Source: Rhizobium skierniewicense (GTDB lineage Bacteria > Pseudomonadota > Alphaproteobacteria > Rhizobiales > Rhizobiaceae). Taken from it: DNA of 64,000 bases. The stretch is taken from NCBI RefSeq assembly GCF_014196515.1, contig NZ_JACIDV010000002.1:1-64000 (forward strand), in the 5' to 3' direction. The position numbers and the translations under genes were made by a program. This document shows positions 1 to 64,000 of this stretch, piece after piece; the first letter of the stretch is position 1, and each line of letters begins with the position of its first letter. The notes under the pieces are model-generated. The model saw only the letters and a list, made by a program, of their open reading frames with translations. It was not told the DNA's origin and searched no databases.

Positions 1-54
1 TGCGCCATCCAGCTCGCGAAAACACCACCTGAACGAGAAGCCCAAAAACGCAAA

Positions 55-80
55 AACCCACCGACAAAAATCGGCGGGTT
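55..80 (-). terminator. Leftward intrinsic terminator
   Basis: An imperfect 10-bp inverted repeat (arms 55-64 and 71-80, one mismatch) is followed, reading leftward, by a run of T (A run at 52-56 on the plus strand). It can end transcripts from the DUF982 gene to its right. Confidence 0.55.
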
Positions 81-93
81 TGTCAGCAGTCTG

Positions 94-121
94 AAATGGC
101 CCCGACTGGGGCCATTTTTTT
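94..121 (+). terminator. Rightward intrinsic terminator
   Basis: A perfect 10-bp stem (94-103 with 108-117, loop GACT) runs into seven T residues. It fits the end of a rightward gene lying upstream of the window. Confidence 0.7.
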
Positions 122-155
122 AAGCTTGATTTACGTCAAATTGAACATCACATCG

Positions 156-401
156 TCAGTGCTTTTTCTGCTTGCCGGCCTCTGAAACGGCATCTTCAAA
201 CCAGCGGCGCGCTTCCTCGACGGTTTTGCGTCCATCCAGTGCCGCTCTGCATGCGCTCCGGGCTCTGACGAACGTCAATCCACGCACGTGCGGCCAGTTG
301 TCGGTCAAAAGTGCCAGGGCATCAAACGGCCCGGCAATGACGTTTCTGGTATTCTTGTCGAAGCTCACTTCGACAGGTTCCGTCCATATTGCTCGCTTCA
401 T
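156..401 (-). CDS. DUF982 family small protein
   Basis: An 81-residue cytoplasmic protein of the DUF982 family, which is common and multi-copy in rhizobia and has no assigned function. The family pattern is visible: a WP near residue 36, a central RARSACRAAL stretch and a C-terminal EEARRWFEDAV helix. A strong GGGAGGTG ribosome site lies 5-6 bases before the ATG. The gene stands alone, with terminators behind it and a tiny membrane peptide gene upstream in the same orientation. No catalytic residues are recognisable, so only the family is assigned. Confidence 0.8.
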   Translation of the reverse strand: MKRAIWTEPVEVSFDKNTRNVIAGPFDALALLTDNWPHVRGLTFVRARSACRAALDGRKTVEEARRWFEDAVSEAGKQKKH

Positions 402-506
402 TCGGACACCTCCCTATCAGCCGATGTCAACGAGTGTCTCGCCGACATGGTTCCCACGAAAGAGAATATTTGCGAATGCTTAAATTTACAATCGGAAATT
501 TAAATC

Positions 507-581
507 TCAACGGAAGCCGAAGAACGACAGGATAGCGAGAACGATGACGACCAGGCCGACGATGTAGATAATCTGATTCAT
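507..581 (-). CDS. 24-residue single-span membrane peptide
   Basis: The frame encodes 24 residues beginning MNQIIYIVGL and ending SFFGFR. Almost the whole chain is one hydrophobic helix, so it should sit in the inner membrane. A GGAG ribosome site lies about 6 bases before the ATG, and the codons are typical of the host. Very similar short peptides are, to my recollection, widespread in Rhizobiales genomes as unnamed proteins. Function is unknown; the assignment rests on the start context and the hydrophobic pattern. Confidence 0.6.
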   Translation of the reverse strand: MNQIIYIVGLVVIVLAILSFFGFR

Positions 582-747
582 GGGAGACACTCCAGGTTGC
601 GCATCGAATGGGCCATTTTGCCGGCGCTAAAGTATTCGATGCTAAAACAAGACACTCACCGTAACGTGAATGCCTTCTGGAAGTTCCATCCATGCAAGCA
701 ATTTCATTGCGCACGAGGGGATTGCCCTCTCGGCATAATTGCCAGCC

Positions 748-1965
748 TTAGCTGTTGCTCAACTTGAACTGAACGACGTCTATGGTCCCGGCACGGAAAC
801 CGGCGGAGCAATAATGCAGGTAGTAGCGCCACATGCGGAAAAAACGCTCATCGAATCCGAGCGGCTCAATGCGGTGCCAATTGGCGAGGAACGCGCGGTC
901 CCACAGCATCAGGGTGCGGTCGTAATCCTTGCCGAACTGGAGCGTGTCGGTGTTGGCAAAACCCTCCAGTGCAGCCGCATCGCGGAACTTGGTGATCGAG
1001 GGCAGCATGCCGCCGGGGAAAATGTAGGTCTGAATGAAGTCAGCGTTGCGACTATATTCATCGAATCGGTCTTCATGGATGGTAATGACCTGCACCATGG
1101 CTTCCCCACCTTTTGCCAGAAGCTCGCGCAGGCGCCGGAAATAGGTCGGCCAGTTCTCTTCGCCCACGGCTTCGAACATCTCGATAGAGACGATTTTCGA
1201 ATATTGCCCCTGGCAATCACGGTAATCTTCCAGTCGGATATCGGCACGGTCTGCAAGACCTGCCTTTGCAAGCCGCGCCCGCGCGAAATCCGCCTGTTCG
1301 GTCGAGAGCGTAAGGCCTGTCACACGGCAGCCGGTCTTGGCGATGGCATATTCCGCAAAGCCGCCCCATCCGCAGCCCACCTCCAGCACGTGGTCGTCGG
1401 GTCCGATCTTCAGCTGTTCGACAATGCGGTCGTATTTGGCGTTCTGTGCTTCCGCCAGGCTCTGGCCCGGCGTTTCAAACAGCGCCGACGAATAGGTCAT
1501 GGTCTCATCGAGCCATGCGGAATAGAAACGATTGCCCAGATCATAGTGGAACGAGATATTGCGACGGCTGCCTGCCTTTGAGTTGCGGCGAAGGCGGTGG
1601 CGCAGAAGCGCGAAGGCGGACACCAGCCGGGATGGCTCGGAAACGGCCTGCCAGTTTTTCTCATTGGCGATGGCGAGCTCCAAAAGGCTGACCAGATCGG
1701 GGCTCTCCCAATCGCCATCCATATAGGATTGCGCAAAGCCGAGGCTTCCACCCATGACCAGTCTTCGCACCACGCGGCCGCGGTTCAGGCTGATCACGCC
1801 GTGCGGCCCGGGTTCAGGCCCGCTGACGACATATTCGCATCCACCGGGAAAGACCAGAGTCAGGCGACCATGGGTCATGTTGCTCACCCGGCGGCAGATC
1901 ATCCGCTGCCATAAAGGGGCGCGATCCATCAAAAACGGGATGGTTTCCTCCTCGGCGTGACTCAT
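748..1965 (-). CDS. cfa: Cyclopropane-fatty-acyl-phospholipid synthase-like methyltransferase
   Basis: A 405-residue SAM-dependent methyltransferase of the Cfa family, which adds a methyl or methylene carbon to unsaturated acyl chains of membrane phospholipids. The N-terminal part (1-130) is the family's lipid-binding region. HYDLGN (140-145), MTYSS (156-160) and the SAM loop VLEVGCGWGG (193-202) follow. It is the last gene of a three-gene leftward operon, and its ATG overlaps the stop of the DUF1365 gene by 4 bases. In Rhodobacter sphaeroides, Cfa-like genes of this kind belong to the RpoE-ChrR singlet-oxygen regulon, and an ECF sigma/ChrR pair is divergent from this operon. Whether the product is a cyclopropane or another methylated lipid cannot be told. 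Confidence 0.85.
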   Translation of the reverse strand: MSHAEEETIPFLMDRAPLWQRMICRRVSNMTHGRLTLVFPGGCEYVVSGPEPGPHGVISLNRGRVVRRLVMGGSLGFAQSYMDGDWESPDLVSLLELAIANEKNWQAVSEPSRLVSAFALLRHRLRRNSKAGSRRNISFHYDLGNRFYSAWLDETMTYSSALFETPGQSLAEAQNAKYDRIVEQLKIGPDDHVLEVGCGWGGFAEYAIAKTGCRVTGLTLSTEQADFARARLAKAGLADRADIRLEDYRDCQGQYSKIVSIEMFEAVGEENWPTYFRRLRELLAKGGEAMVQVITIHEDRFDEYSRNADFIQTYIFPGGMLPSITKFRDAAALEGFANTDTLQFGKDYDRTLMLWDRAFLANWHRIEPLGFDERFFRMWRYYLHYCSAGFRAGTIDVVQFKLSNS

Positions 1966-2792
1966 TTTCTGATACCTCCCGTTGTTGCGCCCGCCGCGTC
2001 ACGGTCATTGACGCTGACAGAACTCGCGATGCGTTGCTTCGCGGCCTTGTGTCGATAAATCGGATTGCCTTTTGCCCAGAGGCGAAGCGCTTCCCAATGA
2101 ATGGCGCCCATGATCTTGAGCGTCATCAATGGGTAGGTCAGGAGTGCGCGCCCCAGTGTGCCATCGCTCAACGCGCGGCGCGTTCCGGCAAAAGACGCAA
2201 ACAGCAAATCGCCTTCGCCGTCCTGTTCGTTGATGGTCACGAGCACCTTGTCATCCGGCGGACGGATGCGGAACTCGTAGGTACATTCCATCGGCACGAA
2301 AGGCGAAACATACATTTCCTTGGCGCAGGAATGCTGCACTGTGCCGTTGTCGTTCACGACAGCCGGAATGATGTAGGTATGGCGCTCGTGAAAGGTATTG
2401 CAGACCTCATAGAGAATGGCCACGAGGCGGTTCTGGTCGTGCCGGTCATGGCAGAAATAAACCGTCAGCGGATTGAAGACATACCCGAAGATTCGCGGAT
2501 AGCAGAGCATGTCGACGCGCAGGGCATCGGGCGGTATGTTCAAGCCCGCAGCCGCCAGATGGCGCTCCACCCATTGCTTCAATTGACCTTTTTCACCGGC
2601 GCCATGGTCGGTGTCGCGGAAGCTGAAGATGGCGCGTCTGTTATAACCGAACAGGCGTAGCCCCTTGTCCAGAATGGAAAGCTCATCCAGATCCAGCAGG
2701 AGCGAGAAGACGCGGTATCGCATCTTGTGTGCATGCGGGCGGTGGCGCGCATGCACGACGTGTCCTGCGTAGATGGCTGAGCGAAACGTCAT
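1962..2792 (-). CDS. DUF1365 domain protein
   Basis: A 276-residue DUF1365 protein. Conserved features include an N-terminal SAIYAGHVVHARHRP segment, FNPLTVYFC near 106-114 and a later KEMYVSPF motif. I chose the internal ATG at 2792 because it overlaps the upstream stop (ATGA) and begins the conserved domain; an in-frame start 20 codons earlier would run deep into the neighbour. DUF1365 genes are regularly found between an amine-oxidase-like FAD protein and a Cfa-like methyltransferase, so a role in acyl-chain modification is inferred. The reaction is unknown. Confidence 0.8.
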   Translation of the reverse strand: MTFRSAIYAGHVVHARHRPHAHKMRYRVFSLLLDLDELSILDKGLRLFGYNRRAIFSFRDTDHGAGEKGQLKQWVERHLAAAGLNIPPDALRVDMLCYPRIFGYVFNPLTVYFCHDRHDQNRLVAILYEVCNTFHERHTYIIPAVVNDNGTVQHSCAKEMYVSPFVPMECTYEFRIRPPDDKVLVTINEQDGEGDLLFASFAGTRRALSDGTLGRALLTYPLMTLKIMGAIHWEALRLWAKGNPIYRHKAAKQRIASSVSVNDRDAAGATTGGIRK

Positions 2793-4165
2793 GACGCCAA
2801 AGCCTTGTCGGGGCTGAGGAAAATCCGTCCCGATTCCTGCGCGACGGTCCACGGACGCTTCACACCGCCAAGAGCCTCTGCAACAGCCAGACCTGATTGC
2901 AATCCGTCCTCATGGAAACCGCTACCGAAATGCGCGCCGCAGAACCACGTGTTTCGACGGCCTTGCAGGCTCCACAGCTGCTTCTGTGCTTCGAGCGCCT
3001 TGGCGTCGAAGAGTGGGTGGGCATAGTCGAAGCTGCGAATGAGTTTGGCGGGATCTATCGGTCTGGAAGGATTGAGCGTCACGAAAAGCGGGTTTGCCTC
3101 ATCGATGTTCTGAAGGCGGTTCATCCAATAGGTGACGCAGAGCTGCTCGGTGCCGGTCGCGTTGGGTTCGCTCAGATAGTTCCAGGCGGACCAAACGTTG
3201 CGGCGCTTCGGCATCAGCGTTTCATCACGGTGCAGCACAGCGGCATTGCGGGTATATTCGAACGCCCCGAGCAGCGAGCGCTCCCGCTCATCAGCATCGG
3301 CCAGAAGCAAAAGCGCCTGATCAGCATGGGTGGCTATCACCACGTCATCGAAATGGGATGCCTGACCGGATCGGTCCAGCAGGGTGATGCCACTGTTGTC
3401 ACGCCGGATGGCTTCGATCTGGCTGTTGAGAACAACAGTACCTTTAAATTGCGCCATGATGCGTGCGACATATTCGCGACTGCCACCTCTGACGGTTCGC
3501 CATTGCGGCCGGTCCGACAGTTGCACCAGCCCGTGATTGACGAAGAAGCGGATGAAGGCTTGCAGGGGATAGGCGCGCATATCGGCCGCTGTTGTCGACC
3601 AGATCGCGGCCCCCATCGGTAGCAGGTGATCGTCCACGAAGCTCAGCGAGTAACCGTTGGCATCCAGATATTCGCCAAGACTTGTCGTCTGCAAAGACGG
3701 ATCGTTCAGAAGCTCCGGCGCCTTTTTGTAAAAACGCAGGACGTCTCGCACCATGCTCCAGAAACGGGGCCGTAAAATGTTGGAACGCTGACCGAACAGG
3801 CCGTCGATGCCCGAGCCGGAATATTCCAGAGAGCCGCCACGCAGGGACGCGGCAAATGACATATCGGATTCGTCGGTTTCGACGCCCAGATGTTTGAACA
3901 GGGCGACGAGGTTTGGATAGTTGCGTTCATTATAGACGATAAAACCGGTGTCGACAGCGATTGGGTCCGATCCGGGAACATCGGCAAACACCGTGTTGGC
4001 ATGGCCGCCCAACCGGCTATCTGCCTCAAACAGGGTCACATCCGCAGATTTATCCAGCATCCATGCAGCGGAAAGGCCGGAAATGCCTGAGCCGATGACG
4101 GCAATCCGGGGTCTTGTGTGTCGATTGCTCTCGCCCGTCATCATGTCCATTGCCGTTGATTCCAT
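2789..4165 (-). CDS. FAD-dependent NAD(P)-binding amine-oxidase-like protein
   Basis: A 458-residue flavoprotein. The N-terminal dinucleotide fold IAVIGSGISGLSAAWML (21-37) ends at an acidic residue (E47) that should contact the FAD ribose, followed by an RLGGHA motif. This subgroup of amine-oxidase-like proteins (COG2907) accompanies DUF1365 and Cfa-like genes and is thought to act on unsaturated or cyclopropane fatty acids. It is the first gene of the leftward operon, divergent from the ECF sigma gene. Several ATG codons are clustered at the start (residues 1, 6, 8, 9), so the exact start is uncertain by a few codons. Confidence 0.8.
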   Translation of the reverse strand: MESTAMDMMTGESNRHTRPRIAVIGSGISGLSAAWMLDKSADVTLFEADSRLGGHANTVFADVPGSDPIAVDTGFIVYNERNYPNLVALFKHLGVETDESDMSFAASLRGGSLEYSGSGIDGLFGQRSNILRPRFWSMVRDVLRFYKKAPELLNDPSLQTTSLGEYLDANGYSLSFVDDHLLPMGAAIWSTTAADMRAYPLQAFIRFFVNHGLVQLSDRPQWRTVRGGSREYVARIMAQFKGTVVLNSQIEAIRRDNSGITLLDRSGQASHFDDVVIATHADQALLLLADADERERSLLGAFEYTRNAAVLHRDETLMPKRRNVWSAWNYLSEPNATGTEQLCVTYWMNRLQNIDEANPLFVTLNPSRPIDPAKLIRSFDYAHPLFDAKALEAQKQLWSLQGRRNTWFCGAHFGSGFHEDGLQSGLAVAEALGGVKRPWTVAQESGRIFLSPDKALAS

Positions 4166-4234
4166 ATTCCCATGTCAGCCATTACGCACCCGGTTGGCAA
4201 CTGGATTGCTCACCGTTCATTTTTTTGTCGCTGG

Positions 4235-4262
4235 TGATCCACTGGAACATCGCTGGCGTAAT
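4235..4262 (+). promoter_or_regulatory. Candidate ECF sigma autoregulatory promoter
   Basis: TGATCC at 4235-4240 and CGTAAT at 4257-4262 are 16 bases apart, upstream of the ECF sigma gene. RpoE-ChrR (ECF11) promoters are known to use a TGATCC -35 element, so this is a reasonable autoregulated promoter. The -10 match is only approximate. Confidence 0.45.
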
Positions 4263-4377
4263 TGGTTTCATGACAATAAACGTTTCCATAACTGGACCTG
4301 CGTGCCAGTATATTAGGAGCAACCGGAACAGCCCGGTTGCAGCCAAGCCGTATGGACGCGGAGTGAAGCCGATCCGC

Positions 4378-4947
4378 ATGAATGATACCGTCAAGAATAC
4401 GATCGAGAGTGAATGTCCTGGCCTCATCAAAGCTGTTGCAACCGAGCGCAGTGTCGAGGCTTTCGAGGTGCTTTTTCGGTATTACGGGCCGCGCGTGCGG
4501 ATCTATATGTTACGGCAGGTGCGTGATGCGCAAGCCGCTGAGGAACTGATGCAGGAAACCATGTTGACGGTCTGGAACAAGGCCGCCCTTTTCGATCCGG
4601 CCCGCGGCAACGTGTCCGCCTGGATTTTCAGAATTGCCCGAAACTTGAGAATTGATGCGCACCGCAAGGACAAGCGACCGGAATTCGACATCAACGATCC
4701 GGCTTTCGTGAAGGACGACGCACCTGCCGCCGACACACAGTTGGAAGAGGTCCAGGATGCGCAGCGTCTGCACCGCGCTTTGGCGCAATTGCCGCAGGAG
4801 CAACTCGACTTGCTGAAGCGCTCGTTCTTCGATGAGGCGTCCCACAGCACCATTGCCGAGCAACTCGGCCTCCCCATCGGAACGGTCAAATCGCGCATCC
4901 GGCTGGCCTTTGCCAAGCTGCGCGCAGCACTGGAGTCACGCACATGA
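4378..4947 (+). CDS. rpoE: ECF sigma factor of the RpoE/ChrR (ECF11) type
   Basis: A 189-residue group IV sigma factor. Region 2 (about 25-95) contains AAEELMQETMLTVW and the DNA-melting helix. Region 4 (about 130-185) contains IAEQLGLPIGTVKSRIRLA, the helix-turn-helix for the -35 element. The next gene, a ChrR-type anti-sigma, starts inside its stop codon (ATGA), so translation is coupled. I took the ATG at 4378; an in-frame GTG five codons upstream is an alternative. The divergent operon of lipid-modifying genes is the likely target, as in the singlet-oxygen response of Rhodobacter. Confidence 0.85.
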   Translation: MNDTVKNTIESECPGLIKAVATERSVEAFEVLFRYYGPRVRIYMLRQVRDAQAAEELMQETMLTVWNKAALFDPARGNVSAWIFRIARNLRIDAHRKDKRPEFDINDPAFVKDDAPAADTQLEEVQDAQRLHRALAQLPQEQLDLLKRSFFDEASHSTIAEQLGLPIGTVKSRIRLAFAKLRAALESRT

Positions 4948-5603
4948 GTGTACGGCATCAGGTCAGTGACGAATTGCTTCTGGATTACGCATCGGGAAGC
5001 CTTGGGGAGAGCTGGAGCCTTGCAGTCTCGACGCATCTCGCCTTGTGTCCCGAAAGCAGGCAGAGGCTCGAAGCGCTGGAAATGACCGGCGGCGCGCTTT
5101 TAACGGACATCGAGCCGACGCAGGGCAACGTGGATGCAGACTGGGAGAAGATACGCACCCTTCTGCACGCCGACAGATCATCTGCAACCTCCCGTTCGGT
5201 CGCGCAGGCCAGAGACGACGCAGTGCTGCCTGAGCCTTTGCGCTCCTATGCCGGTGGTGATGTGGACAAGCTCAAATGGAAACAGCTCGGACCCGGTGCT
5301 TACCATTTCCCCATCCCTACACGCGATGGCGAGGCCAATGTCCGGCTGCTGCGCATACCGGCTGGCAAACCGGTGCCGGAACATACGCATGGTGGGCGGG
5401 AACTGACGGTTGTTCTCTCCGGTTACTTTAAAGACGGCAACGACGTCTTCCGTCGCGGTGACTTCGAGGAAGCAGACGAAGATTTGATGCACCAGCCCGT
5501 TGCAGGTGAAGGCCAGGACTGCATCTGTCTGGCCGTAACCGACGCGCCACTGAAATTCAAAAGCTGGCTGGTTCGCCTCGTTCAGCCTGTTCTGGGCATA
5601 TAA
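4944..5603 (+). CDS. chrR: ChrR family zinc anti-sigma factor with cupin domain
   Basis: A 219-residue ChrR-like anti-sigma. The N-terminal sigma-binding domain shows H5, H31 and C35, the zinc ligands of the family. The position of the usual last ligand, three residues after C35, is serine (CPES). The C-terminal cupin keeps H147, H149, E153 and H183, with the spacing of the second zinc site of R. sphaeroides ChrR. It should hold the adjacent ECF sigma inactive until singlet oxygen or organic peroxide releases it. It is translationally coupled to the sigma gene and followed 12 bases later by a DUF2177 gene. Confidence 0.85.
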   Translation: MSVRHQVSDELLLDYASGSLGESWSLAVSTHLALCPESRQRLEALEMTGGALLTDIEPTQGNVDADWEKIRTLLHADRSSATSRSVAQARDDAVLPEPLRSYAGGDVDKLKWKQLGPGAYHFPIPTRDGEANVRLLRIPAGKPVPEHTHGGRELTVVLSGYFKDGNDVFRRGDFEEADEDLMHQPVAGEGQDCICLAVTDAPLKFKSWLVRLVQPVLGI

Positions 5604-5615
5604 GGAGAGCGGACG

Positions 5616-6014
5616 ATGGACTATCTCCTAGCCTATGTCGGTACAGCCATCGTCTTTTTCGGATTTGATTTCCTGTGGCTGTCAAAGCTGGCCATCGGCT
5701 TTTACAGGCGTGAAATCGGCGGTCTGATGCTGGCAAAGCCCAACTTTGCGGCTGCCGGTATCTTCTACCTCTTCTACATCGCGGGTATCGTCTATTTCGC
5801 CGTCGTGCCTGCACTCAATGGCGATGGCTGGCAGTCGGCTTTGGTGTCCGGCGCCATCCTTGGCTTTATCAGTTACGGCACCTACGACATGACCAACCTC
5901 TCGACGCTCAAAGGCTGGTCCCTGAAAATGTGTGTTGTCGATATTATCTGGGGCACCGTGCTGACGGGCGCCGCTGCCGTCGGCGGATATTGGCTGGTTC
6001 AGCTTGTCCTGTAA
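5616..6014 (+). CDS. DUF2177 family membrane protein
   Basis: A 132-residue inner-membrane protein with about four hydrophobic helices: an N-terminal span, then spans beginning near residues 48, 70 and 107. It matches the DUF2177 family, with a characteristic SYGTYDMTNLSTLKGW segment. A GGAGAG ribosome site precedes the ATG. It is the third gene of the sigma/anti-sigma operon and probably responds to the same stress. DUF2177 genes are linked to ChrR regulons in other alphaproteobacteria. Its end overlaps the convergent rhaK by 16 bases. Molecular function is unknown. Confidence 0.8.
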   Translation: MDYLLAYVGTAIVFFGFDFLWLSKLAIGFYRREIGGLMLAKPNFAAAGIFYLFYIAGIVYFAVVPALNGDGWQSALVSGAILGFISYGTYDMTNLSTLKGWSLKMCVVDIIWGTVLTGAAAVGGYWLVQLVL

Positions 6015-7390
6015 GCCGTATCGGTGAGCTCGCGCCACTTTCGATAAGTGCTCTCCAGGCCCAAGAGCGGTTGGACCGTGTGATAGGACTGAGGCGGCGC
6101 CTGTCGCGTCACGAGCAGTGCAGCACCCAAAGCCGTGCCTGATGGGCTGTTCCCATCGGTGACCATGACGCCCGCACCGGTTATCGCAGCCAGTGCAGCG
6201 GTGAAATGCGTGTTTCTCGCAAACGGCCCTTCAACGATGATCGTGGGAGCTTTGCCGATAAGCTCAAGGCAACGTGCCGTCATCATGGCAGCGTAGAGAG
6301 ACGCAGCCACCCAGCGTTCATCATCATCTCGTGGCTCCCTGATCCAATGCCCTTTCATTCCGGGATACGGTCCGGAACCTTCGACCGCATTGGGACAATA
6401 AAGAATGATGTCGGTTACGACACGACCGAGTGCTGCCGCGCTTGCCGAAGGATCACCTGGCGTGACGCCCGCAGTCAGCAGCTCGAACTCCCGCCCGCCC
6501 ATGAAGCGGGCCGAGGGCACGGGCTTTGCGAACGCATCCACATTGACCAGCGTATCGCGTGCCGGATCAAGCGTTTCCAACGGTGCCCCGACGCCGAAGC
6601 AGACGACCCATGTACCGGTCGAGATCACCGAAAACGGACCTTTACGCACCATCAGATGCGGCAGCAGCGAGGCGTTGGAATCGTGAAGACCGCAATAGAC
6701 CGGTATGGCTTCCCCGGCACCGATACGCTTCGCCATATCGGGCAAAAGCGATCCGAGCGTATCGAAGGCCGAGCGCACGGGTGCCATCAGTTCGGTGATG
6801 CCCAGACTGTCCGGGAGGCTTGAAAATGCAGCCTTGCCCGGCTGCCAGAGATCGGTGTGACAGCCAAGCGACGTTACCTCGTTGGCCTTAACACCGGTCA
6901 GTCGATAAGCCCAGTATTGCGGATAGGTCATGATGTCGGCGACATCGGCGAAGGCTTCGGGAAATTCTGTTTTCTGATAATGCAGTTGCGCGCCGACATT
7001 CAGCCCCATGGGAAGAGCCGGCGAGAAGGTTTCCTCAAAAGGAGGGCGCAGAACGGCATAAGCTTTTTGGATGTCATTGGGATAGCTGTGTTCGTAATCC
7101 AGAACCGGCAGCGCCAGATTACCCTCGCCATTCAGCAGAGCGGCACTGGCACCGTGGGTCGTGATGGAAATGGCCTGATATCCTGGCTCCCTGTAAAATG
7201 CAGCCAGCCCCTCAAGGATGAACGTCCACAGCGCGTCAATATCGTAATGCGGGTAAGGTGGGCTACTCAGAACCCGGTTGGCGACCTTACGAGAGGCGAT
7301 TTCCTCGCCGCTCTGCCCATCAACGACGATCACCTTGGCGTGTGTCTTGCCGATATCGATGATGGCGACATTGCGGACCGGCGCGCTCAT
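5999..7390 (-). CDS. rhaK: Rhamnulokinase-type FGGY carbohydrate kinase
   Basis: A 463-residue FGGY kinase. The N-terminal ATPase lobe begins [17 protein letters not shown], and a second phosphate motif is visible at [10 protein letters not shown]. It should phosphorylate L-rhamnulose, or the sugar at entry: in Rhizobium leguminosarum RhaK is also needed for transport by the rhamnose ABC system. The ATG at 7390 overlaps the rhaU stop (ATGA). An upstream in-frame start would extend it 29 codons into rhaU and is unlikely. It is the last gene of the leftward rhaRSTPQUK cluster. Confidence 0.88.
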
Positions 7391-7710
7391 GGCAGGTGAA
7401 ACAACAGGGTGAGGTTGGTCGCGACGGGGGAATGATCCTGATGGCTTTCCATGATGTCGGACATATGCGCCCACCATTTTTTCATCACCGGATGGTCGGG
7501 CAAAGAGGCCATTCCGTGGTTCTGGCGGCGGGTCAAAACACCAAATAGAATATTTGTTTCGTGATCGAGATGAATGGAATAATCGCTCACGCCCGCCTCA
7601 TGCAGCAGCGTAACCAGTTCGGGCCATATCTCGTCATGGCGCTTCCTGTACTCGGCTTCCATGCCGGGAAAGAGCTTCATCTTGAAGGCGTGTTTTTCAA
7701 GGTCCGGCAT
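7387..7710 (-). CDS. rhaU: L-rhamnose mutarotase
   Basis: A 107-residue RhaM/RhaU family protein that interconverts alpha and beta anomers of L-rhamnose. Family features are the start [20 protein letters not shown], a central SIHLDHETN strand and a terminal WWAHMSDIM helix. It follows rhaQ by three bases and overlaps rhaK by four, which points to one transcript. The length is normal for the family (about 104-110 residues). Confidence 0.9.
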
Positions 7711-7713
7711 GGT

Positions 7714-8721
7714 CTACCTCATGGCTCGCAGGCGGCGAACGACAATGGGAATGGCGATGGTGATGATGAGAAGCAGGCCGACGAAGATCGACATGACGAT
7801 GCCGGGAACGTTCAACAAACCCAACCCGAAGGTGACGAGGCCCATGACGAAAGCGGCGATGACCACCCCGCCGATGGTGCCGGATCCGCCGAGGATAGAC
7901 ACGCCACCCAGCACCACCATCGTCACCACTTCCAGCTCCCATCCTTGCGCGATGGAGGGGCGGGTGGAGCCGAGGCGGGATGTGAGGCATACGGCGGCGA
8001 TGCCGCTCATCAGGCCGGTCAACAGGAAGAGGATAAACTTCACCCGCTCCACCGGGATGCCGGAAAAACGTGCGGCGAACGGATTGGTACCGATAACATA
8101 GACCTGCCGCCCGAAATTCGTGGCGTGCAGCAGGATGGCGAAAACCACGGCCATCACCACGAACAGCAGGAATTCGAAAGAGATGACCCAGAAGACATAA
8201 CCCTGGCCGAAATAGGCAAAGTCTTCCGGGTATTTGCCGAAGGCCTGATCTCCGAGCACCATGTAGGAAATGCCACGAAACAGGCTCATCGTGCCAATGG
8301 TGACCACGATGGATGGCAGTTTCAATCCGGCCACCAGAAAGCCGTTGAACGCCCCGCAGATAAGGCCGGTGCCGATGCCGATGGCAACCAGCCCCGGCGT
8401 GCCGACACCCAGTTGCACCGCATAGCCCATGGCGGTGGAGGCGAGCGCGATGATGGCGGCGACCGAAAGATCGATCTCACCTGCAATGATGAGCAGCGCC
8501 ATGGCGAAGGCGATCAGCGCCTTTTCCGTGAAATTGAAGGTGGCGTCCGAGAGATTATAGGCATCGAGGAAGTAGGGCGACGCAAAGGAATTGACGATAA
8601 AGATGAGGATGGCGACGCCGAGCAGGAGCACCTCCCAGCTGGCCATGATGCGCTTGAATGGTGTGCCGAGCTTGTCTGGAATGACCCGCGGCGTCGAGGT
8701 GTCAGATGCGGTCACGCTCAT
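7714..8721 (-). CDS. rhaQ: Rhamnose ABC transporter permease RhaQ
   Basis: A 335-residue inner-membrane permease of the BPD-type sugar transporter family (RbsC/AraH-like) with eight or more hydrophobic helices. The characteristic GEIDLSVAAIIALAS and VVTIGTMSLFRG loops are present. It should form a heterodimer with RhaP and pass rhamnose from RhaS into the cell using ATP hydrolysis by RhaT. Its ATG overlaps the rhaP stop. Order and orientation match the R. leguminosarum rhamnose locus. Confidence 0.88.
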   Translation of the reverse strand: MSVTASDTSTPRVIPDKLGTPFKRIMASWEVLLLGVAILIFIVNSFASPYFLDAYNLSDATFNFTEKALIAFAMALLIIAGEIDLSVAAIIALASTAMGYAVQLGVGTPGLVAIGIGTGLICGAFNGFLVAGLKLPSIVVTIGTMSLFRGISYMVLGDQAFGKYPEDFAYFGQGYVFWVISFEFLLFVVMAVVFAILLHATNFGRQVYVIGTNPFAARFSGIPVERVKFILFLLTGLMSGIAAVCLTSRLGSTRPSIAQGWELEVVTMVVLGGVSILGGSGTIGGVVIAAFVMGLVTFGLGLLNVPGIVMSIFVGLLLIITIAIPIVVRRLRAMR

Positions 8722-9719
8722 GCCGAAGCCTCCTTGGTGATTTCAGTCCTGGCTCTGTCACGCAGGATGATGCGGCCTTTCTTGGCCTCCGCACGGGCAT
8801 TGAAGACGACCGCCAGCACGATGACGACGCCCGAAATCGCCATCTGCGCGAAGGGCGAAATGCCGATGACCGGCAGCGCATTCTTGATGACACCGAGGAA
8901 GAGCGCACCGAGCACGGCCCCCGCGACGGAGCCGATGCCGCCCGCAATCGAAATGCCGCCGATGACATTGGCAGCCACGCTATCCAGCTCGAAGCCGGAT
9001 GCGATATCGACATAGGCCACTGCGTATCGGGAGACCCAGAGATAGCTTGCCAGACCCGCCAAGGCACCGGAGAGGACAAAGGCCAGGAAGCGCGTTCGTC
9101 CGACGTCGATACCGGCATAAACAGCCGCTCCCGGATTGCCGCCGGAAGCGTAGGCGGAACGCCCGAACGAGGTGCGGCTCAACACCAGCCATGCGCCTGC
9201 GATGATGAGGATCGCCACCCATGACAGCACCGGCATGCCGAGGATTGGCGTGCGCGGGACGTTGAGAAACGTGGGCGACATCTGATGTGCATTGACCCAG
9301 GCGCCGCCTGACAGGACGAAGGCCATGCCGCGATAGATGGTGAGCGTACCCAGCGTGACGACGATGGAAGGAAGTCCCAGCCACCAGACAAGAATGCCGT
9401 TGATCGAGCCCAGGAACGCACCGATGGCCACTGCCAAGACGATGAGGACGGGCAGGGGAAGGCCGGGAAAGGCAGCATTGGTCATGGCCACCGCCATGCC
9501 GGTAAAGGCAAGGTTTGCGGCCACCGACAGGTCGATGGATTTCGTCAGGATCACCGCCATCTGGCCCAGTGCCAGAATGATGAGGATCGAGGTATCGTTG
9601 AAGATGTTGACGAGATTGCCCGGTCGCTCAAAGCCCGGAGAGCGCCAGGAAAAGCCTGCGATCAACAGGATGATGATGCCTGCCAGCAGCCATTCGCGGT
9701 TCTTGAGTAATCTTTTCAT
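8718..9719 (-). CDS. rhaP: Rhamnose ABC transporter permease RhaP
   Basis: A 333-residue sugar ABC permease. It begins MKRLLKNREWLLAG with a first helix at once, and carries TKSIDLSVAANLAFTG and VVTLGTLTIYRG loops typical of ribose-type permeases. I chose the ATG at 9719 because a longer in-frame reading would run about 280 bases into rhaT. It pairs with RhaQ; the two genes overlap by four bases. The gap to rhaT is 14 bases, so cotranscription is expected. Confidence 0.88.
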   Translation of the reverse strand: MKRLLKNREWLLAGIIILLIAGFSWRSPGFERPGNLVNIFNDTSILIILALGQMAVILTKSIDLSVAANLAFTGMAVAMTNAAFPGLPLPVLIVLAVAIGAFLGSINGILVWWLGLPSIVVTLGTLTIYRGMAFVLSGGAWVNAHQMSPTFLNVPRTPILGMPVLSWVAILIIAGAWLVLSRTSFGRSAYASGGNPGAAVYAGIDVGRTRFLAFVLSGALAGLASYLWVSRYAVAYVDIASGFELDSVAANVIGGISIAGGIGSVAGAVLGALFLGVIKNALPVIGISPFAQMAISGVVIVLAVVFNARAEAKKGRIILRDRARTEITKEASA

Positions 9720-9733
9720 GCTGTGGCTTCCCC

Positions 9734-11266
9734 TCACGCATTGCCCGTAGCGGCGCGCACCAGCTTTTCCGGTGAAAATTCCGCCCGCTCGAACGTGCCT
9801 GCCATCAGGCCTTCCCGCATCACGATGGCGCGGTCGGACATGCCAAGGATTTCCGGCAGCTCGGATGAAATCATGATGATCGATAGTCCCTCGGCGGCAA
9901 GCTCGCTGATGAAGCCATGCACGGCGGCCTTGGAGCCGATATCGATGCCCTTGGTCGGCTCGTCCAGAATGATGACCTTGGGCTGCGTCGCCAGCCATTT
10001 GCCGATGACGACCTTCTGCTGGTTACCGCCGGACAGTGTGCCGACCGGCACGGACAAGGCCGCCGCACGCAGATCAAGACGAGAGGCATATTTCCGGGCA
10101 AGCGCAAATTCGTTTGCTGCTGTGAGAAAGCCTTTTCGCGATGTTCGCGAGAGAGAGGGCAAAGACATATTCTGATAGATCGGCATATCGAGCGCCAGCC
10201 CGTGCCGTCCACGCTCTTCCGGCACATAGACGATGCCCGCGCGGATCGCATCTTCGGGTGAGCGGATGGCCAGCGCTTCGCCATTCAATGTGAGCGCGCC
10301 GGATGCGGGGCGGGTGATACCGAAGAGCGACTGGCAAAGCTCCGAGCGGCCAGCGCCGATCAACCCGTAAAGACCGAGAATTTCACCCTTGCGCAGGTCG
10401 AAGGAAATGTCGCGAAACTCCGTCTCGTGGCAATAGCGTTCGACGGAAAGCGTCGTCGCGCCGATGTTGACAGCCTGTTTCGGAAAGGCGTCCTTGACGT
10501 CGCGCCCCACCATCAGGCGTACGATTTCATCCTGCGGGGTCTGCGCCAGATCGCCCGAACCGACCATCTTGCCATCGCGGAAAACCGCATAGCTTTCTGC
10601 TATTTCATAGACCTCATCGAATTTGTGGCTGATGAAGAGGATGGCCTTGCCCTGCCGCTTCAGGTTTTCCACGATGCGGAACAGGTCGTCTATTTCCTTG
10701 CGGGAAAGCGCTGCTGTCGGCTCATCCATGATGACGATGCGCGCTTCGACAGACAGCGCACGGGCAATCGCCACCAGATGCCGCTGCGCAATCGACAGGT
10801 CTTTCAACCGGATCGTTGGATCGATCTTGCTTTCCAGCCGCTCTAGAAGCGTGCGCGATTGATCGTTGATCGTCTTCCAGTCGATCAGCCCGAAACGGGT
10901 TTTTGGCGCATGGCCGAGAAAGATGTTTTCGCCGACCGAGAGTTCATCGAACAGCACGGTTTCCTGATGAATGGCGGTGACACCGGCATCGAGAGCATCC
11001 TGCGCGCTGTGAAACGTCACCGGCTGGCCATCCAGCAGGATCTCGCCTTCGTTGGGCCGGTAAATGCCGGTCAGGATTTTCACCAGTGTCGATTTGCCTG
11101 CACCGTTTTCACCGATCAGCGCCGTAACCTTGCCGGGATAGAGCTGGATGTTGACGCCATCCAGCGCTTTGACGCCGGGGAATATCTGGCTGATGCCGCG
11201 CATTTCGAGAATGGGCTCCAGTAGCGAAGCCCCTGGCGCATCTGCGATTTTTGTTTCAGCACGCAT
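9734..11266 (-). CDS. rhaT: Rhamnose ABC transporter ATP-binding protein RhaT
   Basis: A 510-residue double ABC ATPase as in RbsA/MglA. The first cassette has Walker A GENGAGKST (52-60) and Walker B VIMDEPTAAL. The second has signature LSGGNQQKVVIGKW and Walker B IILDEPTKGID, while its Walker A region (GLIGAGRSEL) is the degenerate form usual for this family. It energises the RhaP/RhaQ channel. A 211-base spacer holding a large inverted repeat separates it from rhaS, which may lower its expression relative to the binding protein. Confidence 0.88.
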   Translation of the reverse strand: MRAETKIADAPGASLLEPILEMRGISQIFPGVKALDGVNIQLYPGKVTALIGENGAGKSTLVKILTGIYRPNEGEILLDGQPVTFHSAQDALDAGVTAIHQETVLFDELSVGENIFLGHAPKTRFGLIDWKTINDQSRTLLERLESKIDPTIRLKDLSIAQRHLVAIARALSVEARIVIMDEPTAALSRKEIDDLFRIVENLKRQGKAILFISHKFDEVYEIAESYAVFRDGKMVGSGDLAQTPQDEIVRLMVGRDVKDAFPKQAVNIGATTLSVERYCHETEFRDISFDLRKGEILGLYGLIGAGRSELCQSLFGITRPASGALTLNGEALAIRSPEDAIRAGIVYVPEERGRHGLALDMPIYQNMSLPSLSRTSRKGFLTAANEFALARKYASRLDLRAAALSVPVGTLSGGNQQKVVIGKWLATQPKVIILDEPTKGIDIGSKAAVHGFISELAAEGLSIIMISSELPEILGMSDRAIVMREGLMAGTFERAEFSPEKLVRAATGNA

Positions 11267-11286
11267 TATCTATTTTCTTTGGTTGT

Positions 11287-11461
11287 GGGTGGGCTTACCC
11301 CCCTCTGTCCTGCCGGACATCTCCCCACAAGGGGGGAGATCGAGTCGCGGTTATCTCTCGCCAAACTCTCACCTTGAATGTGAAATGGCAGCGTGCGCCA
11401 AGCCAATCTCCCTCCTCGTGGGGGAGATGCCCGGCAGGGCAGAGGGGGGTAAGCCCCACCC
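11287..11461. repeat. Inverted-repeat intergenic element between rhaT and rhaS
   Basis: Two arms of about 40-55 bp (11287-11340 and 11406-11461) are inverted copies of each other, with one indel and a few substitutions. Each arm also contains its own small ATCTCCCC/GGGGAGAT hairpin. The middle 65 bases are unique. It resembles the palindromic intergenic repeats of rhizobial genomes and could fold into a long RNA hairpin between rhaS and rhaT. No coding frame is convincing here. Confidence 0.6.
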
Positions 11462-11477
11462 ACTACCGTCCGTCAGA

Positions 11478-12488
11478 TCAGAAAATCTTCGAGAACTGAT
11501 CGATGTTCTTGGCGTCATAGATAAACGGATCGGCCATGGCCGCTTCGCTGTTTTCGCCAACCTTGATCTTGCCCATGCGTCCGGCCTCGATCTCGGTGCC
11601 CGGCTTGCCGTCAGCATCACCCTTGACGAGGTGATAGGCGATCTGGGTTGCGGAGTAGCCTAGGTCGATCGGATTCCAGATGGCGAATTCCTTGGTGGCA
11701 CCGGACTTGATAGCGCCGGCCATTTCAGAAGGAAGGCCAAGGCCCGTCACGAAGACCTGACCGATCTTGCCTGCATCCTTCACCGCCTGCGATGCAGCCA
11801 GCACACCGACGGTGGTCGGCGCGACGATAACCTTCACATTCGGCTGCGAGGTCAACAGGCCCTGCGCTTCACGGTAGCTCTTGTCGGCCAGATCGTCGCC
11901 ATAGACGGTGGTGACGAGGTTGAGGCCGGAGAAGTCCTTCAACTGCTTCTTCATCTCTTCGATCCAGATATTCTGGTTCGTCGAGGTGGTCGTGGCAGAC
12001 AGGATCGCAAATTCACCCTTGCCGCCTTCCAGATGCGCGGCTGCCAGTTGCAGGCACATCTTTCCAATCAGCGCATTGGATGAAGGGTTGAGCTGGAGAA
12101 TACGGCCCGCCGGTGCAACGCCACTATCCCAGGAGATGACCTTGATGCCGCGCTGTGCTGCTTTCTTGAGGGCTGGCACCACCGCATCCGGATCGTTGGC
12201 GGAAATCGCGATGGCGTCCACACCCTGCGCAATCAGCGAATTGATGACTTCGATCTGACCTTCCGCCGTGGTCGTCGTGGGGCCGGTGTAGATGATCTCT
12301 ACGCCGCCGAGCTCCTTGGCAGCTTCCTGCGCGCCCTTGTTGGCGGCCTCGAAGAAGCCGTTGCCGAGCGACTTGACGACCAGCGCGATTTTCATGTCTT
12401 TTGCCTGCGCTATGTTGCCAAAACCGGCAACGCCGATGGCAACACTGAGCGCCAAGGCGCGGGTCAGTTTTCTGCGTGTAAGTTTCAT
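11478..12488 (-). CDS. rhaS: Rhamnose-binding periplasmic protein RhaS
   Basis: A 336-residue periplasmic-binding protein of the RbsB/Peripla_BP_4 family. A signal peptide with basic start and hydrophobic core ends near residue 29 (NIAQA|KD). The mature part opens with IALVVKSLGNGFF, the first strand and ligand loop of the family, and later shows AISANDPDAVVPALKKA. It captures rhamnose for RhaPQT. It lies 42 bases after rhaR with a good GGGAGGAAAC ribosome site, and the downstream inverted repeat may stabilise its mRNA end. Confidence 0.9.
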   Translation of the reverse strand: MKLTRRKLTRALALSVAIGVAGFGNIAQAKDMKIALVVKSLGNGFFEAANKGAQEAAKELGGVEIIYTGPTTTTAEGQIEVINSLIAQGVDAIAISANDPDAVVPALKKAAQRGIKVISWDSGVAPAGRILQLNPSSNALIGKMCLQLAAAHLEGGKGEFAILSATTTSTNQNIWIEEMKKQLKDFSGLNLVTTVYGDDLADKSYREAQGLLTSQPNVKVIVAPTTVGVLAASQAVKDAGKIGQVFVTGLGLPSEMAGAIKSGATKEFAIWNPIDLGYSATQIAYHLVKGDADGKPGTEIEAGRMGKIKVGENSEAAMADPFIYDAKNIDQFSKIF

Positions 12489-12530
12489 GTTCTGTTTCCT
12501 CCCGTTAAAACCACTCCCCTCCGGCGCCCC

Positions 12531-13361
12531 TCAAGCAACCGAAGCAGAACCCTCTTCATCCGCCGATGGGGGCGCCTGAGCGCCCGCAACCGATCCGGCG
12601 ACAACAAGTGCGACGCCCGCTGCCTCGACCATTCGCGCTGCCTCGTCCGAAATGCCGTCATCGGTGATGATGGTCGAGACATTATCCAAGGGGCAGAGAA
12701 TGAGGCTGGAGCGTTTGCGGAACTTGGAGCTATCGACCATCACGATCAGTTCCTCCGCCTGCCGCATCAATTTCTGTTCGCTCTGGATGACCAGCGCGTC
12801 CGACTCCATGATGCCGAGCGCACCGACACCTTGCGCGCCGATAAAGATGCGCCGCGCATAGAAATTGCGGATCGCGTCATTCTCGAAAGGCGACAGGATC
12901 AGGCTCTGGTCGCGGTAGATCGCGCCGCCGGGAACGCTGACATTGCATTTCGAATGCTTGACGAGATGTTCGGCAATGGCGAAGGAGTTCGTCATGACCT
13001 GCAAACGCCGGGCCGACATGTAGTGCACCATCTGGAAGGTGGTGGTGCCACCATTGATGATGATCGCGTCGCCTTCCTCGCAGAGATCGACGGCCTTGCG
13101 TGCAATTGCGCGTTTCTTGTCGATATTGACCGATTCCGACACGCGAAATGGCCGTGCAGCCAGATTTCCAAGCTGTGGCGGGTGTACCGCCTCTGCCCCA
13201 CCTCTCACGCGCCTCAGCTTTCCCTGAACATGCAGAGAGGCGATATCGCGCCGGATTGTTGCTTCGGAAGCATCCGTCAATTCGGCAATATCCTGCACCG
13301 TCACAACAGGCTTTTCCTGTATGGCGCTCAAGATGATGCGATGGCGTTCGCTTTCGTGCAT
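12531..13361 (-). CDS. rhaR: DeoR family regulator of rhamnose genes
   Basis: A 276-residue DeoR/GlpR regulator. The N-terminal winged helix (about 3-58) contains the signature DASEATIRRDIASLH. The C-terminal sensor domain (about 80-250) shows a GGTTTFQMV phosphosugar-binding loop. In R. leguminosarum RhaR is a negative regulator of the rhamnose genes, so it probably represses both its own leftward cluster and rhaDI until a rhamnose derivative binds. GGAGGA lies just before the ATG, and it is the promoter-proximal gene of the leftward operon. Confidence 0.85.
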   Translation of the reverse strand: MHESERHRIILSAIQEKPVVTVQDIAELTDASEATIRRDIASLHVQGKLRRVRGGAEAVHPPQLGNLAARPFRVSESVNIDKKRAIARKAVDLCEEGDAIIINGGTTTFQMVHYMSARRLQVMTNSFAIAEHLVKHSKCNVSVPGGAIYRDQSLILSPFENDAIRNFYARRIFIGAQGVGALGIMESDALVIQSEQKLMRQAEELIVMVDSSKFRKRSSLILCPLDNVSTIITDDGISDEAARMVEAAGVALVVAGSVAGAQAPPSADEEGSASVA

Positions 13362-13378
13362 GGGGTCCTCCTGATCGT

Positions 13379-13407
13379 AATCTTCCGTAAACTTCTGATG
13401 TTGTCAA
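13379..13407 (-). promoter_or_regulatory. Candidate promoter of rhaR operon
   Basis: Reading leftward, TTGACA (13402-13407) and AAGATT (13379-13384) are 17 bases apart, immediately upstream of the rhaR ribosome site. The -35 is perfect; the -10 is weak. Confidence 0.4.
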
Positions 13408-13468
13408 CCAAGTTCAATCAAAATAAATAATGTTGCATCGCACAATGAAAATATATGATCGTTTATGA

Positions 13469-13497
13469 TTGACATTGCGCTTTTGATTGCGCGATAT
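13469..13497 (+). promoter_or_regulatory. Candidate promoter of rhaD
   Basis: TTGACA at 13469-13474 and CGATAT at 13492-13497 are 17 bases apart, about 65 bases before the rhaD start. The spacer holds two direct ATTGCGC copies (from about 13474 and 13487) that could serve as a DeoR-type operator. Confidence 0.5.
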
Positions 13498-13562
13498 CTG
13501 CCTTTAACAGGAGGCGGGCTGGTTCGAAAGTCTGCGAATAAACGATATGGGAGGATATGCCG

Positions 13563-15656
13563 ATGGGACAGACCCGTCTTCTCGAAAGCCGCTGGGACGA
13601 TGCTTACGCTGCAAAGCTCGATGAGCCGGGCAAACTGCTCTATCGCTCCAACCTGCTGGGCGCGGACAAGCGCATCACCAATTACGGTGGCGGAAACACC
13701 TCCGCAAAGGTGCTGGAAACCGATCCTCTAACCGGCGAGAAGGCCCGCGTCATGTGGGTCAAGGGCTCCGGCGGCGATGTCGGCACCATCAAGCTGGATG
13801 GCTTTGCCACGCTCTACATGGACAAGCTGGAAGCATTGAAGGGTATCTACAAGGGTGTGGAAGACGAGGACCGGATGGTCGGGTTTCTTCCCCATTGCAC
13901 CTTCAATCTCAATCCGCGCGCGGCTTCCATCGACACCCCTCTGCACGGTTTCGTGCCGTTCGACCATGTCGATCACATGCACCCGGATGCCATCATCGCC
14001 ATTGCCGCCTCCAAGAATTCGAAAGAATTGACGCAAGAGATTTTCGGGGCTGACATTGGCTGGCTGCCATGGCGTCGTCCCGGCTTCCAGCTCGGTCTCG
14101 ATCTCGAAGCCTTCGTGAAGGCCAATCCCAATTCCAAGGGCGTCGTGCTGGAAAGCCACGGCCTTTTCACCTGGGATAATGATGCGAAGACGTGTTACGA
14201 ACTGACGCTCGCCATCATCAACAAGGCGATCGAATGGTTCGCTGCGAAGACCGAAGGCAAGACCATCTTCGGCGGCGCGGTTGCTAACGCGCTGCCACAG
14301 GCAGAACGCCGCGCCATTGCGGCGCGCTTGATGCCGGAAATTCGTGGCCGCATCGGTCGCGATGAACGCAAGCTTGGCCATTTCGATGATCAGGACGCCG
14401 TTCTGGAATTCGTCAATTCGGTGCAATTGAAGCCACTCGGTGCGCTCGGCACGTCCTGCCCGGACCACTTTCTGCGCACCAAGATCCGTCCACTGATCCT
14501 CGATCTCGACACCGTTAACCCGGATGTGGACGGCGTGGTGGCCGGTCTGGACAAGGCGCTGGAGGATTATCGCGCCGATTACGTCAGGTATTACGAGACC
14601 TGCAAACACGACAATTCACCCAAAATCCGTGATCCGAACCCAGTGATTTTTCTCATCCCCGGCGTCGGCATGCTGTCCTTCGCCAAGGACAAGGCGACCG
14701 CACGCATCGCCGGTGAGTTCTACGTCAACGCCATCAACGTGATGCGCGGCGCATCGACCGTTTCGGAGTATCAGGGTCTTCCCGAGCAGGAAGCCTTCGA
14801 TATCGAATACTGGTTGCTGGAAGAAGCAAAGCTCCAGCGTATGCCCAAGCCGAAAAGCCTTGCAGGCCGCGTGGCCTTCATTACCGGCGGCGCTGGTGGC
14901 ATCGGCCGTGCGACAGCCGAGCGTCTGGCCAGCGAAGGCGCCTGCGTTGTGCTGGCTGACATTGATGAAGCGGCACTTGCAGCCACGAAGGGTGATTTCG
15001 AGAAGCGCTACAGCATGGACGCCGTTCGCAGTGTCACGCTGGATGTGACGAAGGAAGACGCGGTGCTTTCGGCCTTTGTCGGAGCCAGCGTTGAATTTGG
15101 CGGTGTTGATATTCTGGTATCGAATGCCGGTATTGCCTCATCCGCCCCTGTGGAAGACACGACGCTTGCCATGTGGAACAGGAATATCGACATTCTTGCG
15201 ACCGGCTATTTCCTTGTGTCGCGGGAGGCGTTCCGCCTGTTCCGTCGCCAGAATCTTGGTGGCAACGTCGTTTTCGTGGCCTCCAAGAACGGCTTGGCGT
15301 CGTCACCCAATGCGTCCGCTTACTGCACGGCCAAGGCTGCGGAAATTCACCTCGCACGTTGCCTGGCGCTTGAAGGTGCTGACGCCGGTATTCGCGTCAA
15401 CACGGTCAACCCTGACGCAGTTCTGCGCGGTTCGAAAATCTGGAACGGGGAGTGGCGGGAACAACGCGCTGCATCGTCCAAGATCGAAATCGATGATTTG
15501 GAAGAGCATTACAGGAAGCGTTCCATGCTCAAACTGAATGTCTTGCCGGAAGATATTGCCGAGGCGATCTATTTCTTTGCCTCGGATGTTTCGGCCAAGT
15601 CCACGGGCAACATCATCAATGTCGATGCCGGAAATGCGCAGAGCTTCACGCGCTGA
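13563..15656 (+). CDS. rhaD: Bifunctional rhamnulose-1-phosphate aldolase / short-chain dehydrogenase
   Basis: A 697-residue fusion. The N-terminal half is a class II aldolase (about 20-420) that splits rhamnulose 1-phosphate into dihydroxyacetone phosphate and L-lactaldehyde; HCTFNLNP and the histidine-rich FDHVDHMHPDA segment fit its metal site. The C-terminal half (about 430-697) is a short-chain dehydrogenase with VAFITGGAGGIG and the catalytic YCTAK near 585, expected to oxidise lactaldehyde. I chose the second ATG, 8 bases after GGGAGG; an ATG two codons earlier is too close to it. It is divergent from rhaR and precedes rhaI with one opposite small gene between. Confidence 0.9.
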   Translation: MGQTRLLESRWDDAYAAKLDEPGKLLYRSNLLGADKRITNYGGGNTSAKVLETDPLTGEKARVMWVKGSGGDVGTIKLDGFATLYMDKLEALKGIYKGVEDEDRMVGFLPHCTFNLNPRAASIDTPLHGFVPFDHVDHMHPDAIIAIAASKNSKELTQEIFGADIGWLPWRRPGFQLGLDLEAFVKANPNSKGVVLESHGLFTWDNDAKTCYELTLAIINKAIEWFAAKTEGKTIFGGAVANALPQAERRAIAARLMPEIRGRIGRDERKLGHFDDQDAVLEFVNSVQLKPLGALGTSCPDHFLRTKIRPLILDLDTVNPDVDGVVAGLDKALEDYRADYVRYYETCKHDNSPKIRDPNPVIFLIPGVGMLSFAKDKATARIAGEFYVNAINVMRGASTVSEYQGLPEQEAFDIEYWLLEEAKLQRMPKPKSLAGRVAFITGGAGGIGRATAERLASEGACVVLADIDEAALAATKGDFEKRYSMDAVRSVTLDVTKEDAVLSAFVGASVEFGGVDILVSNAGIASSAPVEDTTLAMWNRNIDILATGYFLVSREAFRLFRRQNLGGNVVFVASKNGLASSPNASAYCTAKAAEIHLARCLALEGADAGIRVNTVNPDAVLRGSKIWNGEWREQRAASSKIEIDDLEEHYRKRSMLKLNVLPEDIAEAIYFFASDVSAKSTGNIINVDAGNAQSFTR

Positions 15657-15665
15657 ACAACGAAA

Positions 15666-15693
15666 AGCGCCTGCGTGTTTGTTCGCAGGCGCT
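15666..15693. terminator. Convergent hairpin terminator of rhaD and the Pmp3-type gene
   Basis: A perfect 10-bp stem (15666-15675 with 15684-15693). Reading leftward it is followed by TTTT, so it is a good terminator for the small opposite gene; reading rightward it ends rhaD without a clear T run. Confidence 0.55.
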
Positions 15694-15709
15694 CTGTCGT
15701 ACCATGCGC

Positions 15710-15868
15710 TTACTTGCGCAGAATGACCCAGATGGCATGGATGATGCCGGGGATATAGCCACAGAGTGTCAGCAGGATGTTCAGCCAGAAGTGAAGGCCG
15801 AGGCCAACCTGGAGAAAGACGCCGACTGGCGGCAGGAAAATGGCAAGAATGATGCGAATGACGTCCAC
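15710..15868 (-). CDS. YqaE/Pmp3 family membrane peptide
   Basis: A 52-residue peptide with two hydrophobic helices, matching the Pmp3/YqaE (UPF0057) family by IRIILAIFLPPVGVFLQVG and CGYIPGIIHAIWVI. These small proteins sit in the inner membrane and are linked to membrane potential and salt or osmotic stress. The start is a GTG, because the family's conserved beginning (DVIRIILA) follows it directly and no ATG fits. It lies between rhaD and rhaI on the other strand, an odd place for a gene with no known role in rhamnose use. Confidence 0.8.
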   Translation of the reverse strand: MDVIRIILAIFLPPVGVFLQVGLGLHFWLNILLTLCGYIPGIIHAIWVILRK

Positions 15869-15958
15869 GATTGAATACCCCGTCTGATTGTTTTCGACGA
15901 CATAACGTGGGGAGCACGGAATTGGTTCAATCGGCGGGGCACGCAAAGGGAGGAAGAG

Positions 15959-17251
15959 ATGATGGAATTGAGGATTGCGGCAGATATTGTCGAGGCGGAA
16001 AACCAAAAGCACGGTGAGGCGCACGATGCGGATTACGCCGCTTTGGGCGAGCATCTCTCGCGCCGCAATATCGACATCGATGTTGTCGCGAAGAAAGTGT
16101 CCGAGTTTTTCGTCGCCGTTCCGTCCTGGGGTGTTGGAACCGGCGGCACCCGTTTCGCCCGCTTTCCCGGAAAGGGTGAGCCGCGCGGCATTTTCGACAA
16201 GCTGGATGATTGCGCCGTCATCAACCAGCTGACATCTGCCACGCCCAATGTTTCCCTGCATATTCCATGGGATAAGGAAGATCCGAAAGCGCTCAAGGCG
16301 CATGCGAGCGCGCTGGGCCTTGGCTTCGATGCCATGAATTCCAACACGTTTTCCGATGCGCCGGACCAGCCCCATTCCTACAAATACGGCTCGCTGAGCC
16401 ATGCCGATGCGGCAACGCGTCGACAGGCCGTCGACCACAACATCGAATGCATCGAAATCGGCACTGCGCTCGGCTCCAAGGCGCTGACGGTGTGGGTGGG
16501 AGACGGCTCCAATTTCCCAGGGCAGAGCAATTTCACCAAGAGCTTCGAGCGTTATCTCTCCGGAATGGCAGAGATCTACAAAGCGTTGCCGGATGACTGG
16601 CGCATCTTCTCCGAACACAAGATGTACGAACCTGCCTTCTATTCCACAGTGGTGCAGGATTGGGGCACGAACTACCTCATTGCCAATACTTTGGGTGAAA
16701 AGGCATTCTGCCTGGTGGACCTCGGCCACCACGCGCCCAATACCAACATCGAAATGATCGTCGCCCGCCTCATCCAGTTCGGCAAACTCGGCGGTTTCCA
16801 CTTCAACGACAGCAAATATGGCGATGACGACCTGGATGCAGGCTCCATCGATCCTTACCGCCTGTTCCTCGTCTTTAACGAGTTGGTGGATGCCGACCAT
16901 CGCGGCGTCAAGGGCTTCCACCCGGCCCACATGATCGACCAATCGCACAATGTGACCGACCCCATCGAAAGCCTGATCTCCAGCGCCAACGAAATCCGCC
17001 GCGCCTACGCGCAGGCGCTGCTGGTTGACCGGATGGCACTCGATGGCTTCCAGCAGGACAACGATGCCCTCATGGCATCAGACACGCTGAAACGCGCGTA
17101 TCGGACCGATGTGGAACCTATTCTGGCAGAGGTCCGGAGACGGGCAGGCGGAGCCATCGATCCTGTCGCCACCTACCGCGCCAGCGGCTATCGCGCCAAG
17201 GTGGCAGCGGAACGCCCTGAATCGAAAGGCGGCAGTGGCGGCATCATCTGA
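15959..17251 (+). CDS. rhaI: L-rhamnose isomerase (rhizobial type)
   Basis: A 430-residue xylose-isomerase-like TIM-barrel enzyme that converts L-rhamnose to L-rhamnulose with divalent metal. The barrel signatures VSLHIPWDK, FSEHKMYEPAFY (metal-binding glutamate) and GGFHFNDSKYGDDD are visible. It belongs to the rhizobial/Pseudomonas-type isomerases rather than the E. coli RhaA group. GGGAGG lies 5 bases before the first ATG; a second ATG follows at once. It completes the pathway with rhaD, rhaK and rhaU. Confidence 0.88.
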   Translation: MMELRIAADIVEAENQKHGEAHDADYAALGEHLSRRNIDIDVVAKKVSEFFVAVPSWGVGTGGTRFARFPGKGEPRGIFDKLDDCAVINQLTSATPNVSLHIPWDKEDPKALKAHASALGLGFDAMNSNTFSDAPDQPHSYKYGSLSHADAATRRQAVDHNIECIEIGTALGSKALTVWVGDGSNFPGQSNFTKSFERYLSGMAEIYKALPDDWRIFSEHKMYEPAFYSTVVQDWGTNYLIANTLGEKAFCLVDLGHHAPNTNIEMIVARLIQFGKLGGFHFNDSKYGDDDLDAGSIDPYRLFLVFNELVDADHRGVKGFHPAHMIDQSHNVTDPIESLISSANEIRRAYAQALLVDRMALDGFQQDNDALMASDTLKRAYRTDVEPILAEVRRRAGGAIDPVATYRASGYRAKVAAERPESKGGSGGII

Positions 17252-17281
17252 GGCGCTCCACCGATGCGGCAAACGTTAACA

Positions 17282-17311
17282 CATGAAGGCATGCGAGAGC
17301 GTGCCTTCATG
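17282..17311 (+). terminator. Hairpin after rhaI
   Basis: A 13-bp stem with a GAGA loop (17282-17294 with 17299-17311, one GU pair) starts 30 bases after the rhaI stop. Only a short CATTTG follows, so termination or 3'-end protection are both possible. Confidence 0.5.
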
Positions 17312-17394
17312 CATTTGTAACCAAATATGTCCGCCATTAAAGAATCGTGTTTTTCGCCCCATCATCTTCACATTCGCGTTTATGTTAGGGCGTT

Positions 17395-17565
17395 ATGAAA
17401 CAACCAATAGACAGATCAGGCCTGATTTTCGTCGCGCTCTTGTTAGTGCTTGTGGGCATCGTCGTAAGCATTGCGTTTCTGAACGGCGATCGGCAGCTTT
17501 CACCGCAAAGCCAGGATGGGACGTTGATACCGAGGACGACGGTTCAGCCGCAGACCCAACAGTGA
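17395..17565 (+). CDS. Small single-span membrane protein
   Basis: The frame encodes 56 residues: a short polar start (MKQPIDRSG), one strongly hydrophobic helix (about 10-29) and a polar, glutamine-rich tail presumably facing the periplasm. No ribosome site better than a weak GGG is seen. The pattern of N-terminal anchor and exported tail supports a real small gene; I do not recognise the family. Confidence 0.45.
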   Translation: MKQPIDRSGLIFVALLLVLVGIVVSIAFLNGDRQLSPQSQDGTLIPRTTVQPQTQQ

Positions 17566-17649
17566 TGGCAGCGTCAGCGTTGAGAAAACTGTTCTGCTGG
17601 CGTTCATCATAAGGGATGTACACTTGCCACATAACGCAGGAGAACCATC

Positions 17650-18021
17650 ATGAAACTGGCAAGCCTTACTCTGCTTATTGTGACGACGATTTTTTCTGTC
17701 GGCCATGGACCGTTCGCTGCGCAAGCGCAGGACTTCGAACTATATATCGGCGAAGGCAGAGATAGGGCCTACAGGCCCGATCGCGACTACCGTGAAGGCG
17801 GAAACAGAGATTACCGGCCTGAGCGGGACTACCGTGAAGAGCGCTACGATCGGGGTTGCAGCCCCAGGGAAGCGATAAGAAATGCCCTTCGTCGGGGTAT
17901 GACCGATCCGCAGATCATCGAAGCCGACTCGCGGCGCATCGTGATTGAGGGCTACGGTCGCAGAAACGAATATACCCGACTTCGACTGGCCAACCGAGAA
18001 GGCTGCCCTCGTATCGGCTAA
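17650..18021 (+). CDS. Secreted Arg/Tyr-rich small protein
   Basis: A 123-residue protein with a signal peptide ending near FAAQA (residues 22-26). Three imperfect copies of a charged RDYRE/RPDRDYRE repeat follow (about 37-66), then a compact C-terminal domain starting CSPREAIRNALRRGM that holds two cysteines. That C-terminal half resembles small exported rhizobial proteins of unknown function. GGAG lies 8 bases before the ATG. A periplasmic location is inferred from the signal peptide. Confidence 0.65.
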   Translation: MKLASLTLLIVTTIFSVGHGPFAAQAQDFELYIGEGRDRAYRPDRDYREGGNRDYRPERDYREERYDRGCSPREAIRNALRRGMTDPQIIEADSRRIVIEGYGRRNEYTRLRLANREGCPRIG

Positions 18022-18023
18022 TC

Positions 18024-18566
18024 CTACATCGAGACCGATCTTTCTTGACCCCGCAGGCGTTTCAGCTTGGCCGGAACGCCTGCGTATATTCCCATCGTCA
18101 CGGTTTCTCCGCGCACCACGGAGCCGGCCGCAATAACGCATCCGTCAGCGATCTTGGCACCGTCGAGAATGACGCAATTGGCACCAATCCAGACATCGTT
18201 TCCGATCGTGATGCCGATTGAAGAGTTGCCCTGGGATTTTATCGTTCTCGTGGGGTCGTCGAAATTGTGATTGGAAGCGACGATTGTCACGTGCGCCGCG
18301 ACCCGAACGTCATTCCCTATGACGACGCGACCGGGCCCGTAGATAATCGCATACGGGTTAAGACTGAAGTTGTTCCCGATGGTGATGTCGCCGCCATAGG
18401 TGTGAATGATGGAGCCTCTGCGGATATGCGCTCGTCGGCCTATCTTTATGGTGCCAGTTCGGACGAGAAACTGGGTTCCGAAGTTAATGTCGCACTTGGG
18501 TCCGAACTGAACCTTTCCCCTGCTCAAAAAACCAATAACGCGCTGTCTTGCCCGTCGTAAAAACAC
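18024..18566 (-). CDS. Hexapeptide-repeat acetyltransferase
   Basis: A 180-residue left-handed beta-helix acyltransferase of the WcaF/LacA type. Repeats run from about residue 40 to 160, with GNDVWIGANCVILDGAKI and DGCVIAAGSVV as typical rungs, and the motif ASNHNFDDP carries the catalytic histidine. It would transfer an acetyl group from acetyl-CoA to a sugar of a surface polysaccharide. It is convergent with the secreted protein gene two bases away and stands without sugar-biosynthesis neighbours, so the acceptor is unknown. Confidence 0.75.
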   Translation of the reverse strand: MFLRRARQRVIGFLSRGKVQFGPKCDINFGTQFLVRTGTIKIGRRAHIRRGSIIHTYGGDITIGNNFSLNPYAIIYGPGRVVIGNDVRVAAHVTIVASNHNFDDPTRTIKSQGNSSIGITIGNDVWIGANCVILDGAKIADGCVIAAGSVVRGETVTMGIYAGVPAKLKRLRGQERSVSM

Positions 18567-18709
18567 GCTTGCAAACTCCCTATTCTCTGCGCCTATCGAC
18601 CAGTGGAGTTGACCTTATAGATCGTCAAACTGGCACGAACCTATATTCGAATGACGGTCATCAGACTGCGATGAACGAAGACATGTGGTTGGATTTATAA
18701 TCTTGAAAG

Positions 18710-18785
18710 TGGTGCCGCTTGCAGGACTCGAACCTGCGACCCCATCATTACGAATGATGTGCTCTACCACCTGAGCTAAAGCGGC
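18710..18785 (-). tRNA. tRNA-Thr (anticodon CGU)
   Basis: A 76-nt cloverleaf on the minus strand: acceptor arm GCCGCTT/AAGCGGC, D arm with AGCTCAGGTGGTAGAGC, anticodon stem ATCAT/ATGAT around CGT, T arm GCAGGTTCGAGTCCTGC, and an encoded CCA end. It reads the threonine codon ACG. Confidence 0.92.
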
Positions 18786-18910
18786 TTGCCAAGCGTCGAA
18801 CAGGTGTCCGCGCGGTGTATGGCGGGCTGATACAGGCATTGGGGAGGGATTTCAAGTCTTGAATAAGGCTTCGACCAAAAATCCCGCGTCCCCACTCCTT
18901 GTCGGCGCCA

Positions 18911-19867
18911 TCAAGCCAGAATGCGAGCCTTGGCGGCGTCGTATTCCTTGGCAAGGCGACCCACCAGTGCGGAAACGGGTTCGACCGCCTTCACCGCACC
19001 GACGCCCTGACCGGCACCCCAGATATCTTTCCATGCCTTGGCGCCGCTGGTTGCGGCTCCGAAATCCATTTTGGATGGGTCGGCAACCGGGAGGTTGTCC
19101 GGGTCCATGCCTGCGGCGACAATGGAGGCCTTCATATAGTTGCCGTGAATGCCGGTGAAATAGTTGGAATAGACGATATCGCTGGCCTGGGCATCAACGA
19201 TGGCCTGTTTGTAGGCGTCGTTCGCCCTCGCTTCTGTCGTGGCAATGAAGGGGGAGCCGATATAGGCCATATCCGCGCCCATGGCCTGTGCTGCGAGGAT
19301 TGCACCGCCATTGGCGATGGCACCTGCCAGAAGCAGGGGGCCGTCAAACCATTCACGGATTTCCTGCACCAAAGCAAAGGGTGAGAGCGTGCCCGCATGG
19401 CCGCCAGCGCCTGTAGCCACGGCAATCAGCCCATCGGCACCCTTGCGGATGGCGGAGTTGGCGTGGCGATTGTTGATGACATCGTGCAGCACGATGCCGC
19501 CATAGGAATGGATCGCCGCGTTCACCTCCGGAACCGCACCAAGTGAAGAGATGACGATCGGCACCCGGTATTTGACGCACAAACCGAGGTCGTGCTCGAG
19601 ACGCTTGTTGGACGTGTGGACGATCTGGTTGACGGCAAAGGGGGCTGCCGGGCGATCAGGGTTCGCCGCATTATGGTTGGCGAGGTCCTCGGTCATCATC
19701 GCCAGCCATTCGTCCAGCTGGCTTTCGGGACGCGCGTTGAGCGCCGGAAATGCACCGACGACACCCGCCTTGCATTGCGCCAGCGTCAGTTCGGGATGCG
19801 AGATGATGAACAGTGGCGAGGCAATGACCGGCAGTCGAAGATTGTCCCTGAGTACGGACGGCAGCAT
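18911..19867 (-). CDS. Nitronate monooxygenase / 2-nitropropane dioxygenase-like flavoprotein
   Basis: A 318-residue FMN-binding TIM-barrel protein of the NMO family, which oxidises nitronates, or acts as an enoyl reductase-like enzyme in some members. N-terminal LPVIASPLFIISHPELT, a central GADGLIAVATGAGGHAG loop and AGAIANGGAILAAQAMGAD match the FMN phosphate-binding segments. I placed the start at the ATG 5 codons inside the longest frame because GGGAGGAAAC precedes it. It stands alone; the substrate is uncertain. Confidence 0.82.
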   Translation of the reverse strand: MLPSVLRDNLRLPVIASPLFIISHPELTLAQCKAGVVGAFPALNARPESQLDEWLAMMTEDLANHNAANPDRPAAPFAVNQIVHTSNKRLEHDLGLCVKYRVPIVISSLGAVPEVNAAIHSYGGIVLHDVINNRHANSAIRKGADGLIAVATGAGGHAGTLSPFALVQEIREWFDGPLLLAGAIANGGAILAAQAMGADMAYIGSPFIATTEARANDAYKQAIVDAQASDIVYSNYFTGIHGNYMKASIVAAGMDPDNLPVADPSKMDFGAATSGAKAWKDIWGAGQGVGAVKAVEPVSALVGRLAKEYDAAKARILA

Positions 19868-20197
19868 GTTTCCTCCCATGAATGACGTTTACGCGCACGT
19901 AAGATGTAGCGAAGCCAGCAGGATATGAAAAGCGAAAAAGAGGAGGGCGGTGGTGGGAGCCTTGAGGCCGTTGACCCCGCGACCGTCATGCCTTTGCGAT
20001 ACCGGGTTTGCTGGAGTGAGATGTTCGCCCGACGGCCAAACCGGCCGCTCGGCGCACCCGCTCAGCACGTTTTCCCCATTCCATCCCCATATTTGACCAA
20101 GACGTCTCTTGCGGTTGGGCAAGCGAGAGGTTACCGAATCGTAAACATATGGCGCAATGCCGCAAAAGCCTTTCGGATGGCGAGAAAAGGACCGATA

Positions 20198-21373
20198 GTG
20201 AGCGGACTGGAAACGGCAATCAGAAATGCCCTGGAAAAATCGGACCGATCCAGTGCCGAAGTTCGGGCACGGATTTACCAGTCTTCGCGCCAGGCGCTGG
20301 AAGCTGGATTGCGCAAACAGGGGATAGACGACCCCGAGGTCGTGGCACAGCAACGCCAGCGCCTAGAGGTGCTTGTTCACACGATTGAGGCCGAAGAGCG
20401 AAATCGGCTGCTGAGCGTGGTGGAAGATCATGTCCGGCGTGAAGCATCTCGCACATCGGCACCCGTACAGCCCGTGTCGCGCGCCGCCCCGCAAGTTGCG
20501 CCGCCTTCACCACGCCCGGACGAAGACGATGTGCTGCCGGTTGACGCGCCAGTTCGCGCCGAAGCGCCAGTCGACGCGACGACAACAAGCCGCAGCGGCG
20601 ATGATTTTCATGCCGAACGGGGAGTGATCGCACCGGACGCGCGGACTGCGCCTGCTGCTGATGCGGCATCCCTGTCGTTTACGCCGCAGCGCACCGCAAA
20701 AGCCCGCCGCAAGAAAGGTGTCGTCGCCCGGCTATTCATCTCTTTTACGCTTATCGCTTTTTTCGGTTTCGGCGCGTGGTGGATCTACAGTTCCGGCATA
20801 TTGCTGAGCCCGTCGGAGCGCGACACCGCTGTCCCCAACCCGCCACCGGAAGTGCATTCGGAAGATTTTACCGGCACCGAGGCAGCACCCCAGCCTAGCC
20901 TTGAAGCAGGACGTGGCTTTTCCGATGCATGGGAAGAGGTCTTCAACGCAGAGAGGGGTAGCCAGGGACTTCAGGCAGGTTCGCTTGCGGCCCTTGAGCC
21001 GATTTCGACGGCGGCCGGCAAGGCCGTTCGTCTCACGTCGCGGGTTTCGGAGGACGATGGTAATATCGCCATCACGGTTCCGGCTGATGTTCTGCGTGAA
21101 ATGGCAGGCAAGTCCTCGACCATCGCCATCACCCTGCAGTCTTCCAGCGACCGCCAGACCCAGCTGTCCATCAGCTGCGATTTTGGCAGCCTTGGGAATT
21201 GCGCCCGCCACCGCTTCACGGCAACCCCAGAACGTGCCGATATGTTGATCAATGTCACGTTTGACCGCACGCTCGCGCCAAGCAACCCTGGCACCATCAT
21301 TATCAACAGCGATATCGACGGCAACGGACGCCCCGTCAATCTTTACTCGGCACGCATTCTGCCGGGGCAGTGA
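20198..21373 (+). CDS. Hypothetical membrane-anchored protein
   Basis: A 391-residue protein if it starts at the GTG 8 bases after AAAAGGA; an ATG seven codons earlier lacks a ribosome site. The N-terminal 75 residues form charged helices (start SGLETAIRNALEKSD, then RIYQSSRQALEAGLRKQG). A Pro/Ala-rich linker follows, then one transmembrane helix (about 180-205, LFISFTLIAFFGFGAWW) and a C-terminal beta-rich domain, probably periplasmic. Similar proteins occur in rhizobial genomes without a known role. It is convergent with ppk2 and ends at a good hairpin. Confidence 0.7.
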   Translation: MSGLETAIRNALEKSDRSSAEVRARIYQSSRQALEAGLRKQGIDDPEVVAQQRQRLEVLVHTIEAEERNRLLSVVEDHVRREASRTSAPVQPVSRAAPQVAPPSPRPDEDDVLPVDAPVRAEAPVDATTTSRSGDDFHAERGVIAPDARTAPAADAASLSFTPQRTAKARRKKGVVARLFISFTLIAFFGFGAWWIYSSGILLSPSERDTAVPNPPPEVHSEDFTGTEAAPQPSLEAGRGFSDAWEEVFNAERGSQGLQAGSLAALEPISTAAGKAVRLTSRVSEDDGNIAITVPADVLREMAGKSSTIAITLQSSSDRQTQLSISCDFGSLGNCARHRFTATPERADMLINVTFDRTLAPSNPGTIIINSDIDGNGRPVNLYSARILPGQ

Positions 21374-21399
21374 CCGTTCAACAGGTCGGCCTTGATATT

Positions 21400-21427
21400 G
21401 CGTTCCCTTGGAAAAAGGGAACGCTTT
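21400..21427 (+). terminator. Hairpin terminator
   Basis: A perfect 10-bp stem (21400-21409 with 21415-21424) with a short loop and TTT, 27 bases after the preceding stop. Confidence 0.6.
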
Positions 21428-21502
21428 GAAGAACTGACGTTAACGGGAACGCGAAGTCATCACACTCTCGACATGGTGATGCGTCAGAGCGGGTCCACAG
21501 TC

Positions 21503-22387
21503 CTACTTCAGAAAATCGGGCCCGGAACCGAGGATTTTGTGATCGATATCACCGATCACCGCCTTGTCTTTTCCCTCGTAATCCAGTGATTTCAGAATGT
21601 GTTTGATGAGATTGATGCGGGCGCGGCGTTTGTCATTGGCGCGAATGACGGTCCAGGGCGCTTCGTCATTGTGGGTTTTTTCCAGCATCAGATCGCGCAT
21701 GGCCGTGTAGTCGTCCCACTTTGTCAGCGCGGCGATGTCCATATCCGAGAGTTTCCAGGCCTTCAAAGGGCTATGGCGGCGGTCGTGAAAACGGTCGAGT
21801 TGCGTTTCGCGACCGGTATCCAGCCAGAATTTGAAGAGATAGGTGCCTTCGTGGACTACCATCTTTTCGAGACGAGGGGCTTCTTTCAGGAAACGCTTGT
21901 GTTCGTCGGGTGTGCAGAAACCCATGATCGGCTCGACACCGGCCCGGTTATACCAGGAGCGGTCGAACATGACGAATTCGCCAGCTGTCGGGAAATGAGA
22001 GATGTAACGTTGGAAATACCATTGGCCGCGTTCGGTTTCGCTCGGTTTGGTAAGTGCGACGACGCGCGCGCTACGGGGATTGAGGTATTCCTTGATGACG
22101 GAGATAACGCCACCTTTTCCGGCAGCATCGCGTCCCTCGAAAACCGACATGACACGCGTACCGGTGGCCTGAAGCCACGATTGCACCTTCACGAGTTCGA
22201 TCTGCAGCGCCTCAAGCGTCTCGTCATACTCCTCACGCTTCATCTTCTTGTCGTAGGGAAAGCCACCGGCTGACAGCTTATGGTCTTCCACCCAGTCCGG
22301 CAGAACCGGGTCATCGATGTTGAAGATGCGGGTTTTTCCGTTGATCTGAAGTTCAACCGAACGGTCCTTGGCGGTTTCGCTCATCAT
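21503..22387 (-). CDS. ppk2: Polyphosphate kinase 2
   Basis: A 294-residue class I PPK2. Walker [10 protein letters not shown] and lid residues follow a [17 protein letters not shown] strand. [17 protein letters not shown] holds the Walker B-like aspartate, and [15 protein letters not shown] is the C-terminal signature. It transfers phosphate between polyphosphate and nucleoside di- or triphosphates in the cytoplasm. It lies 170 bases from the divergent phoR, so polyphosphate and phosphate-starvation genes are neighbours. Two adjacent ATG codons make the start uncertain by one residue. Confidence 0.9.
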
Positions 22388-22555
22388 CGCTCCCTGGGTG
22401 CTGCTTTAAGAATTTGACGGTGCTCTCAAAAAACGAGCCCGCGTCCCGTATGGATATCAAACTGTTGAAAAAGACATAGTGATGAATCTCTGTCATGAAA
22501 GAGCGATAGAAGGTTTCGATGCGCGATTTGCGGCGAAAGGTGAAGGTAACCTGAG

Positions 22556-23824
22556 ATGGTGGGGAATGAAGTCAGCACATCGACGCGATATCTGAACAGA
22601 CTTCGCCGCGGCTGGTTGCCTATCCTGGTCGTTTCGGTGCTTGCTGTCGTTGCCTCTCTCGAACTTCTGTCTCCTTACGTTCCCGCCGTTTTGTGGGTCG
22701 CGGCCGTTCTGGCCATTCTTGGCCTCAATTCCGGACCGTCTTTCAAGGCTCAGGCGCGTGTGGAAGTGTCGACCTCAGCCGATGACGCGCAAACTGTCAG
22801 CGAAAGCCTGCTTGCCGGCGTAAGCTCGGGGCTTGCCGCACTCGATACGCCGGTCTTCATTCTGGATCGCAACGCCAGCGTTCTCTTCGAAAATGCCGCC
22901 GCTGAACGCGCCTTCGGTTTGCTGCCGGTCGGTTCGCACATTTCCGGTCGCATGCGCTCACCCGGTCTCCTCGACGTCATTCGTGAAGCCATCACGACAG
23001 GTGAGGCCAATCAGGTGGAACATTCCGAGCGGTTGCCGTCCGAACGCGTCTTCATCGTTCGCATCGCCAAGGTGGTCACGAAGGACAAGGCAGGCGCCCC
23101 GCTTTATGTCTTGTCGTTCCGGGACATTTCCGAGTTGCGCCGCATAGACCGCATGCGCAGCGATTTCGTTGCCAATGCCAGCCATGAATTGCGCACGCCC
23201 CTGGCATCGTTGCGCGGTTTTATCGAGACCATGCAGGGCCCGGCCCGCGACGATCCGAAGGCACGCGAGCGATTTTTGGGCATCATGCTGGATCAGGCCA
23301 CCCGTATGAGCCGTCTGGTGGATGACCTGATGTCACTGTCTCGGCTGGAGTTGCGGGCCAATATCGCGCCGGACCAGAAGGTGGATCTTGTGCCGCTGCT
23401 GGGTCATGTGCGGGATTCTCTGTTGCCGCTGGCACAGGACCTCGATGTTTCCATCAACCTGCATATGCCGGATGGTAAGGTGGAGGTGACGGGGGACCGT
23501 GACGAGTTGGTGCAGGTGTTCCAGAACCTCGTCGAAAACGCCTGCAAATACGGACAAGACGGCAAGGTCGTGGACGTCGCGCTGCGTTCGGATGCCGGAA
23601 AGCCGGTCGAAGTCAGCGTGTTGGACAAAGGGCCGGGCATTCCAGCCGAGCATGTGCCGCGTCTGACCGAGCGATTTTATCGTGTCAGTGTGGCAGACAG
23701 CCGCTCAAAAAAAGGAACGGGTCTTGGGCTTGCCATCGTCAAACACATCCTCACCCGTCACCGAGCCCGGCTGATTATCCGCTCCGAGCTTGACGTGGGC
23801 ACGGACTTCACGGTGCGTTTTTAA
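22556..23824 (+). CDS. phoR: Phosphate regulon sensor histidine kinase PhoR
   Basis: A 422-residue membrane kinase. Two hydrophobic helices (about 18-57) anchor it. A PAS domain (about 90-190) precedes the HisKA helix with the autophosphorylated H210 in NASHELRTPLASLRG. The ATPase domain shows NLVENACKYG, DKGPGIP and KGTGLGLAIVKHI. It senses phosphate status with PstSCAB-PhoU and phosphorylates PhoB, encoded at the far end of the cluster. One CTGTCATGAAA half-site lies upstream (22490-22500), but the adjoining repeat is poor. Confidence 0.88.
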   Translation: MVGNEVSTSTRYLNRLRRGWLPILVVSVLAVVASLELLSPYVPAVLWVAAVLAILGLNSGPSFKAQARVEVSTSADDAQTVSESLLAGVSSGLAALDTPVFILDRNASVLFENAAAERAFGLLPVGSHISGRMRSPGLLDVIREAITTGEANQVEHSERLPSERVFIVRIAKVVTKDKAGAPLYVLSFRDISELRRIDRMRSDFVANASHELRTPLASLRGFIETMQGPARDDPKARERFLGIMLDQATRMSRLVDDLMSLSRLELRANIAPDQKVDLVPLLGHVRDSLLPLAQDLDVSINLHMPDGKVEVTGDRDELVQVFQNLVENACKYGQDGKVVDVALRSDAGKPVEVSVLDKGPGIPAEHVPRLTERFYRVSVADSRSKKGTGLGLAIVKHILTRHRARLIIRSELDVGTDFTVRF

Positions 23825-23884
23825 CACAAGACTCGAATAGATCGTGATGTTATAAAAAATACGTAATAAAATCAAACTCTTGAT

Positions 23885-23917
23885 ATGTCACAAATACTTC
23901 ATCGAAATGACATAAAA
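23885..23917 (+). promoter_or_regulatory. Candidate PHO box before pstS
   Basis: Three adjoining 11-base repeats (ATGTCACAAAT, ACTTCATCGAA, ATGACATAAAA) resemble the PhoB direct repeat CTGTCATAAAT, about 120 bases before the pstS start. The first two match best. Confidence 0.5.
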
Positions 23918-24036
23918 GGGTGTGGCAAGACTGGTTATGAAGAGGCCGCCGGGGCAGCCCAGACTGGGCAGAGGGTAAAAGATACTGCCGGCAGCGTCCA
24001 CACATGCCCGCCACGGGCCCCATACGGGAGAGTTAC

Positions 24037-25071
24037 ATGAACATCGTTAAATTGTCCGCCGCAGCCTTGGTGGCTTCGGTTGCCTTTGCAGGTGCTGCTG
24101 CTGCGCGCGACCAGATCCAGGTTGCCGGTTCGTCCACCGTTCTGCCTTATGCAAAGATCGTTGCTGAGACGTTTGCTGAAACCTTTCCTGACTTCAAGGC
24201 TCCTGTTGTGGAGTCCGGCGGCACGGGCGGCGGTCTGAAGGCGTTCTGCTCGGGCGTTGGTGAAGGCACGATCGATATCGCCAATGCTTCGCGTCCTATC
24301 AAGGCTGACGAACTTGCGGCCTGTAAGGCAGCCGGCGTTGCTGACGTTCAGGAAGTCAAGATCGGTTACGACGGCATCGTGTTCGCAATGGACAAGTCCA
24401 ACAAGGACATCAAGCTCGTGCCGAAGGACCTCTACCTCGGTCTCGCCGCTGAAATCGTCAAGGACGGCAAGCTTGTTGCCAACCCTTACAAGAAGTGGAC
24501 GGAAATCAACAAGGACCTGCCGGATGTTGCGATTGCCGCTTACATCCCTGGCTCCAAGCACGGCACGCGCGAAGTCTTCGAAGAGAAGATCATGGCTGAC
24601 GGCTGCAAGGAAGCTGGCGCAACCGAGGCTCTCAAGACCCTCGTGACCGATGCCAAGCAGGCTGCCGCCAAGTGCATTGCCGTTCGTAAAGACGGCGCTG
24701 CTGTCGATATCGACGGTGACTACACCGAAACGCTTGCCCGCATCGATGCCAACAAGGGTGGCCTCGGCGTGTTTGGTCTCGCATTCTACGAAAACAATAA
24801 GGACAAGCTGAAGGTTGCGACCGTCAGCGACGTTGTTCCATCGACCGAAACCGTTGCGAGCGGCAAGTATCCCGTGTCGCGCCCCCTGTTCTTCTACGTC
24901 AAGAAGGCACATGTCGGCGTCATTCCAGGCGTGAAGGAATATGTCGATTTCTTCCTGTCCGACGAAATGATCGGCCCTGACTCTCCGCTGGCAAACTACG
25001 GCTTGGTGTCTGCTCCAGATGCAGAGCGCAAGGAAATCCGTGCGAAGTTCGAAGCTGGTACCACGATGTAA
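24037..25071 (+). CDS. pstS: Phosphate-binding periplasmic protein PstS
   Basis: A 344-residue periplasmic protein. A signal peptide ends near residue 22 (AGAAAA|RDQ). The mature start IQVAGSSTVLPYAK contains the phosphate-contacting serine and threonine, and GGTGGGLKAFC and PGSKHGTREVFEE follow. I chose the ATG preceded by GGGAGAG rather than one 11 codons upstream, since the signal peptide begins there. It delivers phosphate to PstCA. Confidence 0.92.
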   Translation: MNIVKLSAAALVASVAFAGAAAARDQIQVAGSSTVLPYAKIVAETFAETFPDFKAPVVESGGTGGGLKAFCSGVGEGTIDIANASRPIKADELAACKAAGVADVQEVKIGYDGIVFAMDKSNKDIKLVPKDLYLGLAAEIVKDGKLVANPYKKWTEINKDLPDVAIAAYIPGSKHGTREVFEEKIMADGCKEAGATEALKTLVTDAKQAAAKCIAVRKDGAAVDIDGDYTETLARIDANKGGLGVFGLAFYENNKDKLKVATVSDVVPSTETVASGKYPVSRPLFFYVKKAHVGVIPGVKEYVDFFLSDEMIGPDSPLANYGLVSAPDAERKEIRAKFEAGTTM

Positions 25072-25293
25072 CAAAGCGGGATGCGCGGCGGGGCGTCGCG
25101 CATCCATCCTTCTGTGGATTGTCGTCTAACGTTGATCGAAACGCTTAAATCCGTTGATCGCTTTGTGTATCAAGCCGGACTGCGTTGGTTTTGTCCGAAC
25201 AGATGACATCTTCGGTCAAAAGGCCAGAATTTTTATCGCCTTTGAAAGTGCCCGATACCGCATCGCGCCATGTGGCGTGTCGAGGAAAGTTTC

Positions 25294-26775
25294 ATGAACA
25301 CACCTATCATTTTGTTGATACTGGCGTTGATCGGCATCACCAGTTACGTGCTTGGCACGCGCCGCGCTGTCGCGCTGGCAGGTGGTCGTCCATCATCCAT
25401 GCATTCTCGCGCCGGTTACCATGGCTCTTACGCACTGGTCTGGGCCATCCTGCCGTCGGCCTTCATTCTGGCTGTTTGGCTCATCGTCAGCCCGATGGTC
25501 ATCACGGCTGCGGTTCGCGCCGAGTTTCCTGAAGATATTCGCGCGCAGTCGGAGGCGCAACAGAGCCTGAACTACGGCATGGTCGGCTCCATTGCCCGTG
25601 GTCTTCAGCGCCTCACACCGGAAGAGCACGAGGCCGTCAAAGCCGGTGCGCCTGTCCGTCCTCTGCTTGCCGCCAAGGGTGTCGCGATTGCCGGTGACCC
25701 AGAGCCTTATATGGTGGAAGCAGCCCAGACGCTGAACACGATGACGACGTCCAGCCGCATCGGCATGATCGTCGTTGTGCTGGGTGTCGCGTTGATCGGC
25801 GCCCTCTATGCGATCCGCGCCATTGCGCCGCGGTTTCGGGCCAGAAACAAAGTTGAGCGCGTCATTCTCGGTGCGCTTTTGCTGGCGTCGTCGCTTGCTA
25901 TTTTGACGACCATCGGCATCGTCATGTCGATGCTGACGGAAGCCATTCAGTTTTTCAACATGGTGCCAGCCCACGAGTTCTTCTTCGGCACCGTTTGGGA
26001 TCCGCGGTTTGCAGCCGCAGGCGCAACGGAATCGGTCGGTCAGTTCGGTCTCATTCCGCTTCTTGCCGGTACACTCTACATCGGTTTCGTCGCCATGCTG
26101 GTCGCGGTTCCGGTGGGACTGTTCTCGGCCATCTACATGGCAGAATATGCCTCTCGGCGTGTCCGTTCCATCGCAAAGCCGCTGCTGGAAGTTTTGGCCG
26201 GTATTCCGACCATCGTCTACGGCTTCTTCGCGCTGACTACCGTTGGCCCTTTCCTGCGAGACATCTCCTCGCAGATCAATGGTCTGACGACCGGCGATTA
26301 CACCTCATTCATCCAGGCGCAGAGCGTTCTGACGGCTGGCTTCGTGATGGGCATCATGCTCATTCCCTACGTGTCCTCGCTGTCGGACGACATCATTACA
26401 GCGGTGCCACGCACGCTTCGTGATGGGTCGCTTGGTCTGGGGGCCACGCGCTCCGAGACCATCAAGCGCGTTCTCCTGCCTGCTGCCCTGCCAGGCATCG
26501 TCGGGGCCATTCTGATGACGGCATCGCGCGCCATCGGTGAAACGATGATCGTGGTTCTGGCGGCAGGTGTTGCCGCACGCTTGCAGATCAGCCCGTTTGA
26601 ACCGATGACGACGGTGACGGTAAAGATCGTCAGCCAGTTGACGGGCGACCTTGAGTTTACCTCGCCGCAGACGCTGGTTGCCTTTGCGCTCGGCATCACG
26701 CTGTTCGCCATCACGCTATGCCTTAATATCTACGCGCTCTTCATTGTGCGCAAATACCGGGAGCAGTACGAATGA
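25294..26775 (+). CDS. pstC: Phosphate ABC transporter permease PstC
   Basis: A 493-residue permease. The conserved core lies in the C-terminal 300 residues, with the coupling segment DGSLGLGATRSETIKRVLLP. The N-terminal part adds extra hydrophobic helices and a soluble loop (about 70-160), making it about 170 residues longer than the E. coli protein; this long form is usual in alphaproteobacteria. GAGGAAAG precedes the chosen ATG, eight codons inside the longest frame. The stop overlaps the pstA start. Confidence 0.88.
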   Translation: MNTPIILLILALIGITSYVLGTRRAVALAGGRPSSMHSRAGYHGSYALVWAILPSAFILAVWLIVSPMVITAAVRAEFPEDIRAQSEAQQSLNYGMVGSIARGLQRLTPEEHEAVKAGAPVRPLLAAKGVAIAGDPEPYMVEAAQTLNTMTTSSRIGMIVVVLGVALIGALYAIRAIAPRFRARNKVERVILGALLLASSLAILTTIGIVMSMLTEAIQFFNMVPAHEFFFGTVWDPRFAAAGATESVGQFGLIPLLAGTLYIGFVAMLVAVPVGLFSAIYMAEYASRRVRSIAKPLLEVLAGIPTIVYGFFALTTVGPFLRDISSQINGLTTGDYTSFIQAQSVLTAGFVMGIMLIPYVSSLSDDIITAVPRTLRDGSLGLGATRSETIKRVLLPAALPGIVGAILMTASRAIGETMIVVLAAGVAARLQISPFEPMTTVTVKIVSQLTGDLEFTSPQTLVAFALGITLFAITLCLNIYALFIVRKYREQYE

Positions 26776-28094
26776 TCGACGTTGTTTCTTCGGCGGCTGG
26801 TGTGCCAGTCGCGCCAAAGACGGCCCGTCGCGATATCGGCATCAAGCGCCGTTACGCAGCCGAGCGTCGCTTCCGCACCTACGGCGTTGCCGCGATCTCC
26901 TTCGGGCTGCTGTTCCTTTTCCTCCTGATCTGGTCGGTTGTGGGCAAAGGCTACACGGCGTTTCAACAGACGACGATCACGGTTCCGGTGGAGTTTTCCG
27001 AACAGATCATCGATCCCGACAATCAACGTGCCACAAATCCGAACAAGCTTGTGACGGCGAACTACCCGGTTCTGGCGCGCAACGCGGTGGCCAGGGCGCT
27101 GGGCGTGTCGCTGGACGACCGCACCGCCTTGCGCACCATCGGGACCATGGTGTCCGATAGTGTTCGCACCCAGCTGCGCGACATCGTGACAACGGATCCA
27201 AGCGTGATTGGTACGACGCGCAATGTCGCGCTTCTGGCGTCCGGCGATATCGACTCGGCCTTCAAGGGCCAGTTTGACATGACCGGCGAAGAGGCAAACC
27301 GCCGCGTCTCCGACCAGCAGGTCAAGTGGATGGATCAGCTCGTCGCAAGCGGCCAGCTTGCCAAGCAGTTCAACACCGGCATTTTCGTGAATGGCGCATC
27401 GAGCCGTCCGGAGGCCGCCGGTGTGGGCGTTGCGCTCATCGGTTCCTTCTACATGATGATGATCGTTCTCGTGCTGTCCCTGCCGATAGGCGTGGCAGCC
27501 TCGATCTATCTGGAGGAGTTCGCGCCCAAGAACCGCATTACCGATCTGATCGAGGTGAACATCAACAACCTCGCAGCCGTGCCATCGATTGTCTACGGTC
27601 TGCTCGGCCTGTCGGTCTTCATCAACTTCATGGGCTTCCCGCGCTCGGCATCTCTGGTCGGCGGCTTCGTGCTGACACTGATGACCTTGCCGACGATCAT
27701 CATTGCGACCCGTGCGGCGCTCAAGGCCGTTCCGCCATCGATCCGCGCTGCGGCTTTGGGGCTGGGCGCCTCGAAGATGCAGACGATCTTCCACCATGTT
27801 CTTCCGCTGGCCATGCCGGGAATTCTGACCGGCACCATCATCGGCCTGGCCCATGCTCTGGGGGAAACCGCTCCCCTGCTGTTGATCGGCATGGTCGCCT
27901 TCGTCGCAAACTACCCGACAACGCCGATGGACCCATCCACGGCCTTGCCGGTCCAGATCTATATGTGGGCAAACGAGGCAGAGCGCGCCTTTGTCGAACG
28001 GACATCCGGCGCTATCATCATCCTGCTGATTTTCCTCGTTGTCATGAATGTTGGCGCAATTCTCTTGCGGCGTCGCTTCGAGCGGCGCTGGTAA
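26772..28094 (+). CDS. pstA: Phosphate ABC transporter permease PstA
   Basis: A 440-residue permease, longer than the E. coli form because of a loop of about 170 residues between the first helix (about 35-60) and the core. The core carries ALGLGASKMQTIFHHVLPLA, the EAA coupling motif to PstB. It pairs with PstC in the inner membrane. The start overlaps the pstC stop by four bases, and pstB follows after 15 bases. Confidence 0.88.
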   Translation: MIDVVSSAAGVPVAPKTARRDIGIKRRYAAERRFRTYGVAAISFGLLFLFLLIWSVVGKGYTAFQQTTITVPVEFSEQIIDPDNQRATNPNKLVTANYPVLARNAVARALGVSLDDRTALRTIGTMVSDSVRTQLRDIVTTDPSVIGTTRNVALLASGDIDSAFKGQFDMTGEEANRRVSDQQVKWMDQLVASGQLAKQFNTGIFVNGASSRPEAAGVGVALIGSFYMMMIVLVLSLPIGVAASIYLEEFAPKNRITDLIEVNINNLAAVPSIVYGLLGLSVFINFMGFPRSASLVGGFVLTLMTLPTIIIATRAALKAVPPSIRAAALGLGASKMQTIFHHVLPLAMPGILTGTIIGLAHALGETAPLLLIGMVAFVANYPTTPMDPSTALPVQIYMWANEAERAFVERTSGAIIILLIFLVVMNVGAILLRRRFERRW

Positions 28095-28109
28095 AAGGAG
28101 CTTAGAACG

Positions 28110-28925
28110 ATGAATATGTTGTCGGAAGCAGCAATGGAAAAGGCGCTGGACAAGAAAATGAATGACGTTTCTCATAAGATGATTGGCAAGGACGTATCCG
28201 TCTACTACAGCGACAAAAGGGCGCTGTACGATGTGAACCTCAACGTCCGCGAAAACACCGTGACCGCGCTCATCGGTCCATCGGGCTGTGGCAAATCCAC
28301 ATTCCTGCGAACGCTGAACCGCATGAACGACACGATCGACGGTTGCCGCGTCACGGGTAAGATCACGCTCGATGGCGAAGATATCTACGACAGCAACATC
28401 GATGTGGTTGAACTGCGCGCCCGTGTCGGCATGGTGTTTCAGAAGCCGAACCCGTTTCCGAAGTCGATCTACGAGAACATCGCCTACGGCCCGCGCATTC
28501 ACGGTCTTGCCCGCAACAAAGCGGATATGGACCAGATCGTCGAGGCCAGCCTTCAAAAGGCAGGTCTGTGGAACGAAGCCAAGGATCGCCTGCTGGAATC
28601 CGGGACGGGCCTTTCGGGTGGTCAGCAACAGCGTCTGTGCATCGCCCGCGCGATTGCCGTCAGCCCTGAAGTCATTTTGATGGACGAACCCTGCTCGGCG
28701 CTCGACCCTATCGCAACGGCCAAGGTCGAGGAACTGATCCACGAACTTCGCTCGAACTACACCATCGTCATCGTGACCCACTCCATGCAACAGGCAGCCC
28801 GCGTTTCACAGCGCACTGCGATGTTCCATCTGGGTCATCTCGTGGAAGAAAACGACACCGACAAGATGTTCACCAACCCGGATGACCAGCGCACGCAGGA
28901 TTACATCATGGGTCGCTTCGGCTGA
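28110..28925 (+). CDS. pstB: Phosphate ABC transporter ATP-binding protein PstB
   Basis: A 271-residue ATPase. Walker [10 protein letters not shown], signature [14 protein letters not shown], Walker [14 protein letters not shown] and the switch histidine (VTHSM) are intact. The first 20 residues vary in the family, so a shorter start at another ATG is possible; AAGGAG lies before the first. It drives the PstCA channel and takes part in PhoR signalling with PhoU. Confidence 0.93.
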
Positions 28926-29013
28926 TCCTGTCGTTGATTGCAACCCATCGCGTTGAACCGCTTGAGCCTGACAGGGCTTGCGGCCAGCCGCATCGAAACT
29001 GGAGAATTCGACC

Positions 29014-29730
29014 ATGCCGACAAACTCGCACATCATGTCCGCGTACGACGAGGAACTGAAGTTCCTCAGCCGCCGTATCGCTGAAATGGGTGGTCTTGCG
29101 GAGCAGATGTGCAGCGATGCGGTGCGCGCGCTCGTCAACTCCGATGCCGCTTTGGCCCAGAAGGTCATTTCAGATGATACGATCCTCGACAATGCCGAGC
29201 GCGAAATCGGAGACAAGGCGATCGTGACCATCGCCAAGCGTCAGCCGATGGCTGCCGACCTTCGCGAAATCATCGGCTCGCTGCGCATCGCCGCTGATCT
29301 GGAGCGTGTGGGCGACCTTGGCAAGAACACGGCCAAGCGGGTCATCGCGGTTGCCGGAACCGGTGTACCCCGCAAGCTCGCCCGTGGTCTCGAACACTTG
29401 TCAGAGCTGGCTTTGGTCCAGTTGAAAGACGTTCTGGATGTCTATTCCACCCGTTCGGCGGAAAAGGCGCAGACCATCCGCGAGCGTGATGAGGAAATTG
29501 ATGCCATGTACACCTCGCTGTTTCGCGAGCTGTTGACCTACATGATGGAAGACCCGCGCAACATCACCACCTGCACACACCTTCTGTTCTGCGCCAAGAA
29601 TATCGAGCGTGTGGGCGATCATGCGACGAACATCGCGGAAACCATCTACTACATGGCCACCGGCAGCCAGCCGGCAGGCGAGCGTCCCAAGGACGACAGT
29701 TCCAATACGCTCGGTGCGATCACCGAGTGA
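29014..29730 (+). CDS. phoU: Phosphate signalling regulator PhoU
   Basis: A 238-residue all-helical protein made of two tandem three-helix PhoU domains. Metal-binding motifs are visible at EREIGDKAIVTIAKRQPMA (first half) and CAKNIERVGDHATNIAE (second half). It links PstSCAB to PhoR and keeps the kinase off when phosphate is plentiful. The ATG preceded by GGAGAA is used. phoB follows after 31 bases. Confidence 0.92.
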   Translation: MPTNSHIMSAYDEELKFLSRRIAEMGGLAEQMCSDAVRALVNSDAALAQKVISDDTILDNAEREIGDKAIVTIAKRQPMAADLREIIGSLRIAADLERVGDLGKNTAKRVIAVAGTGVPRKLARGLEHLSELALVQLKDVLDVYSTRSAEKAQTIRERDEEIDAMYTSLFRELLTYMMEDPRNITTCTHLLFCAKNIERVGDHATNIAETIYYMATGSQPAGERPKDDSSNTLGAITE

Positions 29731-29761
29731 ATGTCCTACAAGACTGGCGGAGTCACTAGTC

Positions 29762-30445
29762 ATGGTGCCGAAAATAGCTGTTGTCGAAGATGAAGAGGCG
29801 TTGAGCGTTCTTCTTCGCTACAATCTCGAATCCGAAGGTTACGACGTGGACACGATCCCGCGTGGTGATGAGGCGGAAATCCGCTTGCAGGAACGTACGC
29901 CGGATCTGCTCATTCTCGACTGGATGCTGCCAGGTGTCTCCGGCATCGAGCTGTGCCGTCGCTTGCGGATGCGCCCGGAAACGGAACGCCTGCCAATCAT
30001 CATGCTGACGGCCCGTGGCGAGGAAAGCGAACGCGTGCGTGGATTGGCCACAGGTGCCGACGACTATGTGGTCAAGCCGTTCTCCACACCGGAACTGATG
30101 GCGCGCGTCAAGGCGATGCTGCGCCGCGCCCGCCCGGAGGTCCTGTCATCCGTTTTGAAATGTGGTGATATCGAACTGGACCGCGAAACCCACCGCGTCC
30201 ATCGCAAGGCCCGCGAAGTGCGCCTGGGACCAACCGAATTCCGCTTGCTGGAGTTCCTGATGGTATCGCCCGGCCGCGTTTTTTCCCGCTCGCAACTTCT
30301 TGACGGCGTGTGGGGGCACGACATCTACGTGGATGAACGCACGGTGGACGTCCATGTAGGCCGTCTGCGCAAGGCGCTCAACTTCTCCAGCATGCAGGAC
30401 GTCATCCGCACCGTTCGCGGCGCTGGATATTCGATGGAGGCCTAA
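29762..30445 (+). CDS. phoB: Phosphate regulon response regulator PhoB
   Basis: A 227-residue OmpR-type regulator. The receiver has D10/E11 acidic residues, phosphoacceptor D53 in LILDWMLPG and VVKPFS. The winged-helix effector domain (about 130-227) ends with VRTVRGAGYSMEA. Phosphorylated by PhoR, it binds PHO boxes such as the one proposed before pstS. It closes the phosphate cluster. Confidence 0.92.
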   Translation: MVPKIAVVEDEEALSVLLRYNLESEGYDVDTIPRGDEAEIRLQERTPDLLILDWMLPGVSGIELCRRLRMRPETERLPIIMLTARGEESERVRGLATGADDYVVKPFSTPELMARVKAMLRRARPEVLSSVLKCGDIELDRETHRVHRKAREVRLGPTEFRLLEFLMVSPGRVFSRSQLLDGVWGHDIYVDERTVDVHVGRLRKALNFSSMQDVIRTVRGAGYSMEA

Positions 30446-30928
30446 CGTCTACGGCGAAGTCAGATGCGACGTAACGCATTGAGGAGCACGCGCCACCGTG
30501 AGCGGCGCATATCAGCGGCGTGCTTTTCATGTCTGAAGTCGCTTGGTTCTTGTAGGCTCATCACGACACGGTGGGAGCCTAGCGACGCCCCGATCAAGAT
30601 ATGATATGTTGAATAGATCGGCACCTGGGCTGATAAACAGCCAGAATACCAGACTGTTTCAGAGCTCAATATCCTCAACGAAAACAAACGTTCTCATATC
30701 GTGACTGATATGACGACAAGGGTTGATTGAAATTATCTGAAAATTAAAGTTTGACTATCCGACCGGAAGGCTCTATCTATTGGTTGTCGATATTTTTTCT
30801 TGCTGAGCTTTGGTTGCCGCGCGATTAGCACCGCGTTTTGAACTAACCCTTTCTTCAAAAAAATCGCTATAATCGCACGCAGGGCGTCAGTTCTGCGATC
30901 TATCTCTTATGCTTTGAAAGGGTTCATT
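30446..30928. other. Long AT-rich spacer between phoB and cspA
   Basis: A 483-base stretch with no convincing gene. A hairpin follows phoB. The right part holds TATAAT at 30868-30873, with no matching -35 at 17 bases (the nearest is TTGAAC, 24 bases upstream), so a cspA transcript with a leader of about 50 bases is plausible. The central 30590-30840 is AT-rich with nothing else recognised. Confidence 0.4.
30485..30527 (+). terminator. Candidate terminator after phoB
   Basis: Arms AGCACGC (30485-30491) and GCGTGCT (30518-30524) enclose a smaller GCGCC/GGCGC pairing and are followed by TTTT. Confidence 0.5.
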
Positions 30929-31138
30929 ATGACCACAGGCACAGTAAAATGGTTTAACTCCACCAAGGGCTTCGGCTTCATTCAGCCTGACAACGGCGGC
31001 ACAGACGCATTCGTACACATCTCCGCTGTAGAGCGTGCAGGTATGCGCGAAATCGTTGAAGGCCAGAAGCTGAGCTACGACCTTGAGCGCGACAACAAGT
31101 CGGGCAAAATGTCTGCTTGCAACCTTCAGGCTGCTTAA
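30929..31138 (+). CDS. cspA: Cold shock protein
   Basis: A 69-residue CspA-family single-domain protein that binds single-stranded RNA and DNA. The RNA-binding motifs KGFGFI (about 14-19) and AFVHIS (about 29-34) are intact. I chose the ATG preceded by AAAGGG rather than one five codons upstream, since MTTGTVKWFN is the usual family start. It is monocistronic, with a promoter-like TATAAT and a strong terminator. Confidence 0.92.
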   Translation: MTTGTVKWFNSTKGFGFIQPDNGGTDAFVHISAVERAGMREIVEGQKLSYDLERDNKSGKMSACNLQAA

Positions 31139-31204
31139 ATAACGGGATCTGCTTTCCCTTGACCACGGATGTACTGGCACTGTTGAAAGCATGAGACCAA
31201 CCGA

Positions 31205-31232
31205 GGTCAGGCACTTTGCCTGGCCTTTTTTT
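31205..31232 (+). terminator. Intrinsic terminator of cspA
   Basis: A 9-bp stem (31205-31213 with 31217-31225, one GU pair), three-base loop and seven T residues. Confidence 0.75.
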
Positions 31233-31368
31233 GTGCCGCTTGGCGGCGCAAGCTTCGGGTACTGTGCCTTTATGGCGTTAACAGGGTCCAGGCTGCTCGA
31301 TCCACCCCGCATCGGACTTCCAGCAAATCGATCCCGATTTCAGGCCGGTGCGACAGGAAGGAAATTTC

Positions 31369-31590
31369 ATGTCTGAAACACACAGCAAATCTCGCAAACA
31401 GGCCGAGATCGCATTTGGCGCCACGCAAACGCAGTTTTTTGCCCGTGGCCATGCGGTTGAAGAGATCAACTCGATTACGCAGGCGCGTGACGAAAAGACG
31501 ATCAGACTGCGCGAAGCGCGTCTTGCCAAGGAATTGCAAGACAGCCTGAACCCTGTACCTGCCCCAACGAAACGTGGTAAGAAGACCTGA
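31369..31590 (+). CDS. Hypothetical small protein
   Basis: A 73-residue, charged, probably helical cytoplasmic protein (SKSRKQAEIAFGATQTQF near the start, RLREARLAKELQ near the end). GGAAGGAAA lies before the ATG. The next gene begins 38 bases later, so the two may share a transcript. No family is recognised with confidence; similar short proteins accompany cold-shock genes in rhizobia. Confidence 0.65.
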   Translation: MSETHSKSRKQAEIAFGATQTQFFARGHAVEEINSITQARDEKTIRLREARLAKELQDSLNPVPAPTKRGKKT

Positions 31591-31628
31591 TCGCAGGATC
31601 AATATGACCACTCAACTGGAATAGAGAT

Positions 31629-32018
31629 TTGAGAAACACTAGAAACATCAAGAACAACGAAGTTTCCGAACAGCGCGGCGCCGCTGCCGAAGCAAAGGCT
31701 GCTCTTTTGAAGGCCTATCGCGAAGCCAAGGAAGCTGCGGCACCCATGCTTGAAGCCAAGCAGGCCGAACAGATCGCCGTTGCCGAGGCCCGCAGAGCGC
31801 GACAGGCCGCGCGTGAGCAGCAAAAACGCGAAGAAAAAATCCGCCTTGAAGCAGAGGCTGCTCAAAAGCAGGCCGAACTCGAAGCCGCGGCAAGCGCCGA
31901 AGAAGACGCCCGCAAGCTGGCCGATAAGAACCGCATCGCCCGCGTCATCGAAGACGAAGCCGCTCGTAAGGCAGAGCGTGACCGCCGCTATGCCAACCGC
32001 AAAGCCCGCCAGGGCTGA
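31629..32018 (+). CDS. Ala/Glu-rich coiled-coil protein, DUF6481-like
   Basis: A 129-residue protein that is nearly one long charged helix of Ala, Glu, Lys and Arg; it ends KAERDRRYANRKARQG. The pattern fits the DUF6481 family of short alphaproteobacterial coiled-coil proteins. The start shown is TTG (no ATG precedes the conserved part), with a weak GGAA upstream. The cytoplasmic role is unknown. Confidence 0.6.
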   Translation: MRNTRNIKNNEVSEQRGAAAEAKAALLKAYREAKEAAAPMLEAKQAEQIAVAEARRARQAAREQQKREEKIRLEAEAAQKQAELEAAASAEEDARKLADKNRIARVIEDEAARKAERDRRYANRKARQG

Positions 32019-32291
32019 ACCATTCGCCAAGATCAAGCAGCCATTCACCCGAAGGGCTGCGATCTGGCAGGGCGCCCTGTCAGACTGCTGGCAGCGTGGG
32101 GCAATAACCCGGACACGGTATTCTCACCGCTCAGGCAGAGCCCTGTCTGGGACGCTTTTCGCGCGCACCATAATTCTTCTCCTGAATATTTTTGCCCAAC
32201 GTCAAGCCCAACGCTCTATACGAGTTCCTGGGATGATGGTGGATAATTGATATGAGCGTCTGGCGCCGTAAGGCCATCGAGGCTGCACCTG

Positions 32292-32660
32292 ATGCGCGAT
32301 GAGATCGAGCGCGCCTGGTCGCCTATGGCTGCATGGATAGAGCTGCGCGCCTTTTTCGAAGCCTGCGTGAAAAACGACAGGATAGATAAAGCCCGTCGCA
32401 TCATGGATTACGCCCGCTATTGTCTTGCAGCGCCACATGCAGATATCAACACCGCTGCGGCGGTTGGCTTCATTGAACATCTGGCCGACCATGAACAGGT
32501 GCGTCTCCGCTTGCCCGAGTTCATGACGGCTCGTGAAGTCGAAGAGTGGCGCACCATTTTGACCTACCACACCGAAGCCGTGATTGTAGACGCGTTGAGC
32601 GAATCTTGCCGAGGTCAAAGACGTCAGAGCCATTCGCCCATTAAAAAAGCGGGCCAATGA
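32292..32660 (+). CDS. Hypothetical protein
   Basis: A 122-residue soluble protein, mostly helical (IERAWSPMAAWIELRAFFEAC, then ARRIMDYARYCL). Codon use matches the neighbours and the opposite frame is less plausible. The last 20 residues are basic and may be disordered. It is convergent with gcrA, 36 bases apart. No known domain is recognised. Confidence 0.55.
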   Translation: MRDEIERAWSPMAAWIELRAFFEACVKNDRIDKARRIMDYARYCLAAPHADINTAAAVGFIEHLADHEQVRLRLPEFMTAREVEEWRTILTYHTEAVIVDALSESCRGQRRQSHSPIKKAGQ

Positions 32661-32696
32661 CCCGCTCATTTATGATCACAGATTTTTCCCGAACCT

Positions 32697-33227
32697 TCAG
32701 GCTCTGCGGCGTTCGCTCACAGGCTGGTAAGCCATCTTTGCGTGGAATTTGCAGTAAGGCGAGGATTCAGACGCGTCGCAGCCGCAGAAGTGGAAATCAT
32801 CTTTCAGCGGATCACCCACCGGCCATTTGCAGGTGCGTTCCGTGAGTTCCGTCAGGGTCAGACGAAGCGATGTCGGCAGAACCGCTGTGTTGACCGGTAC
32901 ATAGTCGACAACCCGGCCTGTATCGGTGTCCTGATCGCTTAACGTTGCCGTGCGCACCGTTGGACGCGGTGTCGCAGCGCGTGCCTGAAAGGTATTTGCG
33001 GCGCGTGGTGCAGCAGACGGTGTCGCGACTGCCGGGCGCTTAGTGGCCGGGCGTGACGTAGCGACAGTGCCGCCCGCTTTTGCGCGGCCGGGAAGGTTCA
33101 GGCGGTGGACTTTGCCGATGACGGCGTTGCGGCTGACACCGCCAAGTTGTGCCGCGATCTGGCTCGCGCTCAGGCCCTCGGCCCACAACCTTTTGAGTCT
33201 CTCAACGCGTTCATCAGTCCAGTTCAT
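32697..33227 (-). CDS. gcrA: GcrA family cell cycle regulator
   Basis: A 176-residue GcrA protein. The N-terminal DNA-binding helix-turn-helix begins MNWTDERVERLKRLW and continues SASQIAAQLGGVSRNAVIGK. A Pro/Ala/Thr-rich linker (about 50-100) leads to a conserved C-terminal tail with CKWPVGDP and CGCDASESSPYCKFHAKMAY that contacts sigma-70. In Caulobacter GcrA activates genes whose promoters carry CcrM-methylated GANTC sites. This is the usual full-length host copy. Confidence 0.92.
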   Translation of the reverse strand: MNWTDERVERLKRLWAEGLSASQIAAQLGGVSRNAVIGKVHRLNLPGRAKAGGTVATSRPATKRPAVATPSAAPRAANTFQARAATPRPTVRTATLSDQDTDTGRVVDYVPVNTAVLPTSLRLTLTELTERTCKWPVGDPLKDDFHFCGCDASESSPYCKFHAKMAYQPVSERRRA

Positions 33228-33517
33228 GCCGCTTCTCCGCTCGTCGCGCAGGCCGAATCATTCTCTAATGCCGTGGAGTGAACCACGCGCAGAGTGTCCG
33301 CCAGATTGTAGGTGACTAGTTCCGCCGCTTGCAGTCTAGTAATTGAAGATTAACCTAATCGTCGGGTGACTCTCTGACAAGAGTCGTGGGAATCATCTGG
33401 AATCGATTTTCCGGTTTTCCCCAACTTGCTGCATTTGTGAGTCAGAAAAGCAACACCTCGTATGGTGTCCCAAATCTTCTACCATGGCTTGAGACAGCCG
33501 GAAAATACGGACATTTG

Positions 33518-33546
33518 TTGACATCGCCAGGTGAAGTGACAATAGT
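33518..33546 (+). promoter_or_regulatory. Candidate sigma-70 promoter upstream of argD
   Basis: TTGACA (33518-33523) and AATAGT (33541-33546) are 17 bases apart. Transcription would start near 33553, about 110 bases before argD. Confidence 0.5.
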
Positions 33547-33573
33547 GATTGCGTAAGAGGAAGACGACCCGAA

Positions 33574-33595
33574 GCCGCCGCGAGGCGGCATTTTT
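33574..33595 (+). terminator. Hairpin in the argD leader
   Basis: A perfect GCCGCC/GGCGGC stem with a GCGA loop, then ATTTTT, about 20 bases after the predicted transcript start and 70 before argD. It could end a very short RNA or act as an attenuator. Confidence 0.5.
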
Positions 33596-33663
33596 GATTT
33601 TCAGGCACGGGATGACCGGTAAGCCCTTATGACAGCGCCTTTCGCGCAAGGAGTGACACTGCC

Positions 33664-34872
33664 ATGGCCGACACTGTGCTCGAAACTGGGCCATTGTTCG
33701 ATACGTTTTCCAGAGCTCCCCTGCGCTTTGAACGAGGAGAGGGCGTTTGGCTCGTTACGGAAAAGGGCGAGCGATACCTGGATTTTGGTGCGGGCGTGGC
33801 GGTCACATCGGTTGGTCACAGCCATCCGCACATGGTGGACGCGTTAAAGTCGCAGGCAGAAAAGGTCTGGCACCTGTCCAATCTCTACGAGGTTGAGGGG
33901 CAGGAAGTGCTCGCCAAGCGGCTGACGGATGCAACTTTTGCGGACAAGGTTTTCTTCACCAATTCGGGTGCGGAATCCCTGGAATGCGCTATCAAAACCG
34001 CGCGCCGTTATCATTACACGCATGGTCATCCGGAAAAATTCCGTATCATTACCTTTGAAGGCGCTTTCCATGGGCGCACGCTGGCAACGATTGCTGCCGG
34101 TGGACAGGAGAAATACATCGAGGGTTTCGGTCCCAAGGTCGAGGGCTTCGATCAGGTACCGTTCAACGATCTCGACGCGCTGAAAGCGGCGATCCTTCCG
34201 GAAACGGCAGCGCTGCTGATCGAGCCGATTCAAGGTGAGGGCGGTGTGCGCCCCGTGTCGCCGGAGTTTCTGCGGGCACTACGGGCGCTGTGTGACGAGC
34301 ATGGCCTGCTGCTGATTTTTGATGAAGTACAGACCGGCGTCGGCCGCACGGGCAAGTTCTTTGCGCATGAGTGGTCGGGCGTGACGCCGGATATCATGGC
34401 GGTGGCCAAGGGTATCGGCGGCGGTTTTCCGTTCGGCGCATGCCTTGCCACGGCAGAGGCCGCATCCGGCATGACGGCTGGCGTGCATGGTACGACGTAT
34501 GGCGGCAACCCGTTGGCCATGGCCTGCGGCAACGCGGTGCTGGATATCGTTCTGGCCGACGACTTTCTTCCGCATGTGCGAGACGTTGCACTGGTATTCC
34601 GTCAAGGGCTCGCATCGCTCAAGGATCGCTATCCTGATGTGATCGAGGAGATCAGAGGCGAGGGTCTTCTGATCGGCGTCAAGGCGAAGGTGCCGTCATC
34701 GGATCTGCTGCATGCGATCCGTGCGGAACGGCTTCTGGGCGTTCCGGCTGGTGACAATGTCATCCGGCTGCTGCCGCCGCTTGTCGTGACGGCGGAAGAG
34801 GCGCGCGAGGGGCTGGCCCGGCTTGAAAGAGCGGCGGAAAGCCTCACCACGAAAATGGCAAAAAGCGCTTGA
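33664..34872 (+). CDS. argD: Acetylornithine aminotransferase
   Basis: A 402-residue class III PLP aminotransferase of the arginine pathway, converting N-acetylglutamate semialdehyde to N-acetylornithine. [15 protein letters not shown] binds PLP phosphate, [12 protein letters not shown] holds the PLP-ring aspartate, and the Schiff-base lysine is near 249 in [12 protein letters not shown]. It is followed 57 bases later by argF, the usual argDF pair of rhizobia; hslO lies beyond a terminator. Confidence 0.9.
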
Positions 34873-34929
34873 ACGCGCATTGTTCAGGCAAGCGCCAAGC
34901 GCGGCCTGCACCAACGGGACTATATTGAA

Positions 34930-35847
34930 ATGGCATCAGCAAAGCATTTTCTAGACCTTTCGGCCGTTGGTTCGGAAGACCTGCGGGTTATTATGGATGA
35001 CGCCCGTGCGCGAAAGATTGCCACCAAGAACGGTACGGCGGAAAAGCCGCTGGCTGGCAAGATGTTGGCAATGATCTTCGAAAAGCCCTCCACGCGGACG
35101 CGTGTCTCCTTCGATGTCGGCATGCGCCAACTGGGCGGCGAGACTCTGTTCTTGTCCGGCACGGAAATGCAGCTTGGTCGCGCTGAAACCATTGGCGATA
35201 CGGCCAAGGTTCTGTCGCGCTATGTCGACGCGATCATGATCCGCACCACCGACCATTCGCGCCTGCTTGAGCTTGCCGAACATGCGACCGTGCCTGTCAT
35301 CAACGGCCTCACCGACGATACGCACCCTTGCCAGATCATGGCAGATATCCTTACCTTCGAGGAGCATCGCGGCCCGATCAAAGGTAAGACCATTGCCTGG
35401 ACGGGTGATGGCAACAACGTGCTGCATTCGCTGGTGGAAGGGTCTGCACGCTTCGGTTACCGCATGAACATGGCCGTGCCGATGGGGTCTGAGCCCCATG
35501 ACCGCTTTCTGAACTGGGCGCGCAACAATGGTGGCGACGTCAAGCTCTATCACGAAGCGCAGCGCGCCGTGGAAGGTGCCGATTGCGTCGTGACCGACAC
35601 GTGGGTTTCCATGAACCAGGAACACAAGGCGCGGGGCCATAACATCTTTCAGCCTTACCAGGTCAATGCCGCCCTTATGAGCAAGGCCAACAAGGACGCG
35701 TTGTTCATGCATTGCCTGCCGGCGCATCGCGGTGAAGAGGTGACGGATGACGTCATCGACGGCCCTCAGTCTGTCGTCTTCGATGAGGCCGAAAACCGTC
35801 TGCATGCGCAAAAGGCCATCATCGCCTGGTGCATGGGCGTTATCTGA
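34930..35847 (+). CDS. argF: Ornithine carbamoyltransferase
   Basis: A 305-residue enzyme making citrulline from ornithine and carbamoyl phosphate. STRTR (54-58) binds carbamoyl phosphate, [11 protein letters not shown] is the family signature, and [11 protein letters not shown] holds the ornithine-loop cysteine. Length is typical. It is cotranscribed with argD and ends at a strong hairpin. Confidence 0.93.
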
Positions 35848-36204
35848 TTTGCGTCAGCCAATCACCTGCAGGTGATGCTGAACCGGGTAACTTGAATTTC
35901 AGGCCGGGGTTCCTACTTCTAGCGCAATTCAATGCTGCCGTTTTTGACAACGGCAGCTTTTCATCAATCGTTCGCCGCTCGGTGGCTTCGTGCAGGTTCG
36001 CGTCTCGCAGGAGGCCCGGTCCGAACGGATACGCTGTTCTCGGATAAACCGCTCCTTTGCGAAAGTTAAGGTGGCACGGTGGTTCCGTTTTCATCGTCCC
36101 CGGTCTATCTGTGCGATACGAACATCATGCCCGTTGGTCGATGCTGTCGCGGTTTCGATCATTTTGCGCGCAAGCTCGGGCAACGGACGTCAAGGAGTTA
36201 GGAC
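35848..36204. other. Intergenic region between argF and hslO
   Basis: A terminator at 35934-35961 ends argDF. The remaining 240 bases before hslO show no clear gene or canonical promoter; AAGGAGTTAGG just before hslO is its ribosome site. Confidence 0.5.
35934..35961 (+). terminator. Intrinsic terminator of argDF
   Basis: A perfect 9-bp stem GCTGCCGTT/AACGGCAGC (35934-35942 with 35949-35957) followed by TTTT. Confidence 0.7.
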
Positions 36205-37197
36205 ATGGCAGACGCAACGGTACAGCTGGACGATCTTAAATTGGCTGGCGACGACAAGGTCGTTCCCTTTCAGGTAGAGGGACTGGACGTGCGCGGTCGC
36301 GCCGTTCAGGTCGGACCACTCCTCAATGCTATTCTGGCGCGGCATGACTACCCGCCGGTCGTAGCTCGTCTTTTGGCGGAGGCGGTGGTTTTGACGTCGC
36401 TTATTGGCACCTCCCTTAAGTTTTCCGGCAAACTGACCCTTCAAACGAAGAGCGATGGTCCTGTGGATTTGCTGGTCGCTGATTTTTCTGCACCTGAAAG
36501 CATGCGTGCCTATGCCCGTTTTGATGAGGAGCGTCTGGCTGAGGCGACCGCTGCTGGCCAAACATCGCCGGAACAGTTGCTGGGCGAGGGTATTCTTGCC
36601 TTCACCATCGACCAGGGTGTAGGCATGCAACCATATCAGGGCATCGTACCCCTGGACGGGTCCTCACTGGAAGACATTGCTGGCGTCTATTTTCGTCAGT
36701 CAGAACAGTTGCCGACCCGCGTACGCCTTGGCGTTGCCGAGTTGTTTGACCGGGACAGCGATGGCAATCCGCGTCGCAGTTGGCGCGCAGGCGGTATTAT
36801 TGCGCAGTTTCTGCCACAGGCGCCTGAGCGTGTTCGCCAACGCGACCTTCACGGCGGCGATGGCGACGAGGGTGCTGCCGAATATGCGGAGGACGATGCC
36901 TGGACCGAAGCCGTCGCTCTGATCGACACAGTAGACATGGATGAGCTGACCGATCCGCAGGTGCCTGCGGAAAAACTGTTGTTTCGCCTTTTCCATGAGC
37001 AGGGCGTGCGGGTCTATGATCCGCAACTGATCGTCGATCGCTGCAACTGCTCGCGCGACAAGATCAAAGGGGTCCTGTCAGGATTTTCCGCAACGGAAAT
37101 CCAGGAAAGCCAGGAGAATGGTGTCATCTCCGTCACCTGCGAGTTCTGCTCCACCACCTACCATTATCCGGTTGAGGAAATGGAAGCGGCAAGATGA
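36205..37197 (+). CDS. hslO: Redox-regulated chaperone Hsp33
   Basis: A 330-residue holdase chaperone activated by oxidation. The C-terminal redox switch keeps the four zinc cysteines: C280 and C282 (CNC) and C312 and C315 (CEFC). The N-terminal substrate-binding domain holds the GVGMQPYQGIVPL strand. It is about 30 residues longer than the E. coli protein, mainly in an acidic insertion around 215-240, as usual in rhizobia. It is convergent with apaG across a shared terminator. Confidence 0.9.
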   Translation: MADATVQLDDLKLAGDDKVVPFQVEGLDVRGRAVQVGPLLNAILARHDYPPVVARLLAEAVVLTSLIGTSLKFSGKLTLQTKSDGPVDLLVADFSAPESMRAYARFDEERLAEATAAGQTSPEQLLGEGILAFTIDQGVGMQPYQGIVPLDGSSLEDIAGVYFRQSEQLPTRVRLGVAELFDRDSDGNPRRSWRAGGIIAQFLPQAPERVRQRDLHGGDGDEGAAEYAEDDAWTEAVALIDTVDMDELTDPQVPAEKLLFRLFHEQGVRVYDPQLIVDRCNCSRDKIKGVLSGFSATEIQESQENGVISVTCEFCSTTYHYPVEEMEAAR

Positions 37198-37202
37198 GTT
37201 GG

Positions 37203-37230
37203 AAAGGCGGGATGATCTCCCGCCTTTTTT
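37203..37230. terminator. Terminator between hslO and apaG
   Basis: GGCGGGA (37206-37212) pairs with TCCCGCC (37218-37224), extended by AAA/TTT, and is followed by TTTTTT for hslO. The leftward gene apaG ends inside its right flank, so it may serve both. Confidence 0.65.
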
Positions 37231-37621
37231 AATTGAGGATTCTTGTCAGGCCGGGACTATCCAGAGAAAATGCGGGGATAGCGACGTTGAAGACCTCGCC
37301 GGTATCCGCCTTCATTTCATAATGGCCGAACATCATGCCGGATGGCGTATCCAGCGGACAGCCGGAGGAGTACTCATAGGTGTCACCGGGTTTCAGCTGC
37401 GGCTGTTCACCGATCACACCGGGGCCCGATACTTCGTCCACCTGTCCGGTTTCATCCGTAATATTCCAGTAGCGACTGACGAGAGTGACAGCCACATTCG
37501 ACAGATTGGAAATCACCACTGTGTAGCCCCAGACGTAACGGCTGTCATCCGGGTCGGACTGCTCTTCAAGGTAATAGGGGTCGACGGTGACCTCGATGTC
37601 TCTTGTCACTGCTCGATACAT
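37229..37621 (-). CDS. apaG: ApaG (CorD) family protein
   Basis: A 130-residue single-domain protein with an immunoglobulin-like beta fold. [14 protein letters not shown] and the C-terminal [16 protein letters not shown] are the family signatures. ApaG has been tied to Co/Mg resistance and in the genome to pyrophosphate-linked functions, without a firm reaction. It sits between hslO and metZ on the minus strand, 237 bases from metZ. Confidence 0.9.
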
Positions 37622-37858
37622 AATGCGGCCCTAAGTCATTGCTTGTTAAATATTCTACACCAAAGGCGTGGATCATCGTCAAGAAACTGCAGGTTACCGC
37701 TGGATTTTGAAGAACAGGACGCACGCTTTTCCGATAGATATCACCTTTAGGGTAATATCCGGTTACCACACCCACTTTTTTGGCGTCTCCGGGCGCTGTT
37801 TCGCGGTGGAGGAACGGGTAGACATGGCCCGGCACATGTCCGGGCCGTGGCCCTAGCA

Positions 37859-39043
37859 TCAGGCAGATACCGTGGCGATCGCGGCTGCAAAATCCTCCAC
37901 CAGATCGTCAGTATCTTCTATCCCACAGGAAAGACGCAGCGTGCCGCCGGAAATTCCGAGTTCAGCACGGGCCTCGTCGGTCAGGTTCTTGTGCGTTGTT
38001 GTGGCAGGATGGGTAATCAGGCTTTTCGCATCACCCAGATTGTTGGAAATCTTGACGATCTCAAGCGCATTCTGCAGCTTGAAGGCCGCTTCCTTGCCAC
38101 CTTTCAATTCAAAGCACACCAGCGTCGAGCCACCGGTCATCTGCTTGGCGATGATATCGGCTTGAGGATGGTCGGCGCGGCCTGGGTAGATAACCCTGCC
38201 GATTTTGTTCTGGTCGGCAAGAAAATCGGCAATCTTTCCGGCATTCGCCGTCTGCTGGCGCACGCGCAACGGCAGCGTTTCAATGCCCTTCAGCAGCGTC
38301 CATGCGTTGAAAGGAGACATGGCCGGGCCTGTGTGGCGGAAGTAGTCCTGAAGCTCTTCCTCGATCCACTTTTTGTCGGAGAGAACGACGCCACCGAGAC
38401 AACGTCCCTGACCATCAATGTGCTTGGTTGCGGAGTAGACGACAATATGGGCGCCCAGTTCAAGCGGCTTCTGGAAAAGCGGTGTTGCAAACACGTTGTC
38501 AACGACCAGCTTTGCGCCGATCTGGTTGGCCAGCTTTGCAACGCCTGCGATATCGACCACTTCCAGTGTTGGATTGGTGGGGCTTTCCAGGAAGAAGAGC
38601 TTGGTGTTCTGCTGAATTGCCTTTTCCCAGTTGGCCAGATCACGTCCATCGACCAGCGTGCATTCGATGCCATATTTTGGTGCTAGCGTCTCGACAACCC
38701 AGCGGCAGGAGCCGAACAAGGCGCGGGCGGCAACGATGTGATCGCCTGCCTTCAGCTGGCAGAGAATGGCGGCGCTGACGGCAGCCATGCCCGAGGCCGT
38801 GGCGCGCGCGTCTTCGGCGCCCTCCAGCAGGCACATGCGCTTTTCGAACATGTCATTGGTGGGGCTGGCATAACGGGCGTAGATGAAGCCTTCCGTCTCG
38901 CCCTTGAAGCGGGCTTCGGCCGCCTCGGAGCTGTCGTAGACGAAACCTTGCGTGAGGTAGATCGCCTCAGATGTTTCGCCGTAGCCGGAACGCAGTGTGC
39001 CGCCATGTACCAGCTGTGTTGCCGGGCGCCATTTCTTGCTCAT
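37859..39043 (-). CDS. metZ: O-succinylhomoserine sulfhydrylase
   Basis: A 394-residue Cys/Met-metabolism PLP enzyme that makes homocysteine from O-succinylhomoserine and sulfide. It begins with the MetZ-type KKWRPATQLVHGGTLRSGYGETSEA, and the PLP lysine lies in SATKHIDGQGR. The upstream leader carries a SAM-II aptamer and a terminator, so expression should fall when SAM is plentiful. Related family members (MetY, MetC) cannot be fully excluded, but SAM-II location and length favour MetZ. Confidence 0.9.
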   Translation of the reverse strand: MSKKWRPATQLVHGGTLRSGYGETSEAIYLTQGFVYDSSEAAEARFKGETEGFIYARYASPTNDMFEKRMCLLEGAEDARATASGMAAVSAAILCQLKAGDHIVAARALFGSCRWVVETLAPKYGIECTLVDGRDLANWEKAIQQNTKLFFLESPTNPTLEVVDIAGVAKLANQIGAKLVVDNVFATPLFQKPLELGAHIVVYSATKHIDGQGRCLGGVVLSDKKWIEEELQDYFRHTGPAMSPFNAWTLLKGIETLPLRVRQQTANAGKIADFLADQNKIGRVIYPGRADHPQADIIAKQMTGGSTLVCFELKGGKEAAFKLQNALEIVKISNNLGDAKSLITHPATTTHKNLTDEARAELGISGGTLRLSCGIEDTDDLVEDFAAAIATVSA

Positions 39044-39060
39044 GTCATCACCTTACAAAC

Positions 39061-39090
39061 AAAAAAACCGGCCGCAAAAGCAGACCGGTT
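39061..39090 (-). terminator. Intrinsic terminator in the metZ leader
   Basis: Reading leftward, AACCGGTC and GGCCGGTT pair around a short loop and are followed by seven T residues, 18 bases before the metZ start. Its first arm also pairs with GACCGG at the 3' end of the SAM-II aptamer, giving an alternative antiterminator. Confidence 0.75.
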
Positions 39091-39104
39091 ACAAGCGCAC
39101 CCGG

Positions 39105-39160
39105 TCTTTTTAGCCACTTGTTTAACGTGGCTGCAAGCCGACCGGCCAAATCACCACGGG
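39105..39160 (-). promoter_or_regulatory. SAM-II riboswitch
   Basis: The minus strand reads CCCGTGGTGATTTGGCCGG, then CTTGCAGCCACGTT, AAACAAG and GCTAAAAAGACC. This is the conserved metA-motif (SAM-II) H-type pseudoknot known upstream of metA and metZ in Agrobacterium and relatives. Stem P1 is CGTGG/CCACG, and the GCTAAAAAG segment forms the pseudoknot strand. Confidence 0.9.
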
Positions 39161-39242
39161 ATAAGCTTGGCTTAACCCCGTTAACGACTTGCGTCAATGC
39201 CTTGCTTTTGGTTTTGTCGCCGTGAAACGGGATGACCAAAAC

Positions 39243-40340
39243 ATGACGAGAACGACGGGCATATTGGCGGATGGTGCAATCCGGGAACTGTTCGCCTCCG
39301 GCCAACTGACGAGCGAACGGGCTCTGGATTCGGATCAGATCCAGCCCGCGAGCCTTGATCTGCGGCTCGGCGCCAAGGCCTATCGTGTGCGTGCAAGCTT
39401 CATGCCCGGCCCATCCACAAAAGTGATCGAGAAGCTGAGAAGGCTCAGCCTGCATGAGATCGACCTTGGCGAAGGTGCCGTGCTGGAGACCGGTTGCGTC
39501 TACATCGTACCTTTGATGGAGGCTGTTGCTCTTCCAGCCGATATGTCTGCCTCTGCTAACCCCAAAAGCTCGACTGGCCGTCTGGATATCTTTACCCGCG
39601 TCATAACTGACTATGCGCAGGAATTCGACAAGATACCCACGGGTTACAAGGGTCCACTCTATCTCGAGATCAGTCCGCGCACCTTCCCCATCGTCGTGCG
39701 TCAGGGCTCGCGCCTGTCGCAAATTCGCTTTCGGATCGGTCATGCGGTTTTGAACGAGGCCGAATTGCTGAGCCTGCATGAGAGCGAAACGCTGGTTGCC
39801 AGTGAAACCCCCAACGTGTCAGGCGGCGGCATAGCCCTGTCCATCGACCTTCAGGGCTTTGGCGAGCAAGGTCTTATCGGTTATCGCGGCAAGCATCACA
39901 CAGCCGTTGTCGATGTCGATGAGAAGGCCGCGCACGATGTGCTCGATTTCTGGGAGCCAATCTACGCCCGCGGCCGCGCCGAACTTATTCTCGATCCGGA
40001 TGAATTCTACATCCTCGTCTCCCAAGAAGCCGTCCACGTACCGCCGCTTTATGCAGCGGAGATGACACCTTTCGATCCGCTGGTCGGTGAATTTCGCGTT
40101 CACTATGCCGGCTTCTTCGACCCGGGCTTCGGCCATGCCAGCGCCGGTGGCACCGGCAGCCGGGCCGTTCTGGAAGTCAGAAGCCACGAAGTTCCCTTTA
40201 TCCTCGAGCACGGCCAAATCGTCGGCCGTCTGGTCTATGAACACATGCTGACCAAGCCGGAAGGCCTTTATGGGGCAGGTCTCGGGTCCAATTATCAGGC
40301 TCAAGGCCTCAAGCTTTCAAAACATTTCCGCGCCGGGTAA
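39243..40340 (+). CDS. dcd: dCTP deaminase (two-domain alphaproteobacterial type)
   Basis: A 365-residue protein made of two dUTPase-like beta-barrel domains. The first carries SDQIQPASLDLRLG and SSTGRLDIFTRVITD; the second carries VLDFWEPIYARGRAELIL and FGHASAGGTGSRAVLEV. It should deaminate dCTP to dUTP for thymidylate supply. The usual enzyme is about 190 residues; this duplicated form of about 365 is common in alphaproteobacteria. I chose the ATG at the conserved TRTTGILADGAIRELF; an upstream start lacks conservation. It is divergent from metZ. Confidence 0.85.
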   Translation: MTRTTGILADGAIRELFASGQLTSERALDSDQIQPASLDLRLGAKAYRVRASFMPGPSTKVIEKLRRLSLHEIDLGEGAVLETGCVYIVPLMEAVALPADMSASANPKSSTGRLDIFTRVITDYAQEFDKIPTGYKGPLYLEISPRTFPIVVRQGSRLSQIRFRIGHAVLNEAELLSLHESETLVASETPNVSGGGIALSIDLQGFGEQGLIGYRGKHHTAVVDVDEKAAHDVLDFWEPIYARGRAELILDPDEFYILVSQEAVHVPPLYAAEMTPFDPLVGEFRVHYAGFFDPGFGHASAGGTGSRAVLEVRSHEVPFILEHGQIVGRLVYEHMLTKPEGLYGAGLGSNYQAQGLKLSKHFRAG

Positions 40341-40391
40341 TCATAACGGTGTCTTGACAGTTCTCCGGAACTGTCGGACCCTTACGTTCAC

Positions 40392-40462
40392 GCGGGTGTA
40401 GCTCAATGGTAGAGCAGCAGCTTCCCAAGCTGAATACGAGGGTTCGATTCCCTTCACCCGCT
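40392..40462 (+). tRNA. tRNA-Gly (anticodon CCC), 3' end at prophage junction
   Basis: A cloverleaf with acceptor arm GCGGGTG/CACCCGC, D arm AGCTCAATGGTAGAGC, anticodon loop TTCCCAA and T arm GAGGGTTCGATTCCCTT. It reads GGG. No CCA is encoded: after the discriminator T the sequence is CAGCC, unlike the tRNA-Thr gene in this window which encodes CCA. The prophage begins here, so the original 3' end was probably replaced on integration. Confidence 0.88.
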
Positions 40463-40463
40463 C
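40438..40463 (+). other. Putative attL core
   Basis: The T arm and acceptor 3' strand of tRNA-Gly (40438-40463) form the likely crossover region of the integrase encoded at 41789-42817. A second copy should mark the right end of the prophage outside the window. Confidence 0.55.
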
Positions 40464-40863
40464 AGCCTTCAAATTCTAGCTTTTCGTGTGCTTCCCACTA
40501 TATCGAAGAGTAAAGTTTTACAGGTAGTTTTACAGGGTAGTGTTCCCTGTGTGATCTATTATGCTTAATTAGTGTGGACTTTGGCGACTAAGAAATTTGG
40601 ATAGTGGCACTGCGTTAACTGTAGCAATTTTGTGGCAGTGATTTACATTTGTAGCGTGCTTATTAATTAATTATCAAAATTGTTAGAGCAAGCTATAGAC
40701 CTGAGGGCAAATGTACGCATAATGGCGGCAACACACAGGAATAGGGGTTGACACGATTTAATTTTCGTATATCGGCGCGCTGACATACAAAAAACAAATC
40801 TGTAACCTACATACGGAACAGATGACGACTTGATTGGTTCTCGTCGTATAGAAGGAGCGAGTT
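40463..40863. other. AT-rich left end of the prophage
   Basis: A 401-base stretch with no convincing gene, clearly richer in AT than the host side. TTGACA occurs at 40748-40753 with TATATC at 40768, but the 14-base spacing is too short for a good promoter. Integrase arm sites may lie here; none is recognisable by eye. Confidence 0.45.
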
Positions 40864-41067
40864 ATGGAAACTAATTTGCAATGCAACCAGCTCGCTGCGC
40901 GATTCGAAAAGATGGCCGCAGGCGGGCTTCTAGATGTTAAGTTCTTTGTTCGTAACCAAGATGAGGCTTCTGCTGAGTCGGTTTGTGAAGAAGTGAACCG
41001 TCTTTATGAAGCCGTCGACCGCGGTGAAGAAGTTGAACTTGACTTCCGTGATTCACTTCACGCATAA
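40864..41067 (+). CDS. Hypothetical small phage-end protein
   Basis: A 67-residue acidic protein with predicted helices (CNQLAARFEKMAAGGLLDVKFF, then ESVCEEVNRLYEAVDRGEEV, split here by a short polar stretch). AAGGAG lies 8 bases before the ATG and a strong terminator follows, so it looks like a self-standing transcription unit. I do not recognise a family. Placed just inside attL and away from the early operon, it is a candidate for a gene expressed in the lysogen. Confidence 0.6.
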   Translation: METNLQCNQLAARFEKMAAGGLLDVKFFVRNQDEASAESVCEEVNRLYEAVDRGEEVELDFRDSLHA

Positions 41068-41096
41068 GATGTGACAGTTTCATAACGGTCAGCATC

Positions 41097-41126
41097 AAGC
41101 CCCGGAAGAAATTCCGGGGCTTTTCT
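41097..41126 (+). terminator. Strong intrinsic terminator
   Basis: An 11-bp perfect stem AAGCCCCGGAA/TTCCGGGGCTT with a GAAA loop and a T-rich tail (TTTTCTTTT), 30 bases after the 67-residue gene. Confidence 0.85.
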
Positions 41127-41143
41127 TTTGTGGGCAAATCAAA

Positions 41144-41755
41144 ATGATCATTAGCGGCGACAAAGCGCATGAAGCGTTTAAGAAAATCCATCACGTGCGT
41201 GAAGAGTATGCGACCTACGTTAATGGAGCTAATCTCAACTGCATCTCAGTTGAAGACTTGTATTCAGTCGTATCGACTATGTATGAGATCAAAATCACTA
41301 AAAAGGGCGTTACTTTCGAAGGTAACTTCTTACGTGGCCTCATGGAGCGCTATGCCAAAGAAGTCATCATCCGTGTGCGGATGAATCAAACTGACGATTG
41401 GCTGCGGTTTACCGCTGTTAAGGAATTGTGCCACGTCATAATTGACGAGCGTGAAGATTGGTCTGTCGATGGAGTTCGAACCATTGAAGATCTCCTGATT
41501 GAATATTTTGCCAACATCGGAGACGTTGCCAAGGGTGTATCACAGTCAGAGATGCTGGCTGAAATTGCTGCTCTCGAGCTGCTCTACCCCTATGAGTGTC
41601 GCGAACATGACATTGCTCGACTTGCCAAAAAAGAGACATCACTCATCAAAATAGCAAGTTATCATCGTGTGCCGACGGCAATGATTTCGAGAGCGCTGGA
41701 CAGTTACTATCATGTAAGTGTCGCCGGTCCGATATGGAAGCAGATCGTAGAATAG
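41144..41755 (+). CDS. ImmA/IrrE-like protein with altered metal motif
   Basis: A 203-residue protein resembling the ImmA/IrrE (DUF955) metallopeptidase family in length and in the segment RFTAVKELCHVIID (88-101), followed by an acidic helix. The family motif HExxH is KELCH here (K93, E94, H97), so the first zinc histidine is missing. Family members cleave phage or mobile-element repressors; without the histidine this copy may be a binding protein only. It lies at the left prophage end after a terminator and just before the convergent integrase. The assignment is tentative. Confidence 0.5.
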   Translation: MIISGDKAHEAFKKIHHVREEYATYVNGANLNCISVEDLYSVVSTMYEIKITKKGVTFEGNFLRGLMERYAKEVIIRVRMNQTDDWLRFTAVKELCHVIIDEREDWSVDGVRTIEDLLIEYFANIGDVAKGVSQSEMLAEIAALELLYPYECREHDIARLAKKETSLIKIASYHRVPTAMISRALDSYYHVSVAGPIWKQIVE

Positions 41756-41778
41756 TAGATATTAAGTTTAGCTATCAG

Positions 41779-41808
41779 ATAGGCGACTTCAGCGTCGCCT
41801 ATTTTTTT
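41779..41808. terminator. Terminator between IrrE-like gene and integrase
   Basis: A 9-bp stem ATAGGCGAC/GTCGCCTAT (41779-41787 with 41794-41802) with a T run for rightward transcripts. It spans the end of the integrase gene and could stop the leftward early operon too. Confidence 0.75.
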
Positions 41809-42817
41809 GCGCTTCGTTCAGTTGCTTGATCATCTCCTTCGTGGCCGAATTGCGACCTACATAGCGTCGAATAATCCGCTCAACCGCTTCCTCTTCCCAA
41901 GCCATGATTTCAGCAATGACGCGAACGGATAGACCAGCATTGTAGAACTTGGTTGCGGCTGTCCCGCGCAGGTCATGAAAGTGCAGATCGCGTTCAAGCA
42001 TGCTGTTTCGTTCTTTAGCGCGCCAGAACATCGTGTTGAGGCCGTCCTGCTTCCACGGCTTTTTCTTGGTGCTAGTTAGGATGACAGGCGACCGCTTTGG
42101 AATTCGCGCAAGTACCTCGTTCAAGGCGTCGTAGCGGGGAATGATCGCTTCGCGCTTTTGTTTGCTCTTGCCGGTCGAGATGATGATGGCGTCCTCGCCA
42201 ACATGGGACCATGAGAGTTTAAGCAGGTCGCCTACGCGCAGGCCCGTGTGCGCAGCTAGGTCGATAACCCACATAACCTCTTGCGAACAACCAACCTTGA
42301 CCTGGGCGATATCGCTGTCTGTCCAAATGATCTCGGATCGGTCGCTGGTGTAAAGGTGCTTGATGCCCTCGGCGGGGTTCGAATTGAGTTTGCCCATCGG
42401 GTCTACACCATGGGACAGAATGCGAGAGAGAACCTGCATTCCGGTGTCAGCTGCGCGCGGTGTGTCGCTGTACTGCCCGCGCCACTGGCGAATGCGCGGC
42501 CTGATTTTCTCGGCCCTATTAAACTGAGAGATACTTAAATCCCCAAAGTGCGCTGAAATCCGATCTATCCAAGGCGTCCAGACGCGCTTGGTGGAGTCGG
42601 CAATCTTTTTGAATTCTGTCGCTTTGTAGTGGGTGATGATTGAGCGGAATTTACCGTTCTCTGGTTCGGCACGGCTGGCGACGGCCTCATTATAAGACGC
42701 CATGAAAGCTGGTGAGCCGGGTTCGCCTGTGAGCCTTGGGCCACCGCGCCAAGCATAGTAATATGTACTGCCCTTGGCCTTTACGGTGTGAATGCCTTTA
42801 AGCTCAACTGTAACCAT
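41789..42817 (-). CDS. int: Phage tyrosine integrase
   Basis: A 342-residue tyrosine recombinase. The catalytic set is complete: R194 (HTGLRVGDLL), K in STGKSKQKREA, H281 and R284 (HDLRGTAAT), W307 in place of the second histidine, and Y319 (RRYVGR). A core-binding domain (about 55-150) precedes it. It should integrate the phage at tRNA-Gly(CCC). The ATG is used rather than a TTG four codons earlier. It is the last gene of the leftward early operon and overlaps the previous gene slightly. Confidence 0.9.
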   Translation of the reverse strand: MVTVELKGIHTVKAKGSTYYYAWRGGPRLTGEPGSPAFMASYNEAVASRAEPENGKFRSIITHYKATEFKKIADSTKRVWTPWIDRISAHFGDLSISQFNRAEKIRPRIRQWRGQYSDTPRAADTGMQVLSRILSHGVDPMGKLNSNPAEGIKHLYTSDRSEIIWTDSDIAQVKVGCSQEVMWVIDLAAHTGLRVGDLLKLSWSHVGEDAIIISTGKSKQKREAIIPRYDALNEVLARIPKRSPVILTSTKKKPWKQDGLNTMFWRAKERNSMLERDLHFHDLRGTAATKFYNAGLSVRVIAEIMAWEEEAVERIIRRYVGRNSATKEMIKQLNEAQKNRRR

Positions 42818-43031
42818 TCTTTTTATCAAACTCCGCCAGCTCGCGATCTAATTCAGAGTCGTCACTCTGTGTCGGTGGCGTAAAGTGCCATCGAAAGGTG
42901 CCGTCTGGCAATGTGTCCAATGCAGTCGGCGTCATGCCACCTTTTTTCAAAGCTTCCAGAGTGGCGTTCACGTCGCGCACCCGGAGTGTCGGGCGGCGAC
43001 TCTTTCTGGTTTGTGGGTCTGTGGTTGTCAT
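42804..43031 (-). CDS. Small protein before integrase, possible excisionase
   Basis: A 75-residue charged protein (MTTTDPQTRKSRRPTLRVRD, ending in an acidic helix and GYS). The ATG at 43031 overlaps the stop of the HNH gene (ATGA), and its end overlaps int by 14 bases. Size and place next to int are those of a recombination directionality factor, but no clear winged-helix motif is visible, so the excisionase idea is only positional. Confidence 0.55.
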   Translation of the reverse strand: MTTTDPQTRKSRRPTLRVRDVNATLEALKKGGMTPTALDTLPDGTFRWHFTPPTQSDDSELDRELAEFDKKNGYS

Positions 43032-43366
43032 AGCTCCACCTCTTCGCAGCGCATGCGCCTTGCTTCCTCGCGCCGCATCGCATTGCGCTTGCGCGTCACC
43101 ATTTCCAGATGATCGGGGTTGGGGTTGACGCAAAGGCGATTGCGGCATTTGTGATCAAGTTCTTTTTTGCCGGGAATGTACCCGTGCTCGTTGGTCCACA
43201 TGGCGATGTGCACGGCGACGGTTTGCCCGCCCAGCGACATTCGCGGATAACCAGCTCCGCGCCCTTCCTTGCCGGAATTGGGGCCGGTCCATGTCCAACA
43301 ACCTGTTTCCGGGTTGATCTCAACGCGGCTCATGATCTTATCAAAGATGGATTGGCGGCGGCTCAT
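43028..43366 (-). CDS. HNH homing-type endonuclease
   Basis: A 112-residue HNH nuclease of the phage type. AVHIAMWTNEHGYIPGKKEL leads into DHKCRNRLCVNPNPDHLEMV, giving the D/H, N and H catalytic positions and a Cys pair. The NPNPDHL segment carries an extra NP compared with the common CVNPDHL form. It overlaps both neighbours by four bases, so it is translated as part of the early operon rather than being a free-standing insertion. Confidence 0.8.
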   Translation of the reverse strand: MSRRQSIFDKIMSRVEINPETGCWTWTGPNSGKEGRGAGYPRMSLGGQTVAVHIAMWTNEHGYIPGKKELDHKCRNRLCVNPNPDHLEMVTRKRNAMRREEARRMRCEEVEL

Positions 43367-43590
43367 GCGCCCCCCGTGGTGGCGAGGAACTGTTCAATCG
43401 ACTCGGCTGCGCTTTCCGCCAGCAAGCGGGCGAAATGGATTTTTCCGTCATCGCTGGCTGGCAACGTCTCGGGCATCCATTGACGGATTGAGGCTGCGGC
43501 TAGCCGCATTTCTTCCCTGAGTTCGTCTAGCGTGAGGGCGGTCGGTACAGATGCTTTGTTTTCGCTGTTTGTTTGCGATTCCGGCATCAC
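43363..43590 (-). CDS. Hypothetical early phage protein
   Basis: A 75-residue acidic, helical protein (LTLDELREEMRLAAASIRQW, then a second helix near the end). It overlaps both neighbours by four bases, which supports translation. No family is recognised. Confidence 0.6.
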   Translation of the reverse strand: MMPESQTNSENKASVPTALTLDELREEMRLAAASIRQWMPETLPASDDGKIHFARLLAESAAESIEQFLATTGGA

Positions 43591-44600
43591 TTCACCTCCT
43601 CAAAGCGACCATCCTCATGCGCGTCGGAAGGCGCGACATTGTCTGGCTTCCAAGCGAAGGGCGCTGGGATCGGCTCATCGTCTTTCAGTGGTGAGCCATC
43701 CGGGTGCACGTAGCTTTCGCGATCCGGGCCGCAGCAGTCTGCGTGGAGGTGGCCGCTATCGTCACTGCTGCACCAATACACAAGGTCACCGACCTCAAGC
43801 GGCACGTCGCAGGCAACGCAGCATTCCGGCTCTTCTCCCACTTCAATTTCTGGGATGGCCGTGGGCGCTGCGGTAAAGGGATCGACAAGCGAATAGAGCG
43901 GAATGGAGAATAGCTCATCATCGTCGGTGCCGGGGTCGTTATCGACGGTCCAGTATTCTTCTGAAAGGCCGTGAACACCATTCAAGTGCGCGAAGGGTCC
44001 GAATACCGGCACTTCCTGCACCCGTGCGGAGTGGGCGGTCATGGCAACTGGCAAGGCTGAACCCGTTGGTTTAGCTGCCTGCTTTGCTCTGATCTTCTCG
44101 ACCTTCGTCCAAATGCGAGAAAGCTCCACTTCGCCTGCATGGTGCATATCTAGCTCGTGCGCTAAGCAATAAGCCGCAAGCGTAATCATGACGCCTCCAA
44201 CCTCTTGCGCTGGTTCGCCGCGCTCTCTGGAGAATGTGTATTCTTCAAGCGCTCTGATGCGCTCGCGCGGGTATTCACCGGATTGTAATAGCTCGAACAC
44301 TTCTTCCAGGAGCCGGTCGGCGCGCTCAAGCTTGTCCGCTGATATTTCGGGGCCGAAGCAAGCCATCATCCAAGGTTGAACGCGGTCCTGTAAGCTGTCG
44401 ACCGGGGGCGTAGCTGCTTCCAGCTTCTTGATCCGGTCCATCATGATGTTGAGTTCGCCGGACTGGCGGATGGCCTTGTCGGAGGTCAGGCCACCATTGC
44501 CGCCTTTGCCTGCGGTTCCGTTGACATCGAACTGGATCGTTTGAATGAGGGTTTCGACGGCTTTGAGAAATGCCGGATCATGGTGATAGGTGTTGGTCAT
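43587..44600 (-). CDS. MazG-like protein with C-terminal cysteine cluster
   Basis: A 337-residue protein. The segment from about 60 to 165 (RADRLLEEVFELLQSGEYP, EVGGVMITLAAYC, IWTKVEKIRAKQAAKPTG) is a MazG-like all-alpha NTP pyrophosphohydrolase-type domain with its EExxE-like acidic helix. The C-terminal part (about 260-310) has CCVACDVPLEVGD, WCSSDDSGHLHADCC, a probable zinc-binding module. I chose the ATG that overlaps the HD gene stop by four bases. It may trim nucleotide pools or alarmones during infection. Confidence 0.75.
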   Translation of the reverse strand: MTNTYHHDPAFLKAVETLIQTIQFDVNGTAGKGGNGGLTSDKAIRQSGELNIMMDRIKKLEAATPPVDSLQDRVQPWMMACFGPEISADKLERADRLLEEVFELLQSGEYPRERIRALEEYTFSRERGEPAQEVGGVMITLAAYCLAHELDMHHAGEVELSRIWTKVEKIRAKQAAKPTGSALPVAMTAHSARVQEVPVFGPFAHLNGVHGLSEEYWTVDNDPGTDDDELFSIPLYSLVDPFTAAPTAIPEIEVGEEPECCVACDVPLEVGDLVYWCSSDDSGHLHADCCGPDRESYVHPDGSPLKDDEPIPAPFAWKPDNVAPSDAHEDGRFEEVK

Positions 44601-45178
44601 AGGCGGCGCTCCGTCAGTCCGCGATACGTGGAAAGGAAAACATCTGCCGCCATGTGCGGGTTCTCCCATGGGAAAATCTCGTGTTCGAACGGCTCTGCGG
44701 ATTCCACCCATTCTTCGCCATTCCACGGCATCAGGTCGCGGCGCTCGGTGATGAGCATGCGTGTGTCCAGATGCTTGATATAGGCCGGGTCGGGCATCGT
44801 GACGCCAAAGCGGGCAAGGCCTGCGGCTTCGCAGCGCTTCTCCACACGCTTGTAATCGGGGCAGATGGCTTTGAGCGGAGAGTTGAGGTCGCCGCAAGTT
44901 GCCTCGCTCACATCATGCATGAGCGCTGCCAGTTTGTGCGGCTGGTCGGCATAGTGAGCCATGATAACGCAGTGCTGGGCGATGGAATAATAGACGCGCC
45001 TGCCGGTTTTGCGACTGACGCACTGGCCGGTAAAGCGGGATTGAAAGGCGAGGCTGTAGGCCACGTCCTCAATCGTCAGCTCGGATGCCTCCGGGTTCTC
45101 GAAATTGAAATAGGTGCCGGAACCGAGAAGGATGGTGGGGCCGACGATGCGGCGGATGGGTGCGGATTGGGTGGTCAT
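44597..45178 (-). CDS. HD-domain phosphohydrolase
   Basis: A 193-residue HD protein similar to the YfbR 5'-nucleotidase group. The metal motif includes H in SIAQHCVIMAHY, the HD pair in ALMHDVSEATCGDL and a later acidic residue in KHLDTRML. It probably dephosphorylates deoxynucleotides. It overlaps DnaN and the MazG-like gene, so three nucleotide- or DNA-related enzymes are encoded together. Confidence 0.8.
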   Translation of the reverse strand: MTTQSAPIRRIVGPTILLGSGTYFNFENPEASELTIEDVAYSLAFQSRFTGQCVSRKTGRRVYYSIAQHCVIMAHYADQPHKLAALMHDVSEATCGDLNSPLKAICPDYKRVEKRCEAAGLARFGVTMPDPAYIKHLDTRMLITERRDLMPWNGEEWVESAEPFEHEIFPWENPHMAADVFLSTYRGLTERRL

Positions 45179-46305
45179 GATTTAACCCTCATAGGCATGA
45201 GGATATAATCCTCATCTGCATCGTTGGCTGGTGTGAAGTGACCCGCTGATTCCGGGTCATCCCCGAACATCAGGAATGACGAGCTGGAAATGCTTTCCAG
45301 CGTGTCTTTGACAAGCGCGCCGTTGAAGCCTCGATAGAAGTCTTCACCGTCATACTGGATATCGAGCGCTTCAACGGCAGTCTGCCCGTTTGTGGTGGCG
45401 TATTCGATCTGCATCTGACCACGGGACATCAGGAACTTCGTTGCCTGCGACTTGGTGTCGCCAGCTATCGCCATGACGCGGTTGATGGCCCGCAAGACGG
45501 CATCACGGTCTGCATGAACCTTGATATCGTGGCGTTCCGGTATGATGCGTTCGTAATTCGGAAAGACGCCATCTATCAACTTGGAAACAATGATAGTGTC
45601 ACCGGATTCGAAGACGATCTTGTTCTCGCTGATGAACACCTGGCATTCGTTCTTTGCCTCTCCCATCAGCTTCGAGAAGCTCTTCACCGTGTCGATGGCA
45701 ATGATGGGCGGCTCGAAATCCACCATCTCTGTCGGATTGATACGCGCGACCGCGATCTTGATGCCGTTGCAACCCACGACAGCCAGCTTTCCGTCCGGCA
45801 AGGCGTGAATGTAGGTGCCGGAAAGATGCGGGCGGTCCTTCGTGGTGGTGTTGACCGCGTAGAGCGTTTTCTTGAACGCCGCGTTCAGCACCGTTCCAAC
45901 AATTGAAAATGCCAGGGGCGGGCGCTGCTTTCCCATGGACGGAAAATCCAGCGCAGGCAGGACGTGCAGATTGTAGCGCGAACGACCGCTTGAAATCGTC
46001 ACCTGTCCCTGCGCTTTACCCTCGTGAATGGCAATCTCGGCAGTTTCCGGCATGTTCTTCGCGATGTCGAAAAGCTCCTTGAATCCAATCGTCAGCGCAT
46101 CGCCGTTCCCGGCTTCCAGCAGATCGCAGCGGGTCTCAACCTCAAGATCAAGATTGGTGCCGCGCACAATCAACCGTTCGCCGTCCGGCTGCAAAAGAAC
46201 ATTTTGCAGAATCGGGATTTCATCCTTGCGCGGGATCGCGCCGCTCACAGCACCAAGCGCTGCAAGCAATTCCGTGCGATGGACGCGGAAATACAGTTCA
46301 GCCAT
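45175..46305 (-). CDS. dnaN: Phage DNA polymerase III sliding clamp (beta) paralogue
   Basis: A 376-residue sliding clamp with the three-domain DnaN layout. It begins FRVHRTELLAALGAVSGAIPR with the repeated LVRGTNLDLEVET-type strands (here LIVRGTNLDLEV), and ends ADEDYILMPMRVKS, the family C-terminus. It should form a dimeric ring on DNA and could recruit the host polymerase to phage DNA. A clamp inside the early operon is uncommon among temperate phages, though known in some alphaproteobacterial prophages. Confidence 0.88.
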   Translation of the reverse strand: MAELYFRVHRTELLAALGAVSGAIPRKDEIPILQNVLLQPDGERLIVRGTNLDLEVETRCDLLEAGNGDALTIGFKELFDIAKNMPETAEIAIHEGKAQGQVTISSGRSRYNLHVLPALDFPSMGKQRPPLAFSIVGTVLNAAFKKTLYAVNTTTKDRPHLSGTYIHALPDGKLAVVGCNGIKIAVARINPTEMVDFEPPIIAIDTVKSFSKLMGEAKNECQVFISENKIVFESGDTIIVSKLIDGVFPNYERIIPERHDIKVHADRDAVLRAINRVMAIAGDTKSQATKFLMSRGQMQIEYATTNGQTAVEALDIQYDGEDFYRGFNGALVKDTLESISSSSFLMFGDDPESAGHFTPANDADEDYILMPMRVKS

Positions 46306-46316
46306 GTTGTTACGCC

Positions 46317-46583
46317 TTACCGTAAGACAGCAGGTCCACGATCCTGCGTTCGTGGGACGGGGGGGGCAAGCTGGAATGCGCGGGCAAGAACGTCCATCGC
46401 ATCGCTGTTCCGGTTTTCCGCGATCAGCCGATAGGCTTCGTTGATCTCACTGGTTGGCGTAGGCCGCACTCGGCTTTCCAGCCCTCGCCGGGCATACTCC
46501 GCGAGTATGACCTCTGACGAAATGGACCTGGGATCGACCAACGTACCTTCAATTTCGATTATTCTGGAAAATGCCTTGGTCAT
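46317..46583 (-). CDS. Hypothetical early phage protein
   Basis: An 88-residue protein beginning MTKAFSRIIEIEGTLVDPR, with helical middle (SEINEAYRLIAENRNSDAMD) and basic tail. Its start overlaps the stop of the upstream gene by four bases; dnaN follows after 11 bases. No family recognised. Confidence 0.6.
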   Translation of the reverse strand: MTKAFSRIIEIEGTLVDPRSISSEVILAEYARRGLESRVRPTPTSEINEAYRLIAENRNSDAMDVLARAFQLAPPVPRTQDRGPAVLR

Positions 46584-46861
46584 GCGTATTTCTCCATTTG
46601 CGCGAGGATGGACACATGCGGCAGGGTGATGCGGCGTTGCGGGCCGCGAAGCTGCATGACGGGATAGGTGCGGGCCGGTTGTGGCTTGCTGTCCATTGGC
46701 GATGTGACGCCAAGCTTTTTCAGGCGGCGGTGAACGTGATCAGCTGTCACGCCATAGCGTTCGGCGATCTGCTTTTTGCCGTAGCCATCATTGACTAGCT
46801 TTTGCAGGGTTTCACCGTCTGGCAGTTTCCCGCCATGGCAATGTGCTGTGCGGCCAGCCAT
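46580..46861 (-). CDS. Small helix-turn-helix protein
   Basis: A 93-residue protein with a helix-turn-helix near 17-50 (LQKLVNDGYGKKQIAERYG, then VTADHVHRRLKKLGV), the pattern of resolvase-like or sigma-4-like DNA-binding motifs. Its start overlaps the stop of the membrane peptide gene (TAATG). It may regulate early or late phage genes; the target is unknown. Confidence 0.65.
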   Translation of the reverse strand: MAGRTAHCHGGKLPDGETLQKLVNDGYGKKQIAERYGVTADHVHRRLKKLGVTSPMDSKPQPARTYPVMQLRGPQRRITLPHVSILAQMEKYA

Positions 46862-46986
46862 TACAGGCCACCCATGGCGACAAGCGCGGACAGCAGTGCA
46901 GCAGAGCAGACACCGATAATGGTTTGCAGCATGCGGATTTGATGGATGCTCGGTGGTGTTTCAATCATGGGGGAAATGCGGAACAT
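46861..46986 (-). CDS. 41-residue membrane peptide in early operon
   Basis: The frame encodes 41 residues: a polar start (MFRISPMIETPP) and one hydrophobic helix (QTIIGVCSAALLSALVAMGG). GGAGAACG lies before the ATG, and the stop overlaps the next ATG, so translation is well supported by coupling. An inner-membrane location is likely. Function unknown. Confidence 0.55.
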   Translation of the reverse strand: MFRISPMIETPPSIHQIRMLQTIIGVCSAALLSALVAMGGL

Positions 46987-47053
46987 GGTTCGTTCTCCGT
47001 TCAACCGTTCGGGAAACCGCCTCACGTGAGGCGGAAACCGGAGCGGATGAAGG

Positions 47054-47236
47054 TCAGGCCGCGATGCGGTCAGCCTTGCGATAAGCGACCGTGCGGGCCT
47101 CTTCGCTGTAGGTTTTGATTTCTGCGCGGGTAAAGCGGTTGGCTAGCTGCTCTTCTGTGCAGCCTTCACCAAGGTCCAACATGGTATCTGCCATGCTGCT
47201 GATGATCTTCAATTCGTCCTGCGTGCGTTCCTGCAT
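47054..47236 (-). CDS. First gene of the leftward early operon, hypothetical
   Basis: A 60-residue helical protein (QDELKIISSMADTMLDLGEG, then TRAEIKTYSEEARTVAYRKA). It is the first gene after the operator-controlled leftward promoter, with a leader of about 95 bases. Its place corresponds to lambda N, but no arginine-rich antiterminator motif is seen at the N-terminus. Function unknown. Confidence 0.6.
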   Translation of the reverse strand: MQERTQDELKIISSMADTMLDLGEGCTEEQLANRFTRAEIKTYSEEARTVAYRKADRIAA

Positions 47237-47338
47237 GTCTGTCTCCGTCGCCTTTGAGGGAGCCGGGCGGGTGTGGACCTTCTGCTGGAGGATGCCGCCC
47301 GGCTGATCCCATGCCGCTTTCTGGCTTGGGATGGAGCG

Positions 47339-47367
47339 AACATAAGGCGGAAATAATTCCGCGTCAA
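47339..47367 (-). promoter_or_regulatory. Leftward early phage promoter (PL-like)
   Basis: Reading leftward, TTGACG (47362-47367) and TATGTT (47339-47344) are exactly 17 bases apart. Operator O1 fills the spacer, so repressor binding there would block RNA polymerase. It drives the early operon from 47236 leftward. Confidence 0.75.
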
Positions 47368-47392
47368 TATCGAATAGCGGAAATCTTTCCGC
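47347..47392. promoter_or_regulatory. Operators O1 and O2 of the phage repressor
   Basis: GCGGAAATAATTCCGC (47347-47362) and GCGGAAATCTTTCCGC (47377-47392) are perfect six-base-arm palindromes 30 bp centre to centre. Three more copies of the same motif flank the repressor start. Confidence 0.8.
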
Positions 47393-47404
47393 CTTTAATG
47401 TATG

Positions 47405-47431
47405 AAAAAACCCCGTTGGTTAGACGGGGTT
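47405..47431 (-). terminator. Terminator of the repressor operon
   Basis: AACCCCGT/ACGGGGTT (47409-47416 with 47424-47431) followed, reading leftward, by a T run. It separates the repressor operon from the PL-like operators. Confidence 0.75.
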
Positions 47432-47455
47432 GACTCAGATATTCAACATTCAATT

Positions 47456-47809
47456 CTAGCTGAAGAAGATTACTATGTCGTGCCAGCGCGTAAGTAGTGT
47501 CAATACACCGACCGCTAAGGAAATTATTGCGGCCATTTTTGCAGTAGTTGGGAGGCTATCGACTCGGCCTTTTAATTCCCCGAAAGCTACGGCGGATGGA
47601 GCCGACCGCAACATGCCTTTAATTTCGGCAGTGTCTTGCAGTAGCCTTTTCATGTCATCTTCGAGGGCTCTTACGCGTGGTTCCATGCCGTCAAATGTGC
47701 CACCGCCACCGCCCGACTTCAAGGTTTTTATCTCTGTCAGTTCCTTTAGCTTAGCTTCTTGGCTGTCGTGCAGTCTGGTAAAAAGGTTCACGACATTGTT
47801 TTCACTCAT
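47456..47809 (-). CDS. Membrane-anchored protein cotranscribed with the repressor
   Basis: A 117-residue protein: coiled-coil-like N-terminal half (RLHDSQEAKLKELTEIKTLK), a glycine run, a second helix (RVRALEDDMKRLLQDTAEIK) and a C-terminal hydrophobic helix (about 92-116). The plan resembles small phage membrane proteins with a soluble coiled coil. It overlaps the preceding gene by 8 bases and ends the CI operon, so it is expected to be made in the lysogen. A role in exclusion of other phages is possible but unproven. Confidence 0.6.
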   Translation of the reverse strand: MSENNVVNLFTRLHDSQEAKLKELTEIKTLKSGGGGGTFDGMEPRVRALEDDMKRLLQDTAEIKGMLRSAPSAVAFGELKGRVDSLPTTAKMAAIISLAVGVLTLLTRWHDIVIFFS

Positions 47810-48101
47810 GGTCAGCGACTTCGACGTTCGCTTTTTTAAGCAATTCCTGTGTCTGTATGCTTATGTAGTTGCTTGAGTTTTGGAATGTCTCGCCAAATTT
47901 TCTGAGCTTTTCATCCAAGGACACGTTTGATACCATTGCGCTCAATGCGCCCATTGCATCGAGTATTGCTTCTTGTTGTAGTGCCATTGCGGTGTAAACC
48001 TTAAGTAAGTCACCCTCCGAGGCTGGTTCTCTAAGTTTAGGAGTTAGGCTCTCAACGTTGACTAGAATTTTTTCGTAGTCATATTCTTGCCTCATCATCA
48101 C
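47802..48101 (-). CDS. Hypothetical protein cotranscribed with the repressor
   Basis: A 99-residue soluble helical protein (DYEKILVNVESLTPKLREPA, then LLKVYTAMALQQEAILDAMG). It overlaps the repressor gene by four bases and the next gene by eight. Expression in the lysogen is expected from its place. No family recognised. Confidence 0.6.
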   Translation of the reverse strand: MMMRQEYDYEKILVNVESLTPKLREPASEGDLLKVYTAMALQQEAILDAMGALSAMVSNVSLDEKLRKFGETFQNSSNYISIQTQELLKKANVEVADHE

Positions 48102-48892
48102 ATCCTCGAAAAGCGACCGACGACGCGGCCTAAAATTCTGAATTCGTCATGCTGTAATTCGTCATAGCGGTCGGGGGATGCCTCAGAGATTATCCGAAAT
48201 CTCGCTGGGTTTGATCCGGACATTTTGCTTAGTGTTTTGACTTTCAGTACGTCATCACCGTCGCTGAACACATAGATTGCATCACCAACATAGGCTGCTT
48301 GAGAAATATCGACCATAACCCGGTCGCCAGCGTATAGGCGGGGCTCCATAGAGTGCCCGACAACCGGAACGATAATTATCTGCGAAGGTTGGGCACCCAG
48401 CCCGTGCCGAACGAAATCCGCAGGTATCAGCCATTCGCTGCTTACTGGGTGACCAGAAGCAATACCGTTGGTCTCGATACGAGCTAAACGATCCTCAATG
48501 ATGTGACCCTGACCAGCGCCAGCGGCGGCAGGGACTTCGGGTGACGCCCCGGCTACTCGGCCTTTATATTGCAACCGACCATCAATAACGCCCATGGAGG
48601 GCAAACCGTCATCCCAATCTGCGTCTTGCCCGCGTGATTCGGGCGCATCTGGATCGAAGCTAGAGATCAGTTTTCTCTCACCGTCATTGATCCCCTTGAG
48701 TAAATATTGCTCTGAAACCCCCAAAACATCAGCCAAACCCGAAAGCGATTTGACCGAAGGTTTCTGTTCAGGGTTAGCAAGTAACTTTCGAACAGTATCC
48801 TTATCTAGGCCCGCCGCTTTTGAAATTGCTTGGGGTTTCAACGGGCTAGCCTCGACAAGCCGTGTGAATCGTTCGTGAAAAGTTTCGCTCAT
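48098..48892 (-). CDS. CI/LexA-like phage repressor with S24 peptidase domain
   Basis: A 264-residue repressor. The N-terminal helix-turn-helix (about 10-60) contains PQAISKAAGLDKDTVRKLL. The C-terminal S24 peptidase domain carries the nucleophile S181 (VVGHSMEP) and the general-base lysine K217 (DDVLKVKT). An Ala-Gly pair at 114-115 (RVAGAS) is a candidate self-cleavage site, so induction by RecA is likely. The ATG at 48892 is used because operators lie just upstream and the longer frame would run through them. It should bind the five GCGGAA-N4-TTCCGC sites. Confidence 0.9.
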   Translation of the reverse strand: MSETFHERFTRLVEASPLKPQAISKAAGLDKDTVRKLLANPEQKPSVKSLSGLADVLGVSEQYLLKGINDGERKLISSFDPDAPESRGQDADWDDGLPSMGVIDGRLQYKGRVAGASPEVPAAAGAGQGHIIEDRLARIETNGIASGHPVSSEWLIPADFVRHGLGAQPSQIIIVPVVGHSMEPRLYAGDRVMVDISQAAYVGDAIYVFSDGDDVLKVKTLSKMSGSNPARFRIISEASPDRYDELQHDEFRILGRVVGRFSRM

Positions 48893-48894
48893 AT

Positions 48895-48967
48895 GCGGAA
48901 TATTATCCGCATTTTGAAAGTTGGGAATGCGGAAACAATTCCGTTGACGAGGCGGAAATCTTTCCGT
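48895..48967. promoter_or_regulatory. Operators O3, O4 and O5 of the phage repressor
   Basis: GCGGAATATTATCCGC (48895-48910), GCGGAAACAATTCCGT (48929-48944) and GCGGAAATCTTTCCGT (48952-48967) repeat the O1/O2 motif with one or two changes. O3 abuts the repressor start, O4 touches the -35 and O5 fills the spacer of the rightward promoter. Confidence 0.8.
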
Positions 48968-48972
48968 ATTTT
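48944..48972 (+). promoter_or_regulatory. Rightward early phage promoter (PR-like)
   Basis: TTGACG (48944-48949) and TATTTT (48967-48972) are exactly 17 bases apart with O5 between them. The predicted start of transcription (about 48979) is at the next ATG, 48981. Confidence 0.75.
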
Positions 48973-48980
48973 CCGCCCTC

Positions 48981-49247
48981 ATGATCATATCGAAGCTCTG
49001 CTCGCAACTCATATCTGTTTCCGATGCCTACGGACTATCGCGCCGGATTGGGCGACAACGTGTTTCGACGATTGTTCTGAATAGGGGATCAACGCTTGAT
49101 CGCATTGCTGAGGGCGTCAGTGACATCAACACAGCGACCTTTGAAAAGGCGATGAGCTGGTTTTCAGACAATTGGCCGGAGGATGCTGCTTGGCCGGATA
49201 AAATACCTCGCCCAAAGCAATCCAATTTTCAGGAGGCCGCCGAATGA
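48981..49247 (+). CDS. Cro-position early phage protein
   Basis: An 88-residue protein, first gene rightward of the operators. It shows a helix-turn-helix-like stretch (YGLSRRIGRQRVSTIVLNRG) and FEKAMSWFSDNWPED. Similar short proteins with the FSDNWP signature occupy the cro position in other rhizobial phages. It has no space for a ribosome site after the predicted transcript start, so it may be translated from a leaderless mRNA, or a later start is used. Antagonism of the repressor is inferred from position. Confidence 0.65.
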   Translation: MIISKLCSQLISVSDAYGLSRRIGRQRVSTIVLNRGSTLDRIAEGVSDINTATFEKAMSWFSDNWPEDAAWPDKIPRPKQSNFQEAAE

Positions 49248-49375
49248 CTGGCCTCTTCTCTCCTTCGCGCGGGGACTCCTTCCAGCCCGCTGCGACCCGC
49301 GCCGGATCGGTAGCGATGCCATATTCCGGCGCGGGTAACTCTCGTTTTGCATGTGGGCCTCCTGTTTCGCGTTGA
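49244..49375 (+). CDS. 43-residue overlapping phage protein
   Basis: The frame opens at an ATG overlapping the previous stop (ATGA) and encodes MTGLFSPSRGDSFQP followed by 28 further residues. CAGGAGG lies about 10 bases before it. Translational coupling makes expression likely, but the sequence is short and without a recognisable motif. Confidence 0.4.
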   Translation: MTGLFSPSRGDSFQPAATRAGSVAMPYSGAGNSRFACGPPVSR

Positions 49376-49460
49376 TGGTCCTTTCTACGGCTGACTGATC
49401 TGCCGTTCACCGAATCCTTTTCCGATTTTCTTTCCTTGACGAACTTTCAGGGGTGTTTCC

Positions 49461-49937
49461 GTGCGCACTATTTCCGATGAAGAACGACGCGAGCTGAAAA
49501 GCGCGACAGAAACCGCCTACAAGTTGGGTGGTGGCGTGACCGACTTCCCGCATCTCACGCGCGTCAATGTTTCGACGCTCTCGAAGTACGCCAGCTTCAA
49601 CGACGAAAATCAGGAAAACTTCATTCCGATTGATGTCGCAATCGAAGCGGATCGCCGCGCGAAAAGCCCCGTTATCATAAGTGCTATGGCCCGGAAGCTT
49701 GGCTACCGGCTGATCGTCGATGACGAAATCCAACAAGAGCGCCGCGCCATCTGCCAGTCCGATTCTATCGACCTGATGACCGAAGTCATGGATGTAATCC
49801 GCGTGGTGAAAGAAGCGGAAGAGACCGGAACGCTCGGAACGGCGGCTGTGGCTAAGCGCATCACCAAAGAGGCGCACGAGGCGATCCGCGAACTGAAAGA
49901 GTTGATCGTCAATGCCAAGCAAGGCGGTGCGAGATGA
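49461..49937 (+). CDS. CII-like phage regulatory protein (tentative)
   Basis: A 158-residue helical protein starting at GTG, 7 bases after AGGGG. The N-terminal half (ELKSATETAYKLGGGVTDFP, then RVNVSTLSKYAS) resembles phage regulators such as the CP76 family, with an acidic helical tail (KEAEETGTLG and onward). It lies where cII lies in lambda. The regulatory function is inferred. Confidence 0.55.
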   Translation: MRTISDEERRELKSATETAYKLGGGVTDFPHLTRVNVSTLSKYASFNDENQENFIPIDVAIEADRRAKSPVIISAMARKLGYRLIVDDEIQQERRAICQSDSIDLMTEVMDVIRVVKEAEETGTLGTAAVAKRITKEAHEAIRELKELIVNAKQGGAR

Positions 49938-50152
49938 CCGCTGCGATGTTCCAGCCCGAAACCCGTGATGCGCGCATGTCGCGGTTCGACGCGTTGCCGC
50001 CCGCCGTTCGTCAATCCATCAACGCTGCGTCATTCGAGTTTCACCCTGGCATGGCGGAACGCCTCTTGCGGCGCGGCGCAACCGAACAGGGATGCGCGGC
50101 CCGGATCGCGATTACTGATTTGGGCTTGATGGCCCGGAAGGGTGGTGCGTGA
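49934..50152 (+). CDS. Hypothetical small phage protein
   Basis: A 72-residue protein (RFDALPPAVRQSINAASFEF, then RRGATEQGCAARIAITDLGL). It overlaps both neighbours (ATGA at its start, TGATG at its end). Such short proteins precede ParB/methyltransferase genes in related prophages; function unknown. Confidence 0.6.
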   Translation: MTAAMFQPETRDARMSRFDALPPAVRQSINAASFEFHPGMAERLLRRGATEQGCAARIAITDLGLMARKGGA

Positions 50153-51738
50153 TGGCCGCTCAAACCCACCCTATGCTTGGTGCGAATGGATTGAGCATTG
50201 TTGCAGCAGCTGTCCGCGACGGCGAGTTTCATTGCAAAAGCCACAATGACCGTGTTTCGGCTGCGTCTGCAATGGCGCACCGTTATCTGACGCGGGATGC
50301 AAAGGACAGCAATCTGTTCCGCCCCGGCGACAATGCTGCTGATTTGCTGGACCGGGCGCGGACGCTCGGCAAACTGCCTGATGCAGATGCTGCCAGCCTG
50401 CCGGAACGCAAGGTGGCGACGGTTCGCGATCCGCAAACCGTCGATGCCGGAAACCGACTGCGCAATCTGGATGAAGGCACCGTTCTCGCGCTGATGGAAT
50501 CCTTCAAGGCCTACAGCCAGCAACAGCCTATTGTAGTCTACGGCAGGGAGGCTGATGCCGTGGTTCGCCTCGGTGCTGGTGGGCACAGACTAGAAGCCAG
50601 CCGCCGTCTCGGCATCAAGGTTCTTTGCTTCCATGCCGATGGCGACGAACTGGATCGCCAGCTTTGCGAGATTGACGAAAACCTCATCCGTGCGGACCTA
50701 ACGCCATCCGACAAGGCGCTGTTTTTGGCGCGGCGCAAGGAAATCTATCTGATCAAGCACCCTGAAACGGCAAAGGGAGCGGCGCAGGCGAACGCCTCGA
50801 ACGCAGCACAAGGACGTGGCGGACAAATTGTCCGTGACGCCAAAACCTTTACGGCGGCGACGGCGCAAGCAACCGGACAGGACGAGCGCACCATTCGTCG
50901 CGATGTCGAGCGCGGAGAAAAGATTTCCGTCGCCGCAATCCAGATGCTGCGCGGAACTGTCCACGATAAGGGTGTGACCCTAGACAAGCTCAAACGATTG
51001 GAAACGCCGGAAGCACAAATGGTGTTTGCGCGCGAACTTATCGCGTCGGACCGTGCGAAAAAAGCCGAAACGAAGGAAATGCGCACGGCGGAACAGGCCA
51101 GCAACCGCGAATCGCGGATGCGCATGGTCAACCTGATTGCAGATCATGGACGCAAGTCCGGTTATGCCATGCCGCGCGCCGCCTATCCCATCGGTTATGC
51201 GGACCCGCCCTGGCAACAAGAGGCCTGGAGCGATGAAACAGGGCAGGACAAGGGGCTGAAATATCCGTCCATGACGGTTGAGGCCATCAAGGCGTTGTGC
51301 GCTGGCGACAAATCGCCGTTCACACGTGACGCGGTGCTTCTGCTTTGGGTGACTGCCAACCGCCTGCCAGATGGCATCGCCGTTCTGGAAGCATGGGGCT
51401 TCGAATTTGTCACGTCGCTGGTTTGGGACAAGGTGAACATCGGCATGGGCCGGTGGACGCGCGACCGCCACGAAATCCTGCTGATCGGCAAGCGCGGCAC
51501 GATTTCGCTCGCACCCTTGCCGGGTACGCAGCCGCAAAGTGTTCACGCCGAACCGAAGACGGAGCATAGCCGCAAGCCGGTTTGGTATGCCGAACAGATA
51601 GACCGGCTGTGGCCGGGAATGCGCAAGCTCGAACTTTTCCAACGCAAGGGCAGCCTCGCCGAAGGCGATATTCGCCTGAACGGCATGTGGGATTTTTGGG
51701 GTAATCAAGCCGGATCGCCGGAAAGCGAGGTGGCGTAA
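50152..51738 (+). CDS. ParB-like / MT-A70 adenine methyltransferase fusion
   Basis: A 528-residue two-part protein. The N-terminal part (about 85-300) is ParB-like: GAGGHRLEASRRLG (141-154), EIDENLIRADLTPSDKALFL (173-192) and the recognition helix GQDERTIRRDVERGEKIS. The C-terminal part (about 340-520) is an MT-A70 methyltransferase with the catalytic DPPW (351-354), a LLLWVTANRLPDGIAVLEAW strand and a WSRDRHEI-like stretch (here WTRDRHEILLIGKRG). It should bind DNA and methylate adenine N6. It overlaps the PAPS-reductase-like gene by one base (TAATG). Confidence 0.88.
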   Translation: MAAQTHPMLGANGLSIVAAAVRDGEFHCKSHNDRVSAASAMAHRYLTRDAKDSNLFRPGDNAADLLDRARTLGKLPDADAASLPERKVATVRDPQTVDAGNRLRNLDEGTVLALMESFKAYSQQQPIVVYGREADAVVRLGAGGHRLEASRRLGIKVLCFHADGDELDRQLCEIDENLIRADLTPSDKALFLARRKEIYLIKHPETAKGAAQANASNAAQGRGGQIVRDAKTFTAATAQATGQDERTIRRDVERGEKISVAAIQMLRGTVHDKGVTLDKLKRLETPEAQMVFARELIASDRAKKAETKEMRTAEQASNRESRMRMVNLIADHGRKSGYAMPRAAYPIGYADPPWQQEAWSDETGQDKGLKYPSMTVEAIKALCAGDKSPFTRDAVLLLWVTANRLPDGIAVLEAWGFEFVTSLVWDKVNIGMGRWTRDRHEILLIGKRGTISLAPLPGTQPQSVHAEPKTEHSRKPVWYAEQIDRLWPGMRKLELFQRKGSLAEGDIRLNGMWDFWGNQAGSPESEVA

Positions 51739-52799
51739 TGTACGTCTCTCGAGCTACCGAGATTGATGCATTGATTGCCCGCAATTGTCCTGTCGCTATC
51801 GGCGTTTCAGGCGGCAAGGACAGCCAAGCGGCGGCTCTGGCGACTTTCCATCATCTCGACGCCATCGGCCATACTGGCCCTCGCATTCTTATCCATGCCG
51901 ATCTTGGATTGGTCGAATGGAACGAAAGCCATCCGATTTGCGAAGAACTTGCAGACCATCTGCGGTGTGACCTCATCGTTGTGCGGCGCAAGGCCGGTGG
52001 ATTGATGGAGCGCTGGGAAAGCCGTTGGGTATCCAGCAGAGTTCGGTACGAGCTTCTATCAACAGTCACCCTCGTGCCATGCTGGTCAACCCCGGACATG
52101 CGGTTCTGTACTTCGGAACTCAAAACCCACGTCATCATTGCTGATCTAAAAAAGCGTTATCCTGATCAGGAAATCATCAACGTAACCGGTATTCGCCGCG
52201 CCGAAAGCCGCAATCGCTCGCGCATGGCGGTATGCGACGGTGATGCAAGAGGCCGGGTTTGGAACTGGCGTCCTATTCTCGATTGGAGCGAAGAGGAAGT
52301 CTTCGCAGCCATAGATGCCAGTGGGTTACGGCCCCATCCTGCCTATCGTGAGTTTGGCATGGGGCGCGTGTCGTGCCGCTTCTGTATCATGTCGAATGTC
52401 TCGGATTTGGCGGCGGCTTCCGCTCAACCTCAAAGCCACGATCTGTATCGCCGCATGGTGGCACTTGAGGCGGACAGTGGTTTCGCATTTCAGGGTGCGC
52501 GCTGGCTTGGCGATGTCGCGCCGCAGCTGCTTGAGGGTGATCTTTCAAAACGGCTGGCGTCTGCCAAGCGACTCGCGGCGGTCCGGCGCGAACTTGAGGC
52601 CCATATCACGCCCGAAATGAAATACGTCAAAGGCTGGCCGTTACGCATGCTGACGAATGACGAGGCGGAACGCCTTTCGTTCATCCGACGCAACGTGTCT
52701 GGCCTCTATGGCTTTGAAAGCTCGGTTCTATACCCGGACGAAATTCACGCTCGCTATGCCGATCTGCTGGATGAGAAGGCAAGGAAGGTGGCGGTATGA
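51738..52799 (+). CDS. PAPS-reductase-like PP-loop protein
   Basis: A 353-residue protein of the phosphoadenosine phosphosulfate reductase (adenine nucleotide alpha-hydrolase) superfamily. The PP-loop is SGGKDS (24-29). Cysteines in MRFCTSELKT and VSCRFCIMSN are placed as in DndC/IbrA-type proteins and could bind an iron-sulfur cluster or zinc. Homologues beside ParB-like proteins occur in IbrA/IbrB and related phage systems. Its translation is coupled to the ParB/MT-A70 gene, so a joint role in DNA modification or epigenetic control is proposed; sulfate assimilation is less likely here. Confidence 0.8.
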   Translation: MYVSRATEIDALIARNCPVAIGVSGGKDSQAAALATFHHLDAIGHTGPRILIHADLGLVEWNESHPICEELADHLRCDLIVVRRKAGGLMERWESRWVSSRVRYELLSTVTLVPCWSTPDMRFCTSELKTHVIIADLKKRYPDQEIINVTGIRRAESRNRSRMAVCDGDARGRVWNWRPILDWSEEEVFAAIDASGLRPHPAYREFGMGRVSCRFCIMSNVSDLAAASAQPQSHDLYRRMVALEADSGFAFQGARWLGDVAPQLLEGDLSKRLASAKRLAAVRRELEAHITPEMKYVKGWPLRMLTNDEAERLSFIRRNVSGLYGFESSVLYPDEIHARYADLLDEKARKVAV

Positions 52800-53350
52800 C
52801 GGCGGGGGCGCAAGGCGCGCGGGACCGAGAAAAAGCACGGGTTTCCAGATTGATCGATATCGCCAACCGCAGCCACGGCGACCGGTGGGCAATTGATATC
52901 GACGGTGGCGAGACGAACATCATCGCTCAACGGTCGTCTGGTGAACAAGACGTGATCTGCACGATCTACAGGACCGCATCGCCGGACGAAATCGAGCTGA
53001 TCAGCGGCGCATTGGAAAACGTGTTCATGTTCCTCGATATTCGTCGCCGCGCCATCATCGCCTTGAAGCAAGGACAGCCAGCGCAGGACGGGCAACAGGC
53101 CACACGCATGCGCGACGGCGACTTTGCCGCCAACGCGGCGATCCTGTGCGCAGAACCGCTGTTTCAGCGGTTTCTTGAGCGCCGTAACCGGGGCGGGTCC
53201 GCCATCCACAATCAGGAACAGGCCGACGCCGTTTTAAAACGGCTGCTCGGCATCACCAGCAAAACACAACTCAACCGACAAGAGCGGGCGCAGACGGCGT
53301 TTATCGACCTGCGGGCCGACTTTCAGACATGGAAAAGGGGGCGGGCATGA
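52796..53350 (+). CDS. Hypothetical phage protein
   Basis: A 184-residue protein with a polar N-terminus, a central helix (EIELISGALENVFMFLDIRR) and a basic C-terminal helix (LGITSKTQLNRQERAQTAFI). It overlaps the genes on both sides by four bases. Placed just before the replication initiator it may belong to replication, but no domain is recognised. Confidence 0.6.
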   Translation: MTAGAQGARDREKARVSRLIDIANRSHGDRWAIDIDGGETNIIAQRSSGEQDVICTIYRTASPDEIELISGALENVFMFLDIRRRAIIALKQGQPAQDGQQATRMRDGDFAANAAILCAEPLFQRFLERRNRGGSAIHNQEQADAVLKRLLGITSKTQLNRQERAQTAFIDLRADFQTWKRGRA

Positions 53351-53640
53351 CGGGGATGCTGCCGATTATCGAACTATTGGAATACTGCGAAACGGACGCA
53401 AAGCGGGCGCAATGGCTGTTGCAGGTGCCGAGTTTTGTATTCTACCGCAGTCAGACGGATATCCGCCGCGTCCTTCGCGCTTCGGGTTTTCTCAAGGGTG
53501 TCGAGCTTCTTGAAATGGAGTTTACCTTGCTTGTCGCCACGCGCGGCGCGGACGGACACCCGCCTGCGGAAGTCGTTACCAACGTCAACGCCATGCGCGG
53601 TTTCATGCGGACGCTGGTTCGCAAAGGCGGTCTGGCATGA
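53347..53640 (+). CDS. Hypothetical phage protein
   Basis: A 97-residue protein (MLPIIELLEYCETDAKRAQW near the start, GFLKGVELLEMEFTLLVATR in the middle). I used the ATG overlapping the previous stop; an upstream in-frame start lies inside that gene. It overlaps the initiator gene by four bases. Family unknown. Confidence 0.6.
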   Translation: MTGMLPIIELLEYCETDAKRAQWLLQVPSFVFYRSQTDIRRVLRASGFLKGVELLEMEFTLLVATRGADGHPPAEVVTNVNAMRGFMRTLVRKGGLA

Positions 53641-54854
53641 GCGAACCGACAATCCGGCGTGGTGTGCGCAACGCGCGCTATACCACCCTTCCCAACCATG
53701 TGTTTGAGGACACGCGCCTGTCGATGGATGCGCGCTGGCTGCTGGGCTATCTGCTTTCGAAGCCGGACAACTGGACTGTCGTGGTCGGCGACATCATCAA
53801 GAAGGGCGGTTGCGGGCGCGACAAGGCCCGCAAGATGATCGCGGAACTGGTTGATATCGGTTACGCGGAACGCGAACAGACGCGCGAAGATGGCCGTTTC
53901 AGCGCCACTGCCCTGGTGATTTTCGATGAGCCTCGCAGCGTGGAAACAAGGTCTGAAACCGACAGTGTTGCATCTTTACCGCAGACTGAAATGCCGTCGC
54001 CGGTAAAGCCGTCGCCGGATTCACCGTCGCCGGTAAAATCGGCACCTAGTAATAACTCACCCTTAGAAAATACTGATTATCAGCAAGAGGGAGATGCGCA
54101 CGAAGCTGATTTGAAAAGCGATGAAGACCCGAAGGCCGTGGCACGGGCGTTCAAGCGTTGGTACGGCGATTGGCCGACCCGCAAGGTGGACAGCGCCTAT
54201 GCTGCCGAAAAGGCTTGGTTCATGCTGACGCCAGAACAGCGGGCCGAATGCATCGCCAAATCTCCGACCTACATCGAACGTGCCAACGCAGCGAAGGGCG
54301 TGAAGGTGCCGTATGCCGGACCGTACCTGACCGGCAAGGATTGGGAAAAGTTGGAAGACCCGAAATCCGATATGGCTGTGGCGCAGGTGCATAACGCCTA
54401 CACCCGGCCATGGCATGCCGGACGCTGTGCCGAACTGCTGCGGCCTATTGCGCAGACCATGCCACAGCTTACGCCGTTTCAGCGCCGGATTGTCGAGCAA
54501 GGCGGCGCTGCGGCGGAAGCGGAGCTTGCAGACCGTCGCCGCAAATACGGCTGGCCGAAGGTCAATACGATGGATGAGCGGGCAGGGGATCGCAAAGGCG
54601 TCACTGTCAGCCCGCAGCTTCTCCGGGTTTCCGAAGGTTTTGATGGCGTTCACATCGGTAGCGATCTGTACGCGGCTTGGAAGCGGTTCTTCGGAAAGGC
54701 CGGATTGCCTCTGCCAGCGGTGCCAACCGGCCTTGAATGGCTGTTCTTCCCACAAGTGCCAGCGGACGTGACGGATTTGGATTTGGCGGTTTCCGAAGCT
54801 TGGGACGCCTTCGGACAGCAGATTAACGAGGGGCGCGAAAATGATGCAGCATAA
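53637..54854 (+). CDS. Phage replication initiator-like protein
   Basis: A 405-residue protein. The N-terminal winged helix (about 15-95: LSMDARWLLGYLLSKPDNW, then GGCGRDKARKMIAELVDIGY) resembles phage initiators and replisome organisers. A low-complexity Ser-Pro linker (about 118-145) follows, then a C-terminal domain with conserved Trp/Tyr residues. Three 15-bp-spaced repeats and an AT-rich stretch lie in the linker, as iterons lie within lambda gene O. No helicase or primase motif is present, so it probably recruits the host helicase. Confidence 0.75.
   Translation: MSEPTIRRGVRNARYTTLPNHVFEDTRLSMDARWLLGYLLSKPDNWTVVVGDIIKKGGCGRDKARKMIAELVDIGYAEREQTREDGRFSATALVIFDEPRSVETRSETDSVASLPQTEMPSPVKPSPDSPSPVKSAPSNNSPLENTDYQQEGDAHEADLKSDEDPKAVARAFKRWYGDWPTRKVDSAYAAEKAWFMLTPEQRAECIAKSPTYIERANAAKGVKVPYAGPYLTGKDWEKLEDPKSDMAVAQVHNAYTRPWHAGRCAELLRPIAQTMPQLTPFQRRIVEQGGAAAEAELADRRRKYGWPKVNTMDERAGDRKGVTVSPQLLRVSEGFDGVHIGSDLYAAWKRFFGKAGLPLPAVPTGLEWLFFPQVPADVTDLDLAVSEAWDAFGQQINEGRENDAA
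53994..54037. repeat. Iterons inside the initiator gene, candidate phage origin
   Basis: Three copies of CCGTCGCCGGTAAA (53994, 54009 with a changed end, 54024) are spaced exactly 15 bp. An AT-rich tract with TTAGAAAATACTGATTAT follows at 54044-54085. This is the lambda ori layout (iterons plus AT-rich unwinding region within the initiator gene). Confidence 0.6.
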
Positions 54855-55494
54855 GTTCGAGGATATCTCCCAGCATGTGTCTTTGCGCGGTCTGTTGAAG
54901 CTGGATCGTATCGCTGCGGAGGCTGCACAGGTGGCGAGGGAACGCGAATCGGCGGGCAAGAAGTTGGCTGATGCAGTGAGCGATTCGGGCTGGGTGATTG
55001 CTCAAGTGGCGTTTGGCCATGAGCAGACTGTGGAAAAAGATATGCTTGATGCGGGTATTGGAGCATGGGTTCCTATGCGAATGGGACCTGAGAGGAAGCG
55101 TCACCGCAAGCGCATCCCACCCTCTCCGACGACCGTTTTCAACGGTCTTGTGTTTATATATTGCTGCCCGACAGGCGAGGCTTTGCGAGGTATTCGCAGC
55201 TTTATCCACGTTAAAAACGTCATCATGAACGGTGAAGCTGCTGCCCGTATCTCAACTGAAACGGTCAACAACTTCCGTGACTTGGCTGCGCGTGGCGAAT
55301 ATGATTGGGAGCGCCCCGCACCGACATTCATTAAGGATCAAAAGGTTCGGATTACGACCGGTCCATTCGTTGGGTTCGAGGTCGTTATCGAGGGCTTCGC
55401 GAGCAAGGGCCACGGCGATGCCATCGTCAGCATCAACATCTTTGGCAGACCTACACCCTTCAACATGCCACTTGCCATGCTGGAAAAAGTGTGA
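54841..55494 (+). CDS. NusG-like transcription factor
   Basis: A 217-residue protein with a NusG plan: an NGN domain (about 50-135, GWVIAQVAFGHEQTVEKDML, then TVFNGLVFIYC) and a KOW domain (about 160-215, DQKVRITTGPFVGFEVVIEG). A helical N-terminal extension of about 45 residues is not found in host NusG. It should bind RNA polymerase. Last of the early rightward operon and just before a terminator and the packaging genes, it is placed to act as a late-gene antiterminator. Confidence 0.82.
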   Translation: MMQHKFEDISQHVSLRGLLKLDRIAAEAAQVARERESAGKKLADAVSDSGWVIAQVAFGHEQTVEKDMLDAGIGAWVPMRMGPERKRHRKRIPPSPTTVFNGLVFIYCCPTGEALRGIRSFIHVKNVIMNGEAAARISTETVNNFRDLAARGEYDWERPAPTFIKDQKVRITTGPFVGFEVVIEGFASKGHGDAIVSINIFGRPTPFNMPLAMLEKV

Positions 55495-55623
55495 GTAAAA
55501 ATGCGCATGGTCGATCTGGTTCTTAGTGGCGGTTACGCTCGCGCCCAGACCCAACCCTGACAGTCTCCCGAAGCGAGACACCGATTCAGGGTCAGTGCTA
55601 CAGCTATGATCGACGGAATGATG

Positions 55624-55645
55624 AGGCGGCCTAACGGTCGCCTTT
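55624..55645 (+). terminator. Hairpin between early and late phage genes
   Basis: AGGCGGCC (55624-55631) pairs with GGTCGCCT (55636-55643, one GU) and is followed by a T-rich TTTCTGCTTTCT. It lies 130 bases after the NusG-like gene and 17 before the HNH gene. Confidence 0.5.
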
Positions 55646-55660
55646 CTGCTTTCTAGAGAT

Positions 55661-56023
55661 ATGGCCAGACTTACGACACTGAAGCCGACGCTCGGCACGC
55701 TGCCACCTCGCTTGGGTCCAGCACCTGGTGATGAGCAGGATCGCAACAAGCATCGTCAGACAGCAGAGCCATGGCGCAAGTGGTACCAGCTGGTCAGATG
55801 GAAGCGGCTGCGCATCCAGACATTCACGCGTGATCTGTTCACGTGCCAGATGGCAGGCTGCGGAAAGATCGAAGGCAACACATCGAAACTCATCTGCGAC
55901 CACGTCAAGCCTCACAAGGGTGACGAGGTGCTGTTCTTCGATGAGACAAACCTTCAGACGCTGTGCAAGCCATGCCACGACACATTGAAGCAACGAGAGG
56001 AGCGGTCGCGAGGCCGTTGGTGA
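55661..56023 (+). CDS. HNH endonuclease next to terminase
   Basis: A 120-residue HNH protein. MAGCGKIEG and LCKPCH supply two zinc Cys pairs; CDHVKPHKGD and NLQTLCKPCHDTLK give the catalytic His and Asn/His. HNH proteins in this place assist terminase in cutting at cos or pac in HK97-like phages. Its stop is five bases from the next gene. Confidence 0.85.
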   Translation: MARLTTLKPTLGTLPPRLGPAPGDEQDRNKHRQTAEPWRKWYQLVRWKRLRIQTFTRDLFTCQMAGCGKIEGNTSKLICDHVKPHKGDEVLFFDETNLQTLCKPCHDTLKQREERSRGRW

Positions 56024-56027
56024 AGCC

Positions 56028-56276
56028 ATGCAGATCGGTATGATTGAAGGTGCAACGCGCATCATCGGCAAGAGCCAAGGTTATCTCGGGCTTCCTCTTC
56101 GTGATGAGCTGATCAACTGCACGGTCGGTGGTGAGCAGACGCCGTCGATGACAACCGCATGGTTCCCAACGCCTAACGAGCTTGCGCGCCTCAATGCGGG
56201 CGCACCTGTTCATCTTCGCATCCTCGGCGACGCTCACCCACCGGTGATGGTCGATGTTGGCAAGACCCCAGAGTGA
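56028..56276 (+). CDS. Hypothetical protein before terminase
   Basis: An 82-residue protein (IGKSQGYLGLPLRDELINCT, WFPTPNELARLNAGAPVHLR). Homologues are, to my knowledge, common immediately upstream of terminase small subunits in rhizobial and Brucella-related prophages, without a known role. It starts five bases after the HNH stop. Confidence 0.65.
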   Translation: MQIGMIEGATRIIGKSQGYLGLPLRDELINCTVGGEQTPSMTTAWFPTPNELARLNAGAPVHLRILGDAHPPVMVDVGKTPE

Positions 56277-56358
56277 CCGGCAGGGGGGGCGGGTCAAAAG
56301 TCTGGAAGGCCCCTTCCTCCCGCACCCGCGTCCCCCACATCCGGAGATTTTTTTTACC

Positions 56359-56820
56359 GTGTCTGATGATTTTACCGGCAAGGATGTCGAGCTTGATCTC
56401 TTCGGCAAGCCGATTGAGCCCATCAAAGATCGACGCGGTAGGCCTTCGTTCGGAAAGAGCAAGGAAAATCAGGAGCTTGTCTGTCTTCTTCGCGCAGCGG
56501 GTTGGACGCAAGCCCGGATAGCCGGGTATCTCCAGTGCGACGAGAAGACTTTACGGAAGAATTTTTCCCGAGAGCTCCAAGAGGGCGCTGACCAGATCGA
56601 AGGCATGGCGCTGGAAGTCACGCTCAAGAAAATGAAGTCCGGCAACTCGGTCGCCATCTCGCGGATCTTCGACATCATCGAAAAACAAGGCGCGCCTGCT
56701 GTGCCGATACCGAGATCTCCGGAAAAGACCCCGGATGAAAAGCTTGGCAAGAAGGAGGCCGCCGACAGAGACGCCCATACGGCGCATGAAGGCACTCCAT
56801 GGGCTTCGCTTCTGCAATAA
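56359..56820 (+). CDS. Terminase small subunit-like protein
   Basis: A 154-residue protein starting at GTG, 12 bases after GGAG, in the only start that gives a sensible N-terminus (SDDFTGKDVELDLFGKPIEP). A helix-turn-helix follows (LLRAAGWTQARIAGYLQCDE), then a helical segment and a charged tail. Its position before the large subunit and the DNA-binding motif support a terminase small subunit that recognises the phage DNA end. It overlaps the large subunit by 22 bases. Confidence 0.7.
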   Translation: MSDDFTGKDVELDLFGKPIEPIKDRRGRPSFGKSKENQELVCLLRAAGWTQARIAGYLQCDEKTLRKNFSRELQEGADQIEGMALEVTLKKMKSGNSVAISRIFDIIEKQGAPAVPIPRSPEKTPDEKLGKKEAADRDAHTAHEGTPWASLLQ

Positions 56821-58514
56821 AGGCCGACTGGAAGTTCTCTTGCCCTGATTGGGCAGAGCGCTTGCGGGACGGTCGCCCCATCGTTCCGGATCTTCCGCTT
56901 GATCTCGACGAGGGCAACAGAGCGGTTGGCATCTTCGATAACCTTCGTCTGCCGGACGTACCAGACCAGCCTTACATGGCCGATGCTGCCGGTGACTGGT
57001 TCCGCGATATCGTCCGGGCAATTTTCGGCTCGATCGACGAGCAGGGCGAGCGGCATGTGCGCAAAGTCTTCGGCCTGGTACCGAAGAAGAATTCAAAGAC
57101 AACGGGCGGCGCTGGCATCATGGTCACGGCGCTGCTGATGAACAGGCGGCCTCGCGCCGAGTTTTTGTTGATCGGGCCGACGCAGGACGTTGCCGACACG
57201 GCTTATCAGCAAGCTGCCGGCATGATCGAAGCGGATCCGTACCTCGCCAAGCGTTTCCATGCCATCGAGCACAAGAAAACGATTGTCGATCGCCTGAACA
57301 AGGCGAAGCTGAGGATCAAGACTTTCGACATGAAGGTGCTGACAGGCTCAAAGCCTGCCGGCGTTCTCCTCGACGAGCTGCACGTGATGTCGTCGTACTC
57401 CTACGCGTCGCGTGTTCTGGGGCAGATTAGCGGTGGTTTGATCCCGAACAAAGAGTCGTTCCTGATCATCATCACGACCCAGAGCGATGAGCCGCCCTCG
57501 GGCGTGTTCAAATCAGATCTTCAATATGCGCGTGGCGTGCGTGATGGCACGATCACAGGCGGCAACACTCTTCCGGTTCTCTATGAGTTCCCGGAAGCGA
57601 TGCAGATCAGTAAACAGAAGCCTTGGAAAGACCCGAAAAACTGGCACATGGTTCTGCCGAATTTGGGTCTTTCCATCACTCTCGATCGACTAATCGAGGA
57701 ATGGGAAGAGGCTCAAAGAAAGGGTGAAGAAGAAGAGCGGCGCTGGGCAAGTCAGCATTTGAATGTTGAAATCGGGCTTGCGTTGCATTCCGATCGGTGG
57801 ATCGGCGCTGACTACTGGGAAGCTGCTGCTGACAAACGCATCACGCTCCAATACCTGATCGACGAGTGCGATGTGATTGCGGTGGGCGGCGACGTTGGTG
57901 GCCTCCTCGATCTTTGGGGGCTGGCCGCGATCGGCCGCCACAAGGTAACGCGTCACTGGCTGCTCTGGGCCAAAGCGTGGGCGCAACCTTCCGTTCTCAC
58001 GCGCCATCCAGAGATCGTCGAAAAGCTGAACGATTTCGAGCGCGACGGTGACCTGGTCATATGCAAGCGTGTCACGCAGGACGTCGAGGAGGCCGCTGCG
58101 ATCATCGCCAGTCTGCGCGATGCCGGAAAGCTGCCAGAGGTCGGCGCGATCGGGCTTGATCCGAATGGCGTGACGGCCTTGCTTGAAGAGCTTGCAGGTT
58201 ATGAAATCGTCGATCCGATGGTGAAGGCGGTTTCGCAGGGCTACAAGCTCTCGGCCTCTATCTTCGGCATCGAGCGCAAGCTTGCTGACGGCACTATGAA
58301 GCATTGCGGTTCTGGCCTGCTGACCTGGTGCGTCCAGAATGCCTGCGCAACACAGCGCGGCAGTAACATCTACATCGATAAGAAAACGGCCAGCTCCAAG
58401 ATCGACCCCTTGGTTGCGGCCTTCAACGCTGGTGAGTTGATGGGCAGAAACCCGGAGGCTTCGGGTAACGCAGGTATGGACGATTATTTCCGTGAGATGG
58501 CAGGTGCTCAGTGA
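56799..58514 (+). CDS. terL: Terminase large subunit
   Basis: A 571-residue large terminase. The ATPase lies in the N-terminal half with LVPKKNSKTTGG (Walker A-like, about 94-105) and GVLLDELHVM (Walker B, near 188). The nuclease domain in the C-terminal half contains VGGDVGGLLDLWGLA and GLDPNGVTALLEELA. It pumps DNA into the prohead and cuts it. The family is the HK97/lambdoid type. portal follows with a four-base overlap. Confidence 0.9.
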   Translation: MGFASAIKADWKFSCPDWAERLRDGRPIVPDLPLDLDEGNRAVGIFDNLRLPDVPDQPYMADAAGDWFRDIVRAIFGSIDEQGERHVRKVFGLVPKKNSKTTGGAGIMVTALLMNRRPRAEFLLIGPTQDVADTAYQQAAGMIEADPYLAKRFHAIEHKKTIVDRLNKAKLRIKTFDMKVLTGSKPAGVLLDELHVMSSYSYASRVLGQISGGLIPNKESFLIIITTQSDEPPSGVFKSDLQYARGVRDGTITGGNTLPVLYEFPEAMQISKQKPWKDPKNWHMVLPNLGLSITLDRLIEEWEEAQRKGEEEERRWASQHLNVEIGLALHSDRWIGADYWEAAADKRITLQYLIDECDVIAVGGDVGGLLDLWGLAAIGRHKVTRHWLLWAKAWAQPSVLTRHPEIVEKLNDFERDGDLVICKRVTQDVEEAAAIIASLRDAGKLPEVGAIGLDPNGVTALLEELAGYEIVDPMVKAVSQGYKLSASIFGIERKLADGTMKHCGSGLLTWCVQNACATQRGSNIYIDKKTASSKIDPLVAAFNAGELMGRNPEASGNAGMDDYFREMAGAQ

Positions 58515-59761
58515 ACGCATTTCGAAAACTTGCCTTCAAGGCGGCAACATCTGTAATGCGGATGCTGTCGATCGAGAATACAAATGGCTGGCATGGAAAT
58601 GTTGGCGACGCTGGCGAGCATGTTTCAGATTCCAGCGTGTTGTCCCTTTCCGCCGCCTGGGCCTGCGTAAACCTGCTTTCCGGCACGATCGCGAGCCTTC
58701 CGCTCATGGTTTACCGGCGGGATAGTAAGGGAAATCGCGAAATTTACCGCGATCATCCTCTGTACCGGCTGCTGCATGACAGTCCCAACTTTGACCAGAC
58801 GGCGGTTGATTTCTGGGAATTCATCTCCGCGTCGCTTGAGCTGAGAGGCAACGCCTACGCCCGGATCGAGCGCGGGAGCCGTGGCGTTCTTGCGCTGACC
58901 CCTGTTAATCCCGGTCTCGTCGGTGTGAAACGTTTGCAAAACGGCACACTTGAGTATCGTTGGTCCTACGAGGGTCGCCATTACATCGAAACCGACAAGA
59001 CGATGCTGCATATTCGCGGGTTTGGTGGAAATCCTCTGGGTGGAATGTCTACCTTGAACGTTGGTCGCCACACATTCAGCTTGGCGCGCGCGATCGACAA
59101 ATCGGCCGGCGCTACGTTTAGAAACGGTTTGCGACCGTCAGGTGTTCTGACGTTCGAGAAATGGCTGTCTCCAGAGCAGCGGCAACTTGCCGAAAGCAAG
59201 ATGGCCGACAAGTTTCAGTCTGCTGCGGACACTGGCAAGCCGATGATCCTTGAGGGTGGGACGAAGTGGGAGCAGCTCACCATCGCTCCCGATGATGCTC
59301 AGATGCTTGAGTCTCGTGGCTTCTCGGTTGAGGAAATATGCAGGTTCTTCGGGGTGCCGCCATTCATGATTGGTCATACCGAGAAAACGACGAGCTGGGG
59401 CTCGGGTCTGGAGCAACAGACACTCGGCTTCCAGAAATTCACCTTGCGTCGCCGCCTGAAGCGGATCGAGCAAGCGATAGAAAAGCAGCTCCTCACTCCA
59501 GCCGACAGGGCTGCTGGCGTGAGCGTCGAGTTTAACCTCGAAGGCCTGTTGCGTGGGGATACTGCCGGTCGCGCGCGGTTCTACCAGCAGATGACATCTA
59601 TCGGCGCAATGACCATCAATGAGGTCCGCGAGCTCGAAAACCTGCCGCCTGTTGAAGGCGGCGATGTGCCACGTATGCAAATGCAGAACCGACCAATCAC
59701 CGAGATCGACGAGGATGCGGTGCGACAGTTAATCGCCCAGGAGCGGGAGCAATCGCAATGA
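58511..59761 (+). CDS. HK97-family portal protein
   Basis: A 416-residue portal protein: SLSAAWACVNLLSGTIASLP near residue 40, then ELRGNAYARIERGSRGVLAL and EICRFFGVPPFMIGHTEKTT. It should form a twelve-fold ring at the capsid vertex for DNA entry and exit. It overlaps the protease gene by four bases. Confidence 0.9.
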   Translation: MNAFRKLAFKAATSVMRMLSIENTNGWHGNVGDAGEHVSDSSVLSLSAAWACVNLLSGTIASLPLMVYRRDSKGNREIYRDHPLYRLLHDSPNFDQTAVDFWEFISASLELRGNAYARIERGSRGVLALTPVNPGLVGVKRLQNGTLEYRWSYEGRHYIETDKTMLHIRGFGGNPLGGMSTLNVGRHTFSLARAIDKSAGATFRNGLRPSGVLTFEKWLSPEQRQLAESKMADKFQSAADTGKPMILEGGTKWEQLTIAPDDAQMLESRGFSVEEICRFFGVPPFMIGHTEKTTSWGSGLEQQTLGFQKFTLRRRLKRIEQAIEKQLLTPADRAAGVSVEFNLEGLLRGDTAGRARFYQQMTSIGAMTINEVRELENLPPVEGGDVPRMQMQNRPITEIDEDAVRQLIAQEREQSQ

Positions 59762-60468
59762 AGCTGAACAACACCATCCTGCACAAGTCCAGCGCAGCGC
59801 TTTCTCTTACGCAGGCTTTGCCGTGCCTCGACATCAAGGCCCTGAAGGACACCGGCGAATTCGAGGGATATGGATCGACCTTCGGCGGCGAACCGGACAG
59901 TTACGGGGATGTCATCGCACCTGGTGCATATTCAGATTCGTTAGCAGCGCATCGCGCGGCCGGCACCATGCCGAAGATGTTCTGGCAGCATGATGCCAGC
60001 CAGCCGATCGGGAAATGGCTTGAGGCATCTGAGGACGCCAAGGGTTTGCTGTTGAAAGGCAAGCTCAACATGGGTGTCCAGCGTGCACGCGAGGCTTACG
60101 AGCTGCTCAAGGCAGGCGATATCGACGGTCTGTCGATCGGCTATCGGATTAAACAGCATTCGGTCGATGCAGATACCGGCGTCTGGACGCTCGAAAAGAT
60201 CGAGCTCAAGGAAGTGTCCATCGTTTCTATCGGCGCAAATGACAATGCGACGATCGGGAGCGTCAAGGCTCTCAAGGCCGCGCATCAACTATCAGACAAA
60301 CTGAAAGCCGGGGACCGGCTGACAGAGCGTGAGTTCGAAACTTGGCTCAAGGGATTGGGCTTTTCGAATTCGCAGGCGGAGCGTGCCGCGCGCGTCCATC
60401 TGAAGGGGCAGGGGGAACCTGCCGAAGCGGATAAAACACTGGCGTTTTTGCGAACGCTCAGGGGCTAA
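59758..60468 (+). CDS. HK97-family prohead protease
   Basis: A 236-residue protease that removes the scaffold-like N-terminus of the capsid protein. Motifs include FWQHDASQPIGKW (catalytic His) and DIDGLSIGYR (catalytic Ser), followed by EIELKEVSIVS (here IELKEVSIVSIG). The start overlaps the portal gene. The C-terminal 60 residues form a helix-rich tail. Confidence 0.88.
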   Translation: MKLNNTILHKSSAALSLTQALPCLDIKALKDTGEFEGYGSTFGGEPDSYGDVIAPGAYSDSLAAHRAAGTMPKMFWQHDASQPIGKWLEASEDAKGLLLKGKLNMGVQRAREAYELLKAGDIDGLSIGYRIKQHSVDADTGVWTLEKIELKEVSIVSIGANDNATIGSVKALKAAHQLSDKLKAGDRLTEREFETWLKGLGFSNSQAERAARVHLKGQGEPAEADKTLAFLRTLRG

Positions 60469-60496
60469 CCTCAATCCATTCAATCAGGAGAATCCC

Positions 60497-61801
60497 ATGT
60501 CGGGACGTAGGCTTGCCGTTTTTGCGGCATTGTCGAGCGCATCTGTGCTCGGCGCAATGACACCAATGGAGCGGGCTGCCGGGCGGTTTATGCGCGCTCC
60601 CGATCATGAAACAACGCAGCTCGCCAACGAAATCAAGGCCCATCACCAGAAGGCCGTTGATGATGTGAAGGCGATTGCCGAGGAAGCTCTTGGCAAGGCG
60701 AAGGCTGGCGAGGATCTCGGCAAATCCATCAAGGAAAAAGCCGACGAAGCTCTCGTCAAAATGAACGCGCTCACTGAGCAGGTTTCCGAGATGGAGCAGA
60801 AGCTCGCCCGGAACGACACCGGCAGTCGCGCTGGTGAAAAGAGCTACGGTCAGCAGTTCATCGAAACTGAAGAACTGAAGTCGCTTGCTTCGTCTCCAAA
60901 AAGCGGTGCATCGGCGAATATGTCGGTCAAAGCTGATATGACGACGGCCACGACCGATGCTGCTGGTTCGGCTGGTGCAGGCATCGCGCCGAACCGGCTT
61001 GCGGGCGTCCTGGAGCTTCCGCAGCGCCGTCTGACTGTGCGCGATCTGATCACGCCTGGCAGCACTGACAGCCCGAACATTCTTTATGTTCAGGAAACCG
61101 GCTTCAGCAACAATGCTGCCATGGTGGCGGAAGGTGGCCTCAAGCCTCAGTCTGACATCAAGCTTACAGACAAGAATGTTTCGACCAGCGTTATCGCTCA
61201 CTGGTTCCGTGCATCGAAGCAGATCCTGTCCGACTTCCCGCAGATCCGCTCCATGATCGACGGTCGTTTGATCTACGGTCTGGCGCTGAAGGAAGAGGCG
61301 CAGCTTCTGAATGGTGATGGTATCGGGGAAAACCTGCTGGGCATCATTCCCCAGGCAACCGCGTTCGCCATTCCGGCTGGCTACGTTGCTCCAACACCCG
61401 TGACATCGATCGACCGTCTCCGGATTGCCCAGCTGCAGGCGGCTCTTGCTGAGTTCCCGGCTACTGGTCATGTTTTGAACGATATTGACTGGGCTGCGAT
61501 CGAAACACTGAAGGACAGCGAAGGGCGCTACATCATCGGCAATCCGCAAGGATCGGTCCGTCCAACGCTCTGGGGTCTGCCAGTCGTCGCCACGCAGTCG
61601 ATTGCGGTTGGGAAGTTCCTCACGGGAGCATTCCGGCTTGGTGCCCAGATCTTCGACCAGTGGACCAGCCGCATCGAGGTTGGTTTCCAGGGTGACGACT
61701 TCGTGCGCAACAAGGTCACGATCCTTGGCGAAGAGCGACTGGCACTGGCAGTCTATCGTCCAGAGGCCTTCATCTACGGAAACGTCAACGCCGCACCTTG
61801 A
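60497..61801 (+). CDS. HK97-family major capsid protein
   Basis: A 434-residue capsid precursor. A coiled-coil delta domain (about 35-105, HHQKAVDDVKAIAEEALGKA) is followed by the cleavable linker and the capsid fold (about 130-434: EDLITPG-like DLITPGSTDSPNILYVQETG, and QGDDFVRNKVTILGEERLAL at the end). CAGGAG lies 8-9 bases before the ATG. Its length and order (portal-protease-capsid) are standard. Confidence 0.9.
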   Translation: MSGRRLAVFAALSSASVLGAMTPMERAAGRFMRAPDHETTQLANEIKAHHQKAVDDVKAIAEEALGKAKAGEDLGKSIKEKADEALVKMNALTEQVSEMEQKLARNDTGSRAGEKSYGQQFIETEELKSLASSPKSGASANMSVKADMTTATTDAAGSAGAGIAPNRLAGVLELPQRRLTVRDLITPGSTDSPNILYVQETGFSNNAAMVAEGGLKPQSDIKLTDKNVSTSVIAHWFRASKQILSDFPQIRSMIDGRLIYGLALKEEAQLLNGDGIGENLLGIIPQATAFAIPAGYVAPTPVTSIDRLRIAQLQAALAEFPATGHVLNDIDWAAIETLKDSEGRYIIGNPQGSVRPTLWGLPVVATQSIAVGKFLTGAFRLGAQIFDQWTSRIEVGFQGDDFVRNKVTILGEERLALAVYRPEAFIYGNVNAAP

Positions 61802-61868
61802 GGCGTCAAGCTCGGCTCATACCGGAGGGTGGCTAGTCCACCCTCTTCATGAACCGAAGGAGAGTGTG

Positions 61869-62366
61869 ATGACGAACAATGTCCAGACATACGACGTGAT
61901 GCGGGAGCATGAAGGCGACCGTTTCTATAAAACCGGCGATACCCGCGAGCTTTCCCCGACGGACGCAGCCGTCCTGGTCGGATTGGGTGTTCTTGCCGAT
62001 CATGATCCGGAACGCTTCAAAAGCGCGGATTTGCATGAGGCCGGTATGAGCAACGTGCTGGCACAGATTGACGCTAGCCTCGACGAGCGACGGATTGAGG
62101 TCGATCAACTGCTCGCTGATGAAGAAACGCGCCTGAACGACGCTCGCAACAAGAACAGCGACGCCATTCTGGCGCTGGAGGATGACTTGACCAAGGCTCG
62201 AACCACCGCCGAAAACGAAATTCTCAGGATCAACGGTGAAGTTTCAGCGGCTCGCGATGCTGCAACGGCTGAAATCACCAAGATCAATGCCGATCTTGCC
62301 GCGAAAAAGGCGGAGGCCGAGCTCGCAAACAAGGCTGAGAAGCCGCTCAAAAACAAGGCTGAATAA
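61869..62366 (+). CDS. Coiled-coil protein after the capsid gene
   Basis: A 165-residue protein. The first 65 residues form a short globular domain (YDVMREHEGDRFYKTGDTRE); the rest is one long coiled coil (ERRIEVDQLLADEETRLNDA and onward), ending in Lys/Glu-rich repeats. AAGGAGAG precedes the ATG. Genes in this slot often encode head-decoration or scaffold-like proteins, but no family is recognised. Confidence 0.65.
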   Translation: MTNNVQTYDVMREHEGDRFYKTGDTRELSPTDAAVLVGLGVLADHDPERFKSADLHEAGMSNVLAQIDASLDERRIEVDQLLADEETRLNDARNKNSDAILALEDDLTKARTTAENEILRINGEVSAARDAATAEITKINADLAAKKAEAELANKAEKPLKNKAE

Positions 62367-62368
62367 AT

Positions 62369-62950
62369 ATGCATCGTCCAGTCCTTTTGACAGCGCCTGC
62401 CATTCTTCCGGTTTCGGTTGAAGACGTGAAGAAGGCGCTCCGGATCGACAGTTCCGATGATGATTCCACGCTTGAGAATCTAGTCCAGGGTGCGGTTGAT
62501 CATTATGAGGGCTGGACGGGCATACTTGGTATTTGCCTTGTTGAGCAGGAGTGGCGGCAACGCTTTGATTGTTTCGCCCAGCATATGTTCCTGCCGCTCG
62601 GGCCTGTCCGATCAGTTTCGGAAGTCTCCTGGATTGACGCGGCCGGCAATCCCTCACTGGTTTCACCAGTTAGTTACACTCTTGAAACAGATGCCGGCGG
62701 TCGAACCTGTGTCCGGCTCGCGAATGCTTTTGCCCGCCCCTCGGGATTGGCTGAAAGCGGCGCTGTGTCCATCACATATAAGGCGGGTTGGCCAGTCGTT
62801 GACGGCAAGTCGACCATCCCACGGGATCTTTGGACTGCGATTATAGCCCGCGTTCAGATTGGCTACGAGCAGGGCGCGACGGATGCCAGCATGCCGCTGA
62901 AAACGATGGAAGACGCGCTCATCTCCAAATGGCGCAGGATCTCGATATAG
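62369..62950 (+). CDS. Head-tail connector protein (gp6-like)
   Basis: A 193-residue connector-type protein: EDVKKALRIDSSDDDSTLEN, then IPRDLWTAIIARVQIGYEQG, the helices of the phage gp6-like head-tail connector family (phiE125 gp8 / HK97 gp6). It should attach under the portal. It starts two bases after the previous stop. Confidence 0.82.
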   Translation: MHRPVLLTAPAILPVSVEDVKKALRIDSSDDDSTLENLVQGAVDHYEGWTGILGICLVEQEWRQRFDCFAQHMFLPLGPVRSVSEVSWIDAAGNPSLVSPVSYTLETDAGGRTCVRLANAFARPSGLAESGAVSITYKAGWPVVDGKSTIPRDLWTAIIARVQIGYEQGATDASMPLKTMEDALISKWRRISI

Positions 62951-62959
62951 GAGGCGGCT

Positions 62960-63151
62960 ATGGCCCGTGTGAAATTCACTCAAGACTTTGACTACAAGCC
63001 CACCAGTCAATCCACAACGGCCTACTTGGCAGGATGGGAAGGCACTGTGAAGCGAGAGTGCGCAGAGCAGGCGATTGACGCTGGCAAGGCTGAATGGGCC
63101 GGTAAAGACGCGGAGGCGCAGCGCGATGGCGAAACCCAGATCAGCGGGTGA
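62960..63151 (+). CDS. Small phage protein
   Basis: A 63-residue protein (FTQDFDYKPTSQSTTAYLAG, then RECAEQAIDAGKAEWAGKDA). GGAGG lies 8 bases before the ATG; its end overlaps the head-closure gene by 26 bases. Short proteins of this kind often sit between connector and head-closure genes; no role assigned. Confidence 0.65.
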   Translation: MARVKFTQDFDYKPTSQSTTAYLAGWEGTVKRECAEQAIDAGKAEWAGKDAEAQRDGETQISG

Positions 63152-63476
63152 TCTCTTCCATAGCGTTGCTTTTGACCAGCGCGAAGGAATTGACCGAGGC
63201 GATGGCGTGACCGTGGGGCAGTGGATTGAGAAATTCAAGGTCAGAGCCGGGTTTGTTCATTTGCGCGGCGGCGAAAGCGTCTTGGCTGACCGCCTTCAAG
63301 GCCAGCATACGCAGGTCATATTTGTTCGCTCTTCCCCGGAGACGCGGCAGATCAATACGGATTGGCGAGTGAGGAACGTTCGCACCGGCGTCGAATACAA
63401 CATTCGGGATATCACCCCGACTGACGACAGGCACTGGCTGGACTTCCTCTGTCAGAGTGGCGTGGCAACCGGATGA
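63126..63476 (+). CDS. Head closure protein
   Basis: A 116-residue head-tail adaptor. The small beta-barrel signature is visible in FKVRAGFVHLRGGESVLADR and WRVRNVRTGVEYNIRDITPT. It belongs to the phage head closure (SPP1 gp16 / HK97 gp7-like) group and seals the connector after packaging. The start overlaps the previous gene; an earlier in-frame start is less likely. Confidence 0.8.
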   Translation: MAKPRSAGDLFHSVAFDQREGIDRGDGVTVGQWIEKFKVRAGFVHLRGGESVLADRLQGQHTQVIFVRSSPETRQINTDWRVRNVRTGVEYNIRDITPTDDRHWLDFLCQSGVATG

Positions 63477-63937
63477 CGAAAATCCAGAACCTCGATCGCC
63501 TGAAGCGCAAGCTGGCGAAGCTGCCACAGGTCGCAAAGCAGATGATCCGTCAGCAGATGGAAAATACCGCTGAAGAGATCGTCACGATGATGAAAAACCT
63601 TGTGGCTGTCGATGATGGAAGGCTGCGGGACAGCATCGGTTGGACGTGGGGTAAAGCTCCAAAGGGCTCGATCACCTTGGCTTCGGTGAAATCCACCGGC
63701 GCGGATGGTCTGACGCTCACGATCTATGCCGGCAACAGCGAAGCATACTACGCCCGTTGGGTCGAGTTCGGCACGGCGCGCCATGAAAATGGTGGGCTTT
63801 TCGCGGGCTCTATCCACCCCGGCACCACCGCTCAACCATTCTTCTATGTGTCGTGGCGCGCCAACAAGCGTCGCGCTGTTCGTGCGGTGTCCAAGGCAAC
63901 CAGAGACGCAGCTAAGAAAGTGGCAGCCGGATCATGA
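63473..63937 (+). CDS. HK97 gp10-family tail component
   Basis: A 154-residue protein of the HK97 gp10 family. NLDRLKRKLAKLPQVAKQMI, GRLRDSIGWTWGKAPKG, YYARWVEFGTARH and a basic tail match the family, which acts at the head-tail junction or tail terminator. It overlaps both neighbours by four bases. Confidence 0.85.
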   Translation: MTKIQNLDRLKRKLAKLPQVAKQMIRQQMENTAEEIVTMMKNLVAVDDGRLRDSIGWTWGKAPKGSITLASVKSTGADGLTLTIYAGNSEAYYARWVEFGTARHENGGLFAGSIHPGTTAQPFFYVSWRANKRRAVRAVSKATRDAAKKVAAGS

Positions 63938-64000
63938 CGCAAGATGCAGCACACGAATTACAGGTGGCGATCGTCAACGCGCTCAAAGCCAGCGCTGATA
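63934..64000 (+). CDS. Tail completion protein, DUF3168-like (partial)
   Basis: Only the first 22 residues (MTQDAAHELQVAIVNALKAS and on) are in the window; the gene continues past the end. The opening helix fits the DUF3168 family that follows gp10 in HK97-like phages. It overlaps the gp10 gene by four bases. Confidence 0.6.
   Translation, partial: MTQDAAHELQVAIVNALKASAD

Follow-up and report, generated by a model that had tools for sequence, protein, structure and literature searches.

Introduction

Does the prophage at this locus of Rhizobium skierniewicense carry a lambda-type immunity switch, and how much of that switch is shared with other phages? Few lambda-type switches have been characterized in detail by experiment. 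A sequence-only reading of the window (the whole 64,000-nucleotide stretch of DNA analyzed here) had proposed a complete operator and promoter switch of an undescribed prophage repressor. The word undescribed stands: a search by title and the start of the abstract, which covered mostly papers outside subscription, returned no description of this switch.

PMC12429752 finds that phiLM21-like prophages lack operators resembling the lambda or 16-3 ones, grants that these prophages may have different operators, and infers a loss of regulation in some of the prophages. A second paper reports no recognizable operators in a Brucella phage. CI and Cro-like genes are named in PMC5537653, and the word "operator" is absent from the accessible parts of that paper and of PMC5492332 and PMC8566455.

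Results

Five palindromes lie at the early promoters of the window

The sequence-only reading was built on five palindromes of the form GCGGAA-N4-TTCCGC, placed in two regions only, the leftward early promoter and the interval between the repressor and the Cro-position gene. We found all five (Table 1), but only O1 and O2 are exact, and O3, O4, and O5 carry one mismatch each. Measured start to start, O1 and O2 are 30 bp apart, O3 and O4 34 bp, and O4 and O5 23 bp. The five sites are clustered as proposed; however, the motif is not confined to these two places, as two more copies with at most one mismatch lie at window positions 13690 and 15221. The two promoter-like sequences agreed with the proposal in full: PR reads TTGACG-17-TATTTT (48944-48972) and PL reads TTGACG-17-TATGTT (47367-47339, minus strand), each with an operator in its spacer. 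A consensus scan recovered both of them, and it returned 6 promoter-like sites in 2.5 kb versus a shuffle mean of 2.3. Judged by eye, the -35 element of the repressor promoter PRM is poor. O3, assigned to the repressor start in the sequence-only reading, is 2 bp away from the start codon of that gene.

Table 1. Features of the putative switch, in window coordinates
Feature	Position	Strand	Remarks
Operator O1	47347-47362		exact GCGGAA-N4-TTCCGC palindrome; inside PL spacer
Operator O2	47377-47392		exact palindrome; 30 bp from O1
Operator O3	48895-48910		one mismatch; contains PRM -10
Operator O4	48929-48944		one mismatch; center 44 bp from repressor ATG
Operator O5	48952-48967		one mismatch; inside PR spacer
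PL -10, TATGTT	47339-47344	-	
PL -35, TTGACG	47362-47367	-	
PR -35, TTGACG	48944-48949	+	
PR -10, TATTTT	48967-48972	+	
PRM -10, GATAAT	48902-48907	-	9 bases from repressor ATG
Intrinsic-terminator-like stem-loop	47409-47431	-	end of repressor operon, before O2 and O1
60-aa gene	47054-47236	-	phrog_22869, unknown function; first in leftward early transcript
117-aa gene	47456-47809	-	repressor operon, rex-like position; hydrophobic C terminus (by eye)
99-aa gene	47802-48101	-	repressor operon
CI-like repressor, 264 aa	48098-48892	-	HTH_3 and Peptidase_S24; recognition helix ..KDTVRKLL
Cro-position protein, 88 aa	48981-49247	+	phrog_7669, unknown function
CII-like regulator	49461-49937	+	PF06892, phrog_101

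The bare motif is not what distinguishes the locus. With up to 3 mismatches allowed, the window contains 62 matches versus a shuffle mean of 54, and 17 of 100 shuffles had as many; this loose scan is uninformative, and the motif is then no commoner than chance. The 4.8-Mb genome was tested by pattern matching, with the reversed pattern as the control. The exact motif occurs in 3 places, 2 of which are O1 and O2, and the reversed control in 5. The tight core CGGAAWNNWTTCCG occurs in 8 places versus 2 for its reversed control; four of the eight are O1, O2, O4, and O5, all within 1.6 kb, and the others are scattered singles. O3 is the only one of the five sites that does not fit the tight core. 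Because only 8 tight-core places exist and 4 of them are operators, the genome does not hold many equally good copies elsewhere. It is the clustering and the geometry of the sites, rather than the motif itself, that go far beyond chance.

The genes have the arrangement of a lambda-type switch

We recognized a lambda-type CI/Cro switch by a repressor gene divergent from a small rightward gene with promoters facing apart, by a repressor with a helix-turn-helix (HTH) and an S24 peptidase domain, and by one palindromic operator type repeated at both early promoters; the locus has each of these traits. The repressor, P0001, scored above the cut-off for Peptidase_S24, and its HTH_3 match had an E value of 1.2e-4, 0.5 bit below the cut-off of that family. 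Its best PHROG is phrog_4, transcriptional repressor, and the sequences GHSMEP and VAGAS were seen in it by eye. A search by sequence at E values up to 0.01 matched no solved structure. The Cro-position protein is predicted to adopt a small helical fold that resembles HTH proteins of the Cro/C1 type; in an alignment of 62 members, each Pfam family was matched by at most one member (E up to 0.1). None of five proteins searched against the NCBIfam models reached a cut-off.

Two further small genes in the repressor operon (47456-48101) lie where lambda has rexAB. Among 146 panel loci, one of them matches only the window's own contig and the other matches one further locus, and neither has a PADLOC match at E values up to 0.1. 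They are candidates for an exclusion or lysogenic-conversion function. The 60-aa leftward gene has matches in 19 of the 146 panel loci, including the window's own contig (L122). Farther in the leftward direction lie a DnaN-like clamp gene and an integrase gene. The prophage has its own DnaN-like sliding clamp (45175-46305); RR1-A, AmM-1, Rivra, and Psul1 also have a clamp gene annotated on the left side of the switch. A tRNA-Gly (ccc) gene at 40392-40463, ∼1.3 kb from the integrase, is a possible attachment site. On the other side of the switch, a 529-aa protein (50149-51738) has a ParB-like match and an MT-A70 methyltransferase match within a single chain.

The geometry recurs in relatives with other operator sequences

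Matches to the repressor were found in 19 of 199 family genomes, and matches to the Cro-position protein in 41 of 394, the window's own genome being included in both counts. Scans with the repressor returned no relative among genome contigs and, among viral contigs, solely the window's own prophage. We assembled a first set of 59 loci (58 fetched stretches, phi2LM21, and the window, minus L038, which had no hit). A second set of 68 distinct IMG/VR loci was found with the Cro-position protein; 80 of 155 relatives were taken, from which we dropped the window's own contig (1), loci with too little left DNA (4), and loci with identical intergenic DNA (7). Palindrome pairs were searched freely, with any 6-base arm, a spacer of 0-7, and a pair distance of 18-45 bp, in the intergenic region and then again leftward. 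The simulations preserved dinucleotide content only, and the seeds of the first-set simulations were unfixed. A first exploratory palindrome search, run under different rules, is left out of all counts.

A palindrome score of at least 42 was reached by 27 of 59 loci versus 3 of 1475 simulations in the first set, and by 35 of 68 viral loci versus 0 of 1360 in the second. Where both pairs were present in the first set, the right pair was 22-24 bp apart in 33 of 47 loci (18 of 152 simulated) and the left pair 28-31 bp apart in 37 of 47 (21 of 152). Both distances were kept in 28 of these 47 loci versus 4 of 152 simulated, and in the second set in 34 of 46 loci with both pairs versus 2 of 81. Because many loci are close relatives, these counts are not counts of independent events; there are 55 distinct motif calls, of which 30 show both distances. 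The free search missed the full geometry in about half of the loci (31 of 59 and 34 of 68), six of which were later resolved by motif transfer (see below). Operator sequences differ greatly among loci that share the left and right distances. The switch in the window is therefore one member of a wide family, which could not be seen from the window alone, and the proposed combination of repressor, operators, and promoters gains from a layout that recurs with operators of different sequence.

We then read the 62 loci with both distances, which had been picked by the geometry of O1, O2, O4, and O5 only; the subsets of 30, 38, and 75 loci used below were also picked by geometry. TTGAC lies between O4 and O5 in 57 of the 62 loci and between O2 and O1 in 53. 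The best third site in the interval -70 to -18 falls 33-35 bp from O4, the place of O3, in 50 loci. At that place, a minus-strand -10 hexamer with 5-6 of 6 matches was present in 40 of 62 loci versus 37 of 496 control readings of other operators. A repressor ATG lies 43-45 bp from the O4 center in 55 loci, a count biased by choosing the ATG nearest 44. Between the PRM -10 and the ATG there are 6-7 bases in 47 loci and 9 in the window, and the first ATG after O5 is 18-22 bp from the O5 center in 54. Since the ATGs follow so closely behind the -10 and O5, the repressor and Cro-position messages are predicted to start at or near the ATG, which would put O4 about where OR2 stands relative to PRM in lambda.

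Of 2.9 million viral contigs, 12 contain exact GCGGAA pairs at a gap of 12-15 bp. The window's own contig is one of these, and each of the 12 belongs to this switch family and has the 30-bp spacing. A wider gap of 16-46 was seen in one contig, and 12 named genome contigs carry pairs at a 12-15 gap; none of these 13 contigs with a bare pair matched either the repressor or the Cro-position protein at E values up to 0.01.

Operator sequence co-varies with the DNA-binding domain of the repressor

Across 38 loci, operator similarity correlated with similarity of the recognition helix (Mantel, 0.63) and of the rest of the N terminus (0.58), versus 0.07 (p 0.11) for the repressor C-terminal domain. 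In partial Mantel tests, the helix retained 0.47 with the rest held fixed, and the rest of the N terminus 0.38 with the helix held fixed. Linkage alone does not make this correlation, because the C-terminal part of the gene lies between both operator clusters. In 30 loci, the operator also followed the Cro-position protein (0.53, and 0.44 with the repressor helix held fixed), and in the same loci it followed the repressor helix at 0.44, a value that fell to 0.31 once the Cro-position protein was fixed. Similarity of the Cro-position protein correlated weakly with that of the repressor C-terminal domain (0.29). Given this value and the 0.38 for the rest of the N terminus, common descent may account for part of the specificity signal. 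The Mantel permutations treat loci as exchangeable and so control for ancestry only in part.

The same co-variation was apparent in 75 loci whose helix and operator classes were written after the data were seen. The half-site consensus GCGGAA was found in 15 of them, the window included and several near-identical, and all 15 have an RKLL helix. Of the 18 loci with an RKLL or PKLL helix, 16 have a GCGGAA-type operator, and the other two have GCGGAC and ACGGAA; three GCGGAA-type operators pair with other helices. Furthermore, a matrix built from four relatives of helix class RSYFRKLFER was applied where the free search had failed. This transferred motif found operators in 6 of the 6 loci tried (of 13 in the class). 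In all six, the three top-ranked sites were O5 and the two members of an OL pair spaced 30-31 bp; among the seven sites listed, O3 was recovered in all six and O4 in four. The reading of a CI-like switch thus gains on two counts: the promoter parts keep their place, and the operator tracks the DNA-binding domain of the repressor, not its C-terminal domain.

Comparison with lambda and with isolated phages

The lambda switch shares with the window a repressor gene divergent from a cro-position gene, an operator in each early promoter spacer, a second operator that abuts the PR -35, an operator at about -42 from the repressor start, and a repressor with an HTH and an S24-type C terminus. Lambda has three left operators about 20 bp apart, whereas the window has two at 30 bp (28-31 bp in relatives). 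The O3-O4 distance is 34 bp, with the PRM -10 inside O3, and the corresponding lambda spacing is about 23. Also unlike lambda, the cro-position gene here starts within about 10 bases of its -10, and its product has no Pfam match.

The record of Rhizobium phage 16-3 annotates operators at both early promoters beside the C repressor gene, as in the window. However, its left pair is 17 bp apart and its right pair 26 bp, with no third right operator annotated; the window, spaced at 30, 34, and 23 bp and with three right sites in all, is not of the 16-3 type. Our operator finder gave nothing above chance in 16-3 (16 of 60 simulations as good). The Sinorhizobium phages phi2LM21 and phiLM21 have a divergent pair of CI-like and Cro-like genes (PMC5537653). 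The phi2LM21 repressor matches P0001 at 35% over 71%. In phi2LM21 the finder returned a TTACGC motif with a score of 41 and a left pair 30 bp apart as in the window, but a right pair 38 bp apart; in phiLM21 no layout reached significance, since 2 of 60 simulations did as well.

Five isolated phages, RR1-A, AmM-1, phiAX1, RHph_N3_2, and Rivra, carry a relative of the Cro-position protein. Each has a left pair 29-32 bp apart together with right operators, and in each case 0 of 60 simulations were as good. The right pair is 22-24 bp apart in RR1-A, AmM-1, RHph_N3_2, and Rivra; phiAX1 has its left pair at 31 bp and differs in its right sites, which are 35 and 34 bp apart. A third right site was returned by the finder in AmM-1, phiAX1, and RHph_N3_2 and seen by eye in RR1-A and Rivra. 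Unlike in the window, their operators are of CGTATT, GCGGCT, TGCGGG, CGGTAA, and TGGGAT types, and the stretches read of their records carry no operator annotation. Paracoccus phage Psul1 reached a score of 42, equaled in 0 of 60 simulations, but with other distances (25 and 34 bp). The record of vB_PeaS-P1 stops about 1.3 kb to the left of the gene, and this phage was left out of the comparison. In the Mu-like ThpS-P1 (L116 4560-4640), GGTAAC-type palindromes lie at the repressor promoter region, with right sites only and no left pair found. A tRNA gene directly follows the Cro-position gene in RR1-A (tRNA-Met, L111 6769-6845) and Rivra (tRNA-Leu, L117 6758-6833).

Discussion

We conclude that the locus is very probably the immunity switch of an integrated temperate phage, of lambda type with a geometry of its own. 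The co-variation of the operator with the DNA-binding domain suggests that the repressor binds these sites, and we propose the following mechanism. A repressor dimer would bind the five operators and, at O1 and O5, cover the -35/-10 spacers and turn off the leftward and rightward lytic transcripts, assisted through cooperative binding by the adjacent O2 and O4. O4 is centered 44 bp away from the start codon of the repressor gene, a position from which bound repressor may activate its own promoter. Because O3 contains the -10 of that promoter, the repressor at high level would shut itself off; repression and autoregulation would thus both be exerted by the CI-like protein. The left and right operators may also be brought together by OL-OR looping. 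The small rightward gene stands in the place of Cro, and its product is probably a competitor for these operators. Self-cleavage of the S24 domain, triggered by the SOS response, would release the switch.

Could the palindromes have arisen by chance near two AT-rich promoters? In the window, the motif with 3 mismatches or fewer does not exceed chance, and in the genome the reversed control is as common as the motif. The distances, however, are kept in two sets of loci far above simulations, which speaks strongly against chance, and the motif transfer succeeded in 6 of 6 loci; we regard this explanation as hardly credible. It is also highly improbable that the palindromes serve chiefly the Cro-position protein or a host regulator and that the repressor acts elsewhere. 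For the Cro-position protein, operator similarity follows it more closely (0.53 and 0.44 with the helix fixed) than it follows the helix (0.44 and 0.31) in the 30 loci, but the helix still counts for 0.31 once the Cro-position protein is fixed, and a single helix type is common to the 15 loci that have GCGGAA half-sites. Were a host regulator the binding protein, a different sequence in each prophage would be unexpected, and the host genome has just 4 other tight-core copies.

A simpler switch, with genuine operators but neither activation of PRM from O4 nor autoregulation through O3, deserves more weight and still seems unlikely to us. It would fit O3 being alone among the five in missing the tight core, and the record of phage 16-3 annotates only two right operators. 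Against it, 50 of 62 loci keep the place of O3, 40 of 62 have a -10 within it, and in 55 of 62 the distance between O4 and the repressor ATG is 43-45 bp. We therefore retain the lambda-type switch with an activating O4 and an autoregulatory O3 as the preferred reading.

Beyond this prophage, we think it likely that alphaproteobacterial phages share one chassis, composed of two left and three right operators at near-fixed distances and predicted near-leaderless messages for the repressor and the Cro-position protein, and that operators and DNA-binding domains have been exchanged on it as matched pairs, many times over, such that the helix predicts the operator. Some prophages without recognized operators may then use other sequences. 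As the operator and the DNA-binding domain change together while the geometry is largely kept, each phage would have its own immunity. If the chassis reading is true, immunity groups would be readable from sequence, since the helix predicts the operator. The near-constant geometry combined with many operator sequences offers a natural experiment in DNA recognition by repressor helices. Because the layout recurs with other docking sequences, the fit of repressor to site can be predicted and tested. Overall, the homoimmunity of rhizobial and related phages would become predictable from sequence.
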